Assembly (NCBI RefSeq): GCF_002563895.1
Contig: NZ_PDJB01000001.1
Span: 38,501 to 102,500 of the forward strand
Length of the DNA: 64,000 nt
Source of the DNA: Pseudomonas lurida
GTDB lineage: Bacteria; Pseudomonadota; Gammaproteobacteria; Pseudomonadales; Pseudomonadaceae
Reading direction: 5' to 3'
In this document: piece by piece, positions 1 through 64,000 of the stretch
Numbering within the stretch: position 1 is the stretch's first letter
How the letters are laid out: each line of letters begins with the position of its first letter
The notes under the pieces: model-generated
Database searches by the model: none
What the model saw: the letters and a program-made list of their open reading frames with translations, nothing else
Told to the model about the DNA's origin: nothing
Translations under genes and position numbers: made by a program

Positions 1-729
1 CTGGAACAGCAGCTGTCGAAGCCGGGTTATGTGTGTGCGCCGATCAACCTGGGTTCCAACACCGACCCGTACCAGCCGATCGAGCGCGAGTACAGGATCA
101 CCCGCAAAACCCTGGAAGTGTTGCTGCGGTATCGCCACCCGGTGACCATCATCACCAAGGGTTCGCTGATTTTGCGCGATCTGGATCTGCTGACCGAGTT
201 GGCGCGCCAGCGGCTGGTGGCCGTGATGATCAGCCTCACCAGCCTGGACGACGAACTCAAGCGCATCCTGGAGCCACGCACGGCGGCGCCCAAGGCGCGA
301 TTGCGGGCGATTCGGGTGATGCGTGAGGCGGGGATCCCGGTGGGTGTGCTGTGCTCGCCGATGATCCCGATGATCAACGACAGTGAGTTGGAAAGCCTGT
401 TGACCGAAGCCCATGCCGCTGGCGCGCAAAGCGCGGCGTACATGATGCTGCGCCTGCCGCTGGAGGTGGCACCATTGTTCGAGGAGTGGCTGGCAGCCCA
501 TTACCCGCAACGTGCGGCCCATGTGATGAGCCTGGTGCGCCAGGTGCGTGGCGGCGAGGTCTATGACAGCCGGTTCGGCGTGCGCATGCGTGGCGAAGGC
601 CCGTTTGCCGATTTGCTGGCGCAGCGCTTCAGCAAGGCGATCAAGCGCCTCGGGCTGAACCGGCGGGAGGGTTTCAATCTGGATTGCACAGCCTTTTGTC
701 CACCGGGCAGGCAGATGGCTTTGTTGTAG
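1..729 (+). CDS. PA0069-family radical SAM protein (3' part, 5' end outside window)
   Basis: The reading frame is open from base 1 and ends at TAG 727-729, so the N-terminal part with the CX3CX2C iron-sulfur motif lies upstream of the window. The visible C-terminal ~242 residues contain the TIM-barrel part typical of the PA0069/SplB-like radical SAM family: segments NLGSNTDPYQPIEREYRITR, VTIITKGSLILRDLDLL, a LEPRTAAPKARLRAIR stretch and the C-terminal FNLDCTAFCPPG motif. A GTG at base 31 could look like a start but lies inside a conserved segment and is not the true start. Substrate is unknown; family membership is recognised from the residues, not from a search. Confidence 0.85.
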   Translation: MEQQLSKPGYVCAPINLGSNTDPYQPIEREYRITRKTLEVLLRYRHPVTIITKGSLILRDLDLLTELARQRLVAVMISLTSLDDELKRILEPRTAAPKARLRAIRVMREAGIPVGVLCSPMIPMINDSELESLLTEAHAAGAQSAAYMMLRLPLEVAPLFEEWLAAHYPQRAAHVMSLVRQVRGGEVYDSRFGVRMRGEGPFADLLAQRFSKAIKRLGLNRREGFNLDCTAFCPPGRQMALL

Positions 730-956
730 AATGAGCAGGAAGAATGTGAGGTTCCTGTAGGAATAGTCGCGTTTTGACATCACTGAAACCCGCGTCCTAG
801 AGCGGTTCATTCAGTTTGAGTTAAGTTTCGACGGTTACCTTGTTCAGCGAGTGACTGATGAGTCGACGTTCTGGTCTGTGGTATTTACAACTATTGCACC
901 AGCCTGGCGTCAGAACTGAGCTGAAAACTCCCCTGCATTAATCAAGAGGATGAATC

Positions 957-1688
957 ATGAGTGACAAGGATAAACAGCCGTTGGCTGCGTCGGCTTCTGC
1001 CTCTCCAGTGGCGGAAACCGCCGATGCAGCGCTAAAGCATATCGTTGACGGCTTTTTGCATTTCCATCACGACGTCTTCCCGCAGCAGGAAGAACTCTTC
1101 AAGAAACTCGCCACGGCACAGAGCCCACGGGCGATGTTCATTACCTGCGCCGACTCGCGCATCGTGCCTGAGTTGATCACCCAGAGTTCGCCTGGCGATC
1201 TGTTCGTAACCCGTAACGTCGGTAACGTCGTGCCGCCTTATGGGCAGATGAACGGCGGTGTTTCCACGGCCATCGAGTACGCGGTACTTGCCCTGGGCGT
1301 GCAGCACATCATCGTCTGCGGGCACTCTGATTGCGGCGCCATGCGTGCGGTTCTCAACCCGGCCAGCCTGGAGAAGATGCCAACCGTCCGGGCTTGGCTG
1401 CGACACGCCGAGGTCGCCAAGTCCATGGTCGAGGACAACTGCGACTGCGCCAACGAAGGCGAGAGCATGAAGGTGCTGACCGAAGAAAACGTCATTGCCC
1501 AACTGCAGCATTTGCGTACCCACCCTTCCGTGGCTTCGCGCATGGCCAATGGTCAGTTGTTTATCCACGGTTGGATCTACAACATCGAGACCAGCGAAAT
1601 ACGCGCCTACGATGCCGACCAGTCGGCGTTCCGACCGTTGGGCGGCGACGGGCCGATCCCTTGCGCGACGCCTAAAGCGCGCTTCTAA
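957..1688 (+). CDS. beta-class carbonic anhydrase
   Basis: A 243-residue protein for reversible hydration of CO2 to bicarbonate. Zinc ligands are visible as C64 in the CADSR motif and H123/C126 in CGHSDCG; the catalytic Asp-Arg dyad is D66-R68. The length and the 25-residue low-complexity N-terminal lead (Ala/Ser rich) fit cytoplasmic beta enzymes; no signal peptide is seen. The start has a good ribosome site (AAGAGGA about 7 bases upstream). It sits 85 bases upstream of a SulP transporter on the same strand, as PA0102-PA0103 do in P. aeruginosa, which suggests that the product bicarbonate and the transporter work together. Confidence 0.95.
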   Translation: MSDKDKQPLAASASASPVAETADAALKHIVDGFLHFHHDVFPQQEELFKKLATAQSPRAMFITCADSRIVPELITQSSPGDLFVTRNVGNVVPPYGQMNGGVSTAIEYAVLALGVQHIIVCGHSDCGAMRAVLNPASLEKMPTVRAWLRHAEVAKSMVEDNCDCANEGESMKVLTEENVIAQLQHLRTHPSVASRMANGQLFIHGWIYNIETSEIRAYDADQSAFRPLGGDGPIPCATPKARF

Positions 1689-1773
1689 AACACTTCCCTG
1701 CCGGGTAAAGCGGTGGCTGCCATGGACGCAGCCAGGCTTTACCGCGCCCGGCGAATGCCTCGGGAGAGTCATC

Positions 1774-3321
1774 ATGCGTGCTGCTCAATTGAAAGCTGTA
1801 TTGCCACGGGAGCTGCTCGCTTCCGTGGTTGTGTTTCTGGTCGCCCTGCCCCTGTGCATGGGCATCGCGATCGCCTCCGGCATGCCGCCTGCCAAAGGCC
1901 TGATCACCGGGATCATCGGTGGCCTGGTCGTGGGTTGGCTGGCGGGTTCGCCGTTGCAGGTCAGTGGTCCCGCCGCCGGTTTGGCTGTGTTGGTATTCGA
2001 ACTGGTGCGCCAGCACGGGATGCTGATGCTCGGGCCGATCCTGTTGCTGGCCGGCTTTCTGCAGCTGGTAGCCGGGCGTTTGCGCCTGGGTTGCTGGTTT
2101 CGCGTCACGGCCCCGGCGGTGGTATACGGCATGCTGGCGGGGATTGGCGTACTGATTGTGCTATCCCAGATTCACGTGATGCTCGACGGCGCGCCCAAGC
2201 CCTCGGGGTTGGACAACTTGACAGGCTTCCCGGCGGCGTTGGCCGAGGCGATCCCGACCCTGGGCGGTGGCCTGGGCTGGCAGGCGGGATTGCTCGGGTT
2301 GTCGACGATGCTGGTGATGTACGCCTGGGATAAATGCCGCCCGCAGACGCTGCGCTTTGTGCCCGGCGCCTTGTTGGGCGTGGGCCTGACCACCGTTGTC
2401 AGCCTGATCCTGGCGTTGCAGGTCAAGCGCGTCGAGGTCCCGGAGAACCTCGCCGACGCCATCGATTGGTTGCGTCCAAGCGACCTGTTGAACCTCGCAG
2501 ATCCCCAACTGTTGATCGCTGCTTTTGCGGTCGCGTTTATCGCGAGCGCAGAAACCCTGCTCTCCGCCGCGGCAGTCGACCGCATGCACAGTGGTCAGCG
2601 TTCTGATTTCGATAAGGAATTGTCCGCTCAGGGTGTAGGCAACATGCTCTGTGGCCTGGTCGGCGCTTTACCGATGACCGGCGTGATCGTGCGCAGTTCG
2701 GCCAACGTGCAAGCCGGTGCTACCACGCGTTTGTCGGCGATGTTCCATGGCCTGTGGCTGCTGGCGTTCGTGCTTCTGCTGTCGAGTGTGCTGCAAAGCA
2801 TCCCGGTGGCGAGCCTGGCGGGCGTGCTGGTGTACACCGGTATCAAGCTGGTGGACGTCAAGGCGTTCAAGGCGTTGGGCCGCTATGGGCGGATGCCGAT
2901 GTTCACCTATGCGGCTACGGCGCTGGCGATCATCTTTACCGACCTGCTGACCGGCGTGCTGGTGGGCTTCGGGTTGACGCTGGTCAAGCTGGCATTCAAG
3001 GCTTCACGCCTCAAGGTCAGCCTGATCGACTTGCCCCAGGAAGGCGAGATGGAGTTGCGCTTGACCGGTGCGGCGACCTTTCTGAAAGTGCCGGCGTTGA
3101 CTCAAGTGCTGTCGACGGTGCCTGCGGGGAGCACTGTGCACGTGCCGCTCAATAACCTGAGTTACATCGACCATTCCTGCCTGGAGTTGCTGGAGGAGTG
3201 GGGGCGGGCCAATGCGGCCAAGGGCTCGAAGCTGGTGATCGAGGCGCGCGGGTTGAAGCGCCGGTTGGAAGGCAGGGTGCGGACGACGACGGGGATAGGT
3301 TCAGCGGCTTCAACAGGCTGA
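1774..3321 (+). CDS. SulP family anion transporter (sulfate or bicarbonate)
   Basis: About 515 residues. The ATG at 1774 is chosen (GGGAGAG upstream); the frame stays open further 5' only because it overlaps the carbonic anhydrase gene. Ten or more hydrophobic segments run from residue ~10 to ~420, starting with ELLASVVVFLVALPLCMGIA, followed by a soluble C-terminal STAS domain (~430-515, LNNLSYIDHSCLELLEEW). The family moves sulfate, bicarbonate or dicarboxylates. The adjacent carbonic anhydrase makes bicarbonate a serious candidate, but substrate cannot be read from the sequence. A perfect convergent hairpin follows the stop codon. Confidence 0.92.
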   Translation: MRAAQLKAVLPRELLASVVVFLVALPLCMGIAIASGMPPAKGLITGIIGGLVVGWLAGSPLQVSGPAAGLAVLVFELVRQHGMLMLGPILLLAGFLQLVAGRLRLGCWFRVTAPAVVYGMLAGIGVLIVLSQIHVMLDGAPKPSGLDNLTGFPAALAEAIPTLGGGLGWQAGLLGLSTMLVMYAWDKCRPQTLRFVPGALLGVGLTTVVSLILALQVKRVEVPENLADAIDWLRPSDLLNLADPQLLIAAFAVAFIASAETLLSAAAVDRMHSGQRSDFDKELSAQGVGNMLCGLVGALPMTGVIVRSSANVQAGATTRLSAMFHGLWLLAFVLLLSSVLQSIPVASLAGVLVYTGIKLVDVKAFKALGRYGRMPMFTYAATALAIIFTDLLTGVLVGFGLTLVKLAFKASRLKVSLIDLPQEGEMELRLTGAATFLKVPALTQVLSTVPAGSTVHVPLNNLSYIDHSCLELLEEWGRANAAKGSKLVIEARGLKRRLEGRVRTTTGIGSAASTG

Positions 3322-3329
3322 CGAAACCG

Positions 3330-3373
3330 GGTCAAAGATGGGGGAGCGGACAAGCCAGCTCCCCCATTTGACC
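3330..3373. terminator. long inverted repeat between convergent genes
   Basis: GGTCAAA-g-ATGGGGGAGC pairs with GCTCCCCCATTTGACC across a ~10-base loop, giving a stem of about 16 pairs. It lies between the stops of the SulP gene (+) and the next gene (-), so it can end transcription from both sides. The core GGGAGC...GCTCCC resembles a decayed REP hairpin. Confidence 0.6.
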
Positions 3374-3389
3374 TCTGAGGGGCTGGAAA

Positions 3390-4037
3390 TCAGGCAGGCT
3401 GATCCAGCGCCAGCTCAACCCCCAACTGCCGCGACAGGCACGGCCAGCGCTTCCACGCAGCTTCCGTGTCCGGGCTCTTCAGCTGGTCGCGATAGGCTTC
3501 GACCGACTCCAGCGCAAAGCTGTCCTCGTTAAGCATTTCGTCCACCGCGTGGTGCACGGCTTCATCCAATTGGTTGGCGAATGCCTCGCCGATCAGTTGA
3601 TGGGCAATGACATTGGCCACCGTGGTGTCGGCCGGTATCAACGGCTGGCCAAAATGCTTGATATACAGATCGTTGACTTCCTCCACCAAGCGATGGGCCA
3701 GGTAGGCCTCGTCCAGAAGGCTGTCGAGCCCTTCATGGCCGGCCAGGATGGCGGGCGGTTGCAGGAAGAAATGCTCGGCAATCTTCAGCACCGGCTTGAT
3801 CTGGCTTTCGATACCCGCCTCGCGGGCTACGTCGTTGGCGGCGTCGAGTAAGTCTGGGACGAGGTCGATGTAGGCCGTTACAAAGCGGGTCATGACAATG
3901 TTGCGATCACCGTCAGCCAGGGAGATGGCCGAATGCAGGTGCGGCAATTGTTTTTCCAGTTGCTGGGCAAGCTGGCCCGTGCTGGCTTCGTGTTGATGGG
4001 CACGGGAAATCTGCTCGCGCAATGCGGCGGTGTTCAT
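3390..4037 (-). CDS. conserved hypothetical protein (PA0104-like)
   Basis: A 215-residue soluble protein; the start at 4037 (MNTAALREQISRAH) is preceded by GGAGCT. It is rich in helices and acidic residues, without membrane segments, signal peptide or cysteine motifs that would suggest a cofactor. I recognise only its place: between the carbonic anhydrase/SulP pair and the cox operon, on the opposite strand, as in P. aeruginosa. Function unknown. Confidence 0.8.
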   Translation of the reverse strand: MNTAALREQISRAHQHEASTGQLAQQLEKQLPHLHSAISLADGDRNIVMTRFVTAYIDLVPDLLDAANDVAREAGIESQIKPVLKIAEHFFLQPPAILAGHEGLDSLLDEAYLAHRLVEEVNDLYIKHFGQPLIPADTTVANVIAHQLIGEAFANQLDEAVHHAVDEMLNEDSFALESVEAYRDQLKSPDTEAAWKRWPCLSRQLGVELALDQPA

Positions 4038-4404
4038 GAAAGCTCCAGTGATGCAGGCGTAGGAAAAGGGAGAGGATAAGGTAGCTCGTTTATACGAGCG
4101 CCTAAGACGCATTTGTCATAATTATTTCATGGTTATGCACCTGCGTTATATCCAATTGCCATCGTTCGTCGGATAAACGATTCCGCCCCCGTATTTATTA
4201 GCGCCAACCGGTCATTTCTGCTCATTTGCCCCTACACATTGCGGGGTTGCAGAGCGTGTCTATACTCGGATTTGTACGCGATTAGCTGATGACGCCAGAC
4301 TGCATAAGCAGGCGAGGCTAAGCGGTTGTAAGCAGTATGGAAGCCGCTCCCTTCGACGCAGGTGCAAACCGGCGGGATAACAAGAACGATAAGGGGAACC
4401 CGCA
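4038..4404. promoter_or_regulatory. 367-bp divergent intergenic region upstream of coxB with sigma-S-like -10
   Basis: This gap carries the promoters for the hypothetical gene (-) and the cox operon (+). A TCTATACT element at 4259-4266 matches the sigma-S extended -10 consensus (KCTATACT); no convincing -35 is present at the usual distance, which sigma S tolerates. In P. aeruginosa the aa3 oxidase genes are known to depend on RpoS, which fits. If used, the leader to coxB would be about 130 bases. A ribosome site (AAGGGGAA) precedes coxB at 4391-4398. Confidence 0.4.
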
Positions 4405-5532
4405 ATGATGCGACATCCACACGTTTGGATGGGCCTCCTGTTGTGGTCGGTATTCGGCCAGGCACATGCCGCCTGGACAACGAATATGGCGCCAGGGGCG
4501 ACAGAAGTCAGTCACGCCGTGTTCGACCTGCACATGACCATTTTCTGGATCTGTGTAGTGATCGGCATCATCGTGTTTGGCGCGATGTTCTGGTCGATGA
4601 TCGTTCATCGCCGGTCCACGGGCCAGGTCGCGGCCAAGTTCCACGAGAGCACTACCGTGGAGATCCTCTGGACCGTCGTGCCCTTGCTGATCCTGATCGC
4701 GATGGCCATTCCGGCGACCAAGACCCTGATCAACATCTACGACAGCAGTGAATCGGATATCGATATCCAGGTCACCGGCTACCAGTGGAAGTGGCATTAC
4801 AAATACCTGGGCCAGGACGTGGAATTCTTCAGCAACCTGGCCACGCCCGCCGAGCAGATCCACAACCAGGCGACCAAGGGCGAACATTACCTGTTGGAGG
4901 TTGACCAGCCGCTGGTGTTGCCGGTGGGGGCCAAGGTGCGGTTCCTGGTAACGGCTGCCGACGTGATCCACTCCTGGTGGGTGCCGGCATTTGCGGTCAA
5001 GCGCGACGCCATTCCAGGCTTCGTCAACGAGGCCTGGACCCGAGTCGAGAAGCCCGGCATCTACCGCGGCCAGTGCGCCGAGCTGTGCGGCAAGGACCAT
5101 GGCTTCATGCCCATCGTGGTCGAGGTCAAGTCCAAGGCCGACTATGACACCTGGCTTGGCGAACGCAAGGAAGAAGCGGCCAAGCTCAAGGAGCTGACCT
5201 CCAAAGAGTGGACGCTGGAGGAGTTGGTGGCCCGTGGCGACAAGGTCTACCACACCACCTGCGTGGCCTGTCACCAGGCCGAGGGCCAAGGCCTGCCGCC
5301 GATGTTCCCCGCGCTCAGGGGCTCCAAGATCGCCACCGGGCCGAAAGAGGGCCATCTGAGCATCGTTTACCACGGCAAGCCTGGCACCGCGATGGCGGCC
5401 TTTGGCAAGCAGCTTTCGGAAGTGGATATCGCCGCCGTGGTGACCTACGAGCGCAATGCCTGGGGCAACAACAAGGGCGACATGGTCACGCCTAAAGATG
5501 TGCTGGCCATCAAGCAGGCGGAAAGCAAATGA
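4405..5532 (+). CDS. coxB: cytochrome c oxidase subunit II with fused cytochrome c domain
   Basis: 375 residues. A cleavable signal (residues 1-22, ending AHA), two membrane helices (~44-66 and ~86-108), then the periplasmic cupredoxin domain with the dinuclear CuA site: H189, C224, E226, C228, H232 and M235 (segment CAELCGKDHGFM). A C-terminal heme c domain follows, with CVACH at 286-290, as in caa3-type subunits II. The protein takes electrons from cytochrome c and passes them to subunit I. First gene of the cox operon; 58 bases separate it from coxA. Confidence 0.97.
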   Translation: MMRHPHVWMGLLLWSVFGQAHAAWTTNMAPGATEVSHAVFDLHMTIFWICVVIGIIVFGAMFWSMIVHRRSTGQVAAKFHESTTVEILWTVVPLLILIAMAIPATKTLINIYDSSESDIDIQVTGYQWKWHYKYLGQDVEFFSNLATPAEQIHNQATKGEHYLLEVDQPLVLPVGAKVRFLVTAADVIHSWWVPAFAVKRDAIPGFVNEAWTRVEKPGIYRGQCAELCGKDHGFMPIVVEVKSKADYDTWLGERKEEAAKLKELTSKEWTLEELVARGDKVYHTTCVACHQAEGQGLPPMFPALRGSKIATGPKEGHLSIVYHGKPGTAMAAFGKQLSEVDIAAVVTYERNAWGNNKGDMVTPKDVLAIKQAESK

Positions 5533-5590
5533 CCGACTTGATCGCTTTCACCTCGACCCGCCCCGCCCACTCGCTTGCAGGAGAACGGCC

Positions 5591-7177
5591 ATGAGCACTG
5601 TGATCGATGACCATGGTCACGCCGACCATGCACACGGCCCCGCCAAAGGGTTGATGCGCTGGGTGCTGACCACCAACCACAAAGACATCGGTACCCTGTA
5701 CCTGTGGTTCGCCTTCACCATGTTCCTGCTCGGCGGCTCGTTCGCCATGGTGATCCGGGCTGAGCTGTTCCAGCCCGGCTTGCAGATTGTCGAGCCGGCG
5801 TTTTTCAACCAGATGACCACCATGCACGGCTTGATCATGGTGTTCGGCGCGGTCATGCCGGCGTTCGTCGGCCTGGCCAACTGGATGATCCCGCTGATGA
5901 TCGGCGCGCCGGACATGGCCCTGCCGCGCATGAACAACTTCAGCTTCTGGCTGCTCCCGGCGGCGTTCCTGCTGCTGGTCTCGACGCTGTTCACGCCGGG
6001 CGGCGGACCGAACTTCGGCTGGACGTTCTACGCCCCGCTCTCCACCACCTACGCGCCGGAAAGCGTGACGTTCTTCATCTTCGCCATCCACCTGATGGGC
6101 ATCAGCTCGATCATGGGCGCGATTAACGTCGTCGCCACGATCCTCAACCTGCGCGCGCCCGGCATGACGTTGATGAAAATGCCGCTGTTCGTCTGGACCT
6201 GGCTGATCACCGCGTTCCTATTGATTGCGGTAATGCCGGTCCTGGCGGGTTGCGTGACCATGATGCTCATGGATATCCACTTCGGCACCAGCTTCTTCAG
6301 TGCGGCCGGCGGCGGTGACCCGGTGCTGTTCCAACATGTGTTCTGGTTCTTTGGCCATCCCGAGGTGTACATCATGATCCTGCCGGCGTTTGGCGCCGTC
6401 AGCTCGATCATCCCGACCTTTTCGCGCAAGCCATTGTTCGGCTACACCTCAATGGTCTACGCCACGGCGAGCATCGCGTTCCTGTCGTTCATCGTGTGGG
6501 CGCACCACATGTTCGTGGTCGGTATTCCATTGGTGGGCGAACTGTTCTTCATGTACGCCACGCTGCTGATCGCCGTGCCGACGGGGGTAAAGGTGTTCAA
6601 CTGGGTGAGCACCATGTGGCAAGGTTCGCTGACCTTCGAGACGCCGATGCTGTTTGCGGTGGCCTTCGTGATCCTGTTCACCATTGGCGGGTTTTCCGGG
6701 CTGATGTTGGCGATTGCGCCGGCGGACTTCCAGTACCACGACACCTATTTCGTGGTGGCGCACTTCCATTACGTACTGGTGCCCGGCGCGATCTTTGGCA
6801 TCTTCGCCTCGGCCTACTACTGGCTGCCGAAATGGACCGGCCACATGTACGACGAGACCTTGGGCAAGCTGCACTTCTGGCTCTCGTTCGTGGGCATGAA
6901 CATGGCGTTCTTCCCCATGCACTTCGTTGGGCTGGCGGGCATGCCGCGGCGTGTGCCGGACTACAACCTGCAGTTCGCGGACTTCAACATGGTCTCGTCG
7001 ATTGGCGCCTTCATGTTTGGCGCTACGCAGATTTTCTTCCTGTTCATTGTGATCAAGTGCATCCGTGGCGGCCCGCCGGCGCCGGCCAAGCCATGGGATG
7101 GTGCAGAAGGCCTGGAATGGAGCGTCCCCTCGCCTGCGCCTTACCACACGTTCACCACGCCGCCGGAGGTGAAATGA
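5591..7177 (+). CDS. coxA: cytochrome c oxidase subunit I (aa3 type)
   Basis: 528 residues; the ATG at 5591 follows GCAGGAGA. Twelve membrane helices are expected. The start of the catalytic core TTNHKDIGTLYLWF, the His-Tyr crosslink motif GHPEVYIMILP, the CuB histidines WAHHMF and the helix-X heme ligand region HFHYVLV are all visible. This subunit carries heme a, heme a3 and CuB and reduces O2 while pumping protons. The His-rich N-terminus (DDHGHADHAHG) is usual in pseudomonads. Its TGA overlaps the ATG of a small spurious-looking frame (see 7174). Confidence 0.98.
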   Translation: MSTVIDDHGHADHAHGPAKGLMRWVLTTNHKDIGTLYLWFAFTMFLLGGSFAMVIRAELFQPGLQIVEPAFFNQMTTMHGLIMVFGAVMPAFVGLANWMIPLMIGAPDMALPRMNNFSFWLLPAAFLLLVSTLFTPGGGPNFGWTFYAPLSTTYAPESVTFFIFAIHLMGISSIMGAINVVATILNLRAPGMTLMKMPLFVWTWLITAFLLIAVMPVLAGCVTMMLMDIHFGTSFFSAAGGGDPVLFQHVFWFFGHPEVYIMILPAFGAVSSIIPTFSRKPLFGYTSMVYATASIAFLSFIVWAHHMFVVGIPLVGELFFMYATLLIAVPTGVKVFNWVSTMWQGSLTFETPMLFAVAFVILFTIGGFSGLMLAIAPADFQYHDTYFVVAHFHYVLVPGAIFGIFASAYYWLPKWTGHMYDETLGKLHFWLSFVGMNMAFFPMHFVGLAGMPRRVPDYNLQFADFNMVSSIGAFMFGATQIFFLFIVIKCIRGGPPAPAKPWDGAEGLEWSVPSPAPYHTFTTPPEVK

Positions 7178-7335
7178 ACGCTCTGTTCGTCATGCTGGCA
7201 CCCCTCCCTTGTGGGAGCGAGCTTGCCCGCGAAAGCGCTGTATCAGTCGCCACAAACAGTGCCTGGCAAGCCGCGTTCGCGGGCAAGCTCGCTCCCACAT
7301 TGACCGCGTTCGGTTCGGGTGAAGGTCATGGCTGA
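7174..7335 (+). CDS. small REPIN-derived reading frame overlapping coxA and ctaG (doubtful)
   Basis: A 53-codon frame starts in the ATGA overlap with the coxA stop and ends inside ctaG. It begins MNALFVMLAPLP, then translates straight through the REPIN at 7210-7299, and ends at 7335, eight bases beyond the ctaG ATG. It has no recognisable domain. Its value may be as a ribosome track coupling coxA to ctaG rather than as a product. Probably not a real protein. Confidence 0.2.
   Translation: MNALFVMLAPLPCGSELARESAVSVATNSAWQAAFAGKLAPTLTAFGSGEGHG
7210..7299. repeat. REPIN (two inverted REP sequences) inside the cox operon
   Basis: GTGGGAGCGAGCTTGCCCGC at 7211-7230 is repeated inverted as GCGGGCAAGCTCGCTCCCAC at 7279-7298, with ~36 bases between the REP units. 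This is the typical Pseudomonas REPIN geometry. It sits in the coxA-ctaG gap, so it would form a stable hairpin in the polycistronic mRNA. Confidence 0.85.
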
Positions 7336-7879
7336 GTCCGTGCCGCTCAAGCGCCTGGTCACCCGCCTGCTGATCCTGGTGGTGGCGATGTTCGCCTTCG
7401 GTTTTGCGCTGGTGCCGATCTACGACGTGATGTGCAAGGCGTTCGGCATCAACGGCAAGACTGCAGGGCAGTACGAGGGCGAGCAGGTCGTTGACCTGTC
7501 GCGTCAGGTGCGGGTGCAGTTCTTGTCCACCAATGCCATCGACATGGTCTGGGATTTCTACGCGAAGGCGGACGAAGTGGTGGTCAACCCGGGTGCGGTG
7601 ACCGAGATGCTGTTCGTGGCCTACAACCCCACCGACAAGCCGATGACCGCCCAGGCCGTACCCAGTATCTCGCCGGCCGAAGCGGCGATGTATTTCCACA
7701 AGACCGAGTGCTTTTGCTTCACCCAGCAAGTGCTACAGCCAGGCCAGCGGATCGAGATGCCAGTGCGTTTCATTGTCGACCGCGACATGCCCAAGGATGT
7801 GAAGCATCTGACCCTGGCGTACACGCTGTTTGATATCACTGCGCGCCAACCGCCGGTGGCTGCCCATAGCGGCGGCTAG
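7328..7879 (+). CDS. ctaG: cytochrome c oxidase assembly protein CtaG/Cox11
   Basis: 183 residues from the ATG at 7328 (a GTG nine bases upstream is in frame; the ATG is preferred because of the GAAGG upstream). One N-terminal membrane helix (~10-30, LLILVVAMFAFGFALVPIYD) and a periplasmic immunoglobulin-like domain with the copper-binding motif ECFCF near residues 131-135. Cox11 delivers copper to the CuB site of subunit I. Lies between coxA and coxC. Confidence 0.95.
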   Translation: MAESVPLKRLVTRLLILVVAMFAFGFALVPIYDVMCKAFGINGKTAGQYEGEQVVDLSRQVRVQFLSTNAIDMVWDFYAKADEVVVNPGAVTEMLFVAYNPTDKPMTAQAVPSISPAEAAMYFHKTECFCFTQQVLQPGQRIEMPVRFIVDRDMPKDVKHLTLAYTLFDITARQPPVAAHSGG

Positions 7880-7914
7880 CTACTGTTTGCCCGCTCAATC
7901 AGGAGAGCGAATAC

Positions 7915-8802
7915 ATGTCGACTCATGATACGTACTACGTACCGGCGCAAAGCAAATGGCCGATAATTGCCACGATTGGCCTGCTGGTCACGGTGTACGG
8001 CCTGGCCGTGTGGTTCAACGACCTGAAGGCAGCACGCCCAGAATCCCACGGCCCGTGGATCTTCTTCGTCGGTGGCCTGCTGGTGGCCTATATGCTGTTT
8101 GGCTGGTTCGGCGCCGTGATCAAGGAAAGTCGCGCGGGTTTGTACAGCGCCCAGATGGACCGCTCGTTTCGCTGGGGCATGAGCTGGTTCATCTTTTCCG
8201 AAGTGATGTTCTTTATCGCGTTCTTCGGTGCGCTGTTTTATGTGCGGCACCTCTCCGGCCCCTGGCTGGGCGGCGAAGGTCACAAGGGCGTTGCGCACAT
8301 GCTGTGGCCGAACTTCGAGTTTGCCTGGCCACTGCTCAACAACCCTGATCCCAAAATGTATCCCGCGCCGGAAGGCACCATCAGTCCTTGGGGCCTGCCG
8401 CTGGTCAATACCCTCTTGCTGGTGAGTTCCAGCGTCACCATCACCATCGCCCACCATGCCCTGCGCAAAGGCCATCGCGGCGCGCTGAAGGTCTGGCTGG
8501 CGCTTACCGTGCTGCTGGGCCTGGCGTTCCTCGGGTTCCAGGCCGAGGAATACATCCACGCCTATAAAGAGCTGGGCCTGACATTGGGCTCGGGGGTGTA
8601 TGGCGCGACGTTCTTCATGCTCACGGGCTTCCACGGCGCCCACGTCACCATTGGCACCCTCATCCTGTTCGTGATGCTGATGCGCATCCTCAAGGGGCAT
8701 TTCAATGCCGAGCACCAGTTTGGTTTCGAAGCCGCCAGTTGGTATTGGCACTTTGTGGATGTGGTGTGGATCGGGCTGTTTTTCTTTGTCTATGTGCTGT
8801 GA
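7915..8802 (+). CDS. coxC: cytochrome c oxidase subunit III
   Basis: 295 residues with seven hydrophobic segments. The family-defining stretches are FRWGMSWFIFSEVMFFIAFF, the NTLLLVSSSVTITIAHHAL helix, QAEEY and FMLTGFHGAHVTIGT; the C-terminus SWYWHFVDVVWIGLFFFVYVL is complete. A ribosome site (AGGAGAG) precedes the start. Subunit III stabilises proton uptake into subunit I. The next gene is on the opposite strand, only 6 bases beyond the stop. Confidence 0.97.
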   Translation: MSTHDTYYVPAQSKWPIIATIGLLVTVYGLAVWFNDLKAARPESHGPWIFFVGGLLVAYMLFGWFGAVIKESRAGLYSAQMDRSFRWGMSWFIFSEVMFFIAFFGALFYVRHLSGPWLGGEGHKGVAHMLWPNFEFAWPLLNNPDPKMYPAPEGTISPWGLPLVNTLLLVSSSVTITIAHHALRKGHRGALKVWLALTVLLGLAFLGFQAEEYIHAYKELGLTLGSGVYGATFFMLTGFHGAHVTIGTLILFVMLMRILKGHFNAEHQFGFEAASWYWHFVDVVWIGLFFFVYVL

Positions 8803-8808
8803 GTCGAC

Positions 8809-9012
8809 TTACCACGGCGCATGAGAAACCAGTTGGCCACTGAAAAACCCCCAGGTGATCAACGCCAGGGTGATCACGGCCAGTACGACACGCACGGTCA
8901 AGGCAGTGACGAGGCGGTTGGAGTTGCCCTCGTCCTTGACCAGGAAGAACAAGCCACTGAACAGGCTCACGACGGTCGCGATCAGCATCAGGGCAATAGC
9001 GGCTTTGAGCAT
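8809..9012 (-). CDS. twin transmembrane protein (DUF2909)
   Basis: A 67-residue protein with two membrane helices (MLKAAIALMLIATVVSLFSG and ALTVRVVLAVITLALITWGF) joined by a short charged loop (KDEGNSNR). The start at 9012 is used because the upstream frame reads into the SURF1 leader. It lies antisense within the cox locus, convergent with coxC and divergent from the SURF1 gene (28 bases between starts). A DUF2909 role in oxidase assembly is plausible from position only. Confidence 0.85.
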   Translation of the reverse strand: MLKAAIALMLIATVVSLFSGLFFLVKDEGNSNRLVTALTVRVVLAVITLALITWGFFSGQLVSHAPW

Positions 9013-9040
9013 GGTCGGGCTCCAATGGGATGGGCGGGCA

Positions 9041-9805
9041 ATGAAAACAAGTATAGCCAGCGCCGCAAAACGCTTTCGTCCAGGGATCGCACCCACCTTA
9101 GTGGTGCTGGTCCTGCTGCCGTTGATGGTGGGCCTGGGGTTCTGGCAACTGTCTCGTGGCCATGAAAAGCAGCGGCTGGTGGACAGTTATACCGAGCGGC
9201 GCGCGGCGGACCCGATCAGCAGTGCGCAACTCAACGACATGGCTGACCCGGCCTTTCGCCGCGTGCGGCTGCGCGGGCAACTCGATGCCGAACATAGCAT
9301 CTTCCTCGACAACCGCCTGCGCGACGGCAAGGCCGGCGTCGAACTGCTGCAGCCTTTCCACGACCAGGCCAGCGGGCAGTGGCTGTTGCTCAATCGCGGC
9401 TGGTTACCCTGGCCGGATCGGCGCACGCCGCCGGTCTTCAGCACTCCGGATCAACCGTTGAACCTGGATGCCTGGGTCTATGTCGCTCCCGGCGAAACCT
9501 TCCAGCTGCACGCCGACCCGACGGGTGCGCAATGGCCGCGACTGCTGACGGCATTGCACCCTGGCGCGTTGTGGGCAGAGTTGGGGCGCAGCGGTTTCGC
9601 CTACGAGCTACGGGCCGAAGCCGGCCCGGGTACCTATGAAACCACCTGGCCTATCGTGGCCATGGGGCCGGAAAAACACCTGGCTTACGCCGTGCAGTGG
9701 TTCGCCATGTCGCTTGCCCTGCTGGCGCTTTATCTCTACCTCGGATGGCACAACAAAAAGGAGAAGCCCCATGGGAGCGGCCATGAATCCACTCAACATG
9801 TCTGA
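9041..9805 (+). CDS. SURF1 family cytochrome oxidase biogenesis protein
   Basis: 254 residues: an N-terminal helix (~16-37, TLVVLVLLPLMVGLGFWQLSRG), a large periplasmic region with the family features FLDNR, LLNRGWLPWP and YETTWPIV, and a C-terminal helix (YAVQWFAMSLALLALYLYLGW). SURF1 binds heme A and helps insert it into subunit I. ATG 9041 chosen; earlier in-frame codons overlap the divergent DUF2909 gene. The following gene starts 35 bases inside its 3' end. Confidence 0.93.
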   Translation: MKTSIASAAKRFRPGIAPTLVVLVLLPLMVGLGFWQLSRGHEKQRLVDSYTERRAADPISSAQLNDMADPAFRRVRLRGQLDAEHSIFLDNRLRDGKAGVELLQPFHDQASGQWLLLNRGWLPWPDRRTPPVFSTPDQPLNLDAWVYVAPGETFQLHADPTGAQWPRLLTALHPGALWAELGRSGFAYELRAEAGPGTYETTWPIVAMGPEKHLAYAVQWFAMSLALLALYLYLGWHNKKEKPHGSGHESTQHV

Positions 9806-10355
9806 AGTGCCTGATCGGCGCAAAGGCCGTTGGCAGCTGATGCTGATCTTGATGATGGTGATCGGCCCGATGGCGCTGGCGACCTTCATGTACAAGCTGC
9901 AGTTCTGGGTGCCGGACAGCCGCAGCTACCACGGGGAGATGATCGGCAACGGCCAGACCCGTGCCGATATTGGCGTGCAGGCCGATGAGCAGCGCTGGCA
10001 ACTGCTGGTGACCGCACCCGCGGCCTGCGCCGCAGATTGCCAGCAACTGGTGTACCTCGCGCGGCAATTGCAGATAGGCCTGGGGCGCGATGCCTCCCGC
10101 GCCAGTCATGCCCTGGCCAGTGCCCAGCCGCTCGGCAGCGACTACGAGGCCAAGCTCAAGGCGGAGTACCCGCAACTGCAGCGTTACCCGCTGGACCTGT
10201 CGACCTTCAGTAAAAACGCCGGTGCACCGGGGGATGCGCAACTGTGGATCGTCGATCCCCACGGCAACCTGGTGCTGCGCTACGACGCCAAGGTCAAGGG
10301 CAAGGACTTGCTCAACGACCTGCGCCACCTGCTGAAACTGTCGAACATCGGATAA
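9771..10355 (+). CDS. Sco-like/thioredoxin-like membrane-anchored protein of the cox operon (PA0111-like)
   Basis: 194 residues from ATG 9771 (AGGAGA six bases upstream); a second ATG at 9783 is also possible. One membrane helix (~22-41) then a periplasmic domain. It carries a CX3C motif, C86-A-A-D-C90, at the place where Sco proteins have CPDIC, and ends with a WIVDPHGNLVLRYD strand that resembles the Sco/thioredoxin core. The Sco copper-binding histidine is not obvious. Usually annotated hypothetical; a copper or thiol role for the oxidase is inferred. It overlaps the SURF1 gene by 35 bases. Confidence 0.85.
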   Translation: MGAAMNPLNMSEVPDRRKGRWQLMLILMMVIGPMALATFMYKLQFWVPDSRSYHGEMIGNGQTRADIGVQADEQRWQLLVTAPAACAADCQQLVYLARQLQIGLGRDASRASHALASAQPLGSDYEAKLKAEYPQLQRYPLDLSTFSKNAGAPGDAQLWIVDPHGNLVLRYDAKVKGKDLLNDLRHLLKLSNIG

Positions 10356-10365
10356 GGGCATCGTC

Positions 10366-11445
10366 ATGGCCAAACCTGGATTTCGCCTCGCGTTGTTTGC
10401 CACCTTGCTGGCGCTGATCGTGGTGCTGCTCGGCGCCTATACGCGCCTGACCCACGCCGGCCTCGGTTGCCCGGACTGGCCCGGCTGCTACGGCTTCATC
10501 AGCGTGCCCAACACCGAAGCCCAACTGGCCCATGCGCAGCTGCATTTCCCCGATACGCCGGTGGAGGCGGACAAGGGGTGGGCCGAGATGACTCATCGCT
10601 ACTTTGCCGGCACCTTGGGCTTGCTGATCGTGCTGCTGGCCGCGCGCGCGTGGAGCCATCGGCGCGATCCGGGCCAGCCGGTGAAGTTGCCGCTATTTGT
10701 GCTGGCGGTGGTGGTCGCGCAGGCCGCATTCGGCATGTGGACGGTGACGCTGAAACTGTGGCCGCAGGTGGTCACCGGGCATTTATTGGGCGGCTTTGCG
10801 ACCTTGAGCCTGCTGTTTCTGCTGACCCTGCGCTTGTCCGGCGTACTGCCCGCCTTGATCGTGCCCAAGCGCCTGCAATATTGGGCGACCGCCGGCCTGG
10901 TGCTGGTGATCGGCCAGATTGCGTTGGGTGGCTGGGTCAGCTCCAACTACGCGGCGGTGGCGTGTATCGATTTACCGACGTGCCATGGCCAATGGTGGCC
11001 TGCAGCGGATTTCGCGAATGGCTTTCATCTGACCCAGCACATCGGCCCCAACTACCTTGGCGGGCAGTTGGACAGCGAGGCGCGCACGGCCATCCACCTC
11101 ACCCACCGCATCGGGGCTGTCATCGTCAGCCTGGTGCTGCTCGGCTTGGCCTGGCAGCTGCGCGCGGTCGGTATGACACGGCTGGCCGGCGTGTTGCTGA
11201 TCGCCCTCGCGGCGCAAATCTGCCTGGGCTTGAGCAACGTATATTTTCATCTGCCACTGCCGGTCGCGGTAGGGCATAACGCCGGCGGTGCTGCCTTGCT
11301 GCTGACGCTGGTACTGGTCAACTATCACGCCCGCACGAGCCTCGTCAGGGTGCGCAACCAGTTGCCGTTCGGCTGGCGCTTTATCCCGCGCAAACAGGTC
11401 TCGGGCCTGATTACCCTTAAAGGAGAGATGCCATGGCGACCTTGA
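10366..11445 (+). CDS. ctaA: heme A synthase (COX15/CtaA)
   Basis: 359 residues, eight membrane helices in two pseudo-repeats. Conserved parts: [18 protein letters not shown] near residue 26-43, the [11 protein letters not shown] helix, [17 protein letters not shown] and [12 protein letters not shown]; the histidines in these four segments are the heme ligands of the family. The enzyme oxidises the C8 methyl of heme O to the formyl of heme A. Its last 13 bases overlap ctaB, indicating translational coupling. Confidence 0.96.
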
Positions 11446-12332
11446 TCAGCGCGCGCCCCGGCCAGGCGATCTGGCGTGATTACCTGGAGCTGACCAAGCC
11501 GAAGGTGGTGGTGCTGATGCTCATCACCTCGCTGGTGGGGATGTTCCTGGCGACGCGTGCCGGCGTACCGTGGACGGTGCTGGTGTTTGGCAACCTGGGG
11601 ATTGCGCTGTGTGCGGGTGGTGCGGCGGCGGTCAACCATGTGGTGGATCGGCGCATCGACGCGGTGATGGCGCGTACCCACAAGCGACCGTTGGCGCAGG
11701 GGCGGGTGTCGCCGTTGGCGGCATTGGCGTTTGCATTGTTTCTGGCTGTTGCAGGATTGGCGCTGTTGCTGGCGTTCACCAATCCGCTGGCGGCCTGGCT
11801 GACGCTGGCCTCGCTGCTCGGTTATGCGGTGATCTACACCGGCTTTCTCAAGCGCGCGACGCCGCAGAATATCGTCATTGGTGGCCTCGCCGGTGCGGCG
11901 CCGCCGCTGCTGGGATGGGTCGCGGTCACCGGCCACGTGAGCGCCGAACCGTTGCTGCTGGTGCTGATCATCTTCGCCTGGACCCCGCCGCACTTCTGGG
12001 CCCTGGCCATCCATCGCAAGGAGGAATACGCCAAGGCCGACATCCCGATGTTGCCGGTGACCCATGGCGAGCACTACACCAAGGTGCACATCCTGCTCTA
12101 TACCTTCGCCCTGCTGGCGGTGAGCCTGATGCCCTATGTGATTCATATGAGCGGCCTGCTGTACCTCGCGTGCGCACTGCTATTGGGCGGGCGCTTTCTG
12201 CAATGGGCCTGGGTGTTGTACCGTGGCGGTCGGCCGCACGCGGCGATCAACACCTTCAAGTACTCTATCTGGTACTTGCTGCTGCTGTTTATTGCCCTGC
12301 TCGTAGACCACTACCTACTGTTGAACCTATGA
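11433..12332 (+). CDS. ctaB: protoheme IX farnesyltransferase (heme O synthase)
   Basis: 299 residues, UbiA-type polyprenyl transferase with eight to nine helices. The allylic diphosphate-binding motif [20 protein letters not shown] (residues ~65-84) and the second Asp-rich loop [15 protein letters not shown] are present. It makes heme O for CtaA. ATG 11433 follows AAAGGAGAG. The stop overlaps the Sco1 start (ATGA). Also called CyoE; the cox context supports the ctaB name. Confidence 0.95.
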
Positions 12333-12964
12333 CTCGAACTCAAAAAACTGTCTTCATCCTGGTGGCCCTGGTGGCATTGATCATGGGCCTGACCGTCAAC
12401 AAAGTGCTCTCGGGCAAGGGCCAGGGCGACCCCACCGCCTTGATCGACGCCGGCATCATCCTGCTGCCGCAAAGCCGCCAGCTGCCGCCAGTGACCATGA
12501 CCAACCAGGAAGGCCAGCCAGTGCTGGTCAACGACCTGAAAGGCAAGTGGAGCCTGCTGTTCTTCGGCTACACCTTCTGCCCGGACATCTGCCCGACCAC
12601 CCTCGCCCAACTGCGCCAGATCAAGAGCGAACTGCCCAAGGAGGCGGTGGACAAGTTGCAGGTGATCCTGGTCAGTGTCGACCCGAACCGTGATACGCCG
12701 AACCAGCTCAAGCAGTACCTGGGTTATTTCGACCCGCAGTTCCAGGGCCTGACCGGCGCGAATGTGGAGGAGGTGCAGAAGGTCTCGAATGCGGTGAGCA
12801 TTCCGTTCATCCCGGCCGATACCAGCAAGCCGAACTACACCGTCGACCACAGCGGCAACCTGGCGTTGATCGGGCCGGATGGGACGCAGCGTGGGTTTAT
12901 TCGTGCGCCGTTGAATAACCAGAAGCTGGTCGCGCAGTTGCCGGTGTTGTTGAAGCGTCCATAA
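12329..12964 (+). CDS. SCO1/SenC copper chaperone
   Basis: 211 residues with an N-terminal anchor (~8-25) and a thioredoxin-like fold. Copper ligands are in [12 protein letters not shown] (CX3C) and the later DHS histidine ([16 protein letters not shown]). It loads CuA in subunit II. It starts in the ATGA overlap with ctaB and ends the cox operon. A REP-like hairpin follows at 12999. Confidence 0.95.
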
Positions 12965-12998
12965 GCCTTGCGCCTATGCCGCGGCCAACCCCGCCCAC

Positions 12999-13026
12999 TG
13001 TAGGAGCCGGCAAGCCAGCTTCTACA
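12999..13026. terminator. REP-like hairpin between convergent sco1 and metQ
   Basis: TGTAGGAGCcGGC pairs with GCCaGCTTCTACA around a short loop. It lies in the 87-base gap between two converging genes and resembles a single decayed REP unit. There is no T-run, so its role as terminator is inferred from position. Confidence 0.45.
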
Positions 13027-13051
13027 AGTGGGTTTTGGGTGCTTCGGGGGA

Positions 13052-13822
13052 TCAGAACGCGGGCTTGATCGCGCCTTTGTACTTCTCTTCGATGAATTGC
13101 TTCACTTCAGGCGTGTGCAGGGCTGCAACCAGCTTCTTCACGGCGTCCGAGTCCTTGTTGTCTTCGCGGGTCACCAGGATGTTCACGTAAGGCGAGTCGC
13201 TGCCTTCGATGACCAGCGCATCCTTGGAAGGGTCCAGCTTGGCTTCCAGCGCGTAGTTGGTGTTGATCAGCGCCAGGTCGACCTGGGTCAGCACGCGCGG
13301 CAGGGTGGCGGCTTCCAGTTCGCGGAACTTGAGGTTCTTGTCGTTCTTGGTGATGTCCTTGATGGTCGACAGGATGTTGGTCGGGTCCTTCAGGGTGATC
13401 AGGCCGTTCTTGGCCAGCAGCAACAGCGCGCGGCCGCCGTTGGTGGCGTCGTTCGGGATCACCACGTTGGCGCCGCTTGGCAGATCGTCGAGCTTCTTGT
13501 ACTTGCTGGAGTAGGCGCCCAGGGGCTCCAGGTGCACAGCACCGACGCTCACCAAGTGAGTGCCCTTGGCTTTGTTGAATTCATCCAGGTACGGCTGGTG
13601 CTGGAAGAAGTTGGCGTCCAGGCGCTTTTCGGCGACTTGTACGTTTGGCTGCACGTAGTCGGTGAAGACTTTGACCTGCAGGTCTACACCTTCCTTGGCG
13701 AGGGCAGGTTTCACGAATTCGAGGATTTGCGCGTGGGGAACCGGCGAAGCGGCGACCGTGATGGTCTCGGCATGGGCGGAAAACGCGGCAACGGCGGCGA
13801 AAGCAACCAGTAGTTTTTTCAT
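13052..13822 (-). CDS. metQ: D-methionine ABC transporter substrate-binding protein
   Basis: 256 residues, NlpA family. Start at 13822 (MKKLLVAFAAVAAFSAHAE); the upstream in-frame extension is not needed. The leader ends AHA-E, a signal peptidase I site; there is no lipobox cysteine, unlike the lipoprotein MetQ of enterics. Family segments EFVKPALAKEGVDLQVKVFTD, DANFFQHQPYLDEF and VVIPNDATNGGRALLLL are present. Distal gene of metNIQ; 49 bases separate it from metI. Confidence 0.94.
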   Translation of the reverse strand: MKKLLVAFAAVAAFSAHAETITVAASPVPHAQILEFVKPALAKEGVDLQVKVFTDYVQPNVQVAEKRLDANFFQHQPYLDEFNKAKGTHLVSVGAVHLEPLGAYSSKYKKLDDLPSGANVVIPNDATNGGRALLLLAKNGLITLKDPTNILSTIKDITKNDKNLKFRELEAATLPRVLTQVDLALINTNYALEAKLDPSKDALVIEGSDSPYVNILVTREDNKDSDAVKKLVAALHTPEVKQFIEEKYKGAIKPAF

Positions 13823-13871
13823 CCAACAAGCTCCTTGTTCGGGCATGGGCCGGCGCGGCCGGCCATGGCCG

Positions 13872-14546
13872 TTATTTTCGAGAAAAGTGCACCACCAGCT
13901 TGTCGCCGACGGTTTGCAGAATTTGCACCAGGATCAATAGCATCACCACGGTGACGACCATCACATCGGTCTGGAAGCGCTGGTAACCGAAGCGGATCGC
14001 CAGGTCGCCCAGGCCGCCGGCGCCCACTACACCGGCCATGGCCGTGTAGGACACCAGTGTAATCGCCGTCACCGTAATCGCTGCGAAAATGCCCGGGCGT
14101 GCTTCGGGCAGCAAGGCATTGATGATGATCTGGCGCGTGCTGGCCCCCATGGATTGCGTGGCCTCGATGATGCCGCGGTCAACTTCGCGCAGGGCGGTTT
14201 CCACCAGGCGCGCAAAGAACGGCGTGGCACCCACGACCAGCGGCGGAATTGCACCCGCCACGCCCAGCGAAGTACCGGTGAGCAACACCGTGAACGGGAT
14301 CATCACGATCAGCAGGATGATGAACGGCAGCGAACGCAGGATGTTCACGATCAGCGAGAGCAACGCGTACAGGCCTTTCTGTTCGAACAGTTGGCGCGGG
14401 CTGGTGAGGAACAGCAACACGCCCAGGGGCAGGCCCAGCACCACGGTGAAGAACAGCGAGCCGAACAGCATGGTCATGGTGTCGCCAGTGGCCAGCCAGA
14501 TTTCGGACCAGTCGATATTGGCGAAGAAACTCAATAGGACTTCCAT
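13872..14546 (-). CDS. metI: D-methionine ABC transporter permease
   Basis: 224 residues with five membrane helices. The permease EAA-type loop (EATQSMGASTRQIIINALLPEARPG, ~residues 129-153) contacts MetN. Start overlaps the metN stop by one base (TAATG), so translation is coupled. GC-rich inverted repeats lie in the gap to metQ (13846-13871) and could stabilise the upstream part of the mRNA. Confidence 0.95.
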   Translation of the reverse strand: MEVLLSFFANIDWSEIWLATGDTMTMLFGSLFFTVVLGLPLGVLLFLTSPRQLFEQKGLYALLSLIVNILRSLPFIILLIVMIPFTVLLTGTSLGVAGAIPPLVVGATPFFARLVETALREVDRGIIEATQSMGASTRQIIINALLPEARPGIFAAITVTAITLVSYTAMAGVVGAGGLGDLAIRFGYQRFQTDVMVVTVVMLLILVQILQTVGDKLVVHFSRK

Positions 14547-15553
14547 TAGCGCAGGACCTCCATGTGGACGTCGGCGGCGGTGAAGCGGGCAAACGCGGCC
14601 TCCATGTCGCCGCCGGTAATGGCGAGGGTCAGTTGCCCGTAGGGGATGTCTTTGATGCGGTCGATACGACCGGCGAGGATGCTGTAGTCCACACCCGTTT
14701 CGCGGGCGACGGTACCCAGCAGCGGCGCGTAGGTCGCTTCTCCCTGGAAGGTCAGGCGCACGATACGGCCCGGTACGTGGGCGAAGTCATCGCGTTGCTC
14801 ACCTTCGTCAACCTGCTCGGCTTCTTGCACGAAGCGCTTGGTGGTTGGGTGCTTGGGGTGCAGGAACACATCGGCCACCGAGCCTTGCTCGACAATCACG
14901 CCAGCGTCCATCACGGCCACCTGATCGCAGACGCGGCGGATCACGTCCATTTCATGGGTGATCAGCACGATGGTCAGCTTCAACTCGCGGTTGATCTCGG
15001 CCAGCAGTTGCAGCACCGAAGCGGTGGTCTGCGGGTCGAGGGCGCTGGTGGCTTCGTCGCACAGCAAAATCTTTGGCTTGGTTGCCAGGGCGCGTGCAAT
15101 GCCGACGCGTTGCTTTTGGCCACCGGACAATTGCGCCGGGTACTTCTTGGCGTGGTCCGACAAGCCAACGCGCGCGAGCAATTCTGCAACGCGCTGGTCG
15201 ATTTCCTTGCGCGACAGCTCGCCCGCCAACGTCAGCGGCAGTGCCACGTTGTCAGCGACGGTCTTGGAGGCGAGCAGGTTGAAGTGCTGGAAGATCATCC
15301 CGACCTGCTGACGGAAACGGCGCAGGCCGTTGGCGTCCAGGGCGGTGACTTCTTCGCCATCCACCTTGATCTGGCCGCCACTCGGTTCTTCGAGGCGGTT
15401 GATCAGGCGCAGGAGTGTGCTTTTACCCGCACCGGAGTGGCCGATCAGGCCAAACACCTGGCCGTTTTCGACACTCAAGCTGGTGGAGTGCAGCGCGGGG
15501 ATATCCTTACCGGCGACGCGGTAGGTTTTATGGACGTTATGAAACTCGATCAC
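14546..15553 (-). CDS. metN: D-methionine ABC transporter ATP-binding protein
   Basis: 335 residues. Walker [10 protein letters not shown] (~38-46), signature LSGGQKQR, Walker B ILLCDEAT and the switch His in LITHEMD. The C-terminal ~90 residues form a NIL (ACT-like) domain used by MetN for inhibition by internal methionine. First gene of the metNIQ operon on the minus strand. Confidence 0.96.
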
Positions 15554-15741
15554 GTAGCGAACCTTGTGGGGCGCATGGAAAAGGGATCAGCGGTTAGCCG
15601 GGCGCGCATTTTAGCCTGTCCGTATAGCGTTTCTTAGCATTTATTTCGCATTCAACCAGCGATTTGGCAATAACGCGATCAAAGGTCATAAAAAAGGAAC
15701 GGTGCAAAACGGTGTCAGTCATTACTTAAGCAACTCGATTT

Positions 15742-15765
15742 CCCAGGTGCCGTGCCTGGGGTTTT
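15742..15765 (+). other. hairpin in the katE leader
   Basis: CCCAGG-tgccgtg-CCTGGG followed by GTTTTG lies in the 265-base gap between the divergent metN and katE genes, 54 bases before the katE ATG. It could be a weak intrinsic terminator or leader structure. No strong promoter could be assigned by eye in this gap. Confidence 0.35.
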
Positions 15766-15818
15766 GCTCAAACGAGCCGGGGATCGCTCTGGCCACTTTG
15801 AATAAGGAGTTTTGTCTG

Positions 15819-17960
15819 ATGAGTACCAAGAAGCCAGCCACCCCGCCGAAGAGTGAACTTGCGGGCACCGATACCTTGGACCGTGGCAACACCAACGCCA
15901 AACTGCAGGCCCTGGAGGAATTCCGCTCCGACGCGACCGGCCAGGCCCTGCGTACCAACCAAGGCGTTAAGATTTCCGACAACCAGAACACCCTGAAAGT
16001 CGGCTCCCGTGGCCCGTCGCTGCTGGAAGACTTCATCATGCGTGAAAAAATCACGCACTTTGACCATGAGCGCATCCCGGAGCGCATCGTGCATGCCCGG
16101 GGTACCGGCGCCCATGGCTATTTCCAGACTTACGAGAACCATTCGGCGCTGAGCAAGGCCGGGTTCCTGCGTAATCCCGAGCATAAAACCCCCGTGTTCG
16201 TGCGCTTCTCTACCGTGCAGGGCCCGCGCGGCTCGGGCGACACGGTGCGCGACGTGCGTGGTTTCGCCGTGAAGTTCTTCACCGACGAAGGCAACTTCGA
16301 CCTGGTGGGTAACAACATGCCGGTGTTTTTCATTCAGGACGCGATCAAGTTTCCCGACTTTGTCCACGCGGTGAAACCTGAGCCTCATAACGAAATTCCT
16401 ACGGGCGGCTCGGCCCACGATACGTTCTGGGATTTTGTTTCGCTGCAGCCGGAATCGGCGCATATGGTTCTGTGGGCAATGTCTGACCGTGCGATTCCGA
16501 AAAGCCTGCGTGCCATGCAGGGTTTCGGTATTCACACCTTTCGCTTGATTAACACCGAAGGTAAGTCGAGCTTCGTGAAATTCCACTGGCATCCGAAGGT
16601 CGGCACTTGCTCCCTGGTGTGGGACGAAGCGCAAAAGCTTGCCGGTAAAGATACCGATTACCACCGTCGTGACCTGTGGGAAGCCATTGAGGGGGGCGAC
16701 TACCCCGAGTGGGAACTGGGTGTGCAAATCGTCGCGGAAGAAGACGAGCACAAGTTCGACTTCGACCTGCTCGACCCGACCAAGATCATCCCCGAGGAGC
16801 TGGTGCCGATTACGCCGCTGGGCAAGATGGTACTTAACCGCAACCCGGACAACTTTTTCGCCGAAGTCGAACAGGTCGCCTTTTGCCCAGGCCACATCGT
16901 GCCGGGTATCGACTTCACCAACGACCCGCTGCTGCAAGGCCGTCTGTTTTCCTACACCGACACCCAGATCAGCCGTCTCGGTGGTCCGAACTTTCATGAG
17001 CTGCCGATCAATCGGCCCGTGGCGCCCTTCCACAATGGCCAGCGCGATGCCCAGCACCGCACCGTGATCGACAAGGGGCGTGCGGCGTACGAGCCTAATT
17101 CGATTGATGGCGGTTGGCCGAAGGAAACGCCACCGGCGGCTCAGGATGGTGGTTTCGAGACCTATTACGAGCGGGTCGATGCCAACAAAGTACGTGAGCG
17201 CAGTGAGTCGTTCGGTGATCATTTCTCCCAGGCCACGCTGTTCTTCAATAGCATGAGCCATCACGAGAAAGAGCACATCATCGCCGCCTACAGCTTCGAG
17301 TTGGGCAAGGTGGAGCGCGAGTTCATCCGCGCCCGTCAGGTCAACGAGATCCTGGCCAATATCGACTTGGAGCTCGCCAAGCGCGTGGCGCAGAACCTGG
17401 GTCTGCCGGCACCGACCAAGGGCACTGTGCCGCCACGCAAGACCTCGCTGAAAGCGTCGCCAGCGCTGAGCCAGGTCAACTTGCTGTCGGGCGATATCAA
17501 GACGCGCAAAGTGGCGATTCTTGCCGCGAACGGCGTTGATGGTGCTGCAATTGATGCGCTGAAGAAGGCACTGGAAGCTGAGGGCGCACATGCCAAGCTG
17601 CTGGGGCCAACCTCGGCGCCGGTGAAGACCGCTGATGGCAAGAGCCTTAAGGTGGATGCGTCGATGGAAGGTATGCCGTCGATTGCATTCGATGCGGTGT
17701 TTGTCCCTGGCGGGAAAGACTCTGTGAAAGCCTTGAGTGGTGATGGCGTGGCGTTGCACTTCCTGTTGGAAGCGTACAAGCACCTGAAGGCGATTACCGT
17801 CGCCAGCGATGCCAAGCCATTGCTGGATCTGTTGAAGCTTGAGGCGGATGCGGGATTGATCGTCGGGTCGGATGCCAAGGCGTTCAAGGCGTTCTTTGCC
17901 GCGATTGCCCAGCACCGGGTCTGGGACCGTGAGCCGAAGGCCAAGGCGATTCCGGCTTAA
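15819..17960 (+). CDS. katE: large-subunit catalase HPII
   Basis: 713 residues, the long type of monofunctional heme catalase. ATG 15819 is preceded by ATAAGGAG; the longer frame upstream lacks a ribosome site. The catalytic histidine is in [11 protein letters not shown] (~residue 101), the distal Asn in VGNNMPVFF, and the proximal heme Tyr in [16 protein letters not shown]. Residues ~560-713 form the DJ-1/PfpI-like C-terminal domain of large catalases ([12 protein letters not shown]...). It detoxifies H2O2 and is typically a stationary-phase enzyme. Confidence 0.96.
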
Positions 17961-17982
17961 GCGCCTGCTCGGCTACTAGAGC

Positions 17983-18052
17983 GCTTTCGCGGGCAAGCCC
18001 GCTCCCACATTTGAACTGCATTCACGTGTGGGAGCGGGCTTGCCCGCGATAC
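17983..18052. repeat. REPIN between convergent katE and lipoprotein gene
   Basis: TCGCGGGCAAGCCCGCTCCC at 17987-18006 and its inverse GGGAGCGGGCTTGCCCGCGA at 18030-18049 form a REP pair with a ~17-base spacer. It fills the gap between two converging stops (17960 and 18055) and probably acts as a bidirectional transcription/mRNA 3' end barrier. Confidence 0.88.
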
Positions 18053-18054
18053 TT

Positions 18055-18774
18055 TTACTCCGCCTTGCGCGGAATCAGCACAATCTGGGCCGGAATATTC
18101 TTAAGAATCTGCCGGTGAATCTTCAGGTCATACCCTGAGTCGATACGTTTCACCCGTTTGGTCAGCAACGTGGCCAGCCACGGGTAATCCTCCGTGCGCG
18201 GCGCCTGGATGCTCACATCGCACTGGTAATTCACCACGTCGGTGGCAATTGCATCCAGCTGGTGGCGCAGTTCTTCGATATTGGTGAGGTTCAATGCCAC
18301 GGTCGTGCTGGGCGCAGCCGGGTCGATGACCTTGGCCGGGGGCTTGGCTTCGGCCGCTTTCAGGGCCGCCTCGGCTTTGTCCAGCTCGGCTTTGCGGGCA
18401 TGGGTGATGGCGCTGTTCACGCCGCCGGTCAGCGCGGGGGCCTTGGGCATCAACGCCCGGGCACGGCTCAGGGCGGTGGCGGCTGCGTTGACATCACCCT
18501 TTTGCAGCACGACCTGGCTGCGCTGCAGGTACGCTTCCGCCAGTTGGCGCTGATAGGCTTCAAGCGCCGGGTCATTAGGCGATTGGGCCTGCAACGCGGC
18601 CAGTTGGTCTTCGGCCGTGGCCAGCTCGCTGCTGGCCAGGTTTTGCTCCAGCTGCGCGATGGCCGCAGCGCGTGCGTCCGGGGCCTCGGGGGCGGCGGGC
18701 GGTGTGCTTTGACAGGCGCCCAGCAGCAGGGAAAATGCGGCAAGGAGCAGATAACGGGAGGTGAACGGCTTCAT
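18055..18774 (-). CDS. lipoprotein of the zinc uptake locus (PA5502-like)
   Basis: 239 residues. Lipobox LLGAC at residues ~17-21 predicts a lipid-anchored protein. Residues 30-150 are Ala/Gln/Leu-rich helices resembling TPR units (EQNLASSELATAEDQLAALQ; QRQLAEAYLQRSQVVLQKGD); the rest is a mixed domain with YQCDVSIQAPRTEDYPW. It lies 37 bases downstream of znuB on the same strand, as PA5502 does in P. aeruginosa. Function unknown; a link to zinc import is positional only. Confidence 0.85.
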   Translation of the reverse strand: MKPFTSRYLLLAAFSLLLGACQSTPPAAPEAPDARAAAIAQLEQNLASSELATAEDQLAALQAQSPNDPALEAYQRQLAEAYLQRSQVVLQKGDVNAAATALSRARALMPKAPALTGGVNSAITHARKAELDKAEAALKAAEAKPPAKVIDPAAPSTTVALNLTNIEELRHQLDAIATDVVNYQCDVSIQAPRTEDYPWLATLLTKRVKRIDSGYDLKIHRQILKNIPAQIVLIPRKAE

Positions 18775-18811
18775 TCCTGCGACTCTCTATTTGCGCAAAA
18801 AGCGAGCAAGT

Positions 18812-19600
18812 CTACACCCCTCGACGGGGCAGGACAAAACTCAGCAGAAACAGGGCGGCGGCCGTGACCACTATCGATGGGCCGGCCGGCGTGTCCTTGA
18901 ACCAGGACAGCGCCAAGCCACCGCACACTGCAAGCATCCCCAACAGGCTGGCGCCGATCGCCATTTGCTCCGGCGAACGGGCATGGCGCTGGGCAGCGGC
19001 TGCAGGAATGATCAGCAACGACGTGATCAACAATACGCCCACTATCTTCATCGCGACAGCAATCACCACGGCGATCAACAGCATCAGGGCCATGCGCAGG
19101 CTCGGCACGGGCAAGCCTTCCACCGTCGCCAGTTCTTCGTGCACGGTAATCGCCAACAGTGGGCGCCACAGGGCTACCAGCAGCAGCAGTACCGCCGCGC
19201 TGCCGCCGAGGATCCACGCAAGGTCGGTGGGGCTGATCGCCAGCAGGTCGCCGAACAGGTAGGCCATCAAGTCGATGCGCACTTCGTGCATGAAGCTCAG
19301 CACCACCAGGCCCAGGGACAGCGTGCTCGGCGCCAGGATGCCCAGCAAGGTGTCGGAAGCCAGGGGCTGACGCTGTTGCAGGGTCACCAGCAGCACCGCC
19401 AGGAGCAGGCAGCCCACCGTCACGGCGATGGTCGGGCTGACATCCAGCAAGAAGCCCATGGCCACGCCCAACAGCGCAGCATGTGACAACGTGTCGCCGA
19501 AATAAGCCATGCGCCGCCAGACCACGAACGAGCCCAACGGGCCCGCTACCAACGCCAAAGCCAAGCCTGCCAGCAGGGCGTAAAGCAGAAAATCAGCCAT
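18812..19600 (-). CDS. znuB: zinc ABC transporter permease
   Basis: 262 residues, ABC-3 family with about eight membrane helices ([56 protein letters not shown]). Start at 19600; the gene begins 8 bases before the znuC stop, so it is coupled to znuC. Carries Zn2+ across the inner membrane. Confidence 0.95.
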
Positions 19601-20378
19601 GCTTGCAGCTATCTCCATGAACGTGGGTGTGAGGGGGGGTAGGATCGTCCACCACGGCGCCATGCAAATCGTGGGCGTGGTCGTGATGGTGGTGATAAAT
19701 CGCCAGGCTCTGGGCGTTCTTGCCGAATAGCTCGACGAACGCCGGGTCACCGCTGACTTGCTCAGGGTGACCGGAGCAGCACACGTGACGGTTGAGGCAC
19801 ACCACCTGGTCGGTCGTGCTCATCACCAGGTGCAAATCGTGGGACACCATCAGCACGCCACAGCCATGGCGGTCGCGCAGGCGAGTGATCAGGCTGTACA
19901 GCTCGGCCTGGCCGGCGACATCGACGCCTTGTACGGGCTCATCCAGCACCAGCAGTTCCGGCTCGCGCAACAGGGCGCGGGCCAGCAGCACGCGCTGCAT
20001 TTCGCCGCCGGAGATGCTTTGCACCGGGCTGTCGATCACCTGTTCAGCGCCGACTTCCTTGAGCGCTGCCTGGGCACGGGCGCGGTCAACCCCCGGCACC
20101 AGGCGCAGGAAGCGCAGCACGGACAGTGGCAGTGTCGGGTCCACGTGCAGCTTTTGCGGCATGTAGCCGACGCGCAGTTTGGGTTTGCGCCAGACGCTGC
20201 CGGTGTCGGGCTTGAGCAAGCCGAGTACGGCACGCACCAGGGTGGTCTTGCCAGCGCCGTTGGGGCCGATCAGGGTGACGATCTGCCCAGGCTCCACGCT
20301 CATTGCGATGTTATCCAGCACGTTTTGCCCGGCAAACGTGACCCCGACTTTCTCCAGGCGGATTAACGCGTTGCTCAT
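19593..20378 (-). CDS. znuC: zinc ABC transporter ATP-binding protein
   Basis: 261 residues. Walker [10 protein letters not shown], signature SGGEMQR, Walker B LLVLDEP and switch His VSHD. The C-terminal ~35 residues are a histidine-rich tail ([14 protein letters not shown]... [12 protein letters not shown]) that could bind zinc at the cytoplasmic side. Start 20378 overlaps the zur stop (TGATG). Confidence 0.95.
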
Positions 20379-20860
20379 CAAGCCCCCTGGCAGCCCGAGC
20401 ACAGGCCGACCACTTCGACCGTTTGCCCTTCGACCTGGAAGCCGACCTCGGCAGAGCTTTTGACGATGGCGTCGCTGATGCTTTTCTGTTCAAGCTCGAT
20501 GGCGGCGTGGCATTCGCGGCAGATCAGGAATTGGCCCTGATGCGCGTGTTCCGGGTGGCTGCAGCCAACAAAGGCGTTCAGCGAGGCAATGCGGTGCACC
20601 AGGCCGTTTTCGAGCAAAAAGTCCAGCGCGCGGTACACGGTCGGCGGCGCTGCGCGACGGCCATCTTGCTCGCTGAGCACGCCGAGAATGTCGTAGGCAC
20701 CCAGTGGCTTGTGGCTCTGCCACACCAACTCCAGCACGCGGCGACGCAAGGCGGTCAGGCGCAACCCCTTCTGTGTGCACAGGGTGTCGGCCTCCGACAG
20801 CGCGGTATGCACGCAGTGAGAGTGGTCATGGGGACGGCTGGCAAGCGGTGTTTTAGGCAT
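20378..20860 (-). CDS. zur: zinc uptake regulator Zur (Fur family)
   Basis: 160 residues. Winged helix near residues 30-85 ([45 protein letters not shown]) followed by the metal-binding dimer domain with [20 protein letters not shown] and C-terminal CSGC. With Zn it represses the znu genes. First gene of zur-znuC-znuB; divergent from znuA across 67 bases that hold a candidate Zur box. Confidence 0.95.
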
Positions 20861-20886
20861 GAGCGGCGACAGATATTTGATAGAGA

Positions 20887-20901
20887 CGTTATTATGTTAC
20901 C
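20887..20901. promoter_or_regulatory. candidate Zur box between zur and znuA
   Basis: GTTATTATGTTAC (20888-20900) matches 10 of 12 fixed bases of the Zur consensus GTTATA-n-TATAAC. It sits in the middle of the 67-base divergent promoter region, where one operator could control both transcripts. Assigned by eye from the known consensus. Confidence 0.55.
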
Positions 20902-20927
20902 CGTTCCTACGCCATTGAGTGGTCATC

Positions 20928-21848
20928 GTGTCCCGACTTTTTCCCGTTTTTGTCGTATTTGTCACCAGTTTGTTCATCGCTGGCACCGCTCAGGCCGAGG
21001 TCAAGGTACTGACCAGCATCAAGCCATTGCAGTTGATTGCCGCTGCCGTGCAGGACGGCGTGGCGGTTCCCGAGGTGCTGCTGCCGCCGGGTGCATCGCC
21101 GCATAACTATGCGTTGCGACCATCCGACGTACGGCGTGTGCAGTCGGTGGACCTGCTGTACTGGATCGGCCCGGATATGGAGAGTTTCCTGCCGCGCGTG
21201 TTGAAAGGTCGTACGGCAGCAACGGTGGCCGTGCAGGATCTTCCCGGTATGAAGCTCCGTCGATTCGCCGAAGATAGCCACTCGCACGCCGACGATGCCG
21301 ACGAACACGATCACGATCATCGCCCTGGCAGCCTGGACGCGCACCTGTGGTTATCGACCGTGAACGCGCGTGTGATTGCAGCACGCATGGCGACTGACCT
21401 GGCCGCCGCCGATCCGGCCAATGCCGCACGTTACCAGCGCAACGTGAAGGCCTTCGATGAGCGCCTGGATGCTCTGGATGCTCGACTCAAGGCACGCCTG
21501 GCGCCGATTGGCAGCAAGCCGTATTTCGTGTTCCACGAGGCCTTCGATTACTTCGAAGACGCTTACGGGCTCAAGCATGCCGGTGTGTTCAGCGTTGCCG
21601 CAGAGGTGCAGCCCGGCGCCCAGCACGTAGCCGCGATGCGTACGCGTTTGCAGGAGGTGGGCAAGACGTGTGTGTTCAGTGAGCCGCCATTGCGTCCGCG
21701 GCTGGCTGAAACGCTGGTCGCCGGTTTGCCGGTGAAGCTGGCGGAGTTGGATGCGTTGGGTGGCTACACGTCGGCCACGGCTCAAGGCTACGAGCAGGTG
21801 TTGGAGAAGTTGGGGAATGATCTGGCGGGTTGCCTGGAATCGCTCTGA
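20928..21848 (+). CDS. znuA: zinc ABC transporter substrate-binding protein
   Basis: 306 residues from GTG 20928, preceded by GAGTGG; a second GTG nine bases earlier is also in frame. Signal peptide ends AGTAQA-EV. Zinc-site histidines fit SPHNYALRPSD, DAHLWLS and VFHEAFDYF. A His/Asp-rich loop (HSHADDADEHDHDH, ~residues 114-127) is typical of ZnuA. Captures Zn2+ in the periplasm for ZnuBC. Confidence 0.94.
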   Translation: MSRLFPVFVVFVTSLFIAGTAQAEVKVLTSIKPLQLIAAAVQDGVAVPEVLLPPGASPHNYALRPSDVRRVQSVDLLYWIGPDMESFLPRVLKGRTAATVAVQDLPGMKLRRFAEDSHSHADDADEHDHDHRPGSLDAHLWLSTVNARVIAARMATDLAAADPANAARYQRNVKAFDERLDALDARLKARLAPIGSKPYFVFHEAFDYFEDAYGLKHAGVFSVAAEVQPGAQHVAAMRTRLQEVGKTCVFSEPPLRPRLAETLVAGLPVKLAELDALGGYTSATAQGYEQVLEKLGNDLAGCLESL

Positions 21849-21864
21849 CCGCCAGCCCCGGTCT

Positions 21865-21912
21865 CATGTGGGAGCTGGCGTGCCTGTGACGCCGTCAGGT
21901 CAGCCAGCTTCC
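21865..21912. repeat. decayed REPIN-like inverted repeat
   Basis: ATGTGGGAGCTGGCGTGCC and an imperfect inverse (CAGGTCAGCCAGCTTCCCC) lie between the convergent znuA and thrB stops. The match to the local REP core is clear in the first half and eroded in the second. Confidence 0.45.
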
Positions 21913-21931
21913 CCGTCGACCCGCTGGTGTT

Positions 21932-22885
21932 CTAGAGCGCGAACGGCAGTTGGACGGTTACCTGCTGGCGCTGCACCAGCCGATGCTCGAACTCCGCCGG
22001 GTCATGGATCAACACATCCTGCCCGGCAAATGATTCGGCTGCGATCAGGCGCGACAGCCAGAACCGCACGCAGGCTACGCGCAGCATGGTCGGCCACAAC
22101 TCCGCTTCCCTGGCGGTAAATGGCCGCAGGCCTGCGTAGGCGCCCAGCAATGCCCGAGCGCGTTGCCCATCAATCACGCCATCGGCGTCCGAGCACCAGT
22201 CATTCAAGGCGATCGCCACGTCATAGAGCATTGGCCCGGAGCAGGCGTTGTAGAAGTCGATCAGGCCCGTGAGATGCGTGCCTTCGAACATCGCGTTATC
22301 GCGAAACAGGTCGGCGTGAACGTTGGCGCGTGGCAGCGCGAGGATCTGGGCCTTGTGCGCTTCGATCTCGGTCAGCGCCTCTTGCAGCAGTCGCTGCTGT
22401 GCATCGTTCAAGTGCGAAATGAGTTGCGCGCCTTCGCTGAGCATCCAGTCCAGGCCGCGATCGGTCCTGCGTTCCAGCACCTTTTCGCCTTGCGTTGCCA
22501 GGTGCAGGTGGCCAAGCAGGTCGCCCACCTGGGCACAGTGCTGGGCATTGGCGTCCTTGATGTGCTTGCCGGCCAGGCGCGGTTGCAGCAGGGCCGGTTT
22601 ACCCTTCAGTTCGCGCAGGGCCACGCCATCGGTGGTGCGCAGGGCGTAGGGCACGGGCAGTTCGGCGTCGTGCAGCACGTCGAGCAATTCGATGAAGAAG
22701 GGCATTTCTGCGACCGGGCCGCGTTCAACCAGGGTCAGGACGAACTCGCCCTGCTCCAGGCTGATAAAGAAATTGGTGTTTTCACTGCCGGCGGCAATCC
22801 CCTGGAAGTCGATCAGGCGGCCGAGCCCGTAAGGGGCGAGAAAGGTTTCCAGCTCGGGCCGAGCCAGGGGGGTGAACACAGACAT
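21932..22885 (-). CDS. thrB: homoserine kinase (APH-fold type)
   Basis: 317 residues; start at 22885 (MSVFTPLARPELE). This is the pseudomonad ThrB of the aminoglycoside-phosphotransferase fold, not the GHMP kinase of enterics. Catalytic loop NVHADLFRDN (~residues 189-198) and metal-binding GLIDFYNACSGPMLYDVA follow the Brenner pattern HxDxxxxN / D. It phosphorylates homoserine in threonine synthesis. 56 bases downstream of the DUF2782 gene on the same strand. Confidence 0.93.
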   Translation of the reverse strand: MSVFTPLARPELETFLAPYGLGRLIDFQGIAAGSENTNFFISLEQGEFVLTLVERGPVAEMPFFIELLDVLHDAELPVPYALRTTDGVALRELKGKPALLQPRLAGKHIKDANAQHCAQVGDLLGHLHLATQGEKVLERRTDRGLDWMLSEGAQLISHLNDAQQRLLQEALTEIEAHKAQILALPRANVHADLFRDNAMFEGTHLTGLIDFYNACSGPMLYDVAIALNDWCSDADGVIDGQRARALLGAYAGLRPFTAREAELWPTMLRVACVRFWLSRLIAAESFAGQDVLIHDPAEFEHRLVQRQQVTVQLPFAL

Positions 22886-22941
22886 GGTTAAAACTGCCAG
22901 TACGGGCGCCGCGGTGCGCGGCGCCAATTGATGTTAAGAAA

Positions 22942-23232
22942 TCATTTCCATTCGAAGATCTTCCATGACGGGATCAGCATATCCGGCTGGTCAGAGCGGA
23001 TGAAGTTCGCATCGGTTCCGTCCGCACGCACCAGGAAATACGGGGGTGCCCCCTTCGGTGTCACCTTGATTGCGTACAGGAAACCATTCTGGCGGTACTC
23101 CTGGATGGTCTTGTCGCCCTCCGTGCGAATGGTCACTTCCGGATCGCCTCCGGGGGCGTCGTCTGCCGCCATGGCAGCCATCGGAGCGAGTGCAATCAAG
23201 CCGGTCAACAGCAGGCGATTGAATGTACGCAT
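22942..23232 (-). CDS. DUF2782 periplasmic protein (PA5494-like)
   Basis: 96 residues with a signal peptide ending AAMA-ADD. The mature ~70 residues hold the family core VTIRTEGDKTIQEYRQNGFLYAIKVTP and the PYFLVRADG segment. Function unknown. It is divergent from polA (74 bases between starts) and probably cotranscribed with thrB, an arrangement kept across Pseudomonas. Confidence 0.88.
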   Translation of the reverse strand: MRTFNRLLLTGLIALAPMAAMAADDAPGGDPEVTIRTEGDKTIQEYRQNGFLYAIKVTPKGAPPYFLVRADGTDANFIRSDQPDMLIPSWKIFEWK

Positions 23233-23306
23233 GATAACCTTGTCCCTTTGTCGTCATTGGTCCGGCTATTCTAGCGCCTGACCCGCCGAAAAGGTTGATT
23301 CTGCTC

Positions 23307-26084
23307 ATGAGCCAAGCACCCCTCGTCCTGGTGGACGGTTCTTCCTATCTGTACCGCGCCTTCCACGCGCTGCCACCGCTGACCACCTCCAAAGGCCTGC
23401 CCACCGGCGCGGTCAAGGGCGTGTTGAACATGCTCAAAAGCCTGCGCAGGCAGTATCCGGACAGCCCGTTCGCGGTGGTGTTCGACGCCAAGGGTGGGAC
23501 CTTTCGCGATGACATGTATGCCGAATACAAGGCCAACCGCCCCAGCATGCCCGATGACATGCGACTGCAGATCGAGCCCCTGCACCAGAGCGTGATCGCC
23601 CTGGGGTTCCCGCTGTTGTGCGTCGAAGGCGTCGAGGCCGATGACGTGATCGGCACCCTGGCCCGCAGCAGTGCGGCCGCTGACCGTCCGGTGGTGATTT
23701 CCACTGGGGACAAGGACATGGCCCAACTGGTCGACGGGCACATTACCTTGGTCAACACCATGACCGGTAGCGCCATGGACGTTGAGGGCGTGAAGGAGAA
23801 ATTCGGCGTCGCTCCCGAGCAGATCATCGACTACCTGGCATTGATGGGCGATTCCTCCGACAACATCCCGGGCGTCCCGGGCATCGGTCCGAAGACCGCT
23901 TCGGGCTTGCTGGTCGGCGTGAACGGTGGCCTCAAAGAGCTGTATGAGCAGCTGGATATTGTGCCGACCCTGCCTATCCGCGGGGCGAAGACGCTGCCAG
24001 CGAAGCTGGAAGAGCACAAGGAGATGGCCTTCTTGTCCTATCAGCTGGCGACGATCAAGGTCGATGTACCGCTGGACGTGGGCCTGGAAGATCTGCACCT
24101 GATCGAACCCGACCGTGAAAAGCTGCTGGAGCTGTACACGCTGCTGGAGTTCAAGAGCTGGTATGAAGAGATCCAGCGCGACGCCAAGCGGGTTGAGCTC
24201 AAGGCGGCTCCTGTTGTTGAAGAGGTCATTGAAACTGTGGCGCCGGCAGAGGCGACCTACACCACCATCCTCGACCAAGCGACGTTCGACGTCTGGCTGA
24301 AGAAACTCAACGACGCCACGCTGTTCGCCTTCGACACCGAAACCACCGGGATCGACGCCCAGCGCGCCCAGTTGGTGGGGGTCTCCTTCGCTGTGCAGCC
24401 CCATGAAGCGGCCTACATCCCACTGATCCACTCCTACATCGGCGCGCCGGAGCAGTTGGACCGCGACACCGTGCTGCTGGCCCTGAAACCATTGCTGGAA
24501 GACCCGACCAAGCTCAAGGTCGGCCAGCACGCCAAGTTCGACATGAACATCCTGGCCAACTGCGCCATCGGCGGCGACCCGGCACACGGCATTACCGTGC
24601 GTGGCATCGCGTTCGACACCATGCTCGAATCCTACGTGCTGAACGCCACCGCAACGCGGCATGACATGGACAGCCTGGCCAAGAAATACCTGGACTACGA
24701 CACCGTCGCCTTCCAGGACATCGCTGGCAAGGGCGCCAAGCAGCTGACCTTCGATCAGATCGCGCTGGAGCAGGCCGGCCCCTATGCGGCGGAAGACGCC
24801 GATGTGACCTTGCGTCTGCATCAGGCGCTGTTTGCGCAACTGAGCGCCCTCCCTAGCCTGGCAAGTGTACTCACGGATATCGAGATGCCGTTGGTGCCGG
24901 TGCTGGCCCGTATCGAGCGCCAGGGCGCGCTGGTCGACAAGGATCTGCTGGGCATCCAGAGTATCGAGCTGGGCAACAAGATGGTCGAACTCGAGCGCCA
25001 GGCGTTCGAGATCGCCGGTGAGGAGTTCAACTTGGGTTCGCCCAAGCAACTGGGTGCGATCCTGTACGAAAAACTCGGCCTGCCGGTGTTGAAAAAAACC
25101 GGCAAGGGCCAGGCGTCGACGGCCGAAGAAGTGCTGGCAAAGCTCGCCGAAGATGACTACCCGCTGCCCAAGGTGCTGATGCAGTACCGCAGCATGAGCA
25201 AGCTGAAAAGCACCTACACCGATCGCCTGCCGGAACAGATCAACCCGCGCACCGGGCGTATCCACACGTCCTATCACCAGGCGGTGGCAGCGACTGGGCG
25301 GTTGTCTTCCAGTGATCCGAACCTGCAGAACATCCCGGTGCGTACCGCCGAAGGTCGGCGGATTCGCCAGGCGTTCATCGCGCCCAAAGGCTACAAACTG
25401 CTGGCGGCGGATTATTCCCAGATCGAGCTGCGGATCATGGCGCACCTGTCCAAAGACGAAGGGTTGATGAATGCCTTCCGTCACAACCTCGACGTACACA
25501 CGGCCACCGCGGCCGAGGTGTTTAAGGTTGAGCTGTGCGATGTCACTTCCGACCAGCGTCGCAGTGCCAAGGCGATCAACTTCGGTTTGATCTACGGCAT
25601 GGGCGCGCAGAAGCTTGGCAAGGACATTGGCGTCGATACCAAGACGGCCAAGGCCTACATCGATGTGTATTTCGCCCGTTATCCCGGGGTTCGCGAGTAC
25701 ATGGAGCGCACCCGTGCCCAGGCATCCGATCAAGGCTTCGTCGAGACTTTCTTCGGTCGCCGCCTCTACTTGCCGGATATCCATTCCAACAAGCCCCAGG
25801 AGCGCGCGGCCGCAGAGCGCACCGCGATCAACGCGCCGATGCAGGGCACGGCGGCAGACATCATCAAGAAAGCCATGGTGCTGGTGGACAACTGGCTGGC
25901 CGATTCAGGCCTGGATGCCAAGGTGATCCTGCAGGTGCACGACGAATTGGTGCTGGAAGTGCGCGAGGACCTGGTCGCGCAAGTCAGCGAGAAGATTCGC
26001 GAGCACATGAGTGCCGCTGCCCAGCTGGACGTGCCGTTGCTGGTGGAAGTGGGCGTGGGCGATAACTGGGACGAAGCGCACTGA
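23307..26084 (+). CDS. polA: DNA polymerase I
   Basis: 925 residues; ATG 23307 (MSQAPLVLVDGSSYLYRAFH) is chosen over the TTG at 23295. Three domains: 5' nuclease (~1-290, with DKDMAQLV and GIGPKTA), 3'-5' exonuclease (~310-500, intact FAFDTETTGID), and the family A polymerase (~520-925) with motif A DYSQIELRIMAHLS, motif B RRSAKAINFGLIYGMG and motif C QVHDELVLEV. Fills gaps in repair and lagging-strand maturation. Followed by a hairpin and the ErsA sRNA. Confidence 0.98.
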   Translation: MSQAPLVLVDGSSYLYRAFHALPPLTTSKGLPTGAVKGVLNMLKSLRRQYPDSPFAVVFDAKGGTFRDDMYAEYKANRPSMPDDMRLQIEPLHQSVIALGFPLLCVEGVEADDVIGTLARSSAAADRPVVISTGDKDMAQLVDGHITLVNTMTGSAMDVEGVKEKFGVAPEQIIDYLALMGDSSDNIPGVPGIGPKTASGLLVGVNGGLKELYEQLDIVPTLPIRGAKTLPAKLEEHKEMAFLSYQLATIKVDVPLDVGLEDLHLIEPDREKLLELYTLLEFKSWYEEIQRDAKRVELKAAPVVEEVIETVAPAEATYTTILDQATFDVWLKKLNDATLFAFDTETTGIDAQRAQLVGVSFAVQPHEAAYIPLIHSYIGAPEQLDRDTVLLALKPLLEDPTKLKVGQHAKFDMNILANCAIGGDPAHGITVRGIAFDTMLESYVLNATATRHDMDSLAKKYLDYDTVAFQDIAGKGAKQLTFDQIALEQAGPYAAEDADVTLRLHQALFAQLSALPSLASVLTDIEMPLVPVLARIERQGALVDKDLLGIQSIELGNKMVELERQAFEIAGEEFNLGSPKQLGAILYEKLGLPVLKKTGKGQASTAEEVLAKLAEDDYPLPKVLMQYRSMSKLKSTYTDRLPEQINPRTGRIHTSYHQAVAATGRLSSSDPNLQNIPVRTAEGRRIRQAFIAPKGYKLLAADYSQIELRIMAHLSKDEGLMNAFRHNLDVHTATAAEVFKVELCDVTSDQRRSAKAINFGLIYGMGAQKLGKDIGVDTKTAKAYIDVYFARYPGVREYMERTRAQASDQGFVETFFGRRLYLPDIHSNKPQERAAAERTAINAPMQGTAADIIKKAMVLVDNWLADSGLDAKVILQVHDELVLEVREDLVAQVSEKIREHMSAAAQLDVPLLVEVGVGDNWDEAH

Positions 26085-26096
26085 TTGCGGGGATTT

Positions 26097-26117
26097 GCCA
26101 CCACGTTGCGTGGTGGC
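26097..26117 (+). other. hairpin downstream of polA
   Basis: GCCACCACG-ttg-CGTGGTGGC forms a 9-bp stem 12 bases after the polA stop. It lacks a T-run, so it is either a processing/stability element or a Rho-assisted 3' end. Confidence 0.5.
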
Positions 26118-26176
26118 AGAGTGCTTTAGTGCAGAAGGTGCCGTCAGTTATTTCCAATAGTTTTTTGAACCTGCCG

Positions 26177-26204
26177 GAACTTAACCCGTGAACTGCCACT
26201 CAGA
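26177..26204 (+). promoter_or_regulatory. AlgU (sigma22)-type promoter of ErsA
   Basis: GAACTT at 26177-26182 and TCAGA at 26200-26204 are separated by 17 bases, matching the AlgU/RpoE-type consensus GAACTT-N16/17-TCtgA. The predicted transcript start is near 26210. In P. aeruginosa ersA is known to be transcribed from an AlgU promoter at this locus. Confidence 0.75.
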
Positions 26205-26209
26205 GTTAC

Positions 26210-26340
26210 TGAATGGGTGGTGAAGCCCTTCAATGCTCCTATGTTGTGTTAAGTGTTGGCAGATATCTGGACCCCGCCCTAGCGGTCCGGAACTTGAACC
26301 CCGAACTTCCCCTCCCCATACGAAGTCCGGGGTTTTTTTT
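26210..26340 (+). ncRNA. ersA: ErsA small regulatory RNA
   Basis: Between polA and engB, the place of Spot 42 in enterics and of ErsA in Pseudomonas. The predicted RNA of ~131 nt starts after the AlgU-type promoter and ends at an intrinsic terminator: CCCCGAACTTC (26299-26309) pairs with GAAGTCCGGGG (26322-26332) with one A-C mismatch, a C-rich 12-base loop (CCCTCCCCATAC), then eight T. A second stem GGACC/GGTCC lies at 26270-26288. Size, position, promoter and C-rich loop agree with ErsA, an Hfq-dependent sRNA of envelope stress. Confidence 0.85.
26299..26340 (+). terminator. intrinsic terminator of ErsA
   Basis: An 11-position stem with one mismatch, a C-rich loop and a run of eight T (26333-26340). 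The loop itself is the likely seed region of the sRNA. It may also limit readthrough from polA towards the opposing engB gene. Confidence 0.85.
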
Positions 26341-26353
26341 GCCCGCAGAAAAG

Positions 26354-26995
26354 TTACTCCGCGATTTCCGCGCCTTTGTCTGCCAGCTCCATCCAGCCGG
26401 CCAGCACGGTGTAAGCCTCTTCCAGGCCCATGCGTTTGGGCGCCGAGAACAGCTGGATGGTGATCGCATCACCCCAGCCTTTACGGATTTCTGACTGCAC
26501 TTTGAGCAGGGTGTTCTTGGCGGCGCCGTAGGTCAGCTTGTCGGCCTTGGTCAGCAGGATATGCATCGGCATGCCGCTGGCCACAGCCCAATCGAGCATC
26601 AGCAGGTCGAAATCGGTCATCGGATGGCGGATGTCCATCATCAGAATCAAACCCTTCAAACTCTCCCGGCCACCCAGGTAAGCCTCCAGGTGACGCTGCC
26701 AATGCAGCTTCAGCGGGATAGGTACTTTTGCGTAACCGTAGCCCGGCAGGTCGACCAGACGCCGATCATCGTCTAGCTTGAAGAAATTGAGCAGTTGCGT
26801 ACGGCCCGGGGTTTTCGAGGTGCGTGCCAGGCTGGCGTGAGTCAGGGTGTTCAGCGCGCTGGACTTACCGGCGTTGGAACGACCGGCAAAGGCGACTTCA
26901 AAGCCTTCGTCATCGGGGCATTGGTCAACTTTGGCGGCGCTGAGCATAAACGTGGACTGTTGGCACAGGCCGAGGATGGGATTCTTGAGTTGCAT
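26354..26995 (-). CDS. engB: ribosome biogenesis GTPase EngB/YsxC
   Basis: 213 residues; start at 26995 ([16 protein letters not shown]). G1 GRSNAGKSS (~38-46), G2 region [15 protein letters not shown]3 DLPGYGYA and G4 TKADKL are present. The protein helps late assembly of the 50S subunit. The longer in-frame extension overlaps the promoter region shared with the divergent cytochrome gene and is not used. Confidence 0.95.
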
Positions 26996-27187
26996 GAGTT
27001 TTCCGATGTGGGCGGTGCCGAGAAAAGGTGCGGCAAGCGGTGTCGTTTCCGTTTCAGTAGCGCCAGTATATAATGCCGCAGATTTTGTGTGTGCTTTGTC
27101 CCAGCGAAGGATGAAGTTCACGGGAGCGATAGACCTTTATTGCGCATTAGAACGCAAAACGCTCTCAAACCCTGAAATGGTCGACGT

Positions 27188-27490
27188 ATGACCAAGTGGT
27201 TGCTTGCTATCGGTGTCCTGCTCCCGCTTTACGGCGCTCAGGCTACACAGGATCCGGAAGCGGTGTACAACCGAGTTTGCGTGGCTTGCCATGCCGGCCA
27301 ACTGCCCAATGCCCCCAAGCGGGGTGATCAAGCAGCTTGGAAGCCAAGACTGGCTAAGGGCATGGACACGCTGGTGCAACACGTGACCCAGGGTTTCAAG
27401 GCAATGCCGCCGCGTGGTTTGTGCATGGACTGCAGTACTGAGGATTACCAGGCCATCATTGAGTTGATGGTGAGTAAACCCGGTAGATAA
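27188..27490 (+). CDS. monoheme cytochrome c5-type protein
   Basis: 100 residues with a signal peptide (ends GAQA-TQ). Heme site CVACH at residues 31-35 and a methionine ligand in the AMPPRGLCMDCS segment, which also holds the two extra cysteines seen in c5 cytochromes. A periplasmic electron carrier. 34 bases before the diheme c4 gene on the same strand. Confidence 0.9.
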   Translation: MTKWLLAIGVLLPLYGAQATQDPEAVYNRVCVACHAGQLPNAPKRGDQAAWKPRLAKGMDTLVQHVTQGFKAMPPRGLCMDCSTEDYQAIIELMVSKPGR

Positions 27491-27524
27491 CTCTTAAACC
27501 CCTTAGCCGTAGTTGGATTAGCTG

Positions 27525-28151
27525 ATGAACAAACTGATCGTGAGTCTGCTGTTGACCTTGGGCATCACAGGCGTCGCCGTCGCTGCAGAGGGCCCCCTAA
27601 AAGGTGATGCCACTGCCGGGCAAGCGAAAGCCGCCGTATGTGGTGCCTGCCATGGACCGGATGGTAACAGCCCGGCGCCGAACTTCCCCAAGCTGGCCGG
27701 CCAGGGTGAGCGTTACCTGACCAAGCAACTGCACGACATCAAGGATGGCAAGCGCACGGTGCTGGAAATGACCGGCTTGCTGACCAACCTCAGCGATCAG
27801 GACCTGGCAGACCTCGCGGCGTATTTTGCCAGCCAGAAAGGCAGCGTGGGAGCTGCTGATCCGAAGCTGGTGGCCCGTGGAGAAAAACTGTTCCGCGGCG
27901 GCGACCTGGAAAAAGGTCTGCCAGCCTGCACCGGCTGCCACTCGCCAAATGGCGCGGGCATAGCCGCCGCCGGCTTCCCGCATCTGAGTGGCCAGCACGC
28001 GACCTACATTGCCAAGCAGTTGACCGATTTCCGTAAGGAAGAGGCGGGACGAGCCAACGATGGCGACGCCGCGATCATGCGCACCATCGCCCGCAAGCTG
28101 AGTGATGAAGACATTGCAGCGGTCTCCAGCTACATCCAGGGCCTGCACTGA
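27525..28151 (+). CDS. diheme cytochrome c4
   Basis: 208 residues; signal peptide ends VAVA-AEG. Two cytochrome c folds in tandem with CGACH (~residues 39-43) and CTGCH (~138-142), the layout of cytochrome c4. It can feed electrons to terminal oxidases. Followed by a strong terminator at 28200. Confidence 0.95.
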   Translation: MNKLIVSLLLTLGITGVAVAAEGPLKGDATAGQAKAAVCGACHGPDGNSPAPNFPKLAGQGERYLTKQLHDIKDGKRTVLEMTGLLTNLSDQDLADLAAYFASQKGSVGAADPKLVARGEKLFRGGDLEKGLPACTGCHSPNGAGIAAAGFPHLSGQHATYIAKQLTDFRKEEAGRANDGDAAIMRTIARKLSDEDIAAVSSYIQGLH

Positions 28152-28199
28152 GGTGCATGCAACGTTAACACTCGATTAATCCGGTGATGCAAGCATAAA

Positions 28200-28226
28200 A
28201 AGGGTGGCCCAGGCCGCCCTTTTTTG
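28200..28226 (+). terminator. intrinsic terminator after cytochrome c4
   Basis: AGGGTGGCC-CA-GGCCGCCCT followed by TTTTT; about 8 stem pairs with one G-U. It ends the two-gene cytochrome unit and separates it from dsbA. Confidence 0.85.
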
Positions 28227-28319
28227 TGGCCGGTGCCGTTACACTAACGAACTCATGCCCGCGTAGACCTGTCACAACAAAGGTCGCGTGAGGCGACTTT
28301 ATTTGTCCAGGAGTAAAGC

Positions 28320-28955
28320 ATGCGTAATCTGATCCTCAGCGCCGCTCTCGTCACTGCCAGCCTCTTCGGCATGACCGCACAAGCTGCCGATGTGCCGCTT
28401 GAAGCCGGTAAAACCTATGTTGAATTGGCTAACCCGGTTCCGGTTTCGGAGCCAGGCAAGATCGAGGTGGTGGAGCTGTTCTGGTACGGCTGCCCGCATT
28501 GCTATGCTTTTGAGCCGACCATCAACCCATGGGTCGAGAAACTGCCTAAAGACGTCAACTTCAAGCGTATCCCTGCCATGTTCGGCGGCCCATGGGATGC
28601 ACACGGCCAACTGTTCCTGACCCTGGAAGCCATGGGTGTGGAGCACAAGGTCCACAACGCGGTATTCGATGCGATCCAGAAGCAGGGTAAGCGCCTGACC
28701 AAGCCAGACGAAATGGCTGACTTCGTGGCCACCCAGGGTGTCGACAAGGACAAGTTTCTGGCCACATTCAACTCCTTCGCGATTCAGGGCCAGATCAAGC
28801 AGGCCAAGGAACTCGCGCAGAAGTATGGCGTGCAGGGCGTTCCAACCATGATCGTCAACGGCAAATACCGTTTCGACCTGGGTACCTCCGGTGGTCCTGA
28901 ACAGACTCTCAATGTTGCCGACCAGCTGATCGCCAAAGAGCGCGCAGCCAAGTAA
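28320..28955 (+). CDS. dsbA: thiol:disulfide interchange protein DsbA
   Basis: 211 residues with signal peptide (ends AQA-AD). Active site CPHC in WYGCPHCYAFEP (~residues 57-60) and the cis-Pro loop GVQGVPTMIVNGKY. It oxidises thiols of exported proteins in the periplasm. The ribosome site CCAGGAG precedes the ATG. The next gene starts 10 bases downstream. Confidence 0.96.
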   Translation: MRNLILSAALVTASLFGMTAQAADVPLEAGKTYVELANPVPVSEPGKIEVVELFWYGCPHCYAFEPTINPWVEKLPKDVNFKRIPAMFGGPWDAHGQLFLTLEAMGVEHKVHNAVFDAIQKQGKRLTKPDEMADFVATQGVDKDKFLATFNSFAIQGQIKQAKELAQKYGVQGVPTMIVNGKYRFDLGTSGGPEQTLNVADQLIAKERAAK

Positions 28956-28965
28956 GGGGCCTGTC

Positions 28966-29844
28966 ATGCGCCGCTGGGGTACCGAACGTGCTGTTGGCCT
29001 GCATGATCCGCAGGTCAACGAACATCACCTGGAGTCCACGGGCCTGCCGGCAGACAGTCGCCTGCGGCTGCTGAGCTTTAATATTCAGGTGGGCATCAGT
29101 ACCGAGAAATACCGGCATTACCTCACCCGTGGCTGGCAGCACCTGCTGCCCCACAACGGGCGTGCCGGCAACCTGCAGAAGATCGGCAACCTGTTGAATG
29201 ACTTCGACCTGGTTGCCCTGCAGGAAGCTGACGGCGGCAGCATGCGCTCCGGTTACATCAACCAGGTGGAACACCTGGCCCAACTCGGTGCTTTCCCTTA
29301 CTGGTACCAGCAGCTCAATCGCAACCTCGGGCGCCTGGCACAGCACAGCAATGGCGTGCTCAGCCGCTTGAAGCCCTCCGCCATCGAAGACCACCCGCTA
29401 CCAGGCCCCAAGGGGCGGGGTGCGATCCTCGTGCGTTTTGGCGAAGGCCCGGAGGCCTTGGTGGTGGTGATGATGCACCTGGCGCTGGGTGCCCGTACCC
29501 GCACCCTGCAATTGGCTTACATCCGAGAGCTGATTGGCAATTACAAACACCAGGTGCTGATGGGGGACATGAATACCCACGCCAGCGACCTGTTGATGAA
29601 TTCTCCGTTGCGCGACCTCGGGCTACTGGCACCGCAAGCCGAAGCCACGTTCCCAAGCTGGCGCCCGCAACGCTGTCTTGACCATATCCTGCTCAGTCCT
29701 ACCCTCACGCTCGAGAGTGTGCAGGTGCTGGCGCAGCCCATCTCCGATCACCTGCCGGTCGCGGTAGAGATTCGTCTGCCGGGTTCGCTGACGGCTGATG
29801 CATTACCCGCGTTGAGCCCCGGCCCTCGCGGACCCCTTGCATGA
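28966..29844 (+). CDS. endonuclease/exonuclease/phosphatase (EEP) family hydrolase
   Basis: 292 residues, soluble, no signal peptide. EEP hallmarks: LLSFNIQVGIS near the N-terminus, DLVALQEADGG (catalytic Glu), MMHLALGARTRTLQL, MGDMNTHASDL and a C-terminal SDHLPVAVEIRLP. Metal-dependent phosphoesterase; the substrate is unknown. Its stop overlaps the dgcH start (ATGA), so the two are coupled, as PA5488-PA5487 are. Confidence 0.9.
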   Translation: MRRWGTERAVGLHDPQVNEHHLESTGLPADSRLRLLSFNIQVGISTEKYRHYLTRGWQHLLPHNGRAGNLQKIGNLLNDFDLVALQEADGGSMRSGYINQVEHLAQLGAFPYWYQQLNRNLGRLAQHSNGVLSRLKPSAIEDHPLPGPKGRGAILVRFGEGPEALVVVMMHLALGARTRTLQLAYIRELIGNYKHQVLMGDMNTHASDLLMNSPLRDLGLLAPQAEATFPSWRPQRCLDHILLSPTLTLESVQVLAQPISDHLPVAVEIRLPGSLTADALPALSPGPRGPLA

Positions 29845-31898
29845 GCGACGACGCCCAGCGCTGGAAAGAGAAATACCTCAAAAGCATCGAGCAACAGGAA
29901 AAGCTCGAACGCCGGTGGGCCGCCCGCCTCGACTTGCTGCGCCGTGGGCTGGTGCGCAGCACGCTGGCCGCCGAGGGCACCGACCGCGCGGTCGACCAAT
30001 GCATGAAGGAAATGCGCGACGTCGTGCGTACCGATGATATGGACGCCGCGCTTGCCGCCTTGTTGCCGCGCCTGGAAAAAGCCGTACTGGATTCGGAGCA
30101 GCGCCGCGAAACCCGGGTCGATCAGATCAGCACCGCGCTGACGTCCCTGGTCACTCAACTGCAAAAACTGCCATTACCCCGTGAAGTGGCCCGGCCGCTG
30201 AAGGCGTTCGCCAAGCAGTTGGACGGTCGAGTCAGCCAGGCACGTGAGATCCCCTTGCTGCTCAGCGAGTTGAGCGGCCTTCAAGGCCAGGCGCTGAACA
30301 ACCTGGAGCCGGACGGCGAAACCACGCGGTCTGGGCCTGGGCTTCTGCAGCGCCTGTTCGGTTCCAAGGAGGTCGCAAACGAGGGCGTGACCAGCGAGCC
30401 AACACCCGCCCCTGCCGCGCAACCCGCAGTGGCCAAGCCTGTTGCTGAGCCTCAGCCGCCCGAGCCTGAGCCCGAGCAGTCCGAGGCGTTGACACAGGCC
30501 CTGCGCGCCTTTGCGCCGCAGTCTCAAGAGGCGGTTGCCCCCGCAGTTGAGCTGGCCGCACCCGCCAAGGTTGCCGAAGCTGCCAGCGAGACGTTTGTCT
30601 ACGAAGCCCCGGCTCAGGCTGCTCCCCTTGACGTGCCCTTGGCGCGTGTCGAACCCGAGCCTCAGGCCGAACAAGCTGCATCGCAAAGCGCCCTCGCCGC
30701 CTTTATTGAACCGCCTGACGTCAAGGTCGAAGCCCCCGATGAGACCGTCATCGGTAGTCTGTCGCTCCCTCCCGTGCTGGAGGTCGAGCAGTCCGACCCT
30801 GACGAGCTGCAAGCGGGCGGCCCTTACTCCCTGCCCGATTCGCCGGAGCCATCCTACAGCTCCGTGGCCAAGCACATTGAAGACACCCTGCTTGGTCTGC
30901 TGGATGAGCTTTCCTTGCCCGAGCGCCATCGGCCCCAGGCCGAAGCCATGCGCGAGCGTCTTGCCCACGGCTTGAACTGGTATGAATTGCTGCCGATCCT
31001 CGATGACCTGGCCGTGTTGATGCTGGCGGTCACCGACAGTGGCCAGCATGAGTTCGAGGCTTACCTCAAGCAGCTCAACGAGCGTCTCGAAGCGTTCCAA
31101 GGGCATTTGCAGGTCGCCAGTGACGGCCATGCCGATAGCCGTTCCGCCGCCCGGGAGTTGGACACGCAGATCCGTGAACAGGTCGACGGGCTGCAAAGCA
31201 GCGTGCAGGACGCCGCCGACCTGGAAAGCCTCAAGCACGTATTGGAAAGCCACCTCGAAGGCCTGCTCGGCACCATGGATGAACACCAGCAGCAGCGCGA
31301 CCAGCGCGAGCAGGAAACGGCCGCACGCCTTAAAGGCCTGGCTGAGCGGGTCGCCAATATGGAGCAGGAAGCCCAGGGCTATCGCGAGCACCTGGAGGTG
31401 CAGCGCCAGAAGGCCTTGATCGATCCGCTCACCGGCCTGCCCAACCGCGCCGCCTGGAGTGAGCGTCTGGATCATGAAGTCAATGCCTGGCATCAACGTG
31501 GCAACAGCCTGTCGCTGGCGATGCTGGACCTCGATCACTTCAAGCGCATCAACGACGGCTACGGCCACCTGGCTGGCGACAAAGTGCTGAAAATCATCGC
31601 CAGCGTGCTGCGAAAGCGCCTGCGCCCGACCGACTTTATCGCGCGTTTCGGCGGTGAAGAGTTTGTGTTGCTGATGCCAGACTCATCCCTGACGGATGCC
31701 CTGGCAGCGGGCGAGGTATTGCGTGCAGCGATCGAAGCCTGCCCATTTCACTTCAAGGGCGAGCCGGTGACCATCACCGTGTCCATGGGTGTGGCACAGT
31801 TTCAACCGGGAGAACGCAGTGACTTGGCGCTCAAGCGTGCCGATGCGGCGCTGTATCGGGCCAAGGCAGCAGGGCGTAACCAAGTACAGGCAGCCTAA
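29841..31898 (+). CDS. dgcH: diguanylate cyclase DgcH
   Basis: 685 residues. Residues 1-150 are charged helices, ~170-340 a Pro/Ala/Glu-rich linker of low complexity, ~345-510 helical coiled-coil segments, and ~515-685 a GGDEF domain with active site GGEEF at 604-608. An inhibitory I-site RPTD lies five residues before it (595-598), so product feedback is expected. No membrane helices: a cytoplasmic c-di-GMP synthase. Homologous position and layout to PA5487 (DgcH). Confidence 0.93.
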   Translation: MSDDAQRWKEKYLKSIEQQEKLERRWAARLDLLRRGLVRSTLAAEGTDRAVDQCMKEMRDVVRTDDMDAALAALLPRLEKAVLDSEQRRETRVDQISTALTSLVTQLQKLPLPREVARPLKAFAKQLDGRVSQAREIPLLLSELSGLQGQALNNLEPDGETTRSGPGLLQRLFGSKEVANEGVTSEPTPAPAAQPAVAKPVAEPQPPEPEPEQSEALTQALRAFAPQSQEAVAPAVELAAPAKVAEAASETFVYEAPAQAAPLDVPLARVEPEPQAEQAASQSALAAFIEPPDVKVEAPDETVIGSLSLPPVLEVEQSDPDELQAGGPYSLPDSPEPSYSSVAKHIEDTLLGLLDELSLPERHRPQAEAMRERLAHGLNWYELLPILDDLAVLMLAVTDSGQHEFEAYLKQLNERLEAFQGHLQVASDGHADSRSAARELDTQIREQVDGLQSSVQDAADLESLKHVLESHLEGLLGTMDEHQQQRDQREQETAARLKGLAERVANMEQEAQGYREHLEVQRQKALIDPLTGLPNRAAWSERLDHEVNAWHQRGNSLSLAMLDLDHFKRINDGYGHLAGDKVLKIIASVLRKRLRPTDFIARFGGEEFVLLMPDSSLTDALAAGEVLRAAIEACPFHFKGEPVTITVSMGVAQFQPGERSDLALKRADAALYRAKAAGRNQVQAA

Positions 31899-31988
31899 AA
31901 AGATGTTCCATTTTGTAATTTGACGGCTGGGTCATAAACGGTACGTTACACTGTTGCATTATTGTCCTTCAGCGTAACGTCTTCCGCC

Positions 31989-32765
31989 ATGAAATCCTTG
32001 TACATCGCCTTTGTGTTTCTTCTGCTCGCGGGCTGCGCCAGTGGTCCGCGCCTGGACACCACCCACCCCTCGGTGAACCACGACAACCGCATACAGTTCG
32101 TGGTCGTGCATTACACCTCCACCAACCTTGAACGTTCCCTGGCATTGCTTACCCACGGCCAGGTCAGCAGCCATTACCTGATCGGTGACGACGCCTCAGG
32201 CACCCTCTACAAGCTGGTGGATGAGAGCCAGCGCGCCTGGCATGCCGGGGAAAGCGAGTGGATGGGCCGTACCTGGCTCAACTCCAGCTCCATTGGTATC
32301 GAGATCGTGAACCCTGGCTACAAGGACACGCCGACAGGCCGCTTGTGGTATCCGTATTCCGAGGCGCAAGTGAAGTCCCTGGTGGTCTTGCTCAAGGACA
32401 TCAGCAAGCGCAACGGCATCGACCCCAAGAACATCATTGGCCACAGTGACATCGCGCCGCTGCGCAAGCTTGACCCGGGCCCCCTGTTCCCCTGGAAGCG
32501 CCTGGCGGATGAAGGGCTAGGCGTCTGGCCGGATGCCCAGGCCGTCGCGCGGTTCCAAGTGCAATACGCCGCGGAACTGCCCAGCATTACCTGGTTCCAG
32601 GAAGAGTTGGCTCGCCTTGGCTATCAGACGCCCCAGACCGGCGAGCTGGATGTAGCGACGCGTCACGTGATCGCGGCGTTCCAGATGCATTTCCGGCCAT
32701 CGCTGTTTGATGGCACGCCAGATGCGGAAAGTGCCGCGATCCTGCGTGCGTTGAACCGTCGTTAG
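31989..32765 (+). CDS. ampDh2: N-acetylmuramoyl-L-alanine amidase, AmpDh2-like lipoprotein
   Basis: 258 residues; start 31989 (MKSLYIAFVFLLLAGC). Lipobox LAGC makes it an outer-membrane-type lipoprotein. Amidase_2 domain with Zn ligands in VVVHYTST and the GHSDIAPLRKLDPGP motif, then a C-terminal peptidoglycan-binding domain (WFQEELARLGYQTPQTGELD). Cuts the amide between MurNAc and the stem peptide; paralogues of AmpD affect ampC induction. Its last 4 bases overlap the kinB stop (convergent). Confidence 0.93.
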   Translation: MKSLYIAFVFLLLAGCASGPRLDTTHPSVNHDNRIQFVVVHYTSTNLERSLALLTHGQVSSHYLIGDDASGTLYKLVDESQRAWHAGESEWMGRTWLNSSSIGIEIVNPGYKDTPTGRLWYPYSEAQVKSLVVLLKDISKRNGIDPKNIIGHSDIAPLRKLDPGPLFPWKRLADEGLGVWPDAQAVARFQVQYAAELPSITWFQEELARLGYQTPQTGELDVATRHVIAAFQMHFRPSLFDGTPDAESAAILRALNRR

Positions 32766-34549
32766 AGCGGCAGCGCCATATAGAATTGAGTACCCTGCCC
32801 CGGCCGCGAGTACACGCCCATGCGGCCGCCGTGCAACTGCACGATCTCCTTGCACAGCGCCAGCCCGAGGCCGGCGCCGCCTTTCTTGCGGCCCACCTGG
32901 ACAAAGGGTTCAAAGATCCGCCCCTGCTGCCCATACGCAATGCCCTCGCCGTTATCCTCGACGCTGATAATGACCCGCTCGCCATGGCGGCGCGCCTGCA
33001 GACGAATTTGCCCGCCAGCAGCGGTATGGCGCAGGGCGTTGCCCAGCAGGTTGTCGAGCACCCTTTCCAGTTGTGCCTGGTCCGCGTAGAGCCGCGGTAG
33101 ATCGGGTTGAGCTTCTACGAGCAGTTCGATGTCTTGCGCGTTGGCTGGCTCGACGAAACGCGCCCGGGCATGTTCGAGCAGATCGGTGACATCGCACGGC
33201 CCCAGCGTGAGTTTCTGCAGGCCGTTCTGGTAGCGCGAGAAGTTGAGCAGGTCGTTGATCAGCTGCATCAGCCGCTGCATCTCCTCGTTGACCGTATCCA
33301 GCAGATCCGCTTCACGGGAGTCCGCAGGAAATTTAGCACGCTCGCGAAACAGCCCGAATGCCATGTGCATGCCGGTCACCGGAGTACGCAGTTCATGGGA
33401 GGCACGTAATACGAACTCGCTGCGCACCCGTTCGAAGGCGCGTTGTTCGGTGACGTCATGCAGCACCATCACTGCCCCGAGGATATGCCCCTGGATATGG
33501 CTGACGGGGGTCAGGCTATAGGTCAACAGGCGAAGTTCGCCTTCGACCTCCACTTCCAGGTCATCCGGTGCCCGTTCCAGGTTGCCGCCGCGCAATACCA
33601 GTTGCAGTTGCTCATCCAGTTCCGGCCGCGCCAGCGCCTCGCCCAGGCCCTGGCCGAGGCGTTGCTCATCCCAGCCCAGTTGACGCTGGGCCACAGGGTT
33701 TAGGTGCTCCAGGCGGCCTTGGCGGTCAATCATCAGCAGACCATCGTCGATGCTGTCGAGCACCGCTTGCAGGCGCTGTTGACCGGCCAGAAGTTCATCG
33801 ACATTGGTCGCCTGATGCTGGCGTACCGCTTCGGCCATGATGCCGAAGCGACGGGTCAGCTGGTTCATTTCCGCTGCCGATGAGATCGGCAGCGTCACCT
33901 CGAAATCGCCTTGCCCGATCTTGTCCGCCGCCTTGGCCAGCGCCTCGATCGGCCCGCCAAAACGCCGCGCGATACCATGCGCCGTCACAAAGCCGATGAT
34001 CAGCACCGCGAGGCCTACCAACCCCAGCAACCCGGCGATCAGCAAGGCGCGTTCGCGAGACTTGTGCTCGCTGTTGCTGATGTTTTCCAACGCCTGCTTG
34101 TGTTCGCTGATCAGGCCGTTGCGCAGCGTATTGAAGGTGTCGGTGAGTTTTTCCTTGGTGCCTGGCGGGGGGGGTGGTTGCTGGGACTCGTCAAAGGCCT
34201 CCAGTAGTCGCTGATACTGGCTTCGGGCCTCGCTGAAGCCTGTCCCGCGTCCGTCGCGCTGTTCATGGGCGATGCCCTGGTCCAGCAGTTCGAAGTAGCG
34301 CTGCTTGGAGGCTTGCAATGCCTCGGGGTCTGGGCGGTCCTCCAGCATCATGATCAGTTGGTCACCCAGGCTCTGGCGCAGCTTGAGCCCCAGGTCCAGG
34401 GTGATGAAGTTGCTGCGAATCAGGGATTCCTGGGTCTTGGCCATTTGCATGACGCTCACCAGGCCCAGGATCAGGCCCAACAGGGCGACGGTGATCAATG
34501 CTGAGATACTCAGGAATAACCGAGTGCGCAGCTTCATCGCTAACTTCAT
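32762..34549 (-). CDS. kinB: sensor histidine kinase KinB
   Basis: 595 residues, same length as P. aeruginosa KinB. Two membrane helices (~11-35 and ~167-191) enclose a periplasmic domain, followed by HAMP (~190-245), PAS (~260-370) and kinase core. The phosphoacceptor is H385 in RASHELRTP, with P390; ATP-binding boxes N ([11 protein letters not shown]), G1 ([10 protein letters not shown]) and G2 ([12 protein letters not shown]) are intact. In P. aeruginosa KinB acts on AlgB in alginate and virulence control. 10 bases after algB. Confidence 0.96.
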
Positions 34550-34559
34550 AAGGTACAGC

Positions 34560-35906
34560 TCACAGGTTGTACTGTTTGCGTTTGCGGTACAGGGTCGACG
34601 CGTCGATACCCAGGGTGCGAGCAGCCTGGTCCAGGGTGTCGCTGGTGGCGAGCACGGCGCCGATGTGGGCTTTCTCCAGTTCGTCCAGGCTCAGCGCCGC
34701 CCCGATGCGTGGAGCGTTGTTGGTTGGCTGCTCGGCCATCCCCAAGTGGCTGATTTCAACCTTCTCCTGTGGGCAGATGATACTGGCGCGCTCAACCACG
34801 TTACGCAGTTCTCGAATGTTCCCCGGCCAGCGGTAGTTGAGCAATGCTTCGCGCGCTTCATCGCTGAAACCGCGTGCCGGTCGGGCGTATTCCTTGACGA
34901 AACGCGCCAGGAACCGATCGGCCAGGGTCAGGATGTCTTCGCTGCGCTCGCGCAGCGGCGGCAGGTGCAAGGTGATCACGTTGAGGCGATAAAGCAGATC
35001 CTCGCGGAAGCGACCATCACGCACCATGTCTTCCAGGTTCAGGTTAGTGGCGGCGAGAATGCGTACATCGGCACGACGGGTGACGGGGTCACCCACTCGC
35101 TCGTACTCCTTGTCCTGGATAAACCGCAGCAACTTGGGTTGCAATGTGAGGGGAAAGTCGCCGATCTCGTCGAGAAACAGGGTGCCTCCGTCGGCCTGGT
35201 TGACGCGACCCAAGGTGCTCTCACTGGCCCCGGTAAAGGCGCCACGGCTGTGGCCGAACAGCTCGCTTTCCATCAGCTCAGCCGTCAGCGACGGGCAGTT
35301 GATGGTCACGCAGGACTTTTTCGAGCGTTTGCTCCAGCCGTGGATGGCGCGGGCCAGCTCACCCTTACCGGTGCCGGATTCACCCAGGATCAGGATGTTG
35401 GCGTCTGTCCCGGCCACCTGGCGCGCAGTTTCCAGCACCACCATCATGGATGGGCTATGCGAGTCCAGGCCGTCCTTGGGCTGGCGTACTTCGCCTTCGA
35501 GGGCTTCAAGGCGCGCAGAGAGCTGGCGCACTTCCAACTGCTTGGCAGTGGCAAGGCGTAGTTGGTCGGGGCTGCAGGGCTTGACCAAGTAGTCGGCGGC
35601 TCCGGCCTGGATCGCATCCACGGCGGTATCGACCGCCGAGTGGGCGGTGACTATCACCACGCGCATCCACGGTGCCTGAATGCGCATCTGGGCCAGCACG
35701 TCCAACCCATTGTCTTCGCCCAGGCGCAGGTCGAGGAAGCACAGGTCGAAGACCTGGCGCTGCATCAAGGTATCCGCCTGGGCTGCACTGTTGGCGGTGG
35801 CTACGGTGTAACCCTCGTCTTCCAGGCAATAACGGAAAGTGCGGAGGATCGCGGATTCGTCATCCACTAAAAGAATGCGGCCTTGAAGTTCCTTGGCTGA
35901 TTCCAT
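34560..35906 (-). CDS. algB: NtrC-type response regulator AlgB
   Basis: 448 residues; start 35906 (MESAKELQGRILLVDDES), preceded by AAGGAG. Receiver domain with phosphoacceptor D59 (CFLDLRLGE), AAA+ domain with Walker A GESGTGKGE, the sigma54-contact loop GAFTGA intact, Walker B GGTLFLDEIGD, and a C-terminal Fis-type helix-turn-helix (LDQAARTLGIDASTLYRKRKQ). AlgB regulates alginate genes in P. aeruginosa. Divergent from a small operon with a sigma54-type promoter. Confidence 0.96.
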   Translation of the reverse strand: MESAKELQGRILLVDDESAILRTFRYCLEDEGYTVATANSAAQADTLMQRQVFDLCFLDLRLGEDNGLDVLAQMRIQAPWMRVVIVTAHSAVDTAVDAIQAGAADYLVKPCSPDQLRLATAKQLEVRQLSARLEALEGEVRQPKDGLDSHSPSMMVVLETARQVAGTDANILILGESGTGKGELARAIHGWSKRSKKSCVTINCPSLTAELMESELFGHSRGAFTGASESTLGRVNQADGGTLFLDEIGDFPLTLQPKLLRFIQDKEYERVGDPVTRRADVRILAATNLNLEDMVRDGRFREDLLYRLNVITLHLPPLRERSEDILTLADRFLARFVKEYARPARGFSDEAREALLNYRWPGNIRELRNVVERASIICPQEKVEISHLGMAEQPTNNAPRIGAALSLDELEKAHIGAVLATSDTLDQAARTLGIDASTLYRKRKQYNL

Positions 35907-36124
35907 CTGTCCCGCGCTCCTTAAACTATGTGTGTATGAATGATGGTGGTTAGTCCCGGAATAATCGGGCAAGTTGCATGGTTCATTCTGATCGATAAAA
36001 GGCAATGTCGTGCAGCTATCTGCATCGCGTCCTACAAAGCCCCGCCTGATGGCGTTTCCATGCTTTCTTGCCAGTTCGGCAACACGCTTCACGTGTTCTA
36101 TCCCTTGATCCGACCGCTGGCGAT

Positions 36125-36161
36125 CGTGCATTTCGCACGGCTTGCGGGGGTGCATCGTGCA
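36125..36161. promoter_or_regulatory. candidate enhancer-binding-protein sites (UAS)
   Basis: CGTGC-N5-GCACG (36125-36139) is a perfect inverted repeat; TGCA-N3-TGCA (36151-36161) is a second symmetric element 12 bases on. They lie about 75-110 bases upstream of the -24 element, the usual distance for a dimeric NtrC-type activator, and next to the gene of such an activator (algB). Confidence 0.5.
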
Positions 36162-36193
36162 GGATGCTGGGCAGTCGTGTGACTGATAATATT

Positions 36194-36206
36194 TAACTCT
36201 TTGATT
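36194..36206 (+). promoter_or_regulatory. IHF-type binding site
   Basis: TAACTCTTTGATT matches every defined base of the IHF consensus read on this strand (YAANNNNTTGATW) and is embedded in an AT-rich stretch (36183-36230) between the palindromes and the -24/-12 element, where DNA bending would be needed. Confidence 0.6.
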
Positions 36207-36233
36207 TTATTGAGTTTTATTTTGTAAAAAAGC

Positions 36234-36249
36234 TGGCATGCGCTCTGCA
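36234..36249 (+). promoter_or_regulatory. sigma54 (-24/-12) promoter
   Basis: TGGCATG-CGCT-CTGCA keeps the GG and GC dinucleotides and the spacing of the TGGCACG-N4-TTGCA consensus. The start point would be near 36261, giving a ~32-base leader to the ATG at 36293 with ribosome site GGGAGAA. Confidence 0.7.
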
Positions 36250-36292
36250 ATATCTCTCCCAACGAATAATCAGAATGCGGGAGAACAGCAGC

Positions 36293-36577
36293 ATGACTCG
36301 CCAAACCCTCAGCCAACTGCGTGTTTCGCCACTGCACTTGCAACAAGGCCTGTTTGCCAGCCTGGCCTTGATGGTCACGCTGATCGGTGGCCAGCAGTTG
36401 CAGCATTGGCAGCAGAGTCAGCAGCAGATTCCCCAGTTCGAACGTCCGGCCATGACCCAGACCCATTTCCGTTCCGTTGGCAGTGTTGCTGCCGATGTAA
36501 CAGCCCCGCAACTGCAAATGGTTGACCAGGAATCTTCCCTGAGTGAACTGCCATCCCAGGAGCGTTGGGTGTTCTAG
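36293..36577 (+). CDS. hypothetical small membrane/periplasmic protein (PA5482-like)
   Basis: 94 residues from ATG 36293 (GGGAGAA upstream); an in-frame ATG at 36275 has no ribosome site. One hydrophobic segment at ~18-33 (GLFASLALMVTLIGG) acts as anchor or uncleaved signal; the rest is Gln-rich (LQHWQQSQQQIPQ) and polar. No known domain recognised. First gene behind the sigma54-type promoter; followed by DUF1328 and the Ivy gene. Confidence 0.75.
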   Translation: MTRQTLSQLRVSPLHLQQGLFASLALMVTLIGGQQLQHWQQSQQQIPQFERPAMTQTHFRSVGSVAADVTAPQLQMVDQESSLSELPSQERWVF

Positions 36578-36656
36578 GCACCACAAGGCCACTCGTGTTG
36601 AGTGGCTGCACAGCACTACCGCTGTTACCTCTTAAAGAAGCATAAGGAGAATCACC

Positions 36657-36821
36657 ATGTTGAGTTGGGCAATCACATTTCTGATCATCGCCATTGTGGC
36701 TGCAGTCCTGGGCTTCGGTGGCATCGCGGGCACCGCCACGGGTATCGCAAAAATTCTGTTTGTGGTCTTCCTGGTGATGTTCATCGCTTCGTTCTTCTTT
36801 GGTCGTCGCGGCCGAGGCTGA
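36657..36821 (+). CDS. DUF1328 small membrane protein
   Basis: 54 residues, two hydrophobic helices: [20 protein letters not shown] and [20 protein letters not shown], ending GRRGRG. This is the compact DUF1328/YtjA-type protein. A strong ribosome site AAGGAG is 7 bases upstream. The Ivy gene starts 2 bases after its stop, so the two are coupled. The family is often envelope-stress-linked; exact role unknown. Confidence 0.9.
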
Positions 36822-36823
36822 AC

Positions 36824-37291
36824 ATGACCACTTTGTCTTTCAAAGCCATTACTGCCGCCCTGCTGCTGGGCGGTAGCGGCTTGGCAATGGCCGCCAATGA
36901 CGGCCAATCCCGAGCCAACGAATTGCTCAGCGCGGACCCGCAATACCGTGAAACGTGGCAAGGCGTAGTGAAGAAAGAAGAGCGCCTGCCGGAATGGGTC
37001 ATGAACCTGTCTGGTACGGCCGAGCAGATGAATGCCGTGGAAGAAGATGGCGACAAGTACTTGGTCGGGCCGCTCTGCGAAACCGCGGACACCTGCTTGG
37101 ACAAGCGCCTGATTGTTGCCTTCAGCCTCGACAAGGAGGATGCCTACGCCATGTTGGTGGAAGTCCCGGCCGGCCTGCCGGCGGACAAGTCCCCCACGCG
37201 GCACGCCGACTACCGCTTTATCGGTAAACCGGATGAAGGCATGCAGAAGTTGCTGATGGAGCAACTGAAGAAAGATCCGAATTGGTACTAG
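36824..37291 (+). CDS. ivy: Ivy-type C-type lysozyme inhibitor
   Basis: 155 residues with a signal peptide (ends LAMA-AND). The mature part fits the Ivy family: YRETWQGVVKKEERLPEWVM, followed by the loop CETADTCLDKRLIVAFS whose two cysteines and short inter-cysteine turn correspond to the CKPHDC lysozyme-blocking loop of E. coli Ivy. Protects peptidoglycan in the periplasm from host lysozyme or own lytic enzymes. Last gene of the small operon; an inverted repeat GAAAGAAGC/GCTTCTTTC follows at 37335-37358. Confidence 0.85.
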   Translation: MTTLSFKAITAALLLGGSGLAMAANDGQSRANELLSADPQYRETWQGVVKKEERLPEWVMNLSGTAEQMNAVEEDGDKYLVGPLCETADTCLDKRLIVAFSLDKEDAYAMLVEVPAGLPADKSPTRHADYRFIGKPDEGMQKLLMEQLKKDPNWY

Positions 37292-37778
37292 GTTCCGTCT
37301 GACGCGTTTGTCGTCTACGGGGCCAGCGTCCATAGAAAGAAGCCCCTCGCTTCTTTCTGTCTGCATTGCCCGCCAAGGGCGGTGCATGACCAAGGGGCCG
37401 GGTTGCTCTGATCAATCGCGATCGGCGCGACCTACGGGTACAGGGAGTGCCTGCGCAAGGGCCGGGTCAGGTGAAAAGCTGCGACGCAGGTTCACAAGCC
37501 CATGGCTTGCTGAACTTGCGGCGGGCTTGTCAGGCTCACCTGCCGCTTCGTATGCCCCACATAGTTGATAATTCCCTTTCTGCTCTTGGCCAACCGTTAC
37601 TTGGTGTGTCGGCCCGACCATCTATCGATAAAATCTGGTCTGGTCCATAGGACACTTCCGACGCTAAACACCGGTATTCCCAGGCATTTCTGCCACAGCC
37701 CGAGAGACGTCCTGATTCTCTGAGCGAGCCGGCTTTGGCAGGTTCACGGCATGTCTGCTGGACAAAATGTCACATTTG

Positions 37779-37798
37779 AACTGACCGTTCGGACAGTT
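37779..37798. promoter_or_regulatory. 20-bp palindrome, possible repressor operator
   Basis: AACTGACCGT/TCGGACAGTT: 8 of 10 positions of the two half-sites are symmetric. The form resembles operators of TetR-like repressors. It lies ~220 bases upstream of gltP; no regulator gene is adjacent, so the owner is unknown. Confidence 0.35.
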
Positions 37799-37805
37799 AT
37801 TATTA

Positions 37806-37831
37806 AAAAAAGCCATGCCGATTCGGCATAG
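37806..37831 (-). terminator. intrinsic terminator reading left
   Basis: On the minus strand, ATGCCG-aat-CGGCAT followed within three bases by TTTTTTT. It implies a leftward transcript arriving from the gltP leader side, where a mini-ORF ends at 37849. Confidence 0.6.
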
Positions 37832-37848
37832 GGTAGGCGTTTACGGCA

Positions 37849-37935
37849 TTAGACGTCGCTCCCTTGCATGGGAATAGTTGCGCCTTTTTTCGCCTGCCAG
37901 TAAGCCATTTCGGCCACGCTGCGGTGACCTTCCAT
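37849..37935 (-). CDS. possible small protein upstream of gltP (antisense to its leader)
   Basis: A 28-codon frame (MEGHRSVAEMAYWQAKKGAT...) from ATG 37935; a GTG at 37953 would give 34 residues. Codon use is normal for this genome, the sequence has an amphipathic pattern, and an intrinsic terminator follows 18 bases after the stop. No clear ribosome site is present before either start, so this is uncertain. Pattern recalls very small DUF2934-like helices, but I cannot assign a family. Confidence 0.35.
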   Translation of the reverse strand: MEGHRSVAEMAYWQAKKGATIPMQGSDV

Positions 37936-38019
37936 GGAGGCAGATGCACACACTTTTTCGCTTTCGAGCGTTGCGGCTGGCGCATTTGCCTTAAGTTCAC
38001 TTGAAGTAAGGGTAATGAC

Positions 38020-39351
38020 ATGAAGAAGGCAAAGCTAAGCCTCGCCTGGCAGATCCTCATCGGTTTGGTGCTGGGGATCGCAATCGGTGCAGTGCTCAAC
38101 CATTTCAGTGCTGAAAAGGCCTGGTGGATCAGCAATGTGTTGCAGCCAGCGGGCGATATCTTTATCCGCCTGATCAAGATGATCGTGATCCCGATTGTGA
38201 TCTCCTCGCTCATCGTCGGCATTGCCGGTGTCGGCGACGCGAAGAAACTCGGGCGTATCGGCGTCAAAACCATCCTTTACTTCGAAATCGTCACCACCAT
38301 CGCCATCGTGGTTGGCCTGCTGCTGGCCAACCTGTTCCATCCGGGTGCCGGTATCGACATGAGTACCCTGGGTACCGTCGACATCTCCAAGTACACCGCC
38401 ACTGCCGCTGAAGTGCAGCACGAGCATGCGTTCATCCAGACTATCCTCAACCTGATCCCTTCGAACATCTTCGCCGCCGTTGCCCGTGGCGAAATGCTGC
38501 CGATCATTTTCTTCTCGGTGCTGTTCGGCCTCGGCTTGTCGAGCCTCAAGCCTGAGCTGCGCGAGCCGCTGGTGACCATGTTCCAGGGCGTGTCCGAGAG
38601 CATGTTCAAAGTCACCCACATGATCATGAAGTACGCGCCGATCGGCGTCTTTGCACTGATCGCCGTGACCGTCGCCAACTTCGGCTTCGCCTCCTTGCTG
38701 CCATTGGCCAAGCTGGTGATCCTGGTTTACGTCGCCATCCTGTTCTTCGCTTTCGTGATCCTCGGTCTCATCGCCCGCCTGTTTGGCTTCTCGGTGATCA
38801 AGCTGATGCGCATCTTCAAGGATGAGCTGGTGCTGGCCTATTCCACCGCCAGCTCCGAAACCGTGCTGCCGCGTGTGATCGAGAAGATGGAAGCCTACGG
38901 CGCGCCGAAGGCGATCTGCAGCTTCGTGGTACCGACTGGCTACTCGTTCAACCTCGACGGTTCGACCCTGTACCAGAGCATTGCCGCGATCTTCATCGCC
39001 CAGCTGTATGGCATCGACCTGTCGATCGGCCAGCAACTGATGCTGGTGCTGACGCTGATGGTCACTTCCAAAGGCATCGCCGGCGTACCGGGCGTGTCCT
39101 TCGTGGTGCTGCTGGCCACCTTGGGCAGCGTGGGCATTCCGCTGGAAGGCCTGGCGTTCATTGCCGGTGTCGACCGCATCATGGACATGGCGCGAACAGC
39201 CCTTAACGTGATCGGCAACGCGCTTGCCGTGCTGGTCATCTCCCGTTGGGAAGGCATGTACGACGACGCCAAGGGCGAGCGCTACTGGAACTCGCTGCCG
39301 CACTGGCGCAGCAAGGAAGCGTCGCCGGCCGCGCAAGCCACCCGCAGCTGA
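38020..39351 (+). CDS. gltP: proton/sodium:glutamate-aspartate symporter
   Basis: 443 residues, DAACS family with eight membrane helices and two re-entrant loops. Diagnostic stretches: RLIKMIVIPIVISSLIVGI, YSTASSETVLPRVIEKMEA (serine-rich motif of hairpin 1), GYSFNLDGSTLYQSIAAIFIAQ and TSKGIAGVPGVSFVVLLATL (hairpin 2). Imports glutamate/aspartate across the inner membrane. Ends with a clear terminator at 39370. Confidence 0.95.
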   Translation: MKKAKLSLAWQILIGLVLGIAIGAVLNHFSAEKAWWISNVLQPAGDIFIRLIKMIVIPIVISSLIVGIAGVGDAKKLGRIGVKTILYFEIVTTIAIVVGLLLANLFHPGAGIDMSTLGTVDISKYTATAAEVQHEHAFIQTILNLIPSNIFAAVARGEMLPIIFFSVLFGLGLSSLKPELREPLVTMFQGVSESMFKVTHMIMKYAPIGVFALIAVTVANFGFASLLPLAKLVILVYVAILFFAFVILGLIARLFGFSVIKLMRIFKDELVLAYSTASSETVLPRVIEKMEAYGAPKAICSFVVPTGYSFNLDGSTLYQSIAAIFIAQLYGIDLSIGQQLMLVLTLMVTSKGIAGVPGVSFVVLLATLGSVGIPLEGLAFIAGVDRIMDMARTALNVIGNALAVLVISRWEGMYDDAKGERYWNSLPHWRSKEASPAAQATRS

Positions 39352-39369
39352 TAGCCCGATGGCGCCAAG

Positions 39370-39397
39370 ACAAACCCCGGAGAATTCCGGGGTTTGT
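39370..39397. terminator. terminator after gltP
   Basis: ACAAACCCCGGA-gaa-TTCCGGGGTTTGT: a nearly perfect 12-bp stem with T-rich 3' side. It separates gltP from the SpmAB-like gene 52 bases further on. Confidence 0.8.
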
Positions 39398-39449
39398 CGT
39401 TTCTGCCAGCCCCGCTATCATTCGCTCCATTCTTCGAGGGGTTTAACTG

Positions 39450-40679
39450 ATGCTCAATGGCCTGTGGCTTGGCTTCTTTGTCGTGGCAATGGTGTCGGCA
39501 CTGGCGCAATGGCTGGTCGGCGGTAACGCCGGGATTTTCGCGGCGATGGTGGAAAGCATTTTCGCCATGGCCAAATTGTCGGTTGAAGTCATGGTGCTGC
39601 TGTTCGGCACCCTGACGTTGTGGCTGGGCTTTTTGCGCATTGCCGAAAAAGCCGGGATCGTCGATTGGCTGGCCAAGGCGCTTGGCCCGCTGTTCCGCCG
39701 CCTGATGCCGGAAGTGCCCGCCGGCCACCCGGCCATCGGCTTGATCACCCTCAACTTCGCTGCCAATGGCCTGGGCCTTGATAACGCCGCCACGCCCATT
39801 GGCTTGAAAGCGATGAAGGCGCTGCAGGAACTGAACCCCATCCCTAACACCGCGAGTAATGCGCAGATCCTGTTCCTGGTGCTCAACGCGTCTTCGCTGA
39901 CGTTGTTGCCGGTGACCATCTTCATGTACCGCGCCCAGCAAGGTGCTGCAGACCCAACGCTGGTGTTCCTGCCGATCCTGCTGGCGACCAGCGCCTCGAC
40001 CCTGGTCGGCCTGCTCTCGGTCGCGATCATGCAGCGCCTGCGGCTGTGGGACCCGGTGGTGCTGGCGTACCTGATTCCGGGTGCACTGGTGCTCGGCGGT
40101 TTCATGGCGCTGCTGGCGACCCTCTCCGCCACCGCGCTGGCCGGGCTGTCGTCGATCCTCGGCAACCTCACGCTATTCGGCCTGATCATGTTGTTCCTGG
40201 TGATCGGGGCGCTGCGCAAGGTCAAGGTGTACGAGGCGTTTGTCGAAGGCGCCAAGGAAGGCTTCGACGTGGCCAAGAACCTGCTGCCGTACCTGGTGGC
40301 GATGCTGTGTGCGGTGGGTGTGTTGCGTGCCTCCGGGGCGCTGGACTTTGGTCTTGAAGGCATCCGTCATGTGGTCGCCTGGACGGGCATGGACACGCGC
40401 TTTGTCGATGCCTTGCCGACCGCGATGGTCAAGCCGTTCTCCGGCAGCGCCGCGCGGGCAATGTTGATCGAGACCATGCAGACCCAGGGCGTGGACAGCT
40501 TCCCGGCGCTGGTCGCGGCGACGATCCAGGGCAGTACCGAGACCACCTTCTATGTGTTGGCGGTTTACTTCGGTTCGGTCGGGATCCAGCGGGCCAGGCA
40601 TGCCGTGGGGTGTGCGTTGCTGGCGGAGTTGGCCGGTGTGGTGGCGGCGATTGCGGTCTGCTACTGGTTCTTCGCTTAA
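39450..40679 (+). CDS. SpmA/SpmB-type nucleoside-recognition domain membrane protein
   Basis: 409 residues with about ten membrane helices. Two homologous halves: residues ~40-190 resemble SpmA (PAGHPAIGLITLNFAANGLGLDNAATPIGLKAMKALQ) and ~250-409 SpmB (PTAMVKPFSGSAARAMLIETMQ; ATIQGSTETTFYVLAVYFGSVG). In sporulating bacteria these are separate genes; in Pseudomonas they are fused and of unknown transport role. Monocistronic between a terminator and a REPIN. Confidence 0.88.
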   Translation: MLNGLWLGFFVVAMVSALAQWLVGGNAGIFAAMVESIFAMAKLSVEVMVLLFGTLTLWLGFLRIAEKAGIVDWLAKALGPLFRRLMPEVPAGHPAIGLITLNFAANGLGLDNAATPIGLKAMKALQELNPIPNTASNAQILFLVLNASSLTLLPVTIFMYRAQQGAADPTLVFLPILLATSASTLVGLLSVAIMQRLRLWDPVVLAYLIPGALVLGGFMALLATLSATALAGLSSILGNLTLFGLIMLFLVIGALRKVKVYEAFVEGAKEGFDVAKNLLPYLVAMLCAVGVLRASGALDFGLEGIRHVVAWTGMDTRFVDALPTAMVKPFSGSAARAMLIETMQTQGVDSFPALVAATIQGSTETTFYVLAVYFGSVGIQRARHAVGCALLAELAGVVAAIAVCYWFFA

Positions 40680-40690
40680 GGCTGATACCG

Positions 40691-40777
40691 CTGTCGCAGG
40701 CGAGCCAGCTCCCACAGTTGACCGCGTTTAGCCTGATGAAATGCGTTCGGATGTGGGGGCTGGCTCGCCTGCGAAAA
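40691..40777. repeat. REPIN between convergent genes
   Basis: CGCAGGCGAGCCAGCTCCCA and the inverted TGGGGGCTGGCTCGCCTGCG form a REP pair with a ~36-base spacer. It occupies the 103-base gap between the SpmAB-like stop and the MCE-operon lipoprotein stop, and is the 'GCTGGCT' variant, unlike the 'GCGGGCT' variant at 17983. Confidence 0.85.
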
Positions 40778-40782
40778 GGCCG

Positions 40783-41394
40783 TCAGCGTTTCGCTGCAGT
40801 ATTGCCCTGCGCCACCACCCAATCCACCACCTGCTTGTTCAACTGATCCCCCGCCTGCCCAAACCCGGCAACCACCGCCGGCACCTGGGTGCCGCTCACC
40901 GGCTGCCTCACCTCAAACCGTCGGCTGGCAACAATCCGCTGATCACTGCCGCGCACCAGGCGTGCATCCAGGCGAATCACCACCTCCACCGCAGTACCGC
41001 GGTATTCACTCTGGAACGCCTGCAGTTGCCCACCCAACTCATAGTCGGACTGCAAATTGGTGTCGTCGGTGCTCAGCAGCGTTACCCGGCCATCGCGCTG
41101 GAAGCCATCCATGAAGCGGTTGCGCAGGAGCACGGGCGACGGGTCGCTCCAGCGCGAGTGGGCATAGCTGCTGATCAGGTCACCGTTGGGCACCACGGCA
41201 ATGCGCGGGCTGTCGAGAAACTCGCTGGTCTGCGGCTTGTTCACGCGCAGTGACCAGCTGACCGGCGTGCCCTGGCTGGCGGTCTGGGCCGTCGCCAGGC
41301 GATACACATCCGAAGGGTCGGCCTTAGGCAGGATCGAGCACGCGCTCACGAGCGCCAGCGCTAGAGGGGCAATCAGTTGGTAAGCACGCTTCAT
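40783..41394 (-). CDS. PqiC/ABC-type transport auxiliary lipoprotein of MCE operon
   Basis: 203 residues; lipobox LVSAC at ~15-19. Mature part fits the LptE/PqiC-like auxiliary lipoprotein family (DSPRIAVVPNGDLISSYAHSRWSDPSPVLLRNRFMDGFQ). It likely contacts the MCE protein at the outer membrane side. Its start overlaps the MCE gene stop (ATGA). Last gene of the four-gene operon. Confidence 0.88.
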   Translation of the reverse strand: MKRAYQLIAPLALALVSACSILPKADPSDVYRLATAQTASQGTPVSWSLRVNKPQTSEFLDSPRIAVVPNGDLISSYAHSRWSDPSPVLLRNRFMDGFQRDGRVTLLSTDDTNLQSDYELGGQLQAFQSEYRGTAVEVVIRLDARLVRGSDQRIVASRRFEVRQPVSGTQVPAVVAGFGQAGDQLNKQVVDWVVAQGNTAAKR

Positions 41395-42329
41395 GGCGTG
41401 AACTCCTTGTTCTTGTCGCTGCCCAGCAGGTAACCGCTGGGGTTGGCTTCCAGGCGGCGGGAGATAGCGCGCAGCGAGCCCAGGGTTTCGCGCAGTTCGC
41501 GCACGGCTGGCGCCAGTTCGTTGAGGCCTTGCATGCCGCTGTTCACCGAGTCCTTGTTGTGGGTCAACAAGGTGTTGATGGTCGCGGTGCTTTGCTCAAG
41601 GGATTTCATCGCCTGCTCGGCGCTGCCGAAGGCCTGCTTGCCTTGCTCGTTGAGCAAGCCGTTGGCGTTGCGCATCAGCACGGTGGTTTGCTCCAGGGCG
41701 GCGCTCGCCTGCTTGCTCACCTGCATCAGCTGCTGCATCACCACCTTGATGTCGCCGCGCTGGTCGGCAATGGCGCCGGTGGTTTGTTGCAGGTTATCCA
41801 GGGTGTTGCTCAGGCGCTCGACGTTCTCGCGGGAGAACATGTGGTTGGCGTTGTGCAGCAACAAGTTGATGCTGGTCATCAGGTCGTTGCTATTGTTCAG
41901 CAGCCGGGCAATGGGCGATGGCGAGGCGATGATTTCCGGCAGGTTGCCGTCCTTGCCCTTGAGTTCGGGGCTCTGCGGTGTGCCGCCACTGAGCTGGATG
42001 ATCGAGGTGCCGGTGATGCCGGTCAGTGCCAGCTTGGCCTGGGTGTCCTCCTTGATCGGTGTCTGCCCTGCCAGGCGGATGCGCGCCAGCACGCGGCGCG
42101 GGTCGTTGGGGTCCAGGCGCAGACTGATCACGTCGCCCACCTTGATCCCGCTGTACTGCACTGAACTGCCCTGCGACAGGCCGCTGACCGCCTCGTTGAA
42201 GATCACTTCGTAATCCTGGAAGGCGCTGTCGACGCTGGATTTGGCCAGCCACAGGCCAAACAGCATCGCGCCGACCACCACGATCACGCTGAACAGACCG
42301 ATCATCACATGATGGGCTCGGGTTTCCAT
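41391..42329 (-). CDS. MCE (MlaD-like) family protein
   Basis: 312 residues; start 42329 (METRAHHVMIGLF). One N-terminal membrane helix (~8-30), an MCE domain (~40-120; VSGLSQGSSVQYSGIKVGDV ... LALTGITGTSIIQLSGG) and a long helical C-terminal part (~150-300) that could form a needle-like tube as in other MCE proteins. Binds lipids in the periplasm. 1 base separates it from the ATPase stop. Confidence 0.93.
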   Translation of the reverse strand: METRAHHVMIGLFSVIVVVGAMLFGLWLAKSSVDSAFQDYEVIFNEAVSGLSQGSSVQYSGIKVGDVISLRLDPNDPRRVLARIRLAGQTPIKEDTQAKLALTGITGTSIIQLSGGTPQSPELKGKDGNLPEIIASPSPIARLLNNSNDLMTSINLLLHNANHMFSRENVERLSNTLDNLQQTTGAIADQRGDIKVVMQQLMQVSKQASAALEQTTVLMRNANGLLNEQGKQAFGSAEQAMKSLEQSTATINTLLTHNKDSVNSGMQGLNELAPAVRELRETLGSLRAISRRLEANPSGYLLGSDKNKEFTP

Positions 42330-42330
42330 G

Positions 42331-43134
42331 TCATACCTCGTTGAGCGGTTGAGCGGCATCCAATGCCGCGCGGCCCCGGGGGCCGTGGAAATATTCGTGA
42401 ATCCAGGCGTCGTTCGTTTCCGAGACGATGTCGATGGCGTCGGCCACCAGCACCTTCTTCTGCGCCAGCACCGCCACGCGGTCAGTGATGGTGTACAGCG
42501 TGTCCAGGTCGTGGGTGACCAGAAACACGCTCAGGCCCAGCGCGTCGCGCAGGGTCAGGATCAGTTGGTCGAACTGCGCCGCGCCAATCGGGTCGAGGCC
42601 AGCGGTGGGCTCGTCGAGGAACAGGATGTCCGGGTCCAACGCCAAAGCACGGGCCAGGGCGGCGCGCTTGATCATGCCGCCGGACAGTGACGCCGGGTAC
42701 TTGTCGGCCGCCGACAGCGGCAACCCGGCCAGTGCCAGTTTGACCGCTGCCAAGTGCTCCGCATCGGCGCGGCTGAGGCCGGCATGTTCAATGAGTGGCA
42801 GGGCTACGTTCTCGGTCACCGTCAGCGAGGAAAACAGCGCGCCCTTCTGGAACAACACGCCAAAGCGCCGTTCCACCAGCGAGCGTTCATGTTCCGGCAG
42901 GCTCGGCAGGTTTTTGCCGAACACCCGCACCTGGCCTTCGCTGGGCCGGCGCAGGCCGACGATGCTACGCAACAGTACCGACTTGCCGCTGCCGGACCCG
43001 CCGACCACGGCAAGGATCTCACCCTTGTACAAATCGAGGTCGAGGTTCTCGTGCACGCTCTGGCTGCCAAAGCGATTACACAAGCCACGCACCTCAATGA
43101 CCGCCTCGGTGGGCGCACGGTGTAGACGACTCAC
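42331..43134 (-). CDS. Mla-type ABC transporter ATP-binding protein
   Basis: 267 residues from GTG 43134, which overlaps the permease TGA (GTGA); the longer in-frame extension is only the permease gene read in another frame. Walker A GGSGSGKSV, signature SLSGGMIKRAALARA, Walker B ILFLDEPTAGLDP and switch HDL are present. Closest in type to MlaF: energises lipid movement by the MCE system. Confidence 0.93.
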   Translation of the reverse strand: MSRLHRAPTEAVIEVRGLCNRFGSQSVHENLDLDLYKGEILAVVGGSGSGKSVLLRSIVGLRRPSEGQVRVFGKNLPSLPEHERSLVERRFGVLFQKGALFSSLTVTENVALPLIEHAGLSRADAEHLAAVKLALAGLPLSAADKYPASLSGGMIKRAALARALALDPDILFLDEPTAGLDPIGAAQFDQLILTLRDALGLSVFLVTHDLDTLYTITDRVAVLAQKKVLVADAIDIVSETNDAWIHEYFHGPRGRAALDAAQPLNEV

Positions 43135-44279
43135 CAGCCCATCTCCATGAAGAACAACGCCGCGACCGCATCCAGCACGATCACCACAAAGATCGATTGC
43201 ACCACGCTGGAGGTGGTGTGGGCGCCCACCGACTCGGCACTGCCGCTGACCTTGAAGCCTTCCAGGCAGCCAATGGCCGCGATCAGGAACGCGAAGATCG
43301 GCGCTTTCACCAAGCCCACCAGCAAGTGCTGCACGCCAATGTCCGATTGCAGCAACGAGAGGAACATCGCCGGCGAAATATCCAGCGCCACGGCACAGAC
43401 CACGCCGCCGCCGACAATCCCCGAAAGCATCGCCAGGAAGGTCAGCATCGGCAGGGCCACCAGCAGCGCCAGCACGCGCGGCAATACCAGCAATTCCATT
43501 GGGTCCAGGCCCAGGGTGCGGATCGCGTCGATTTCCTCGTTGGCCTTCATCGAGCCGATTTGGGCGGTGAAGGCACTGGCGGTGCGACCGGCGATCAGGA
43601 TGGCCGTCAGCAGTACGCCGAATTCCCGCAGGAAAGAGAACGCCACCAGGTCGACGGTGAAAATAGTTGCGCCAAAACTCTTGAGCACGGTGGCGCCGAG
43701 GAACGCCACCACGGCGCCGACCAAGAACGTGAGCAGGGCCACGATGGGCGCGGCGTCGAGGCCGACCTGTTCCAGATGCGCGACCATCGGCGTCAGGCGC
43801 CAGCGTTTGGGCCGCAAAATGCCACGGGCGAAGGTTTCGAGAATCAGGCCGATAAAGCCCAGCAGTTTCTTGCTGTCTTGCCAGACGGTGTCCACCGCCC
43901 GGCCAATACGGGCCAACACTTGGATCCCGGCGGCTTCTTCCGGTGCCTTGTCCGGCACGCAAAAGTCATTCAGGGAGCGGTAGACGGTCTTGAGCAGTGC
44001 GCGGTCAGCGGCAGACAAGCTGCAATCGGTCTGCTCGGCGGATTGCTCGATACGGGTCGGCCCCAGCAACTCCACCAGCAGTGAGGCGCCGGCAGTATCG
44101 AGGGCGCCGAGGCCGTTGAGGTCGATGCGTGCGCCGGCGTCGTATTGGCCATCGAGCTTGTCCGACAGCTTCTTCAGGCTGGCATAGTGGGCAAGCGTCC
44201 AGTCCCCCGTGACCCTCAGTTGTGGCGGGGTGGTGGACGTGTCGAGGTGGGCGGCGCCGGCCGTCGTACTGGTGGTCAT
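43131..44279 (-). CDS. MlaE-type ABC permease with N-terminal STAS-like domain
   Basis: 382 residues from ATG 44279; a GTG at 44306 would add nine residues. Residues ~15-110 look like a STAS/MlaB-type domain (RIDLNGLGALDTAGASLLVELLG); ~165-382 is the MlaE permease with GAVVAFLGATVLKSFGA, EFGVLLTAILIAGRTASAFTAQIGSMKANEEIDA and VVQSIFVVIVLDAVAALFF. The fusion means that no separate MlaB gene is needed. First gene of the operon. Confidence 0.93.
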   Translation of the reverse strand: MTTSTTAGAAHLDTSTTPPQLRVTGDWTLAHYASLKKLSDKLDGQYDAGARIDLNGLGALDTAGASLLVELLGPTRIEQSAEQTDCSLSAADRALLKTVYRSLNDFCVPDKAPEEAAGIQVLARIGRAVDTVWQDSKKLLGFIGLILETFARGILRPKRWRLTPMVAHLEQVGLDAAPIVALLTFLVGAVVAFLGATVLKSFGATIFTVDLVAFSFLREFGVLLTAILIAGRTASAFTAQIGSMKANEEIDAIRTLGLDPMELLVLPRVLALLVALPMLTFLAMLSGIVGGGVVCAVALDISPAMFLSLLQSDIGVQHLLVGLVKAPIFAFLIAAIGCLEGFKVSGSAESVGAHTTSSVVQSIFVVIVLDAVAALFFMEMGW

Positions 44280-44333
44280 AAGCTCCGAGCTTGTTTGGCT
44301 ATCCACAATTCCTACGTAATAGCACGAACCTGC

Positions 44334-45365
44334 CTACTTTGGGTTGTCCGTTTGTGCTGAGTCCGTCACTTTGAAACGCAGCACGCCGATCACCTGCCCG
44401 TCTTCGGTCAACACCCTTACCTGCCAGCGGCCTACCGCGTCGCCGGGGAAGTTCTGCTTGTGGGTCCAGGCGCGATAGCCCTCTTTGCGCCCGCCGTGAA
44501 TATCCAGGGCGATGCGGTCGACCTCTTTGCCGTTGAATTGCCACACGTGGTAGATCCGCTCATCCAGCCCCCGGGGAGCGTTGATCGCGGTGTAGGCGTA
44601 CAGCCCGCCGCTGCGCAGTTGGGCGGCGGTGACTTCCTTGAGGTCGTCGCCTGGCGTGCGGTCTTGCAGTTGAGTGCTGATCGCCACCTCGGTCATCCAC
44701 AGGGTGGCCGGCGGTACCCAACTGCGCAGGAACCAACCGGCGCAGCCAATGGCGGCCGTAACGCCGAGCAGCATCGCCCAGCCCTTGAGGCTACGCAGTG
44801 GCAGGCTTACCGCCAGGCTTGGGATCGACAACGCCATGGCCACGCCGAGGGCCAGCTTGTAACTCTCGGCGGTGGTCAGGTGCAGGATGATCGGCAGCGC
44901 GGTCAGCAGTGCCGCGAACAGCGTCAGCGTGTGCAGTGCGAGGAACAATGAGCGCTTGGGCGCCAGCCACTTGTAGTACAACGGGTCGGTAATCGACACC
45001 AGCGCGGCCGCGCCGAGCAGACCGGTGAACACCGATTGCCCGCTGTTCCACGCGGTGGTGACAAAAAAGAACGGCAGCACGAAGAACAGACTTTCCTGGT
45101 GGATCATCTGGGTCGCGTAGCGCAGCAGCGGTTCGGGGATTTCGCGCTTGAAGACCTTGGTGAACAGTTGGGTGAAGCTGTTCTCCAGCATCAGCCACAG
45201 CCAGCTCACCAGCATGATCACCGCTATCCAACTGGCCATGCCCTGCTGGCGATCCACCAGAATGAAGCTGCACACACCCGAGATGAAGCCGCCGAGTGCA
45301 ATTACCCCTGGGTAACGCTTCATCAGTTCGAGGATGCGGGTGATCAAGCGAGTCACGTTTTGCAT
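44334..45365 (-). CDS. DUF5924/DUF2914 family membrane protein
   Basis: 343 residues. Six or seven membrane helices over residues ~15-225, then a ~110-residue soluble C-terminal domain of DUF2914 type (HVWQFNGKEVDRIALDIHGGRKEGYRAWTHKQNFPGDAVGRWQVRVLTEDGQVIG). Function unknown; the C-terminal domain is a beta-rich ligand- or glycan-binding-like fold by appearance. Upstream of the MCE operon with 28 bases before the possible GTG start of the permease, so cotranscription is possible. Confidence 0.8.
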   Translation of the reverse strand: MQNVTRLITRILELMKRYPGVIALGGFISGVCSFILVDRQQGMASWIAVIMLVSWLWLMLENSFTQLFTKVFKREIPEPLLRYATQMIHQESLFFVLPFFFVTTAWNSGQSVFTGLLGAAALVSITDPLYYKWLAPKRSLFLALHTLTLFAALLTALPIILHLTTAESYKLALGVAMALSIPSLAVSLPLRSLKGWAMLLGVTAAIGCAGWFLRSWVPPATLWMTEVAISTQLQDRTPGDDLKEVTAAQLRSGGLYAYTAINAPRGLDERIYHVWQFNGKEVDRIALDIHGGRKEGYRAWTHKQNFPGDAVGRWQVRVLTEDGQVIGVLRFKVTDSAQTDNPK

Positions 45366-45437
45366 TCGGCAGTTCGCAGTCTTTGTAGGAAAAAATCCCA
45401 GACAGAATAACGTCTTAGCCCGGCGTCTGGTGCCCCA

Positions 45438-46820
45438 TTACGCGATCCGTTTGCGATAAACCCGCACGCCGATCAACACAATGGCGATCAGGCCGAGCAG
45501 GCTGGCGCCGATCCAACTGAGGGCGTCGTAGCTCAGCAGTGGTTTCTCGATGCGCCAGTAGCCTGGCTGCTGGAACACTTGGCGCATGGCCTGGTTGGTC
45601 TGGTCCAGGCTCACGGCCTTGATGCGTTTGACCGGGTCGCTGAAGTGGCCGTTGTGGTAGTCACCGGACGCGCTCCAGTAGTAGTCGGCCAACGCGCTGT
45701 TGCCCTGCACCGCCCATGCCTGGCGTGCGATGGCGGCCTGTTGCAGGCGAGCGAATACTGCCGGGTCGAGGCCCTCCTCGAGCAGTTGCGCCCTGAGTGC
45801 CTGGAGGACCTGTTCTGCTTCAGGAAGGTTTTCCCGCTCAAGGTCGGCATTCAGGCTGAGGAAGCCGACGCCGCCGAGTACTTCGCGTTCGCTCCAGGGG
45901 CCGTAGGACAAACCGTGCTTGAGGCGCAGTTGGCGGTACAGCGCCCAGTCGAGGTAATCCTTGAGCAGGTCGTAGGTTTCGTCATGCCCGTCATCCAATA
46001 CCGGCTCGGGGAACAGCCAGTGCAGCTTGGCGCTGTCGCCAACCCAGCCGTGGATGAGTTCGCGATGGCTGGCGGCGTCGTGCTGGATTTCCGGCAACGC
46101 CGGGTGCTCGGTGGGCTCGACCGGTTCGAGTTGGCCGTAGGTGCGTTCCAGATAGGCCGGCAGCAGTTTGTCCAGGTCGCCGACGATGATCAGGCTCATG
46201 TTGTTGGGTGCGTACCAGTGTTTGCGCAGGTTCTCCAACTGGTCGCGGGTCAGGTGGTCGACCTCGGCGCGTTCGGCGCATTTGAGTCCCAGTTCGACGG
46301 CCAACTGGTTGCTGGCGGTGTGGCCGAGGTCCTGGCGGTCCAACAGGCGTTGCAGGTGTGAGTAGTGGCCGCCGTCCTCGCGTTCGACAACACGCTTGGC
46401 TGCATTGATATTGGCGTCGGTCAGTTCGGTGCGAGTGATGATCGCCAGCAGCAGGTCGAGCACCTTGCGCTGGTTTTGCGCCGGCGCCTCGATCACGAAG
46501 GTGGTGTCAGCGTTGCTGGTGTAGGCGTTCCATTCGCCGCCCAGGGCTTGCATGCGGTCTTCGAGTTCACCTTCGCCGCCACCGTCGATGCCGCTGAACA
46601 GCAAGTGTTCCAGCAGGTGAGGTAATTCCTTGTCTTCGCAGCCGAAGTCATCCAGGCCCACGCCAACCACCAGGCGGATTGCCACATGCCCGCGCTCGGT
46701 GCCCGGTTTGAGCAGCAATTGCAGGCCGTTGGGCAAGGTGTAACCCTCGACTTGCAGACGGTCAAAGGCGAAGACGTGGGCAGAACCCATGAGCAGGCAA
46801 GCGAACAACAGGCGACGCAT
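45438..46820 (-). CDS. M16 family metallopeptidase (insulinase-like)
   Basis: 460 residues with a signal peptide (ends VFA-FD) and a C-terminal membrane helix (~432-453, WIGASLLGLIAIVLIGVRVY). The inverted zinc motif HLLEH is at residues ~68-72 with the downstream Glu in the ~140 region (RVVERE). Second M16 half (~200-400) lacks the motif, as usual. A periplasmic, membrane-tethered protease; substrate unknown. Start 46820. Confidence 0.9.
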   Translation of the reverse strand: MRRLLFACLLMGSAHVFAFDRLQVEGYTLPNGLQLLLKPGTERGHVAIRLVVGVGLDDFGCEDKELPHLLEHLLFSGIDGGGEGELEDRMQALGGEWNAYTSNADTTFVIEAPAQNQRKVLDLLLAIITRTELTDANINAAKRVVEREDGGHYSHLQRLLDRQDLGHTASNQLAVELGLKCAERAEVDHLTRDQLENLRKHWYAPNNMSLIIVGDLDKLLPAYLERTYGQLEPVEPTEHPALPEIQHDAASHRELIHGWVGDSAKLHWLFPEPVLDDGHDETYDLLKDYLDWALYRQLRLKHGLSYGPWSEREVLGGVGFLSLNADLERENLPEAEQVLQALRAQLLEEGLDPAVFARLQQAAIARQAWAVQGNSALADYYWSASGDYHNGHFSDPVKRIKAVSLDQTNQAMRQVFQQPGYWRIEKPLLSYDALSWIGASLLGLIAIVLIGVRVYRKRIA

Positions 46821-46877
46821 AACAAGCTTCCTGGCGAGTGAGGTCAGTTTTAACTGACTTCACGGGCCATCGTACGT

Positions 46878-48536
46878 TCAGGGCGAATGTGTGATGTCGG
46901 CAATATCTTCGGCGGAGAGCGCGCCGGTGTCGGACGTTTCCAACACTACATAGGCACTGCTGCAGAACAGTGAATTCAAGCGTTTCATGTCGGCAATCAG
47001 CTCCAGGTGCAGGGAGCTGGTTTCCAGGCTCTGCACGATCTTGCGCTGCAGCCGGCTGACATGAGCGTGCGCCAGACGGCGTTCCTGGGCGCGGAAACGG
47101 CGCTTTTCGCGCAGCAATTGTCGAGCGCTTTCCGGGTCTGCGCTGAGGAACACTGACAGCCCGAGGCGCAGGTTGGCGATCAATTGGCTGTGCAGGCCCG
47201 TGAGTTCCTCCAGGCCGACTTCCGAGAACTGGCGGCGCTGGGAGGTTTTCTGCTGTTGGACTTTGCGCAGCATGCGTTCGATCAGGTCGCCGGCCAGCTT
47301 GAGATTGATCGACAGTTCGATGATTTCGGCCCAGCGCCGGCTGTCCTGCTCGCTGAGGTCCTCGCGGGGCATTTGCGCCAGGTAGAGTTTGATCGCGCTG
47401 TAGAGCGCCTCGACGTCGTCGCTGAGGCTGCGTATTTCCTGGGTAATGGCCGTCTGTTTACCGCGCAGTACTTCCTGCATGGCGGTGAGCATGTTGTCGA
47501 TCAGGTCGCCCAGGCGCAGGGTTTCCCGCGCGGCGTTGGCCAATGCCAGGCTCGGCGTGGTGAGCGCGGCCAGGTCCAGGTGGCGGGGTTTGGCCTTGCC
47601 ATTGGTCTCTTCGCGCTCGGGCAGCAGCCAGGCGCACAGCCGTGCCATCGGCCCGATGGTGGGCAGCAGAATGAGGCAGCGCGTGACGTTGTAGAGCAGG
47701 TGGAAGGTGATGACCATGCCTTGGGCGCTGTAGTCCAGGCCGTCCATCCACAGCACCAGCGGGTCGAGTACCGGGATGATCAGCAACAGGCCGATCAATT
47801 TGTACAACAGGCTGCCCAGCGCGACTTGGCGACCGGCGGCGTTCTGCATGCTGGTGCTGAGGAAGGCCAGCACGCCGCTGCCGATATTGGCGCCGATCAC
47901 CAAGCCGATCGCCACGTGCAAGCCGATCACACCGGCGCCGGCCAGGGTGGCGGTCAGTAGGACCGCAGCCAGGCTGGAGTAGGAGATCATTGCGAATAAG
48001 GCGCCGACCAAGGCGTCGAGCAGGATGTCGCCGGTCAAGGAGGCGAACAGCACCTTCACGCCCTGGGCATGGGTGATAGGCCCAGCTGCTTCGACGATGA
48101 GTTGCAGTGCGAGGATGATCAGCCCGAGGCCAATGCCCACCCGACCCAACTGCCCGGCGCGCGTCTGTTTGCGCGACAGGAAGAAAATCACCCCGAGAAA
48201 GATCAGCAGTGGCGACAGCCATGACAAGTCAAACGTCAGCACCCGCGCCATCAGCGCAGTACCGACGTCGGCGCCGAGCATCGTCGCCAGGGCGGGCATC
48301 AGCCCCATCAGGCCTTGGCCGACAAAGGACGTCACCAGCATTGCCGTGGCGTTGCTGCTCTGCACCATGGCAGTCACCAGGATACCGGCGATAAACGCCA
48401 GCCAGCGCTTGGCCATGTTCTGCCCGATGACTTGGCGCAAGTTGGAACCGTAGACCCGCAGGATGCCGGTACGGACGATGTGCGTGCCCCAGATAAGCAG
48501 GGTCACGGCGGAAAGCAGATTGAGCAAGGTCAGCAT
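46878..48536 (-). CDS. Na/Pi-cotransporter II-related protein (NptA-like)
   Basis: 552 residues. About nine membrane helices in residues 1-310 with the QSSNATAMLVTSFVGQGL repeat that marks the family and a second copy around SYSSLAAVLLTATLAGAG; a cytoplasmic PhoU-like helical domain follows (~330-540). Probably moves phosphate with sodium or acts in phosphate homeostasis. Start 48536. Confidence 0.9.
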   Translation of the reverse strand: MLTLLNLLSAVTLLIWGTHIVRTGILRVYGSNLRQVIGQNMAKRWLAFIAGILVTAMVQSSNATAMLVTSFVGQGLMGLMPALATMLGADVGTALMARVLTFDLSWLSPLLIFLGVIFFLSRKQTRAGQLGRVGIGLGLIILALQLIVEAAGPITHAQGVKVLFASLTGDILLDALVGALFAMISYSSLAAVLLTATLAGAGVIGLHVAIGLVIGANIGSGVLAFLSTSMQNAAGRQVALGSLLYKLIGLLLIIPVLDPLVLWMDGLDYSAQGMVITFHLLYNVTRCLILLPTIGPMARLCAWLLPEREETNGKAKPRHLDLAALTTPSLALANAARETLRLGDLIDNMLTAMQEVLRGKQTAITQEIRSLSDDVEALYSAIKLYLAQMPREDLSEQDSRRWAEIIELSINLKLAGDLIERMLRKVQQQKTSQRRQFSEVGLEELTGLHSQLIANLRLGLSVFLSADPESARQLLREKRRFRAQERRLAHAHVSRLQRKIVQSLETSSLHLELIADMKRLNSLFCSSAYVVLETSDTGALSAEDIADITHSP

Positions 48537-48747
48537 GCTCGGCCCCCCGTGTGGGTGCGCTCCAGCAGGAGCGAAGAAAATTTTCCGCGTGCCGTTCTAC
48601 GTCTTGTAGTTAAGCTGTAGTTGGCGAATGGGCTCTGCGCCAGCATCGCATAGCTAAAGTGGTGATTGAAACAAAACTGTCATGAAGGATCGTTCCCGTG
48701 CCGGCGTGGGAATTCATCCTGTGACGCGTTGCGTTACCACCGCGCGC

Positions 48748-48777
48748 AAAAAAGGGGCTTCTAAAAGCCCCTTTTTG
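48748..48777. terminator. terminator downstream of terC
   Basis: AAAAGGGGCTT-cta-AAAGCCCCTTTTT: symmetric GC stem with A-run and T-run on the two sides, so it works in both directions. Serves the terC gene reading left. Confidence 0.85.
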
Positions 48778-48789
48778 TCTGGCCCGGGT

Positions 48790-49557
48790 TTATTGACCCG
48801 GGATGTCTTTGCGCAGTTTCACAGGATCCTGCTGTTTCTTCTTTTTCGCGATGGCAGTGCGCATCTTGATGTTCACCGCTTCCACCGCCAGCGAGAACGC
48901 CATGGCGAAGTAAACGTAGCCTTTTGGCACGTGCACATCGAAGGATTCGGCGATCAGCACGGTACCCACTACCAGCAGGAACGACAGTGCCAGCATCTTC
49001 AACGACGGGTGCTTGTCGATGAATTCGCTGATGGTGCCAGCGGCGAGCATCATCACTAGCACCGCCACGACAATCGCCGCGACCATGACGGGCACATGGG
49101 AGACCATACCGACGGCGGTGATCACCGAGTCCAGGGAGAACACGATGTCGATGATCGCGATCTGGATGATGGTGTAGATGAACTTGCCACCGGCGCCCTT
49201 TGGCTCGTCATGGGTTTCGTCTTCACCTTCCAGTGCGTGGTACATCTCCTGGGAGCTTTTCCACAGCAGGAACAGGCCACCGAAGAACAGGATCAGGTCG
49301 CGACCGGAAATACCCTGGCCGAAGACCACGAACAGGTCGGCGGTCAGTTGCATCACCCAGGTGATCGACAGCAGCAACAGGATGCGCGTGACCATGGCCA
49401 AGGCCAGGCCGAAGATCCGGGTGCGCGCCTGCATGTGCTTGGGCATGCGGCTGACCAGGATCGAAATCATGATGATGTTATCGATGCCCAGGACGATCTC
49501 GAGGGCCGTCAGGGTGAAGAAGGCAATCCAGATTTCCGGATTGGTCAGCCATTCCAT
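48790..49557 (-). CDS. TerC family integral membrane protein
   Basis: 255 residues; start 49557 (MEWLTNPEIWIAFFTL), preceded by AAAGGAA. Seven to eight helices. The family Asp-rich motifs EIVLGIDNIIMISIL and IIDIVFSLDSVITAVGMV are present; these acidic pairs probably bind Mn or other divalent cations. Role in metal homeostasis or tellurite resistance by family. A strong terminator follows. Confidence 0.92.
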   Translation of the reverse strand: MEWLTNPEIWIAFFTLTALEIVLGIDNIIMISILVSRMPKHMQARTRIFGLALAMVTRILLLLSITWVMQLTADLFVVFGQGISGRDLILFFGGLFLLWKSSQEMYHALEGEDETHDEPKGAGGKFIYTIIQIAIIDIVFSLDSVITAVGMVSHVPVMVAAIVVAVLVMMLAAGTISEFIDKHPSLKMLALSFLLVVGTVLIAESFDVHVPKGYVYFAMAFSLAVEAVNIKMRTAIAKKKKQQDPVKLRKDIPGQ

Positions 49558-49625
49558 GTGTATTCCTTTGAGCAAATGTTAAACCGCGCAAGCTGCAGCG
49601 CCGCGCGGTGAGTGAGTCGGTACGA

Positions 49626-50933
49626 TTATAGAGTGCTGAACAGCGGAAAAATCCCCATCAGCAATGCGGCGAACATTATGCACAGGCACACCAGCACTGC
49701 CCACTTCAGGGTGAAGCGCTGGTGATCACCAAATTCGATACCGGCCAGCGCCACCAACAGGTAGGTCGACGGTACCAGCGGGCTGAGCAAGTGCACGGGC
49801 TGGCCAACGATCGAAGCGCGAGCCATTTCCACGGCGGTGATGCCGTAGTGGCTGGCGGCTTCGGCAAGTACTGGCAGTACGCCGTAGTAGAACGCGTCGT
49901 TGGACATGAAGAAGGTGAACGGCATGCTCACCAGGGCGGTGATTACCGCCAGGTACGGGCCCATGGCTTCCGGGATGACCGCCAGCAGGCTCTTGGACAT
50001 GGCGTCGACCATGCCGGTACCGGACAGGATGCCGGTGAAGATACCCGCGGCGAAGATCAGCCCGACTACCGCCAGTACGCTGCCGGCGTGGGCGGCAACG
50101 CGGTCTTTCTGCTGTTGCAGGCACGGGTAGTTGACGATCATCGCGATGCTGAACGCCACCATGAACAGCACCGGCAGCGGCAACAGGCCGGCGATCAGCG
50201 TGCACATCAAGGCCAGGGTCAGCGCACCGTTGAACCAGATCAGCTTCGGACGACGAGCATCCGGGAATTGCGACACGCTGATTTCGCTGTGGTCGATTTC
50301 ATCACCTTGCAGGTGCAGCTCGCCCAGGCGCGCCCTTTCGCGTTTGCCGTACATGTAGGCAATCACCAGGATCGCCACCACGCCGGCGGCCATCGCCGGG
50401 ATCATGGGGACGAAAATATCCGAAGGGTCCACATGCAGCGCACTGGCGGCACGGGCGGTGGGGCCACCCCAGGGGGTCATGTTCATCACGCCACCGGCGA
50501 GGATGATCAGGCCGGCCATGATCCGCGGGCTCATGCCGATGCGCTGGTACAGCGGCAGCATGGCGGCCACGCAGATCATGTAGGTGGTAGCGCCGTCACC
50601 GTCCAGGGACACGACCAAGGCCAGCACGGCGGTACCGACGGAGACCTTCAGCGGATCGCCCTTGACCATCTTGAGGATCTTGCGCACGGCCGGGTCGAAC
50701 AGGCCGGAGTCGATCATCAGGGCAAAATAGAGAATGGCGAACATCAGCATCACGCCGGTCGGCGCGAGTTTGGTAATGCCTTCGAGCATCATTGGGCCGA
50801 TCTTCGGTGCAAAACCGCCGAACAGCGCGAACAGGATCGGCACGATGATCAGGGCGATCAGCGCAGACAGGCGCTTGGTCATGATCAGGAACATGAACGT
50901 GATGACCATGGCAAAGCCAAGGAAAGTCAGCAT
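49626..50933 (-). CDS. CitMHS family citrate:cation symporter
   Basis: 435 residues with about twelve helices: MLTFLGFAMVITFMFLIMTKR, SLDGDGATTYMICVAAML, the GGVMNMTPWGGPTARAASAL loop typical of CitM/CitH, and SMPFTFFMSNDAFYYGVLPVL. Takes up metal-citrate (Mg or Ca) with protons in known members. Comparable to P. aeruginosa PA5476 (citA). Start 50933. Confidence 0.92.
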   Translation of the reverse strand: MLTFLGFAMVITFMFLIMTKRLSALIALIIVPILFALFGGFAPKIGPMMLEGITKLAPTGVMLMFAILYFALMIDSGLFDPAVRKILKMVKGDPLKVSVGTAVLALVVSLDGDGATTYMICVAAMLPLYQRIGMSPRIMAGLIILAGGVMNMTPWGGPTARAASALHVDPSDIFVPMIPAMAAGVVAILVIAYMYGKRERARLGELHLQGDEIDHSEISVSQFPDARRPKLIWFNGALTLALMCTLIAGLLPLPVLFMVAFSIAMIVNYPCLQQQKDRVAAHAGSVLAVVGLIFAAGIFTGILSGTGMVDAMSKSLLAVIPEAMGPYLAVITALVSMPFTFFMSNDAFYYGVLPVLAEAASHYGITAVEMARASIVGQPVHLLSPLVPSTYLLVALAGIEFGDHQRFTLKWAVLVCLCIMFAALLMGIFPLFSTL

Positions 50934-51197
50934 AGGAATACTCCAGGCGTAGCGCGGCTAGGGAATGGCGAACCGGGTTGGGGTCAGCGCAGAACGAAAG
51001 GCACGAGGCTTACGGGTGGAGTTGGGGCGAACAGGCGGGTACGAGCGGACATCGGGAATCACCATTGTTGTTGTTAACAGCCGGTCTGTTGCCGGCAGTG
51101 GGGGCGATCCTAGACGGGTAAGCTTTCAGCCAGCTTTCGCTGATAAAACAGGTGATGCGGGGGCGACACGCGGTCGTCAGGTCTAGACAGACCGACG
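50934..51197. other. intergenic region upstream of the citrate transporter
   Basis: Promoter region of the CitMHS gene (minus strand). TTGTTGTTGTTAACAG near 51065-51080 is an AT-rich break in a GC-rich stretch. No conserved reading frame was found. A REPIN follows at 51198. Confidence 0.4.
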
Positions 51198-51287
51198 TGT
51201 GGGAGCTGGCTTGCCTGCGATAGCGGTGTGTCATTCGCCAAAGCGGTCGACTGAATGTCCGTTATCGCAGGCAAGCCAGCTCCCACA
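51198..51287. repeat. REPIN upstream of CitMHS and downstream of DUF4105
   Basis: GGGAGCTGGCTTGCCTGCGA (51201-51220) and its inverse TCGCAGGCAAGCCAGCTCCC (51265-51284) are perfect copies with a ~37-base spacer. It lies 24 bases after the DUF4105 stop. Confidence 0.9.
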
Positions 51288-51310
51288 TTTGAGGGGGGCC
51301 CCCGGCAGCC

Positions 51311-53272
51311 TCAGGGAAGTTCCAGGCCGCCCGCGGCTTTATGCAATGCCCGCAAGTGCTCGCCCACCTGCTTGAGGTTGGCTTCACAGGCGGCAATTTC
51401 GGCGGAGCGGGAGGGATCCAGCAGCGCCCTCACCTCTTTGTCGAGTTCGCCGGTAAGGGATTGCAGTTGCTTCTGGCGCTCGGCGCTTTCCGACTCCAGG
51501 CGCTTGGCTTCCGACGGTTGCGGCAGGCCGTAGCCGCCACTGCCCAGCAGTTCCGCCGGGCGGCTGAGGAAGCCGCTGTTGGCGAGGATCTGCTGCAGCG
51601 TGGCGTTCGCTTTCTCCATGCCGCCGTTTTTCAGCTCGCGGGCACCGAGGTAGCGTTGTTTGACTTCGTCCTGGGCCAGCATCAACTGCTTGCGAAAGCT
51701 CGCCTGCTCAAGCAGCAATAACGCGGCGCTGGTGCGCAGGTCGGCCTGACCGAACCACTGGCGGCGCTCCGCCGCACTGAGAGACAGCCAGTCTTCGACC
51801 TGGGTTTGTTTGATCGGCAGGTGTTTGCGCAGCACATCGAACATGGCCTGGTAGCGTTCGCGGAAGGAATCGAAGTGATAACCCAGGCGCAGTGCCCTGC
51901 GTTTGTCATCCAGCACACGGGTGTCAGCCAGGCCGCGGGCACTCAGGACCTCGAGCAATCCGTTGGGGGTGATGTTGTCCAGGCCGGTGAGTTGTGGGTT
52001 GGCGCTGCCACTGCGTAATAGTTTCAGGCTCTCCACTGCGCAATTATTGGAGATAAAGAAGTAGTTGCCGTCGTAGCTCCAATGCATTTCGGCAGCGTGC
52101 TCGACGGTGTCGTTGATTTCCTGGCGGGTCAGTTTCAATGGTACCGAGGCGAGGCCGCGCAACTCGGTCTTGGTGTATTCGTCGATCACCTGCGCCAGCG
52201 GCAGTACAAACAATCGTGACGGGTATTTGCCGACCAGGCCATCCCAGCTCGACAACTGGACGTCACCCACGAACGCGCGGTAGGACAGCACCAGATGCTG
52301 GTCCAGATCCAGCCGACAATCTGGCCCACGCGGGCGGCCCGGCGCACAGATCACCAAGCGCAACATGCTGTGGCCCCAGCGGCTGACCAGGTTCTGGTTG
52401 GCTTCGGCCAGCAAGTAGTCGATTTCGTACACGCGTTCCGGGTCCACATGACCCAGCGGCGTCTTGGCGAAATCGTTACCGGCGTTCAGGAATGCGTAGG
52501 TGTTCGCGCAGGTGTCTTGCTCCGGTGGAGCCCAGCCAAAGTGCTCCTTGTAGTAGCGGAACAATGCCGGGCGACGGCAGCCGTAGCTCGGGTCGAGCAG
52601 GAAATACTCCATATTGACCGCCACGAATTCCAGCGGGCTGGTGGTTTCGTAGATGTCCGGGCTGCGCGCGACCTGATGGTTGTGCTGCTCACGCTCGCCG
52701 CGACGGCCGACGTATTGCGGCCAGCCGGCAAGGTCCAGCAGGCGCGGGTCATCACTGAGGGTAAAGCGTCGGCCATTCTGGCCACGGCATTGATCAGGCA
52801 GGCCGATCAGGCCGGTGAGATTGTTCTGGCGGCTGCAGCGATTGATCAGCGTGCGGTCATCGTTGGACCACAGGCGTGCACGGTCATAGATGTGGGTCAG
52901 TTCATGCAGCACCGTGGCGAGCATTTCGCGGCGCACAGTACCGTGGGGGCGATTGGTTTTCTGGGTGGCGGCGCTGCCGTCGGTCAGGCTGGCGAGCAGG
53001 TTGCGGTTGAGGTCCAGCTCGGACACCAGGGAGGCTTGCCCATAGGCGTTCTCAGGCATCTTGTCGGTCCAGCCGACATCGATGCGCCGGTCCAACTGCT
53101 CCACGAAGCGCGGCGGTAATGCGCGCATGGCTTCGTCGAGCAATGCCTGGCTGGCCTGCTGTTCAGCCGGGCTCAGACCGTCGGTCTTGAGCCGCAGTTG
53201 CAGGCTGGCCTGGGCTGCGCTGGCACACAGCAGCACAGTCCCGGCCAGGAGCCAGGCGACAACTCGCCTCAC
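51311..53272 (-). CDS. DUF4105 periplasmic protein with HELTH zinc motif
   Basis: 653 residues from GTG 53272, which overlaps the upstream DUF2388 TGA (GTGA). Signal peptide ends AAQA-SLQ. Residues ~95-215 include a metallopeptidase-like HExxH (VLHELTHIYDR, ~122-132); the middle part (~260-420) is the DUF4105 domain (LVSRWGHSMLRLVICAPG; NNCAVESLKLLRSG, Cys/His papain-like fold by family), and the C-terminus (~470-650) is a charged coiled coil. Function unknown. Confidence 0.85.
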   Translation of the reverse strand: MRRVVAWLLAGTVLLCASAAQASLQLRLKTDGLSPAEQQASQALLDEAMRALPPRFVEQLDRRIDVGWTDKMPENAYGQASLVSELDLNRNLLASLTDGSAATQKTNRPHGTVRREMLATVLHELTHIYDRARLWSNDDRTLINRCSRQNNLTGLIGLPDQCRGQNGRRFTLSDDPRLLDLAGWPQYVGRRGEREQHNHQVARSPDIYETTSPLEFVAVNMEYFLLDPSYGCRRPALFRYYKEHFGWAPPEQDTCANTYAFLNAGNDFAKTPLGHVDPERVYEIDYLLAEANQNLVSRWGHSMLRLVICAPGRPRGPDCRLDLDQHLVLSYRAFVGDVQLSSWDGLVGKYPSRLFVLPLAQVIDEYTKTELRGLASVPLKLTRQEINDTVEHAAEMHWSYDGNYFFISNNCAVESLKLLRSGSANPQLTGLDNITPNGLLEVLSARGLADTRVLDDKRRALRLGYHFDSFRERYQAMFDVLRKHLPIKQTQVEDWLSLSAAERRQWFGQADLRTSAALLLLEQASFRKQLMLAQDEVKQRYLGARELKNGGMEKANATLQQILANSGFLSRPAELLGSGGYGLPQPSEAKRLESESAERQKQLQSLTGELDKEVRALLDPSRSAEIAACEANLKQVGEHLRALHKAAGGLELP

Positions 53273-53589
53273 AGTGCGAGGATAGCTTCGGCGAGGGTCT
53301 GGTCACTGGCGTCGCGGGCTTCCGGCAGACGTGTACGCAGGGTGTCGAAGGCAGCTTCTAGGCGTGCACCCCGGATCTCGCCGTTGGTAGCAACGAAGCT
53401 GGCGGCGTCGTCGTGGGCTTCGCGCACAACTTTGGAGTCACGGATGGAGGTGGTGGTGTCCGAGGTGAAATCGATGGTGCGGCCAGAAGCACGAACAATG
53501 ATGTTACTGGTGGCCACCAGAGTTTGCGCCTGGGCAACGTCGGCCAACAACAGCAGGCCAAGGGTGGCGGCGATCAGCGGGCTACGCAT
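53269..53589 (-). CDS. DUF2388 small secreted protein, copy 1
   Basis: 106 residues; signal peptide ends VAQA-QT. Mature part carries the family pattern VVREAHDDAASFVATNGEIRG followed by LEAAFDTLR and a conserved LAEAILAL C-terminus. Start 53589. Translationally coupled to the DUF4105 gene. One of three tandem paralogues. Confidence 0.87.
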   Translation of the reverse strand: MRSPLIAATLGLLLLADVAQAQTLVATSNIIVRASGRTIDFTSDTTTSIRDSKVVREAHDDAASFVATNGEIRGARLEAAFDTLRTRLPEARDASDQTLAEAILAL

Positions 53590-53614
53590 GGAATGACTCC
53601 GAATACAAAGATGA

Positions 53615-53923
53615 TTATTGGACGAGAATTGCTTGCGCCAGTTCACGGTCGCTGGCGTTAAGTTTTGGTTGGCTGCGGCGCAGATAATCCAGCGCTGATT
53701 CCAGCCGCGCGCCCCGCCATTGGCCGTCAGTGGCGATAAACGCGGCCGCGTCATCCTGGGCGGCCATTATCACTTTTCTGTCGAAGGGCGCGGAGGTCAC
53801 TTTGCTGGTGGCGTACGCGCTCACGACGGTGCTCTGGGTGGTGAGGTCAAAGGCCGAAGCCGATGGCGACCAGCCGCAGGAAAACAATACAGGGACGATT
53901 AAAAGGCGGTATGAAAAAGCCAT
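53615..53923 (-). CDS. DUF2388 small secreted protein, copy 2 (divergent)
   Basis: 102 residues; signal peptide ends ASA-FDL. The motif is AAQDDAAAFIATDGQWRGARLESAL, with the same LAQAIL ending. It is the least alike of the three and starts at 53923, 25 bases upstream of copy 1. Confidence 0.82.
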   Translation of the reverse strand: MAFSYRLLIVPVLFSCGWSPSASAFDLTTQSTVVSAYATSKVTSAPFDRKVIMAAQDDAAAFIATDGQWRGARLESALDYLRRSQPKLNASDRELAQAILVQ

Positions 53924-54003
53924 GGGACTCGACAACTGAAAGCGAGCGCCAAGGCTAGCGTAATGCCCGGGCGAGAGCCAGCGCCCAGGCATCAGTCCTG
54001 TCG

Positions 54004-54324
54004 TCAGATAGCCAGGATAGCCTGGGCCAGCTGCGCGTCAGTCGCGGTGTCCAGTTGCGGCGCTTGTTGGCGGATCTGTGCCAGGGCGCTCTCCAGTTTC
54101 ACGCCCCGAATGGCACCCTCACTGGCGACAAAGCTGGCGGCGTCGTCACGGGCGGCGCGCACGACCTTGTTGTCGCGCAGGGACGAAGTGGCATCGGAGC
54201 TGGCGTCCGAGGTGGCCTTCAGCGCGCCGACGATGGAGTCGGTGGTCACGATGAAGCTGGTCGCGTTGGCGTTGGCTGCCAGGGCCAACAGGGCGGCAGC
54301 ACTCAGCAGGCGAAGACGGGACAT
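54004..54324 (-). CDS. DUF2388 small secreted protein, copy 3
   Basis: 106 residues; signal peptide ends ANA-TS. Core ARDDAASFVASEGAIRGVKLESAL and LAQAILAI end. It is the first gene of the minus-strand run (copy 3, 2, 1, DUF4105). Copies 1 and 3 share the pattern T(S/D)xIVxA and SxRDxKVVR. Confidence 0.87.
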   Translation of the reverse strand: MSRLRLLSAAALLALAANANATSFIVTTDSIVGALKATSDASSDATSSLRDNKVVRAARDDAASFVASEGAIRGVKLESALAQIRQQAPQLDTATDAQLAQAILAI

Positions 54325-54460
54325 GGGATGACTCCTGTAGATGAACTGATAATGTGGCGCAGCGCAGCCATTGGGGATCAGACGCCTCTGCGGCGTGGTT
54401 CGCCACGTGGTGACTGGATATTAAGCTGGCGTTTATCCATTCGGGAAGCTCCTTGACTGC

Positions 54461-54646
54461 CTAGTCACGCCAGAACGGCTTGGATATCTCGGCCATTCGG
54501 TCGCCCTGGCTGATGCCAAGGTCAGCGAGCTCTCTCGTATCAAGTTGTGACAGCTGGCGCCGTTCGTAGGCTTGGCGCCCCCATTTGGCGAGGGTAGCAG
54601 TCGTGCGATGTAACAGCCGCTTATAAATAGAAGAAGACGTGTCCAT
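54461..54646 (-). CDS. DUF1127 mini-protein
   Basis: 61 residues. Pattern typical of DUF1127: WGRQAYERRQLSQLDTRELADLGISQGDRMAEISKPFWRD, a basic helix followed by the LxxLxxRxLxDxGI(S) signature. Some family members bind RNA; others are membrane/stress-linked. A CTGTAC-bearing region lies upstream (54700-54765). Confidence 0.85.
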   Translation of the reverse strand: MDTSSSIYKRLLHRTTATLAKWGRQAYERRQLSQLDTRELADLGISQGDRMAEISKPFWRD

Positions 54647-54699
54647 GGCGAGTGCCTTTCATGAGGTCTTGGAACACCATGGTGGGTGAGACGGTCGGA

Positions 54700-54765
54700 C
54701 CGATACAGATACACCGGAACCAAATTGTACTGCTTAATTGTTATATTTATTTAACTGTACCTATC
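54700..54765. promoter_or_regulatory. regulatory region of first DUF1127 gene with TACAG/CTGTAC motifs
   Basis: GATACAG at 54702, TTGTACTGC at 54725 and AACTGTACCT at 54753-54762, all inside an AT-rich stretch upstream of the 54646 start. The last motif recurs as AACTGTACCT at 55276 upstream of the second DUF1127 gene. Confidence 0.45.
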
Positions 54766-54810
54766 GTTGCCAGGGGCTTCTGTTTTGCGCAGAAATCCTC
54801 GATTGCGCAA

Positions 54811-54854
54811 ACAACAAAGCCCGCCTCCGGTTTCCCGGGGCGGGCTTTGTTTTG
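54811..54854. terminator. bidirectional terminator after second DUF1127 gene
   Basis: ACAAAGCCCGCC pairs with GGCGGGCTTTGT over an 18-base loop, with A/T tails on both sides. It ends the DUF1127 gene at 54909-55124 reading left. Confidence 0.8.
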
Positions 54855-54908
54855 ACAAATCAGGTTGCTGGCAGTGGACCCGACAGGTCAGGGCCAGCGA
54901 GCGCTAAA

Positions 54909-55124
54909 TTAGCGCCAGAACGGCTTGCTCAGCTCTTCGTAGCGTTGAGCTTCGCTGATACCTGCATCAGCCAGCAGACGCGAATCCAGGCGAGCCAGTT
55001 GGTGGCGGCTTGAGATGCGGCGCTGCCACAACATCAGGTTGGCGATAACGCGCAGAGGCAGGGAGGCCTGGGTGTTTACAGCTTTTTCTTCAAAGAACAG
55101 ATCGGAACTGAGTGTACGTTCCAT
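54909..55124 (-). CDS. DUF1127 mini-protein (second copy)
   Basis: 71 residues (MERTLSSDLFFEEKAVNTQA...). C-terminal half WQRRISSRHQLARLDSRLLADAGISEAQRYEELSKPFWR matches DUF1127 and the first copy, including the identical SKPFWR end. Upstream 55200-55372 holds the CTGTAC/GTACAG cluster. Confidence 0.87.
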   Translation of the reverse strand: MERTLSSDLFFEEKAVNTQASLPLRVIANLMLWQRRISSRHQLARLDSRLLADAGISEAQRYEELSKPFWR

Positions 55125-55206
55125 GATGACATCCTTCCGCTTGTGGCGGGATTAGGTAGTGGTTTAACTGATGCCAATGATCCTCCTCTGGCGCAAGACT
55201 CTCTAG

Positions 55207-55370
55207 ATACAGTTCACCTGTATTGTGAGGGGCCAGTTAACTGTTTACAGGGGCTGTACGGTACAGAAATGGGGCAACTGTACCTGTCTGCACTGAAATA
55301 GTGCGAAATAGGCTTTTTAGGTAGGAGGTGGAAGGTATTTAGGTAGGAAATGACCGGTACAGCAGTACAG
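55207..55370. promoter_or_regulatory. cluster of CTGTAC/GTACAG palindromic sites
   Basis: ATACAG-ttcac-CTGTAT (55207-55223), CTGTAC-g-GTACAG (55254-55266, perfect 13-bp palindrome), AACTGTACCT (55276-55285), and two direct GTACAG copies at 55357-55362 and 55365-55370. Five hexamers in ~120 bases is far above chance (each ~1 in 2,000 counting both strands). The cluster lies 83-246 bases upstream of the second DUF1127 gene and downstream of the CoA-transferase stop at 55443. Confidence 0.6.
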
Positions 55371-55442
55371 TTTTTTTAATAAGCGGCGAACAAGACACCG
55401 AGCTGATGAAACTGTGTTTGCATCAGCTCGCCTCTGTATCAA

Positions 55443-56936
55443 TCACGCCTTGAGCATATGCCCTGTTTCTTCCAGGTTAATGTGCCAACTCAGTGCTTCG
55501 CGCAGGATGTGGGGGGTATGCCCGCCGATGGCGCAAGCGGCGTTGAAGTAACTGTTCAGCGCATCGCGGTAGGCGGGATGCACACAGTTGTCGATGATCA
55601 CGCGGGCTCGTTCCCTTGGTGCCAGGCCCCGCAGGTCGGCCAGCCCGACTTCGGTCACTAGGATGTCAACGTCATGCTCGGTGTGGTCCACATGGCTGAC
55701 CATGGGCACCACGCTGGAAATCGCCCCGCCCTTGGCAATCGACTTGGTAACGAAGATCGCCAGGTGCGCATTGCGTGCGAAATCCCCGGAGCCGCCAATA
55801 CCGTTCATCATCCGCGTGCCGCAGACATGGGTGGAGTTGACGTTGCCGTAGATGTCGAACTCCAGCGCAGTGTTGATGCCGATGATGCCCAGGCGACGCA
55901 CTACTTCCGGGTGATTGGAGATCTCCTGCGGGCGCAAGACCAGCTTGTCCTTATAGTGTTCCAGGTTGCCAAACACGTCGGCGTTGCGCCGTTCCGACAA
56001 GGTGATCGAACTGCCCGACGCGAAGCTCAGCTTGCCCGCGTCGATCAGGTCGAAGGTTGAATCCTGCAACACTTCCGAATACATGGTCAGGTCTTCGAAC
56101 GGCGACTCGATCAGCCCGCACATCACTGCGTTGGCGATGTTGCCGATCCCAGCCTGCAGCGGGCCGAGCTTGTTGGTCATGCGGCCAGCGTCGACTTCCT
56201 GCTTGAGGAAGTTGATCAGGTGGTTGGCAATGCCTTGCGTGTCGCTATCGGGCGGCGTCACGGTGGAGGCGGAGTCGGCCTGGTTGGTGATGACGATGGC
56301 GACGATTTTTTCCGGGGGGATCGGAATGGCGGTGCTACCGATACGGTCGTCGACTTTCACCAGGGGTATTGGCGTGCGCGTCGGCCGATAGGTCGGGATA
56401 TAGATGTCGTGCAGCCCTTCCAGGTTCGGATTGTGAGCCAGGTTGATCTCAACGATTACCTGCTTGGCGAAAATCGCGAAGCTGGCGGAGTTGCCCACTG
56501 AAGTGGTGGGCACGATATGGCCTTGTTCAGTGATCGCGACCGCTTCAATCACTGCGATATCCGGCAACTTGAGCTGGTTGTTGCGCAGTTGCTCGACGGT
56601 TTCCGACAGGTGTTGGTCGATAAACATCACCTCGCCGGCGTTGATCGCTTTGCGCAGAGTGCTGTCGACCTGAAACGGCATGCGGCGGGACAGCACGCCG
56701 GCTTCGGTCAGTTGCTTGTCCAGGTCATTGCCCAGGCTGGCGCCGGTCATCAGGGTGATTTTCAGCGGGGACGTCTTGGCGCGTTCTGCCAGGGCGTGGG
56801 GTACGGCCTTGGCTTCACCGGCGCGGGTGAAGCCGCTCATGCCAACGGTCATGCCGTCTTCAATCAGTGCAGCGGCGTCTGCCGCGCTCATGACCTTGTT
56901 CAACAACGAAGGCAAGCGGATGCGATCACGGTACAT
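55443..56936 (-). CDS. acetyl-CoA hydrolase/transferase family protein (succinyl-CoA:acetate CoA-transferase type)
   Basis: 497 residues, single-chain family I CoA transferase. The catalytic Glu lies in LTMYSEVLQDSTFDLIDAG (~residue 284), with the oxyanion/GIGGSGDFARNA loop further on. Substrate preference (acetate/succinate) is by family, comparable to PA5445. Recycles acetyl-CoA and acetate. Start 56936. Confidence 0.92.
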   Translation of the reverse strand: MYRDRIRLPSLLNKVMSAADAAALIEDGMTVGMSGFTRAGEAKAVPHALAERAKTSPLKITLMTGASLGNDLDKQLTEAGVLSRRMPFQVDSTLRKAINAGEVMFIDQHLSETVEQLRNNQLKLPDIAVIEAVAITEQGHIVPTTSVGNSASFAIFAKQVIVEINLAHNPNLEGLHDIYIPTYRPTRTPIPLVKVDDRIGSTAIPIPPEKIVAIVITNQADSASTVTPPDSDTQGIANHLINFLKQEVDAGRMTNKLGPLQAGIGNIANAVMCGLIESPFEDLTMYSEVLQDSTFDLIDAGKLSFASGSSITLSERRNADVFGNLEHYKDKLVLRPQEISNHPEVVRRLGIIGINTALEFDIYGNVNSTHVCGTRMMNGIGGSGDFARNAHLAIFVTKSIAKGGAISSVVPMVSHVDHTEHDVDILVTEVGLADLRGLAPRERARVIIDNCVHPAYRDALNSYFNAACAIGGHTPHILREALSWHINLEETGHMLKA

Positions 56937-57061
56937 GGATTCTTATCTCAGGCTACGGAAGCAAGGTGCGCAGTTTAGTGATTTCAAAAAAATTCGGCCC
57001 GCTACCATGGTCGAATGCCAGGCGGCGATTTAGAGCCTTTGGTCGGGTTTCATGCAGTCAT

Positions 57062-57094
57062 AAAAAACCCCAGCCTACGGGAGGCCGGGGTTTC
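57062..57094 (-). terminator. terminator after pntB
   Basis: On the minus strand AACCCCGGCCT-cccgt-AGGCTGGGGTT followed by TTTTTA; one mismatch in an 11-bp stem. Ends the pnt operon. Confidence 0.85.
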
Positions 57095-57115
57095 GAGTAT
57101 TGCGCTGAAGCAGTG

Positions 57116-58552
57116 TTACTCGACGGCTTTGACCATGTCTTCGATGACCTTCTTGGCATCACCGAAGACCATCATGGTCTTGTCCAGGTAGAACAGTTCG
57201 TTATCCAGGCCGGCATAGCCGCTGGCCATCGAGCGCTTGTTGACGATGATGGTCTTGGCCTTGAATGCTTCGAGGATCGGCATGCCGGCAATCGGCGAAT
57301 TCGGGTCGTTCTTCGCGGCCGGGTTGACCACGTCGTTCGCGCCCAGCACCAGCACCACGTCGGCCTGGCCGAATTCGGAGTTGATGTCCTCCATCTCGAA
57401 CACCTGGTCGTAAGGCACTTCCGCCTCGGCGAGCAGCACGTTCATGTGTCCAGGCATACGGCCGGCCACCGGGTGGATCGCGTACTTTACGGTGACGCCA
57501 TGGTGAGTCAGCTTCTCGGTCAGCTCCTTGAGGGCGTGTTGCGCCCGAGCCACTGCCAGGCCGTAGCCTGGAACGATGATCACGGTGTCGGCGTTGGTCA
57601 GCAGGAAGGTCGCATCGTCGGCCGAGCCGGATTTGACCGGGCGTGCTTCTTTAGAGCCCGCCGCCGCGCCCGCATCCGGGGCATTGCCGAAACCGCCGAG
57701 CAGTACGTTAAAGAACGAACGGTTCATCGCCTTGCACATGATGTACGAGAGGATCGCGCCGCTGGAACCTACCAGGGAACCGGCAATGATCAGCATCGAG
57801 TTGTTCAGCGAGAAGCCGATGCCCGCCGCAGCCCAACCGGAGTAGCTGTTGAGCATCGACACCACGACCGGCATATCGGCGCCGCCAATCGGGATGATGA
57901 TCAGCACGCCGAGCACAAAGGCCAGGGCCAGCATCAGCGCAAAGGCCGTGAGGTTGCCGGTGAACATGAAGGTCAGGCCCAGGCCCAGTGTCAGCAAGCC
58001 AAGCACCAGGTTCAGTTTATGCTGGCCGCCGAACTGTACCGGTGCGCCTTGGAACAGGCGGAACTTGTACTTGCCCGACAGCTTGCCGAACGCAATCACC
58101 GAACCGGAGAAGGTGATGGCGCCGATGGCCGCGCCAAGGAACAGCTCCAGGCGGTTACCGGAAGGGATCGAGTCACCCAGGTGCTTGACGATGCCCAGCG
58201 ACTGCGGCTCGACCACGGCGGCAATCGCAATGAACACCGCGGCCAGGCCGATCATGCTGTGCATGAAGGCAACCAGCTCCGGCATCTTGGTCATTTCTAC
58301 GCGCTTGGCCATGATCGAGCCGGCGGTGCCGCCGATCAGCAGGCCAACGATCACATAGCCGATGCCAGCGGTTGCCAGCTCCGCGCCGAGCTTATAGATG
58401 AGGCCCACGGTGGTGAGCACCGCCAGCGCCATGCCAAGCATGCCAAACAGGTTGCCGCGTCGCGACGTGGTTGGGTGTGAAAGGCCCTTGAGCGCCTGGA
58501 TGAAGCAGATCGACGCGATCAGGTAGAGCGTCGTTACCAAATTCATACTCAT
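57116..58552 (-). CDS. pntB: NAD(P) transhydrogenase subunit beta
   Basis: 478 residues. Membrane part with about nine helices (residues ~1-265; GGADMPVVVSMLNSYSGWAAAGIGFSL) and a cytoplasmic NADP-binding domain (~300-478; IIVPGYGLAVARAQHALKEL, VLGANDVVNPAA, NKRSMASGYAGLDNELFY). Transfers hydride from NADH to NADP+ driven by proton flow. Starts in a one-base overlap with the preceding subunit gene (TAATG). Confidence 0.96.
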   Translation of the reverse strand: MSMNLVTTLYLIASICFIQALKGLSHPTTSRRGNLFGMLGMALAVLTTVGLIYKLGAELATAGIGYVIVGLLIGGTAGSIMAKRVEMTKMPELVAFMHSMIGLAAVFIAIAAVVEPQSLGIVKHLGDSIPSGNRLELFLGAAIGAITFSGSVIAFGKLSGKYKFRLFQGAPVQFGGQHKLNLVLGLLTLGLGLTFMFTGNLTAFALMLALAFVLGVLIIIPIGGADMPVVVSMLNSYSGWAAAGIGFSLNNSMLIIAGSLVGSSGAILSYIMCKAMNRSFFNVLLGGFGNAPDAGAAAGSKEARPVKSGSADDATFLLTNADTVIIVPGYGLAVARAQHALKELTEKLTHHGVTVKYAIHPVAGRMPGHMNVLLAEAEVPYDQVFEMEDINSEFGQADVVLVLGANDVVNPAAKNDPNSPIAGMPILEAFKAKTIIVNKRSMASGYAGLDNELFYLDKTMMVFGDAKKVIEDMVKAVE

Positions 58553-58872
58553 TACTTCTGCACCTCTTCTTTAGCTTTGGGCGCTTTCTTCTTGAACATC
58601 TCCAGCATCCTGCGAGTGACCAGGAAGCCGCCGAACACGTTAACGGCTGCGAGTGCCACGGCCAGGGTGCCCATGGTCTTGCCCAGCGGGGTAACGGTGA
58701 GCGCGGCGGCGAGCATCGCGCCGACGATCACAATGGCCGAAATCGCGTTGGTCACCGCCATCAAGGGTGTGTGCAATGCGGGTGTAACGTTCCAGACCAC
58801 GTGGTAACCGACATAGATCGCCAGCACAAAGATGATCAGGTTGTAGATACCGGGGGAGATAAGCTCTTCCAT
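58552..58872 (-). CDS. pntAB: NAD(P) transhydrogenase subunit alpha part 2 (membrane part)
   Basis: 106 residues with three to four helices ([43 protein letters not shown] cut at the conserved H...N). In enterics this is fused to the NAD-binding part; here the alpha subunit is split into two genes as usual in Pseudomonas. 15 bases after pntAA. Confidence 0.95.
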
Positions 58873-58887
58873 CGTCTGAATCCCTGC

Positions 58888-60009
58888 TTAGGCGTTTTTG
58901 CGGATGACTTGGCCGTCGCGGCACATCAGGCACGCGGCAACGATGTCGTCTTCGAGGTTGATTTCAAACTGCCCTTCCTTGGTGAAGACCAGCTTCAGGA
59001 AGTCCAGCAGGTTGCGCGCGTACAGGGCCGAGGCATCGGCGGCGACAGCGCTGGCCAGGTTGGTCGGGCCACAGATGATCACGCCATTTTCCACCACCAC
59101 CTGGTCGGCGACGGTCAGCGGGCAGTTGCCGCCTTGTGCGGCGGCGAGGTCGATCACCACCGAGCCGGGCTTCATCTGCGCGACAGTGTCGGCGCTGAGC
59201 AAGGTCGGCGCCTTGCGGCCCGGGATCAGTGCCGTGGTGATGACGATGTCGGCCTGCTTGGCGCGCTCATGCACGGCCAGGGCCTGGCGTTGCATCCAAC
59301 TGGTGGGCATTGGACGTGCGTAGCCACCGACGCCGACCGCGCATTCGCGCTCTTCGTCAGTTTCGTAAGGCACATCGACGAACTTGGCGCCGAGGGATTC
59401 GATCTGCTCCTTCACGGCCGGGCGAACGTCTGACGCTTCGATCACCGCACCCAGGCGCTTCGCCGTGGCAATCGCCTGCAGGCCTGCAACGCCGGCACCC
59501 AGAATCAGCACGCGCGCCGCTTTCACGGTGCCTGCGGCCGTCATCAGCATCGGCATGAAGCGCGGGTAGTGATGAGCGGCGAGCAGCACGGCTTTGTAGC
59601 CGGCGATGTTGGCCTGGGAGGACAGCACGTCGAGGCTCTGGGCGCGCGAGGTGCGTGGCGCGGCTTCGAGGGCGAAGGCCGTGATGCCGCGCTCGGCGAG
59701 CTTGGCAATGGTTTCGTTGCTGAACGGGTTGAGCATGCCCACCAACACGGTGCCGCTCTTGATCAGCGTCAGTTCGCTGTCGCTGGGGGCAACCACCTTG
59801 AGAATCAGCTCGGCGCCAAACGCATCGTTGGCACTGCCAATGGTTGCGCCTGCCGCTTCATAGGCACTGTCGACGATGCTGGCCTTGATGCCGGCTCCGC
59901 TTTGTACAGTGACCTTATGGCCCTGGCCGATCAGCTTCTTGATGGTTTCCGGGGTGGCAGCCACCCGCGTTTCACCGGTCTGGGTTTCGAGAGGAACACC
60001 AATGTGCAC
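58888..60009 (-). CDS. pntAA: NAD(P) transhydrogenase subunit alpha part 1 (NAD-binding)
   Basis: 373 residues from GTG 60009 (VHIGVPLETQTGETRVAATPET), with GGAGAT six bases before. Soluble NAD(H)-binding domain: VLILGAGVAGLQAIATAKRLGAVIEASDVRP and the mobile loop ITTALIPGRKAPTL. First gene of pntAA-AB-B. Confidence 0.95.
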   Translation of the reverse strand: MHIGVPLETQTGETRVAATPETIKKLIGQGHKVTVQSGAGIKASIVDSAYEAAGATIGSANDAFGAELILKVVAPSDSELTLIKSGTVLVGMLNPFSNETIAKLAERGITAFALEAAPRTSRAQSLDVLSSQANIAGYKAVLLAAHHYPRFMPMLMTAAGTVKAARVLILGAGVAGLQAIATAKRLGAVIEASDVRPAVKEQIESLGAKFVDVPYETDEERECAVGVGGYARPMPTSWMQRQALAVHERAKQADIVITTALIPGRKAPTLLSADTVAQMKPGSVVIDLAAAQGGNCPLTVADQVVVENGVIICGPTNLASAVAADASALYARNLLDFLKLVFTKEGQFEINLEDDIVAACLMCRDGQVIRKNA

Positions 60010-60461
60010 GTCAAATCTCCTGCATGATCTTTTTGCTTTTGATCTTTTTGTAAAAAGGCCAGTGCGCCGCGAGTGGCGCAACTGGGGCGGCCGATCAGCA
60101 CGATCCCGCTGAAATGACAGCGGGGCGCGGCATTTTGCAGGCGAACTTTACGGCCATCAAGGGATTATGACGGGTGACGAAAAATTAACTACAAGTCACC
60201 CTGTGACTGATTGTCGCAACGCACTGAAATAACCTCTTCAAATACATGGGCTTAAAGGGTTTCAGGCAGTTTTGCAATCTTTTGTCATCGTTGATGTGAA
60301 TAGTCGGCTATTGGCTCGTAATAGTCGCTACAAGCCAAGCAGATCATGGCCTTGAGCCTTATTTTTGATCGACAGATACAGTCTGTTTAAATGCGACATA
60401 TATGTATATCTGTAGGATTTAAAATTTACTGACTACAAAGTCAGCAATTGGCCGTTGGCCT
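60010..60461. other. 452-bp gap between pntAA and gcdR
   Basis: Contains the pnt promoter region (minus strand). A direct repeat GATCTTTTTG at 60026-60035 and 60041-60050 lies just upstream of pntAA. AT content rises between 60160 and 60430. A small stem CTGACT-ACAA-AGTCAG at 60429-60444, followed on the minus strand by an A/T-rich tail, may end gcdR. No reading frame of note. Confidence 0.4.
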
Positions 60462-61361
60462 TTAAATGCTGGGGCTGTAGCGCCGGGACTGGTCGATCAG
60501 CCAATCCCTGAAGGCATGCAAAGAGGCCGATTCGACCTTTCTGTCCGGAATCATCAAGTAATAGGCTTTCGAACTGCTGAGCGCCTCGGGGCTTGCGATC
60601 ACCAGGTGGCCCTCTTCCAGCTCGCGTTGAATAAGGAACGGTGGAATCAGCGCGACCCCCATGTCATGCATGGCGGCCTGGGACAACATCGAGAATAGCT
60701 CGTAACGGGGGCCTGTCATGTCGCGGGGCACGTTCAGTTGTTGGGCGTTGAACCACTGGCGCCACGCGTAGGGTCGCGTGGTCTGCTGCAGGAGTGGCAG
60801 TGTGGCGATCTCCTGGGGGCTGAACTGTGTACGGTTCCCCAATAGCCGAGGGCTGCACACGGGCACGGGGTTTTCGCCCATCAGGCGGTGGGATTCGGTG
60901 CCGGACCAGTCGGCATCGCCGAAGTAGATCGCGGCATCGAAGTCGGTGTCGGCAAACAGGAAAGGCCGCGTTCGGTTCGTAAGGTTGACCGTGGCTTCAG
61001 GGTGCTGGCGCTGGAAGTCCTTGAGCCGGGGTATCAGCCATTGAGTGCCGAACGTGGGGACGACGGCCAGTTCGATAGTGTTGGCGCCCTGCTGGCCCAT
61101 CACGGAAAGCGTGTCGCGCTCCACCGCATCCAATTGAGTGGCAACGCGTCGGCTATAAGACAGCCCCGCTTCAGTCAGCTTTACCCCGCGCCGCGAGCGG
61201 CGAAACAGCTCGACACTTAAAAACTCCTCAAGGCTGGCGATCTGTCGACAGATGGCACCTTGAGTGATCGAAAGCTCTTGAGCGGCCTTGGTAAAGCTCT
61301 CGTGGCGGGCCGCCGCCTCAAAACTGACAAGGGCGGTGGTACTGGGAATTTTCCTGCGCAT
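60462..61361 (-). CDS. gcdR: LysR-type regulator of glutarate degradation (GcdR-like)
   Basis: 299 residues; start 61361 (MRRKIPSTTALVSFEAAARHESFTKAAQELS), AGGA eight bases upstream. N-terminal winged HTH with TKAAQELSITQGAICRQIASLE, then a substrate-binding domain. Divergent from gcdH and gcdG, the standard LysR arrangement; homologous to PA0448. Likely effector: glutarate or glutaryl-CoA by analogy. Confidence 0.87.
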   Translation of the reverse strand: MRRKIPSTTALVSFEAAARHESFTKAAQELSITQGAICRQIASLEEFLSVELFRRSRRGVKLTEAGLSYSRRVATQLDAVERDTLSVMGQQGANTIELAVVPTFGTQWLIPRLKDFQRQHPEATVNLTNRTRPFLFADTDFDAAIYFGDADWSGTESHRLMGENPVPVCSPRLLGNRTQFSPQEIATLPLLQQTTRPYAWRQWFNAQQLNVPRDMTGPRYELFSMLSQAAMHDMGVALIPPFLIQRELEEGHLVIASPEALSSSKAYYLMIPDRKVESASLHAFRDWLIDQSRRYSPSI

Positions 61362-61384
61362 ATACCGGGTCCTCACTTAGTAAA

Positions 61385-61396
61385 GCGCATATGCGC
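61385..61396. promoter_or_regulatory. GCGCATATGCGC palindrome in gcdR-gcdH region
   Basis: A perfect 12-bp palindrome, with a second partial copy (GCGCATAT, 61356-61363) overlapping the gcdR start. The divergent gap is 158 bases. It is a good candidate for the LysR operator. Confidence 0.45.
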
Positions 61397-61519
61397 GTTT
61401 TTCTGGTGTTTCGAAGTGAGAAATTAGCACAACCCTATGCAGAAACCTCGTTTGCCCTCTGCGCCTGCCGCGCCTAGGCTGCTTCCACGACTTCCGATTC
61501 TTTCCGCGAGGACTTATTC

Positions 61520-62701
61520 ATGGCTGGCAAGGCAAGCTTCAACTGGATCGATCCACTCCTGCTGGATCAACAGCTCACCGAAGAAGAGCGCATGGTGCGT
61601 GACAGTGCTGAGCAATTCGCCCAGGACAAGTTGGCGCCGCGTGTGCTCGAAGCCTTTCGCCATGAAAAGACCGACCCTGCCATTTTCCGCGAGATGGGCG
61701 AGACCGGGTTGCTCGGCGCGATGATCCCCGAGCAGTACGGTGGCAGCGGCTTGAACTATGTCAGTTACGGGTTGATCGCGCGCGAGGTGGAGCGTGTCGA
61801 TTCCGGCTATCGCTCGATGATGAGTGTGCAGTCGTCACTGGTCATGGTGCCGATCAATGAGTTCGGTACCGAGGCACAGAAACAGAAGTACCTGCCGAAA
61901 CTGGCCTCTGGCGAATGGATCGGTTGTTTTGGCCTGACCGAACCCAATCATGGTTCCGACCCGGGCGCGATGATCACCCGTGCTCGCAAGGTTGAGGGGG
62001 GTTACAGCCTCACGGGCGCGAAGATGTGGATCACCAATAGCCCGATTGCGGACGTGTTCGTGGTATGGGGCAAGGACGATGCGGGCGATATTCGTGGCTT
62101 CGTCCTGGAGAAAGGCTGGAAGGGTCTGAGCGCTCCGGCGATTCACGGCAAGGTCGGGCTGCGCGCCTCTATCACTGGTGAAATCGTCATGGATAACGTG
62201 TTTGTCCCGGAAGAGAACATCTTTCCGGATGTGCGTGGTTTGAAGGGGCCGTTCACCTGCCTTAACTCTGCCCGCTATGGCATCTCCTGGGGGGCATTGG
62301 GGGCCGCTGAATTCTGCTGGCATACCGCTCGTCAATACACGCTTGATCGCCATCAGTTCGGCCGTCCGTTGGCGGCGACTCAGTTGATCCAGAAGAAGCT
62401 GGCCGATATGCAGACCGAGATCACCCTGGCCCTGCAGGGCTGCCTGCGTCTGGGGCGTATGAAGGACGAAGGCACGGCGGCGGTTGAGATCACTTCAATC
62501 ATGAAGCGCAACTCGTGTGGCAAATCTCTGGATATCGCACGCATGGCGCGAGACATGCTGGGTGGCAACGGTATCTCCGACGAGTTCGGGGTGGCGCGTC
62601 ATCTGGTCAACCTGGAGGTGGTGAATACCTATGAGGGTACTCATGACGTGCATGCCTTGATTCTGGGGCGTGCGCAAACCGGTCTTCAGGCGTTCTATTA
62701 A
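61520..62701 (+). CDS. gcdH: glutaryl-CoA dehydrogenase
   Basis: 393 residues, acyl-CoA dehydrogenase family. FAD-binding stretch [17 protein letters not shown] and [16 protein letters not shown]. The catalytic base is the Glu of [17 protein letters not shown] (~residue 376). Converts glutaryl-CoA to crotonyl-CoA in lysine/glutarate breakdown. Divergent from gcdR and 12 bases from gcdG. Confidence 0.95.
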
Positions 62702-62713
62702 TAGGAGCATTGC

Positions 62714-63934
62714 ATGGGCGCGCTTTCGCATCTGCGGGTACTGGATTTATCGCGAGTACTGGCGGGCCCTTGGTCCGGGCAGATCCTTGCGGACCTTGGG
62801 GCTGAGGTCATCAAGGTCGAGCGGCCGGGCAGCGGCGACGACACGCGCGCCTGGGGGCCGCCCTTCCTAAAGGATGCCTATGGCGAGAACACCAGTGAGG
62901 CGGCTTATTACCTGTCTGCCAATCGCAACAAGCAGTCGGTGACTATCGATTTCACGCGACCGGAGGGGCAGGCGCTGGTCCGCGACCTGGCCGCCAAGTC
63001 GGACATCCTGATCGAAAACTTCAAGGTCGGTGGCCTCGCCGCGTACGGGCTGGACTATGAGTCGCTGAAGGAGATCAACCCGGAGCTGATCTATTGTTCG
63101 ATCACGGGCTTCGGTCAGACCGGGCCTTATGCGACACGTGCGGGTTATGACTTCATGATCCAGGGGTTGGGCGGGCTTATGAGCCTGACGGGTCGACCTG
63201 AGGGCGATGATGGCGCTGGACCGGTAAAGGTTGGCGTGGCGCTGACGGACATCCTTACAGGGCTTTACTCGACCGTGGCGATTCTGGCAGCACTGGCTCA
63301 TCGGGATCACGATGGGGGTGGGCAGCACATAGATATGGCATTGCTGGATGTGCAGGTCGCCTGCCTGGCGAACCAGGCGATGAATTACCTGACGACCGGG
63401 GTGTCGCCCAAGCGCTTGGGTAATGCTCACCCGAACATCGTGCCTTATCAGGACTTTCCCACGGCCGACGGTGATTTCATCCTGACGGTGGGTAATGATG
63501 GGCAGTTCCGCAAGTTTGCCGAGGTGGCTGGGCAGCCGCAGTGGGCGGACGATCCGCGCTTCTCTACTAATAAGGTGAGGGTGGCCAATCGGGCGCAACT
63601 GATTCCGTTGATTCGTCAGGCCACGGTATTCAAGACAACGGCCGAGTGGGTGTCGCAGTTGGAGCGCGTTGGTGTGCCTTGTGGGCCGATCAATGACCTC
63701 GCTGAAGTTTTTGCGGACCCCCAAGTCAAGGCGCGTGGGTTGGCAATGGCGTTGCCGCATGCGTTGGCGGGCATGGTGCCTCAGGTTGCCAGTCCGATGC
63801 GGTTGTCCAAGACGCCTGTGGAGTACCGCAATGCACCTCCTCTTTTGGGAGAGCATACGGCCAAGGTGCTTCAGGAGGTGCTGGGGCTCGGGGTAGCGAA
63901 TGTGATCGCTTTGAAGAAGGCGGGGGTGGTCTGA
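62714..63934 (+). CDS. gcdG: CoA transferase family III, glutarate CoA-transferase type
   Basis: 406 residues, CaiB/BaiF fold. N-terminal LRVLDLSRVLAGPWSGQILADLGAEVIKVERPGSGDDTRAWGPP and the catalytic-Asp region QHIDMALLDVQVACLANQ. Activates glutarate to glutaryl-CoA for gcdH. Coupled to gcdH; symbol by analogy with P. putida. Confidence 0.9.
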   Translation: MGALSHLRVLDLSRVLAGPWSGQILADLGAEVIKVERPGSGDDTRAWGPPFLKDAYGENTSEAAYYLSANRNKQSVTIDFTRPEGQALVRDLAAKSDILIENFKVGGLAAYGLDYESLKEINPELIYCSITGFGQTGPYATRAGYDFMIQGLGGLMSLTGRPEGDDGAGPVKVGVALTDILTGLYSTVAILAALAHRDHDGGGQHIDMALLDVQVACLANQAMNYLTTGVSPKRLGNAHPNIVPYQDFPTADGDFILTVGNDGQFRKFAEVAGQPQWADDPRFSTNKVRVANRAQLIPLIRQATVFKTTAEWVSQLERVGVPCGPINDLAEVFADPQVKARGLAMALPHALAGMVPQVASPMRLSKTPVEYRNAPPLLGEHTAKVLQEVLGLGVANVIALKKAGVV

Positions 63935-63935
63935 G

Positions 63936-63961
63936 CCCTTTCTTCTATATAGAAGGGATTT
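63936..63961 (+). terminator. possible terminator after gcdG
   Basis: CCCTTTCTTC-tatata-GAAGGG: short stem with imperfect left arm, followed by ATTTGCG. Weak; the end of the window is 39 bases further. Confidence 0.4.
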
Positions 63962-64000
63962 GCGCTCTTGATTGGTGGTTTTTTAATCAATCCTAACTAA

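Follow-up and report, generated by a model that had tools for sequence, protein, structure and literature searches.

A conserved double-dyad sigma54 promoter module beside algB and a candidate AlgB-sigma54 regulon for envelope protection in Pseudomonas

The enterobacterial ZraR-zraP pair is a zinc/envelope-stress sigma54 system, and NtrC recognizes a dyad of the form TGCACC-N5-GGTGCA, built on the TGCA half-site that is common to related HTH_8 regulators. AlgB has, to our knowledge, been studied for decades in connection with alginate and virulence; it has an intact sigma54-contact motif, and we know of few firm sigma54 targets for it. In P. aeruginosa, algB is AlgU-dependent, and AlgB has been described as acting at algD without RpoN. 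The title of a 2012 paper by Damron reportedly names a KinB- and RpoN-controlled regulon. Here we describe a promoter region divergent from algB in a 64,000-nucleotide stretch of Pseudomonas lurida DNA (the window), whose architecture and distribution point to AlgB as a classical sigma54 activator.

Promoter elements between algB and a lysozyme-inhibitor operon

On the minus strand, kinB (32762..34549) encodes a sensor kinase with KinB_sensor (PF16767), HAMP, PAS, HisKA and HATPase domains, and algB (34560..35906) encodes an NtrC-type response regulator, the proposed activator, with an AAA+ sigma54-interaction domain and a Fis-type HTH (all by Pfam). The AlgB translation contains the receiver aspartate D59 and the GAFTGA motif, which an earlier note on this DNA had listed as intact. 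Divergent from algB-kinB, a three-gene operon on the plus strand encodes a 94-aa small membrane protein that ends in RWVF and matches no Pfam family (36293..36577), a DUF1328 protein (PF07043; 36657..36821) and an Ivy-type lysozyme inhibitor (PF08816, E=3.3e-44; 36824..37291); this gene order, also given in the earlier note, is borne out by the reading frames and Pfam.

The intergenic region carries four elements. Dyad 1 (36125-36139, no strand assigned; CGTGCATTTCGCACG) has the form CGTGC-N5-GCACG, and dyad 2 (36156-36170, likewise unstranded; CGTGCAGGATGCTGG, CGTGCA-GGA-TGC) follows 31 nt after it; dyad 1 also fits CGTGCA-N3-YGCACG, and the two are the proposed first and second upstream activator sites of AlgB. 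An IHF-type site (36194-36206, plus strand; YAANNNNTTGATW), identified by sequence match (TAACTCTTTGATT), lies 40 nt ahead of the -24 element. The sigma54 -24/-12 element (36234-36249, plus strand; TGGCATGCGCTCTGCA) reads TGGCATG-N4-CTGCA, with the correct GG-N10-GC spacing in a TGGCAYG-N4-YTGCA context. Dyad 1, the IHF match and the -24/-12 element are thus present as previously noted. The second palindrome had been given as TGCA-N3-TGCA, which does exist in the window at 36151-36161, but an alignment of 25 species led us to reject it as a unit: its full form, TGCATCGTGCA, occurs in the window alone (1 of 25) and is misplaced by 7 bases relative to the conserved dyad 2.

In a weight-matrix scan, the -24/-12 element ranked first among the 127,970 positions of the window with 15.6 bits, the next best site reaching 12.7. 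Transcription is predicted to start at about 36260, and the leader would then run for about 33 nt to the likely start codon, an ATG at 36293 that is preceded by a ribosome site (36279-36285). The upstream sequence ATGCGGGAG at 36275 is confined to the window and six near relatives among the 25 aligned species. Single parts of the arrangement are not enriched in the window's genome: the dyad CGTGCANNNYGCACG occurs once versus eight times for its reversed control, and near-consensus -24/-12 elements occur 182 versus 160 times. By contrast, TGCANNNTGC followed after 40-70 nt by TGGCAYG-N4-YTGC was found three times in the 6.3-Mb genome and never with the reversed control, so that only the combination of dyads and -24/-12 exceeds the controls. 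Judged by its sequence, the stretch is a genuine sigma54 promoter, and it belongs to a small family-wide set.

We searched the one-contig genome (6.31 Mb) on both strands for the double dyad with at most one mismatch and obtained 28 matches, against four for the reversed control. Eight of the 28 hit loci fall at five distinct places, some matched on both strands, where the double dyad is exact on one strand or the other, and all five have a sigma54 site scoring 15.6 bits or higher 97-108 nt off. On the strand of the promoter, three of these places match the double dyad exactly and the other two differ from it by one mismatch. For 18 of the remaining 20 hit loci, no site of 11 bits was found within 300 nt on either side, and L105 has a weak sigma54-like site (11.2 bits) at 222 nt. 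We also observed that L114, a one-mismatch double dyad with a weak sigma54-like site of 11.3 bits at 109 nt, is a possible sixth member.

The five modules are followed by the window operon and by genes for a 301-aa membrane protein without a Pfam family, a DUF3509 protein, a 75-aa protein ending in HWVF and a 206-aa protein with two BON domains. Outside the window, the predicted first genes lie at about G000:C1 2586768, 4404305 and 4851203 on the plus strand and 5360477 on the minus strand. In this genome or in other species, BON-domain, DUF2383, DUF3509, WVF-ending and membrane-protein genes are preceded by the same module, and many of these candidate targets encode exported or membrane proteins. 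The module is thus not specific to lysozyme defence, and what it controls appears to be envelope or stress protection more generally. The earlier proposal that AlgB acts as a sigma54 activator of its divergent neighbour gains comparative support, but its lysozyme-specific link was too narrow.

Relatives of the WVF-ending proteins terminate in RWVF, HWVF, GWVF or RLVF and have no Pfam family. The products of L092 1665-1892 and of window positions 36293-36577 are small membrane proteins that otherwise differ from each other but have the same type of promoter and a C-terminal WVF in common.

Conservation and distribution of the module

For comparison we took the best 79 algB loci of a longer list in named genomes and used 56 of these plus the window (57 regions). 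The other 23 loci were left out as distant relatives (L053, L054, L057, L059, L060 and L062-L079), with separate examination of L053 and L054. When 25 of the 57 regions were aligned, islands of conservation appeared at an algB-near block (TCGGGCAAGTTGCATGG), the two dyads, the IHF block and the -24/-12 element. Dyad 1 (CGTGCANNNYGCMCG) is kept in all 25 aligned species and dyad 2 (CGTGCAGGATGC; CGTGCA-GGA-TGC) is exact in 20. Conservation across Pseudomonas, which had been named beforehand as one of the points on which the proposal would stand or fall, was thus found for the dyads, the IHF-type site and the -24/-12 element.

In 55 of the 57 regions, a sigma54 site scoring 13 bits or more has a dyad (10/12 or better) 106-112 nt upstream of it. 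When distances of 60-159 nt were searched, dyads of this quality stood only 77-80, 85-86 or 108-112 nt before a sigma54 site. L037, with its dyads present and a weak -12, was counted as a miss, and the scan found no sigma54 site plus dyad module beside algB in L016. At the latter Pseudomonas locus, algB and kinB are present along with a gene that by eye looks BON-like, but a sigma54 site or second dyad beside algB is missing, possibly through natural loss. Stutzeri, Halopseudomonas and other clades have the dyad near algB too, as CGTGCAAGTTGCACG or a similar form; in most cases a second dyad follows after 31-32 nt and a sigma54 promoter after about 110 nt.

Twelve of the 57 regions have two modules, one beside algB and the other further off, before the small-protein and DUF1328 genes (with or without Ivy), and the module accompanies the operon even where other genes separate it from algB. 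Among the ten two-module regions whose frames were listed, the first module is followed by a BON-type protein in six (L010 and L035 by Pfam; L026, L027, L028 and L041 by eye) and by a DUF2383-type protein in two (L038 by Pfam, L058 by eye); neither type was recognized after the first module of L030 or L036. By its sequence context, the module belongs to the target genes.

To describe module geometry we used 64 modules, that is, 66 minus two rows in which a module already counted was read 7 nt off. The TGCA of dyad 1 lies 96-98 nt from the sigma54 site in seven of them and 105-109 nt in 57, in a set that was selected for a sigma54 site in that distance range and is redundant for close species. 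Because of this preselection, it is the IHF count that constitutes an independent result: an IHF-type site with at most one mismatch is present in 58 of the 64 modules (21 exact), compared with a mean of 5.6 and a maximum of 11 in 200 rounds of first-order resampling. The site stands 39-41 nt before the TGG, or 29-30 nt in the modules that are one turn shorter.

Across the genus, the strict double-dyad module was detected in 106 of 119 Pseudomonas genomes, with no match for the reversed control. The matches listed comprise 148 places, of which 60 lie no more than 8 kb from kinB and 88 lie elsewhere, and at least 62 of the 78 genomes listed have a copy away from kinB, some perhaps by contig breaks. 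Of the 13 strict-negative genomes, ten have algB at 84-97% identity and three lack a KinB match. Among the ten, six have a dyad spacing of 32 nt, two have GTGCA at the -12, and in L197 and L198 the dyads are accompanied by a weak -12 or none. A module is thus present in 114 of 116 KinB-positive Pseudomonas genomes (106 strict and eight with one deviation). The three KinB-negative genomes (G079, G093 and G118) yielded no KinB match, no algB hit at E<=1e-100 and no DUF1328 match, and the strict-pattern search found the module in none of them. The chance that all three would fall among the 13 strict-negatives of 119 is 0.001; however, as they have no DUF1328 gene either, the copy at the locus was lost with the locus, and only the missing copies elsewhere are informative. 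Counting these alone (such copies were listed for at least 62 of the 116 KinB-positive genomes), the chance of three misses is about 0.01-0.1.

In a sample of the order, the strict module was found in 13 of 293 genomes, again with no reversed-control match, and these are all 13 sampled members of the window's family. KinB_sensor occurs in 14 of the 293, namely the same 13 and G373 of another family, and none of the 279 genomes without KinB has the strict module. G373 encodes AlgB at 73% identity. Its two dyads lie at L183:7148 and 7180 and its sigma54 site (15.7 bits) at 7260, and BON and DUF1328 genes come next. The dyad spacing is 32 nt and gives no match with patterns that fix 31 nt. All 14 KinB-containing genomes have the module, G373 with one extra base. 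This co-occurrence is confounded by phylogeny, as the 13 strict hits come from a single family. A double-dyad pattern set one base off register matched 1 of 298 genomes, and is a rough control at best given that its half-sites and sigma54 part were stricter too.

More distantly, two Lysobacter-type loci (L053 and L054) encode a 56%-identical AlgB in which the HTH segment LGIDASTLYRKRK is unchanged. Their sigma54 sites lie 88-90 nt from the dyad, a spacing unlike that in Pseudomonas. In both, a 13.4-bit site ends 71 nt before the start of a BON gene with a CsbD gene after it, and a second sigma54 site (17.9 and 14.3 bits, respectively) stands in front of algB. The module in these two loci thus also faces algB itself, suggesting autoregulation there.

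In the window, a further dyad lies closer to algB (35966..35980, no strand assigned; CGGGCAAGTTGCATG), within the conserved intergenic block; several other clades have the full CGTGCAAGTTGCACG at this position. It overlaps an ECF-type promoter-like element, AACTT-N16-ACTAA (35950..35975, minus strand), which reads into algB and which we take to be AlgU-type; the AACTT sits within the dyad. AACTT-N16-NCTAA directed into algB is present in 49 of the 57 algB-upstream regions. Two reviews describe algB as AlgU-dependent or list KinB/AlgB in the AlgT regulon. As this dyad copy covers the -35 of the ECF-type promoter, AlgB may tune its own synthesis. The segment at 35950-35980 is conserved even where no target promoter directly follows, and may serve autoregulation.

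AlgB as the candidate activator and rival readings

We consider it very probable, on comparative sequence evidence, that AlgB works as a classical sigma54 activator and controls a small envelope-protection regulon in which lysozyme defence forms one branch. AlgB is likely the protein that binds the dyads, given its adjacency, its co-occurrence with the module and the conservation of its HTH. AlgB dimers would bind the two dyads (consensus CGTGCA-N3-TGCACG) on one DNA face, their 31-32 nt spacing corresponding to about three helical turns. IHF would bend the 60-odd nt separating the dyads from the promoter, allowing the AlgB AAA+ domain to contact RNA polymerase-sigma54 at the -24/-12 element and open the promoter, and the operon of small WVF-protein, DUF1328 and Ivy genes would be transcribed. 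About five such promoters in the window's genome would bring genes for envelope and stress proteins together in one AlgB-sigma54 regulon, with the dyad over the ECF-type -35 as a possible means of adjusting AlgB levels. The direction of the response to phosphorylation is likewise something we infer.

A sigma54-dependent promoter could instead be served by another NtrC-type activator, for example NtrC, with the adjacency of AlgB being incidental. According to one review, P. aeruginosa has up to 22 activators of this type, and the shared TGCA half-site speaks for such a reading as well. We nevertheless regard it as improbable, because the dyad adjoining algB persists throughout the family and in G373, and in altered form at the two Lysobacter-type loci, and because the strict module is absent both from the 279 KinB-less genomes of the order sample and from the three Pseudomonas genomes lacking KinB and AlgB. 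NtrC in particular is disfavoured by its dyad spacing, since the N5 of the NtrC dyad differs from the N3 seen here. It is also conceivable that AlgB binds here without sigma54, at a sigma70 or AlgU promoter, in keeping with such accounts of algD. Phosphorylation-independent AlgB activity, the subject of a cited title, would fit this reading. Another review has unphosphorylated AlgB binding three sites at algD. A further review, contrary to the account of RpoN-independent action, describes the effect of AlgB on algD as RpoN-dependent. At the present promoter, conservation of the -24/-12 element at a fixed distance together with an IHF-type site makes a sigma54-independent role very unlikely, and a simple scan of 35500-37800 found no match to a sigma70-type consensus (0.8 expected by chance).

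The least credible reading is that the motifs reflect chance or general sequence conservation near algB. It draws on the fact that the dyad is short and that neither it nor a near-consensus -24/-12 is enriched singly, but the combined pattern has no reversed-control match in either 119 or 293 genomes, on which ground we rejected a chance origin, and the module recurs at unlinked loci ahead of unrelated genes.

The AlgB-sigma54 reading can be extended, and we lean somewhat toward this wider form. AlgB would at root serve to activate, through sigma54, a small envelope-protection regulon (BON, DUF1328, Ivy, DUF2383, DUF3509 and WVF-ending proteins) and not to regulate alginate. This regulon would be older than the Pseudomonadaceae and shared with Lysobacter-type bacteria, with control of alginate acquired later. 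As the ECF-type promoter of algB is overlapped by an AlgB dyad, an envelope-stress sigma factor, AlgB and sigma54 would form a feed-forward cascade with built-in autoregulation.

Relation to known systems

In the literature as far as it was accessible, we found neither a published list of direct AlgB-sigma54 promoters or targets nor an AlgB motif or a link of AlgB to the Ivy operon; the KinB-RpoN regulon tables lie outside the literature covered. Searches returned no paper joining AlgB with PA5481 and RpoN, or AlgB with PA4739, while one review matched AlgB together with lysozyme inhibitor. The wording of an HT-SELEX atlas of P. aeruginosa regulators (PMC8041468) implies that an AlgB binding motif was obtained, which may match or contradict the dyad proposed here; the AlgB motif may thus in part be known already from SELEX. 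The P. aeruginosa PA5482-PA5481 operon (PMC4981712), for which shear effects and an association with infection are described, resembles the window operon in ending in a vertebrate-lysozyme inhibitor, PA5481; unlike the present analysis, the main text of that paper does not mention AlgB.

Our findings supply an explicit candidate motif for AlgB recognition, together with a promoter geometry and a small number of predicted targets. They also suggest candidate functions for DUF1328, DUF3509, DUF2383 and WVF-ending proteins, all of which would be outputs of a single envelope-stress pathway to which a lysozyme inhibitor also belongs, and the recurrence of the module across Pseudomonas suggests a separate, perhaps older, job for the alginate regulator AlgB.

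The kind of system is known, whereas the regulon and its target set appear new within the searchable literature. The same two-component system underlies the regulation of algD by KinB/AlgB and the KinB-RpoN regulon. Like the ZraR-zraP system, the locus combines an NtrC-type regulator with a divergent sigma54 promoter and a small exported stress protein, although the kinase sensor, the binding site and the target genes all differ. Closest in architecture are the promoters of the NtrC-glnA and NifA type, in which paired dyads about 100 nt upstream, an IHF site between, a -24/-12 element and an AAA+ activator are likewise found; here, by contrast, the activator is likely AlgB, the dyad is CGTGCA-N3-TGCACG and the pair is spaced by 31-32 nt.
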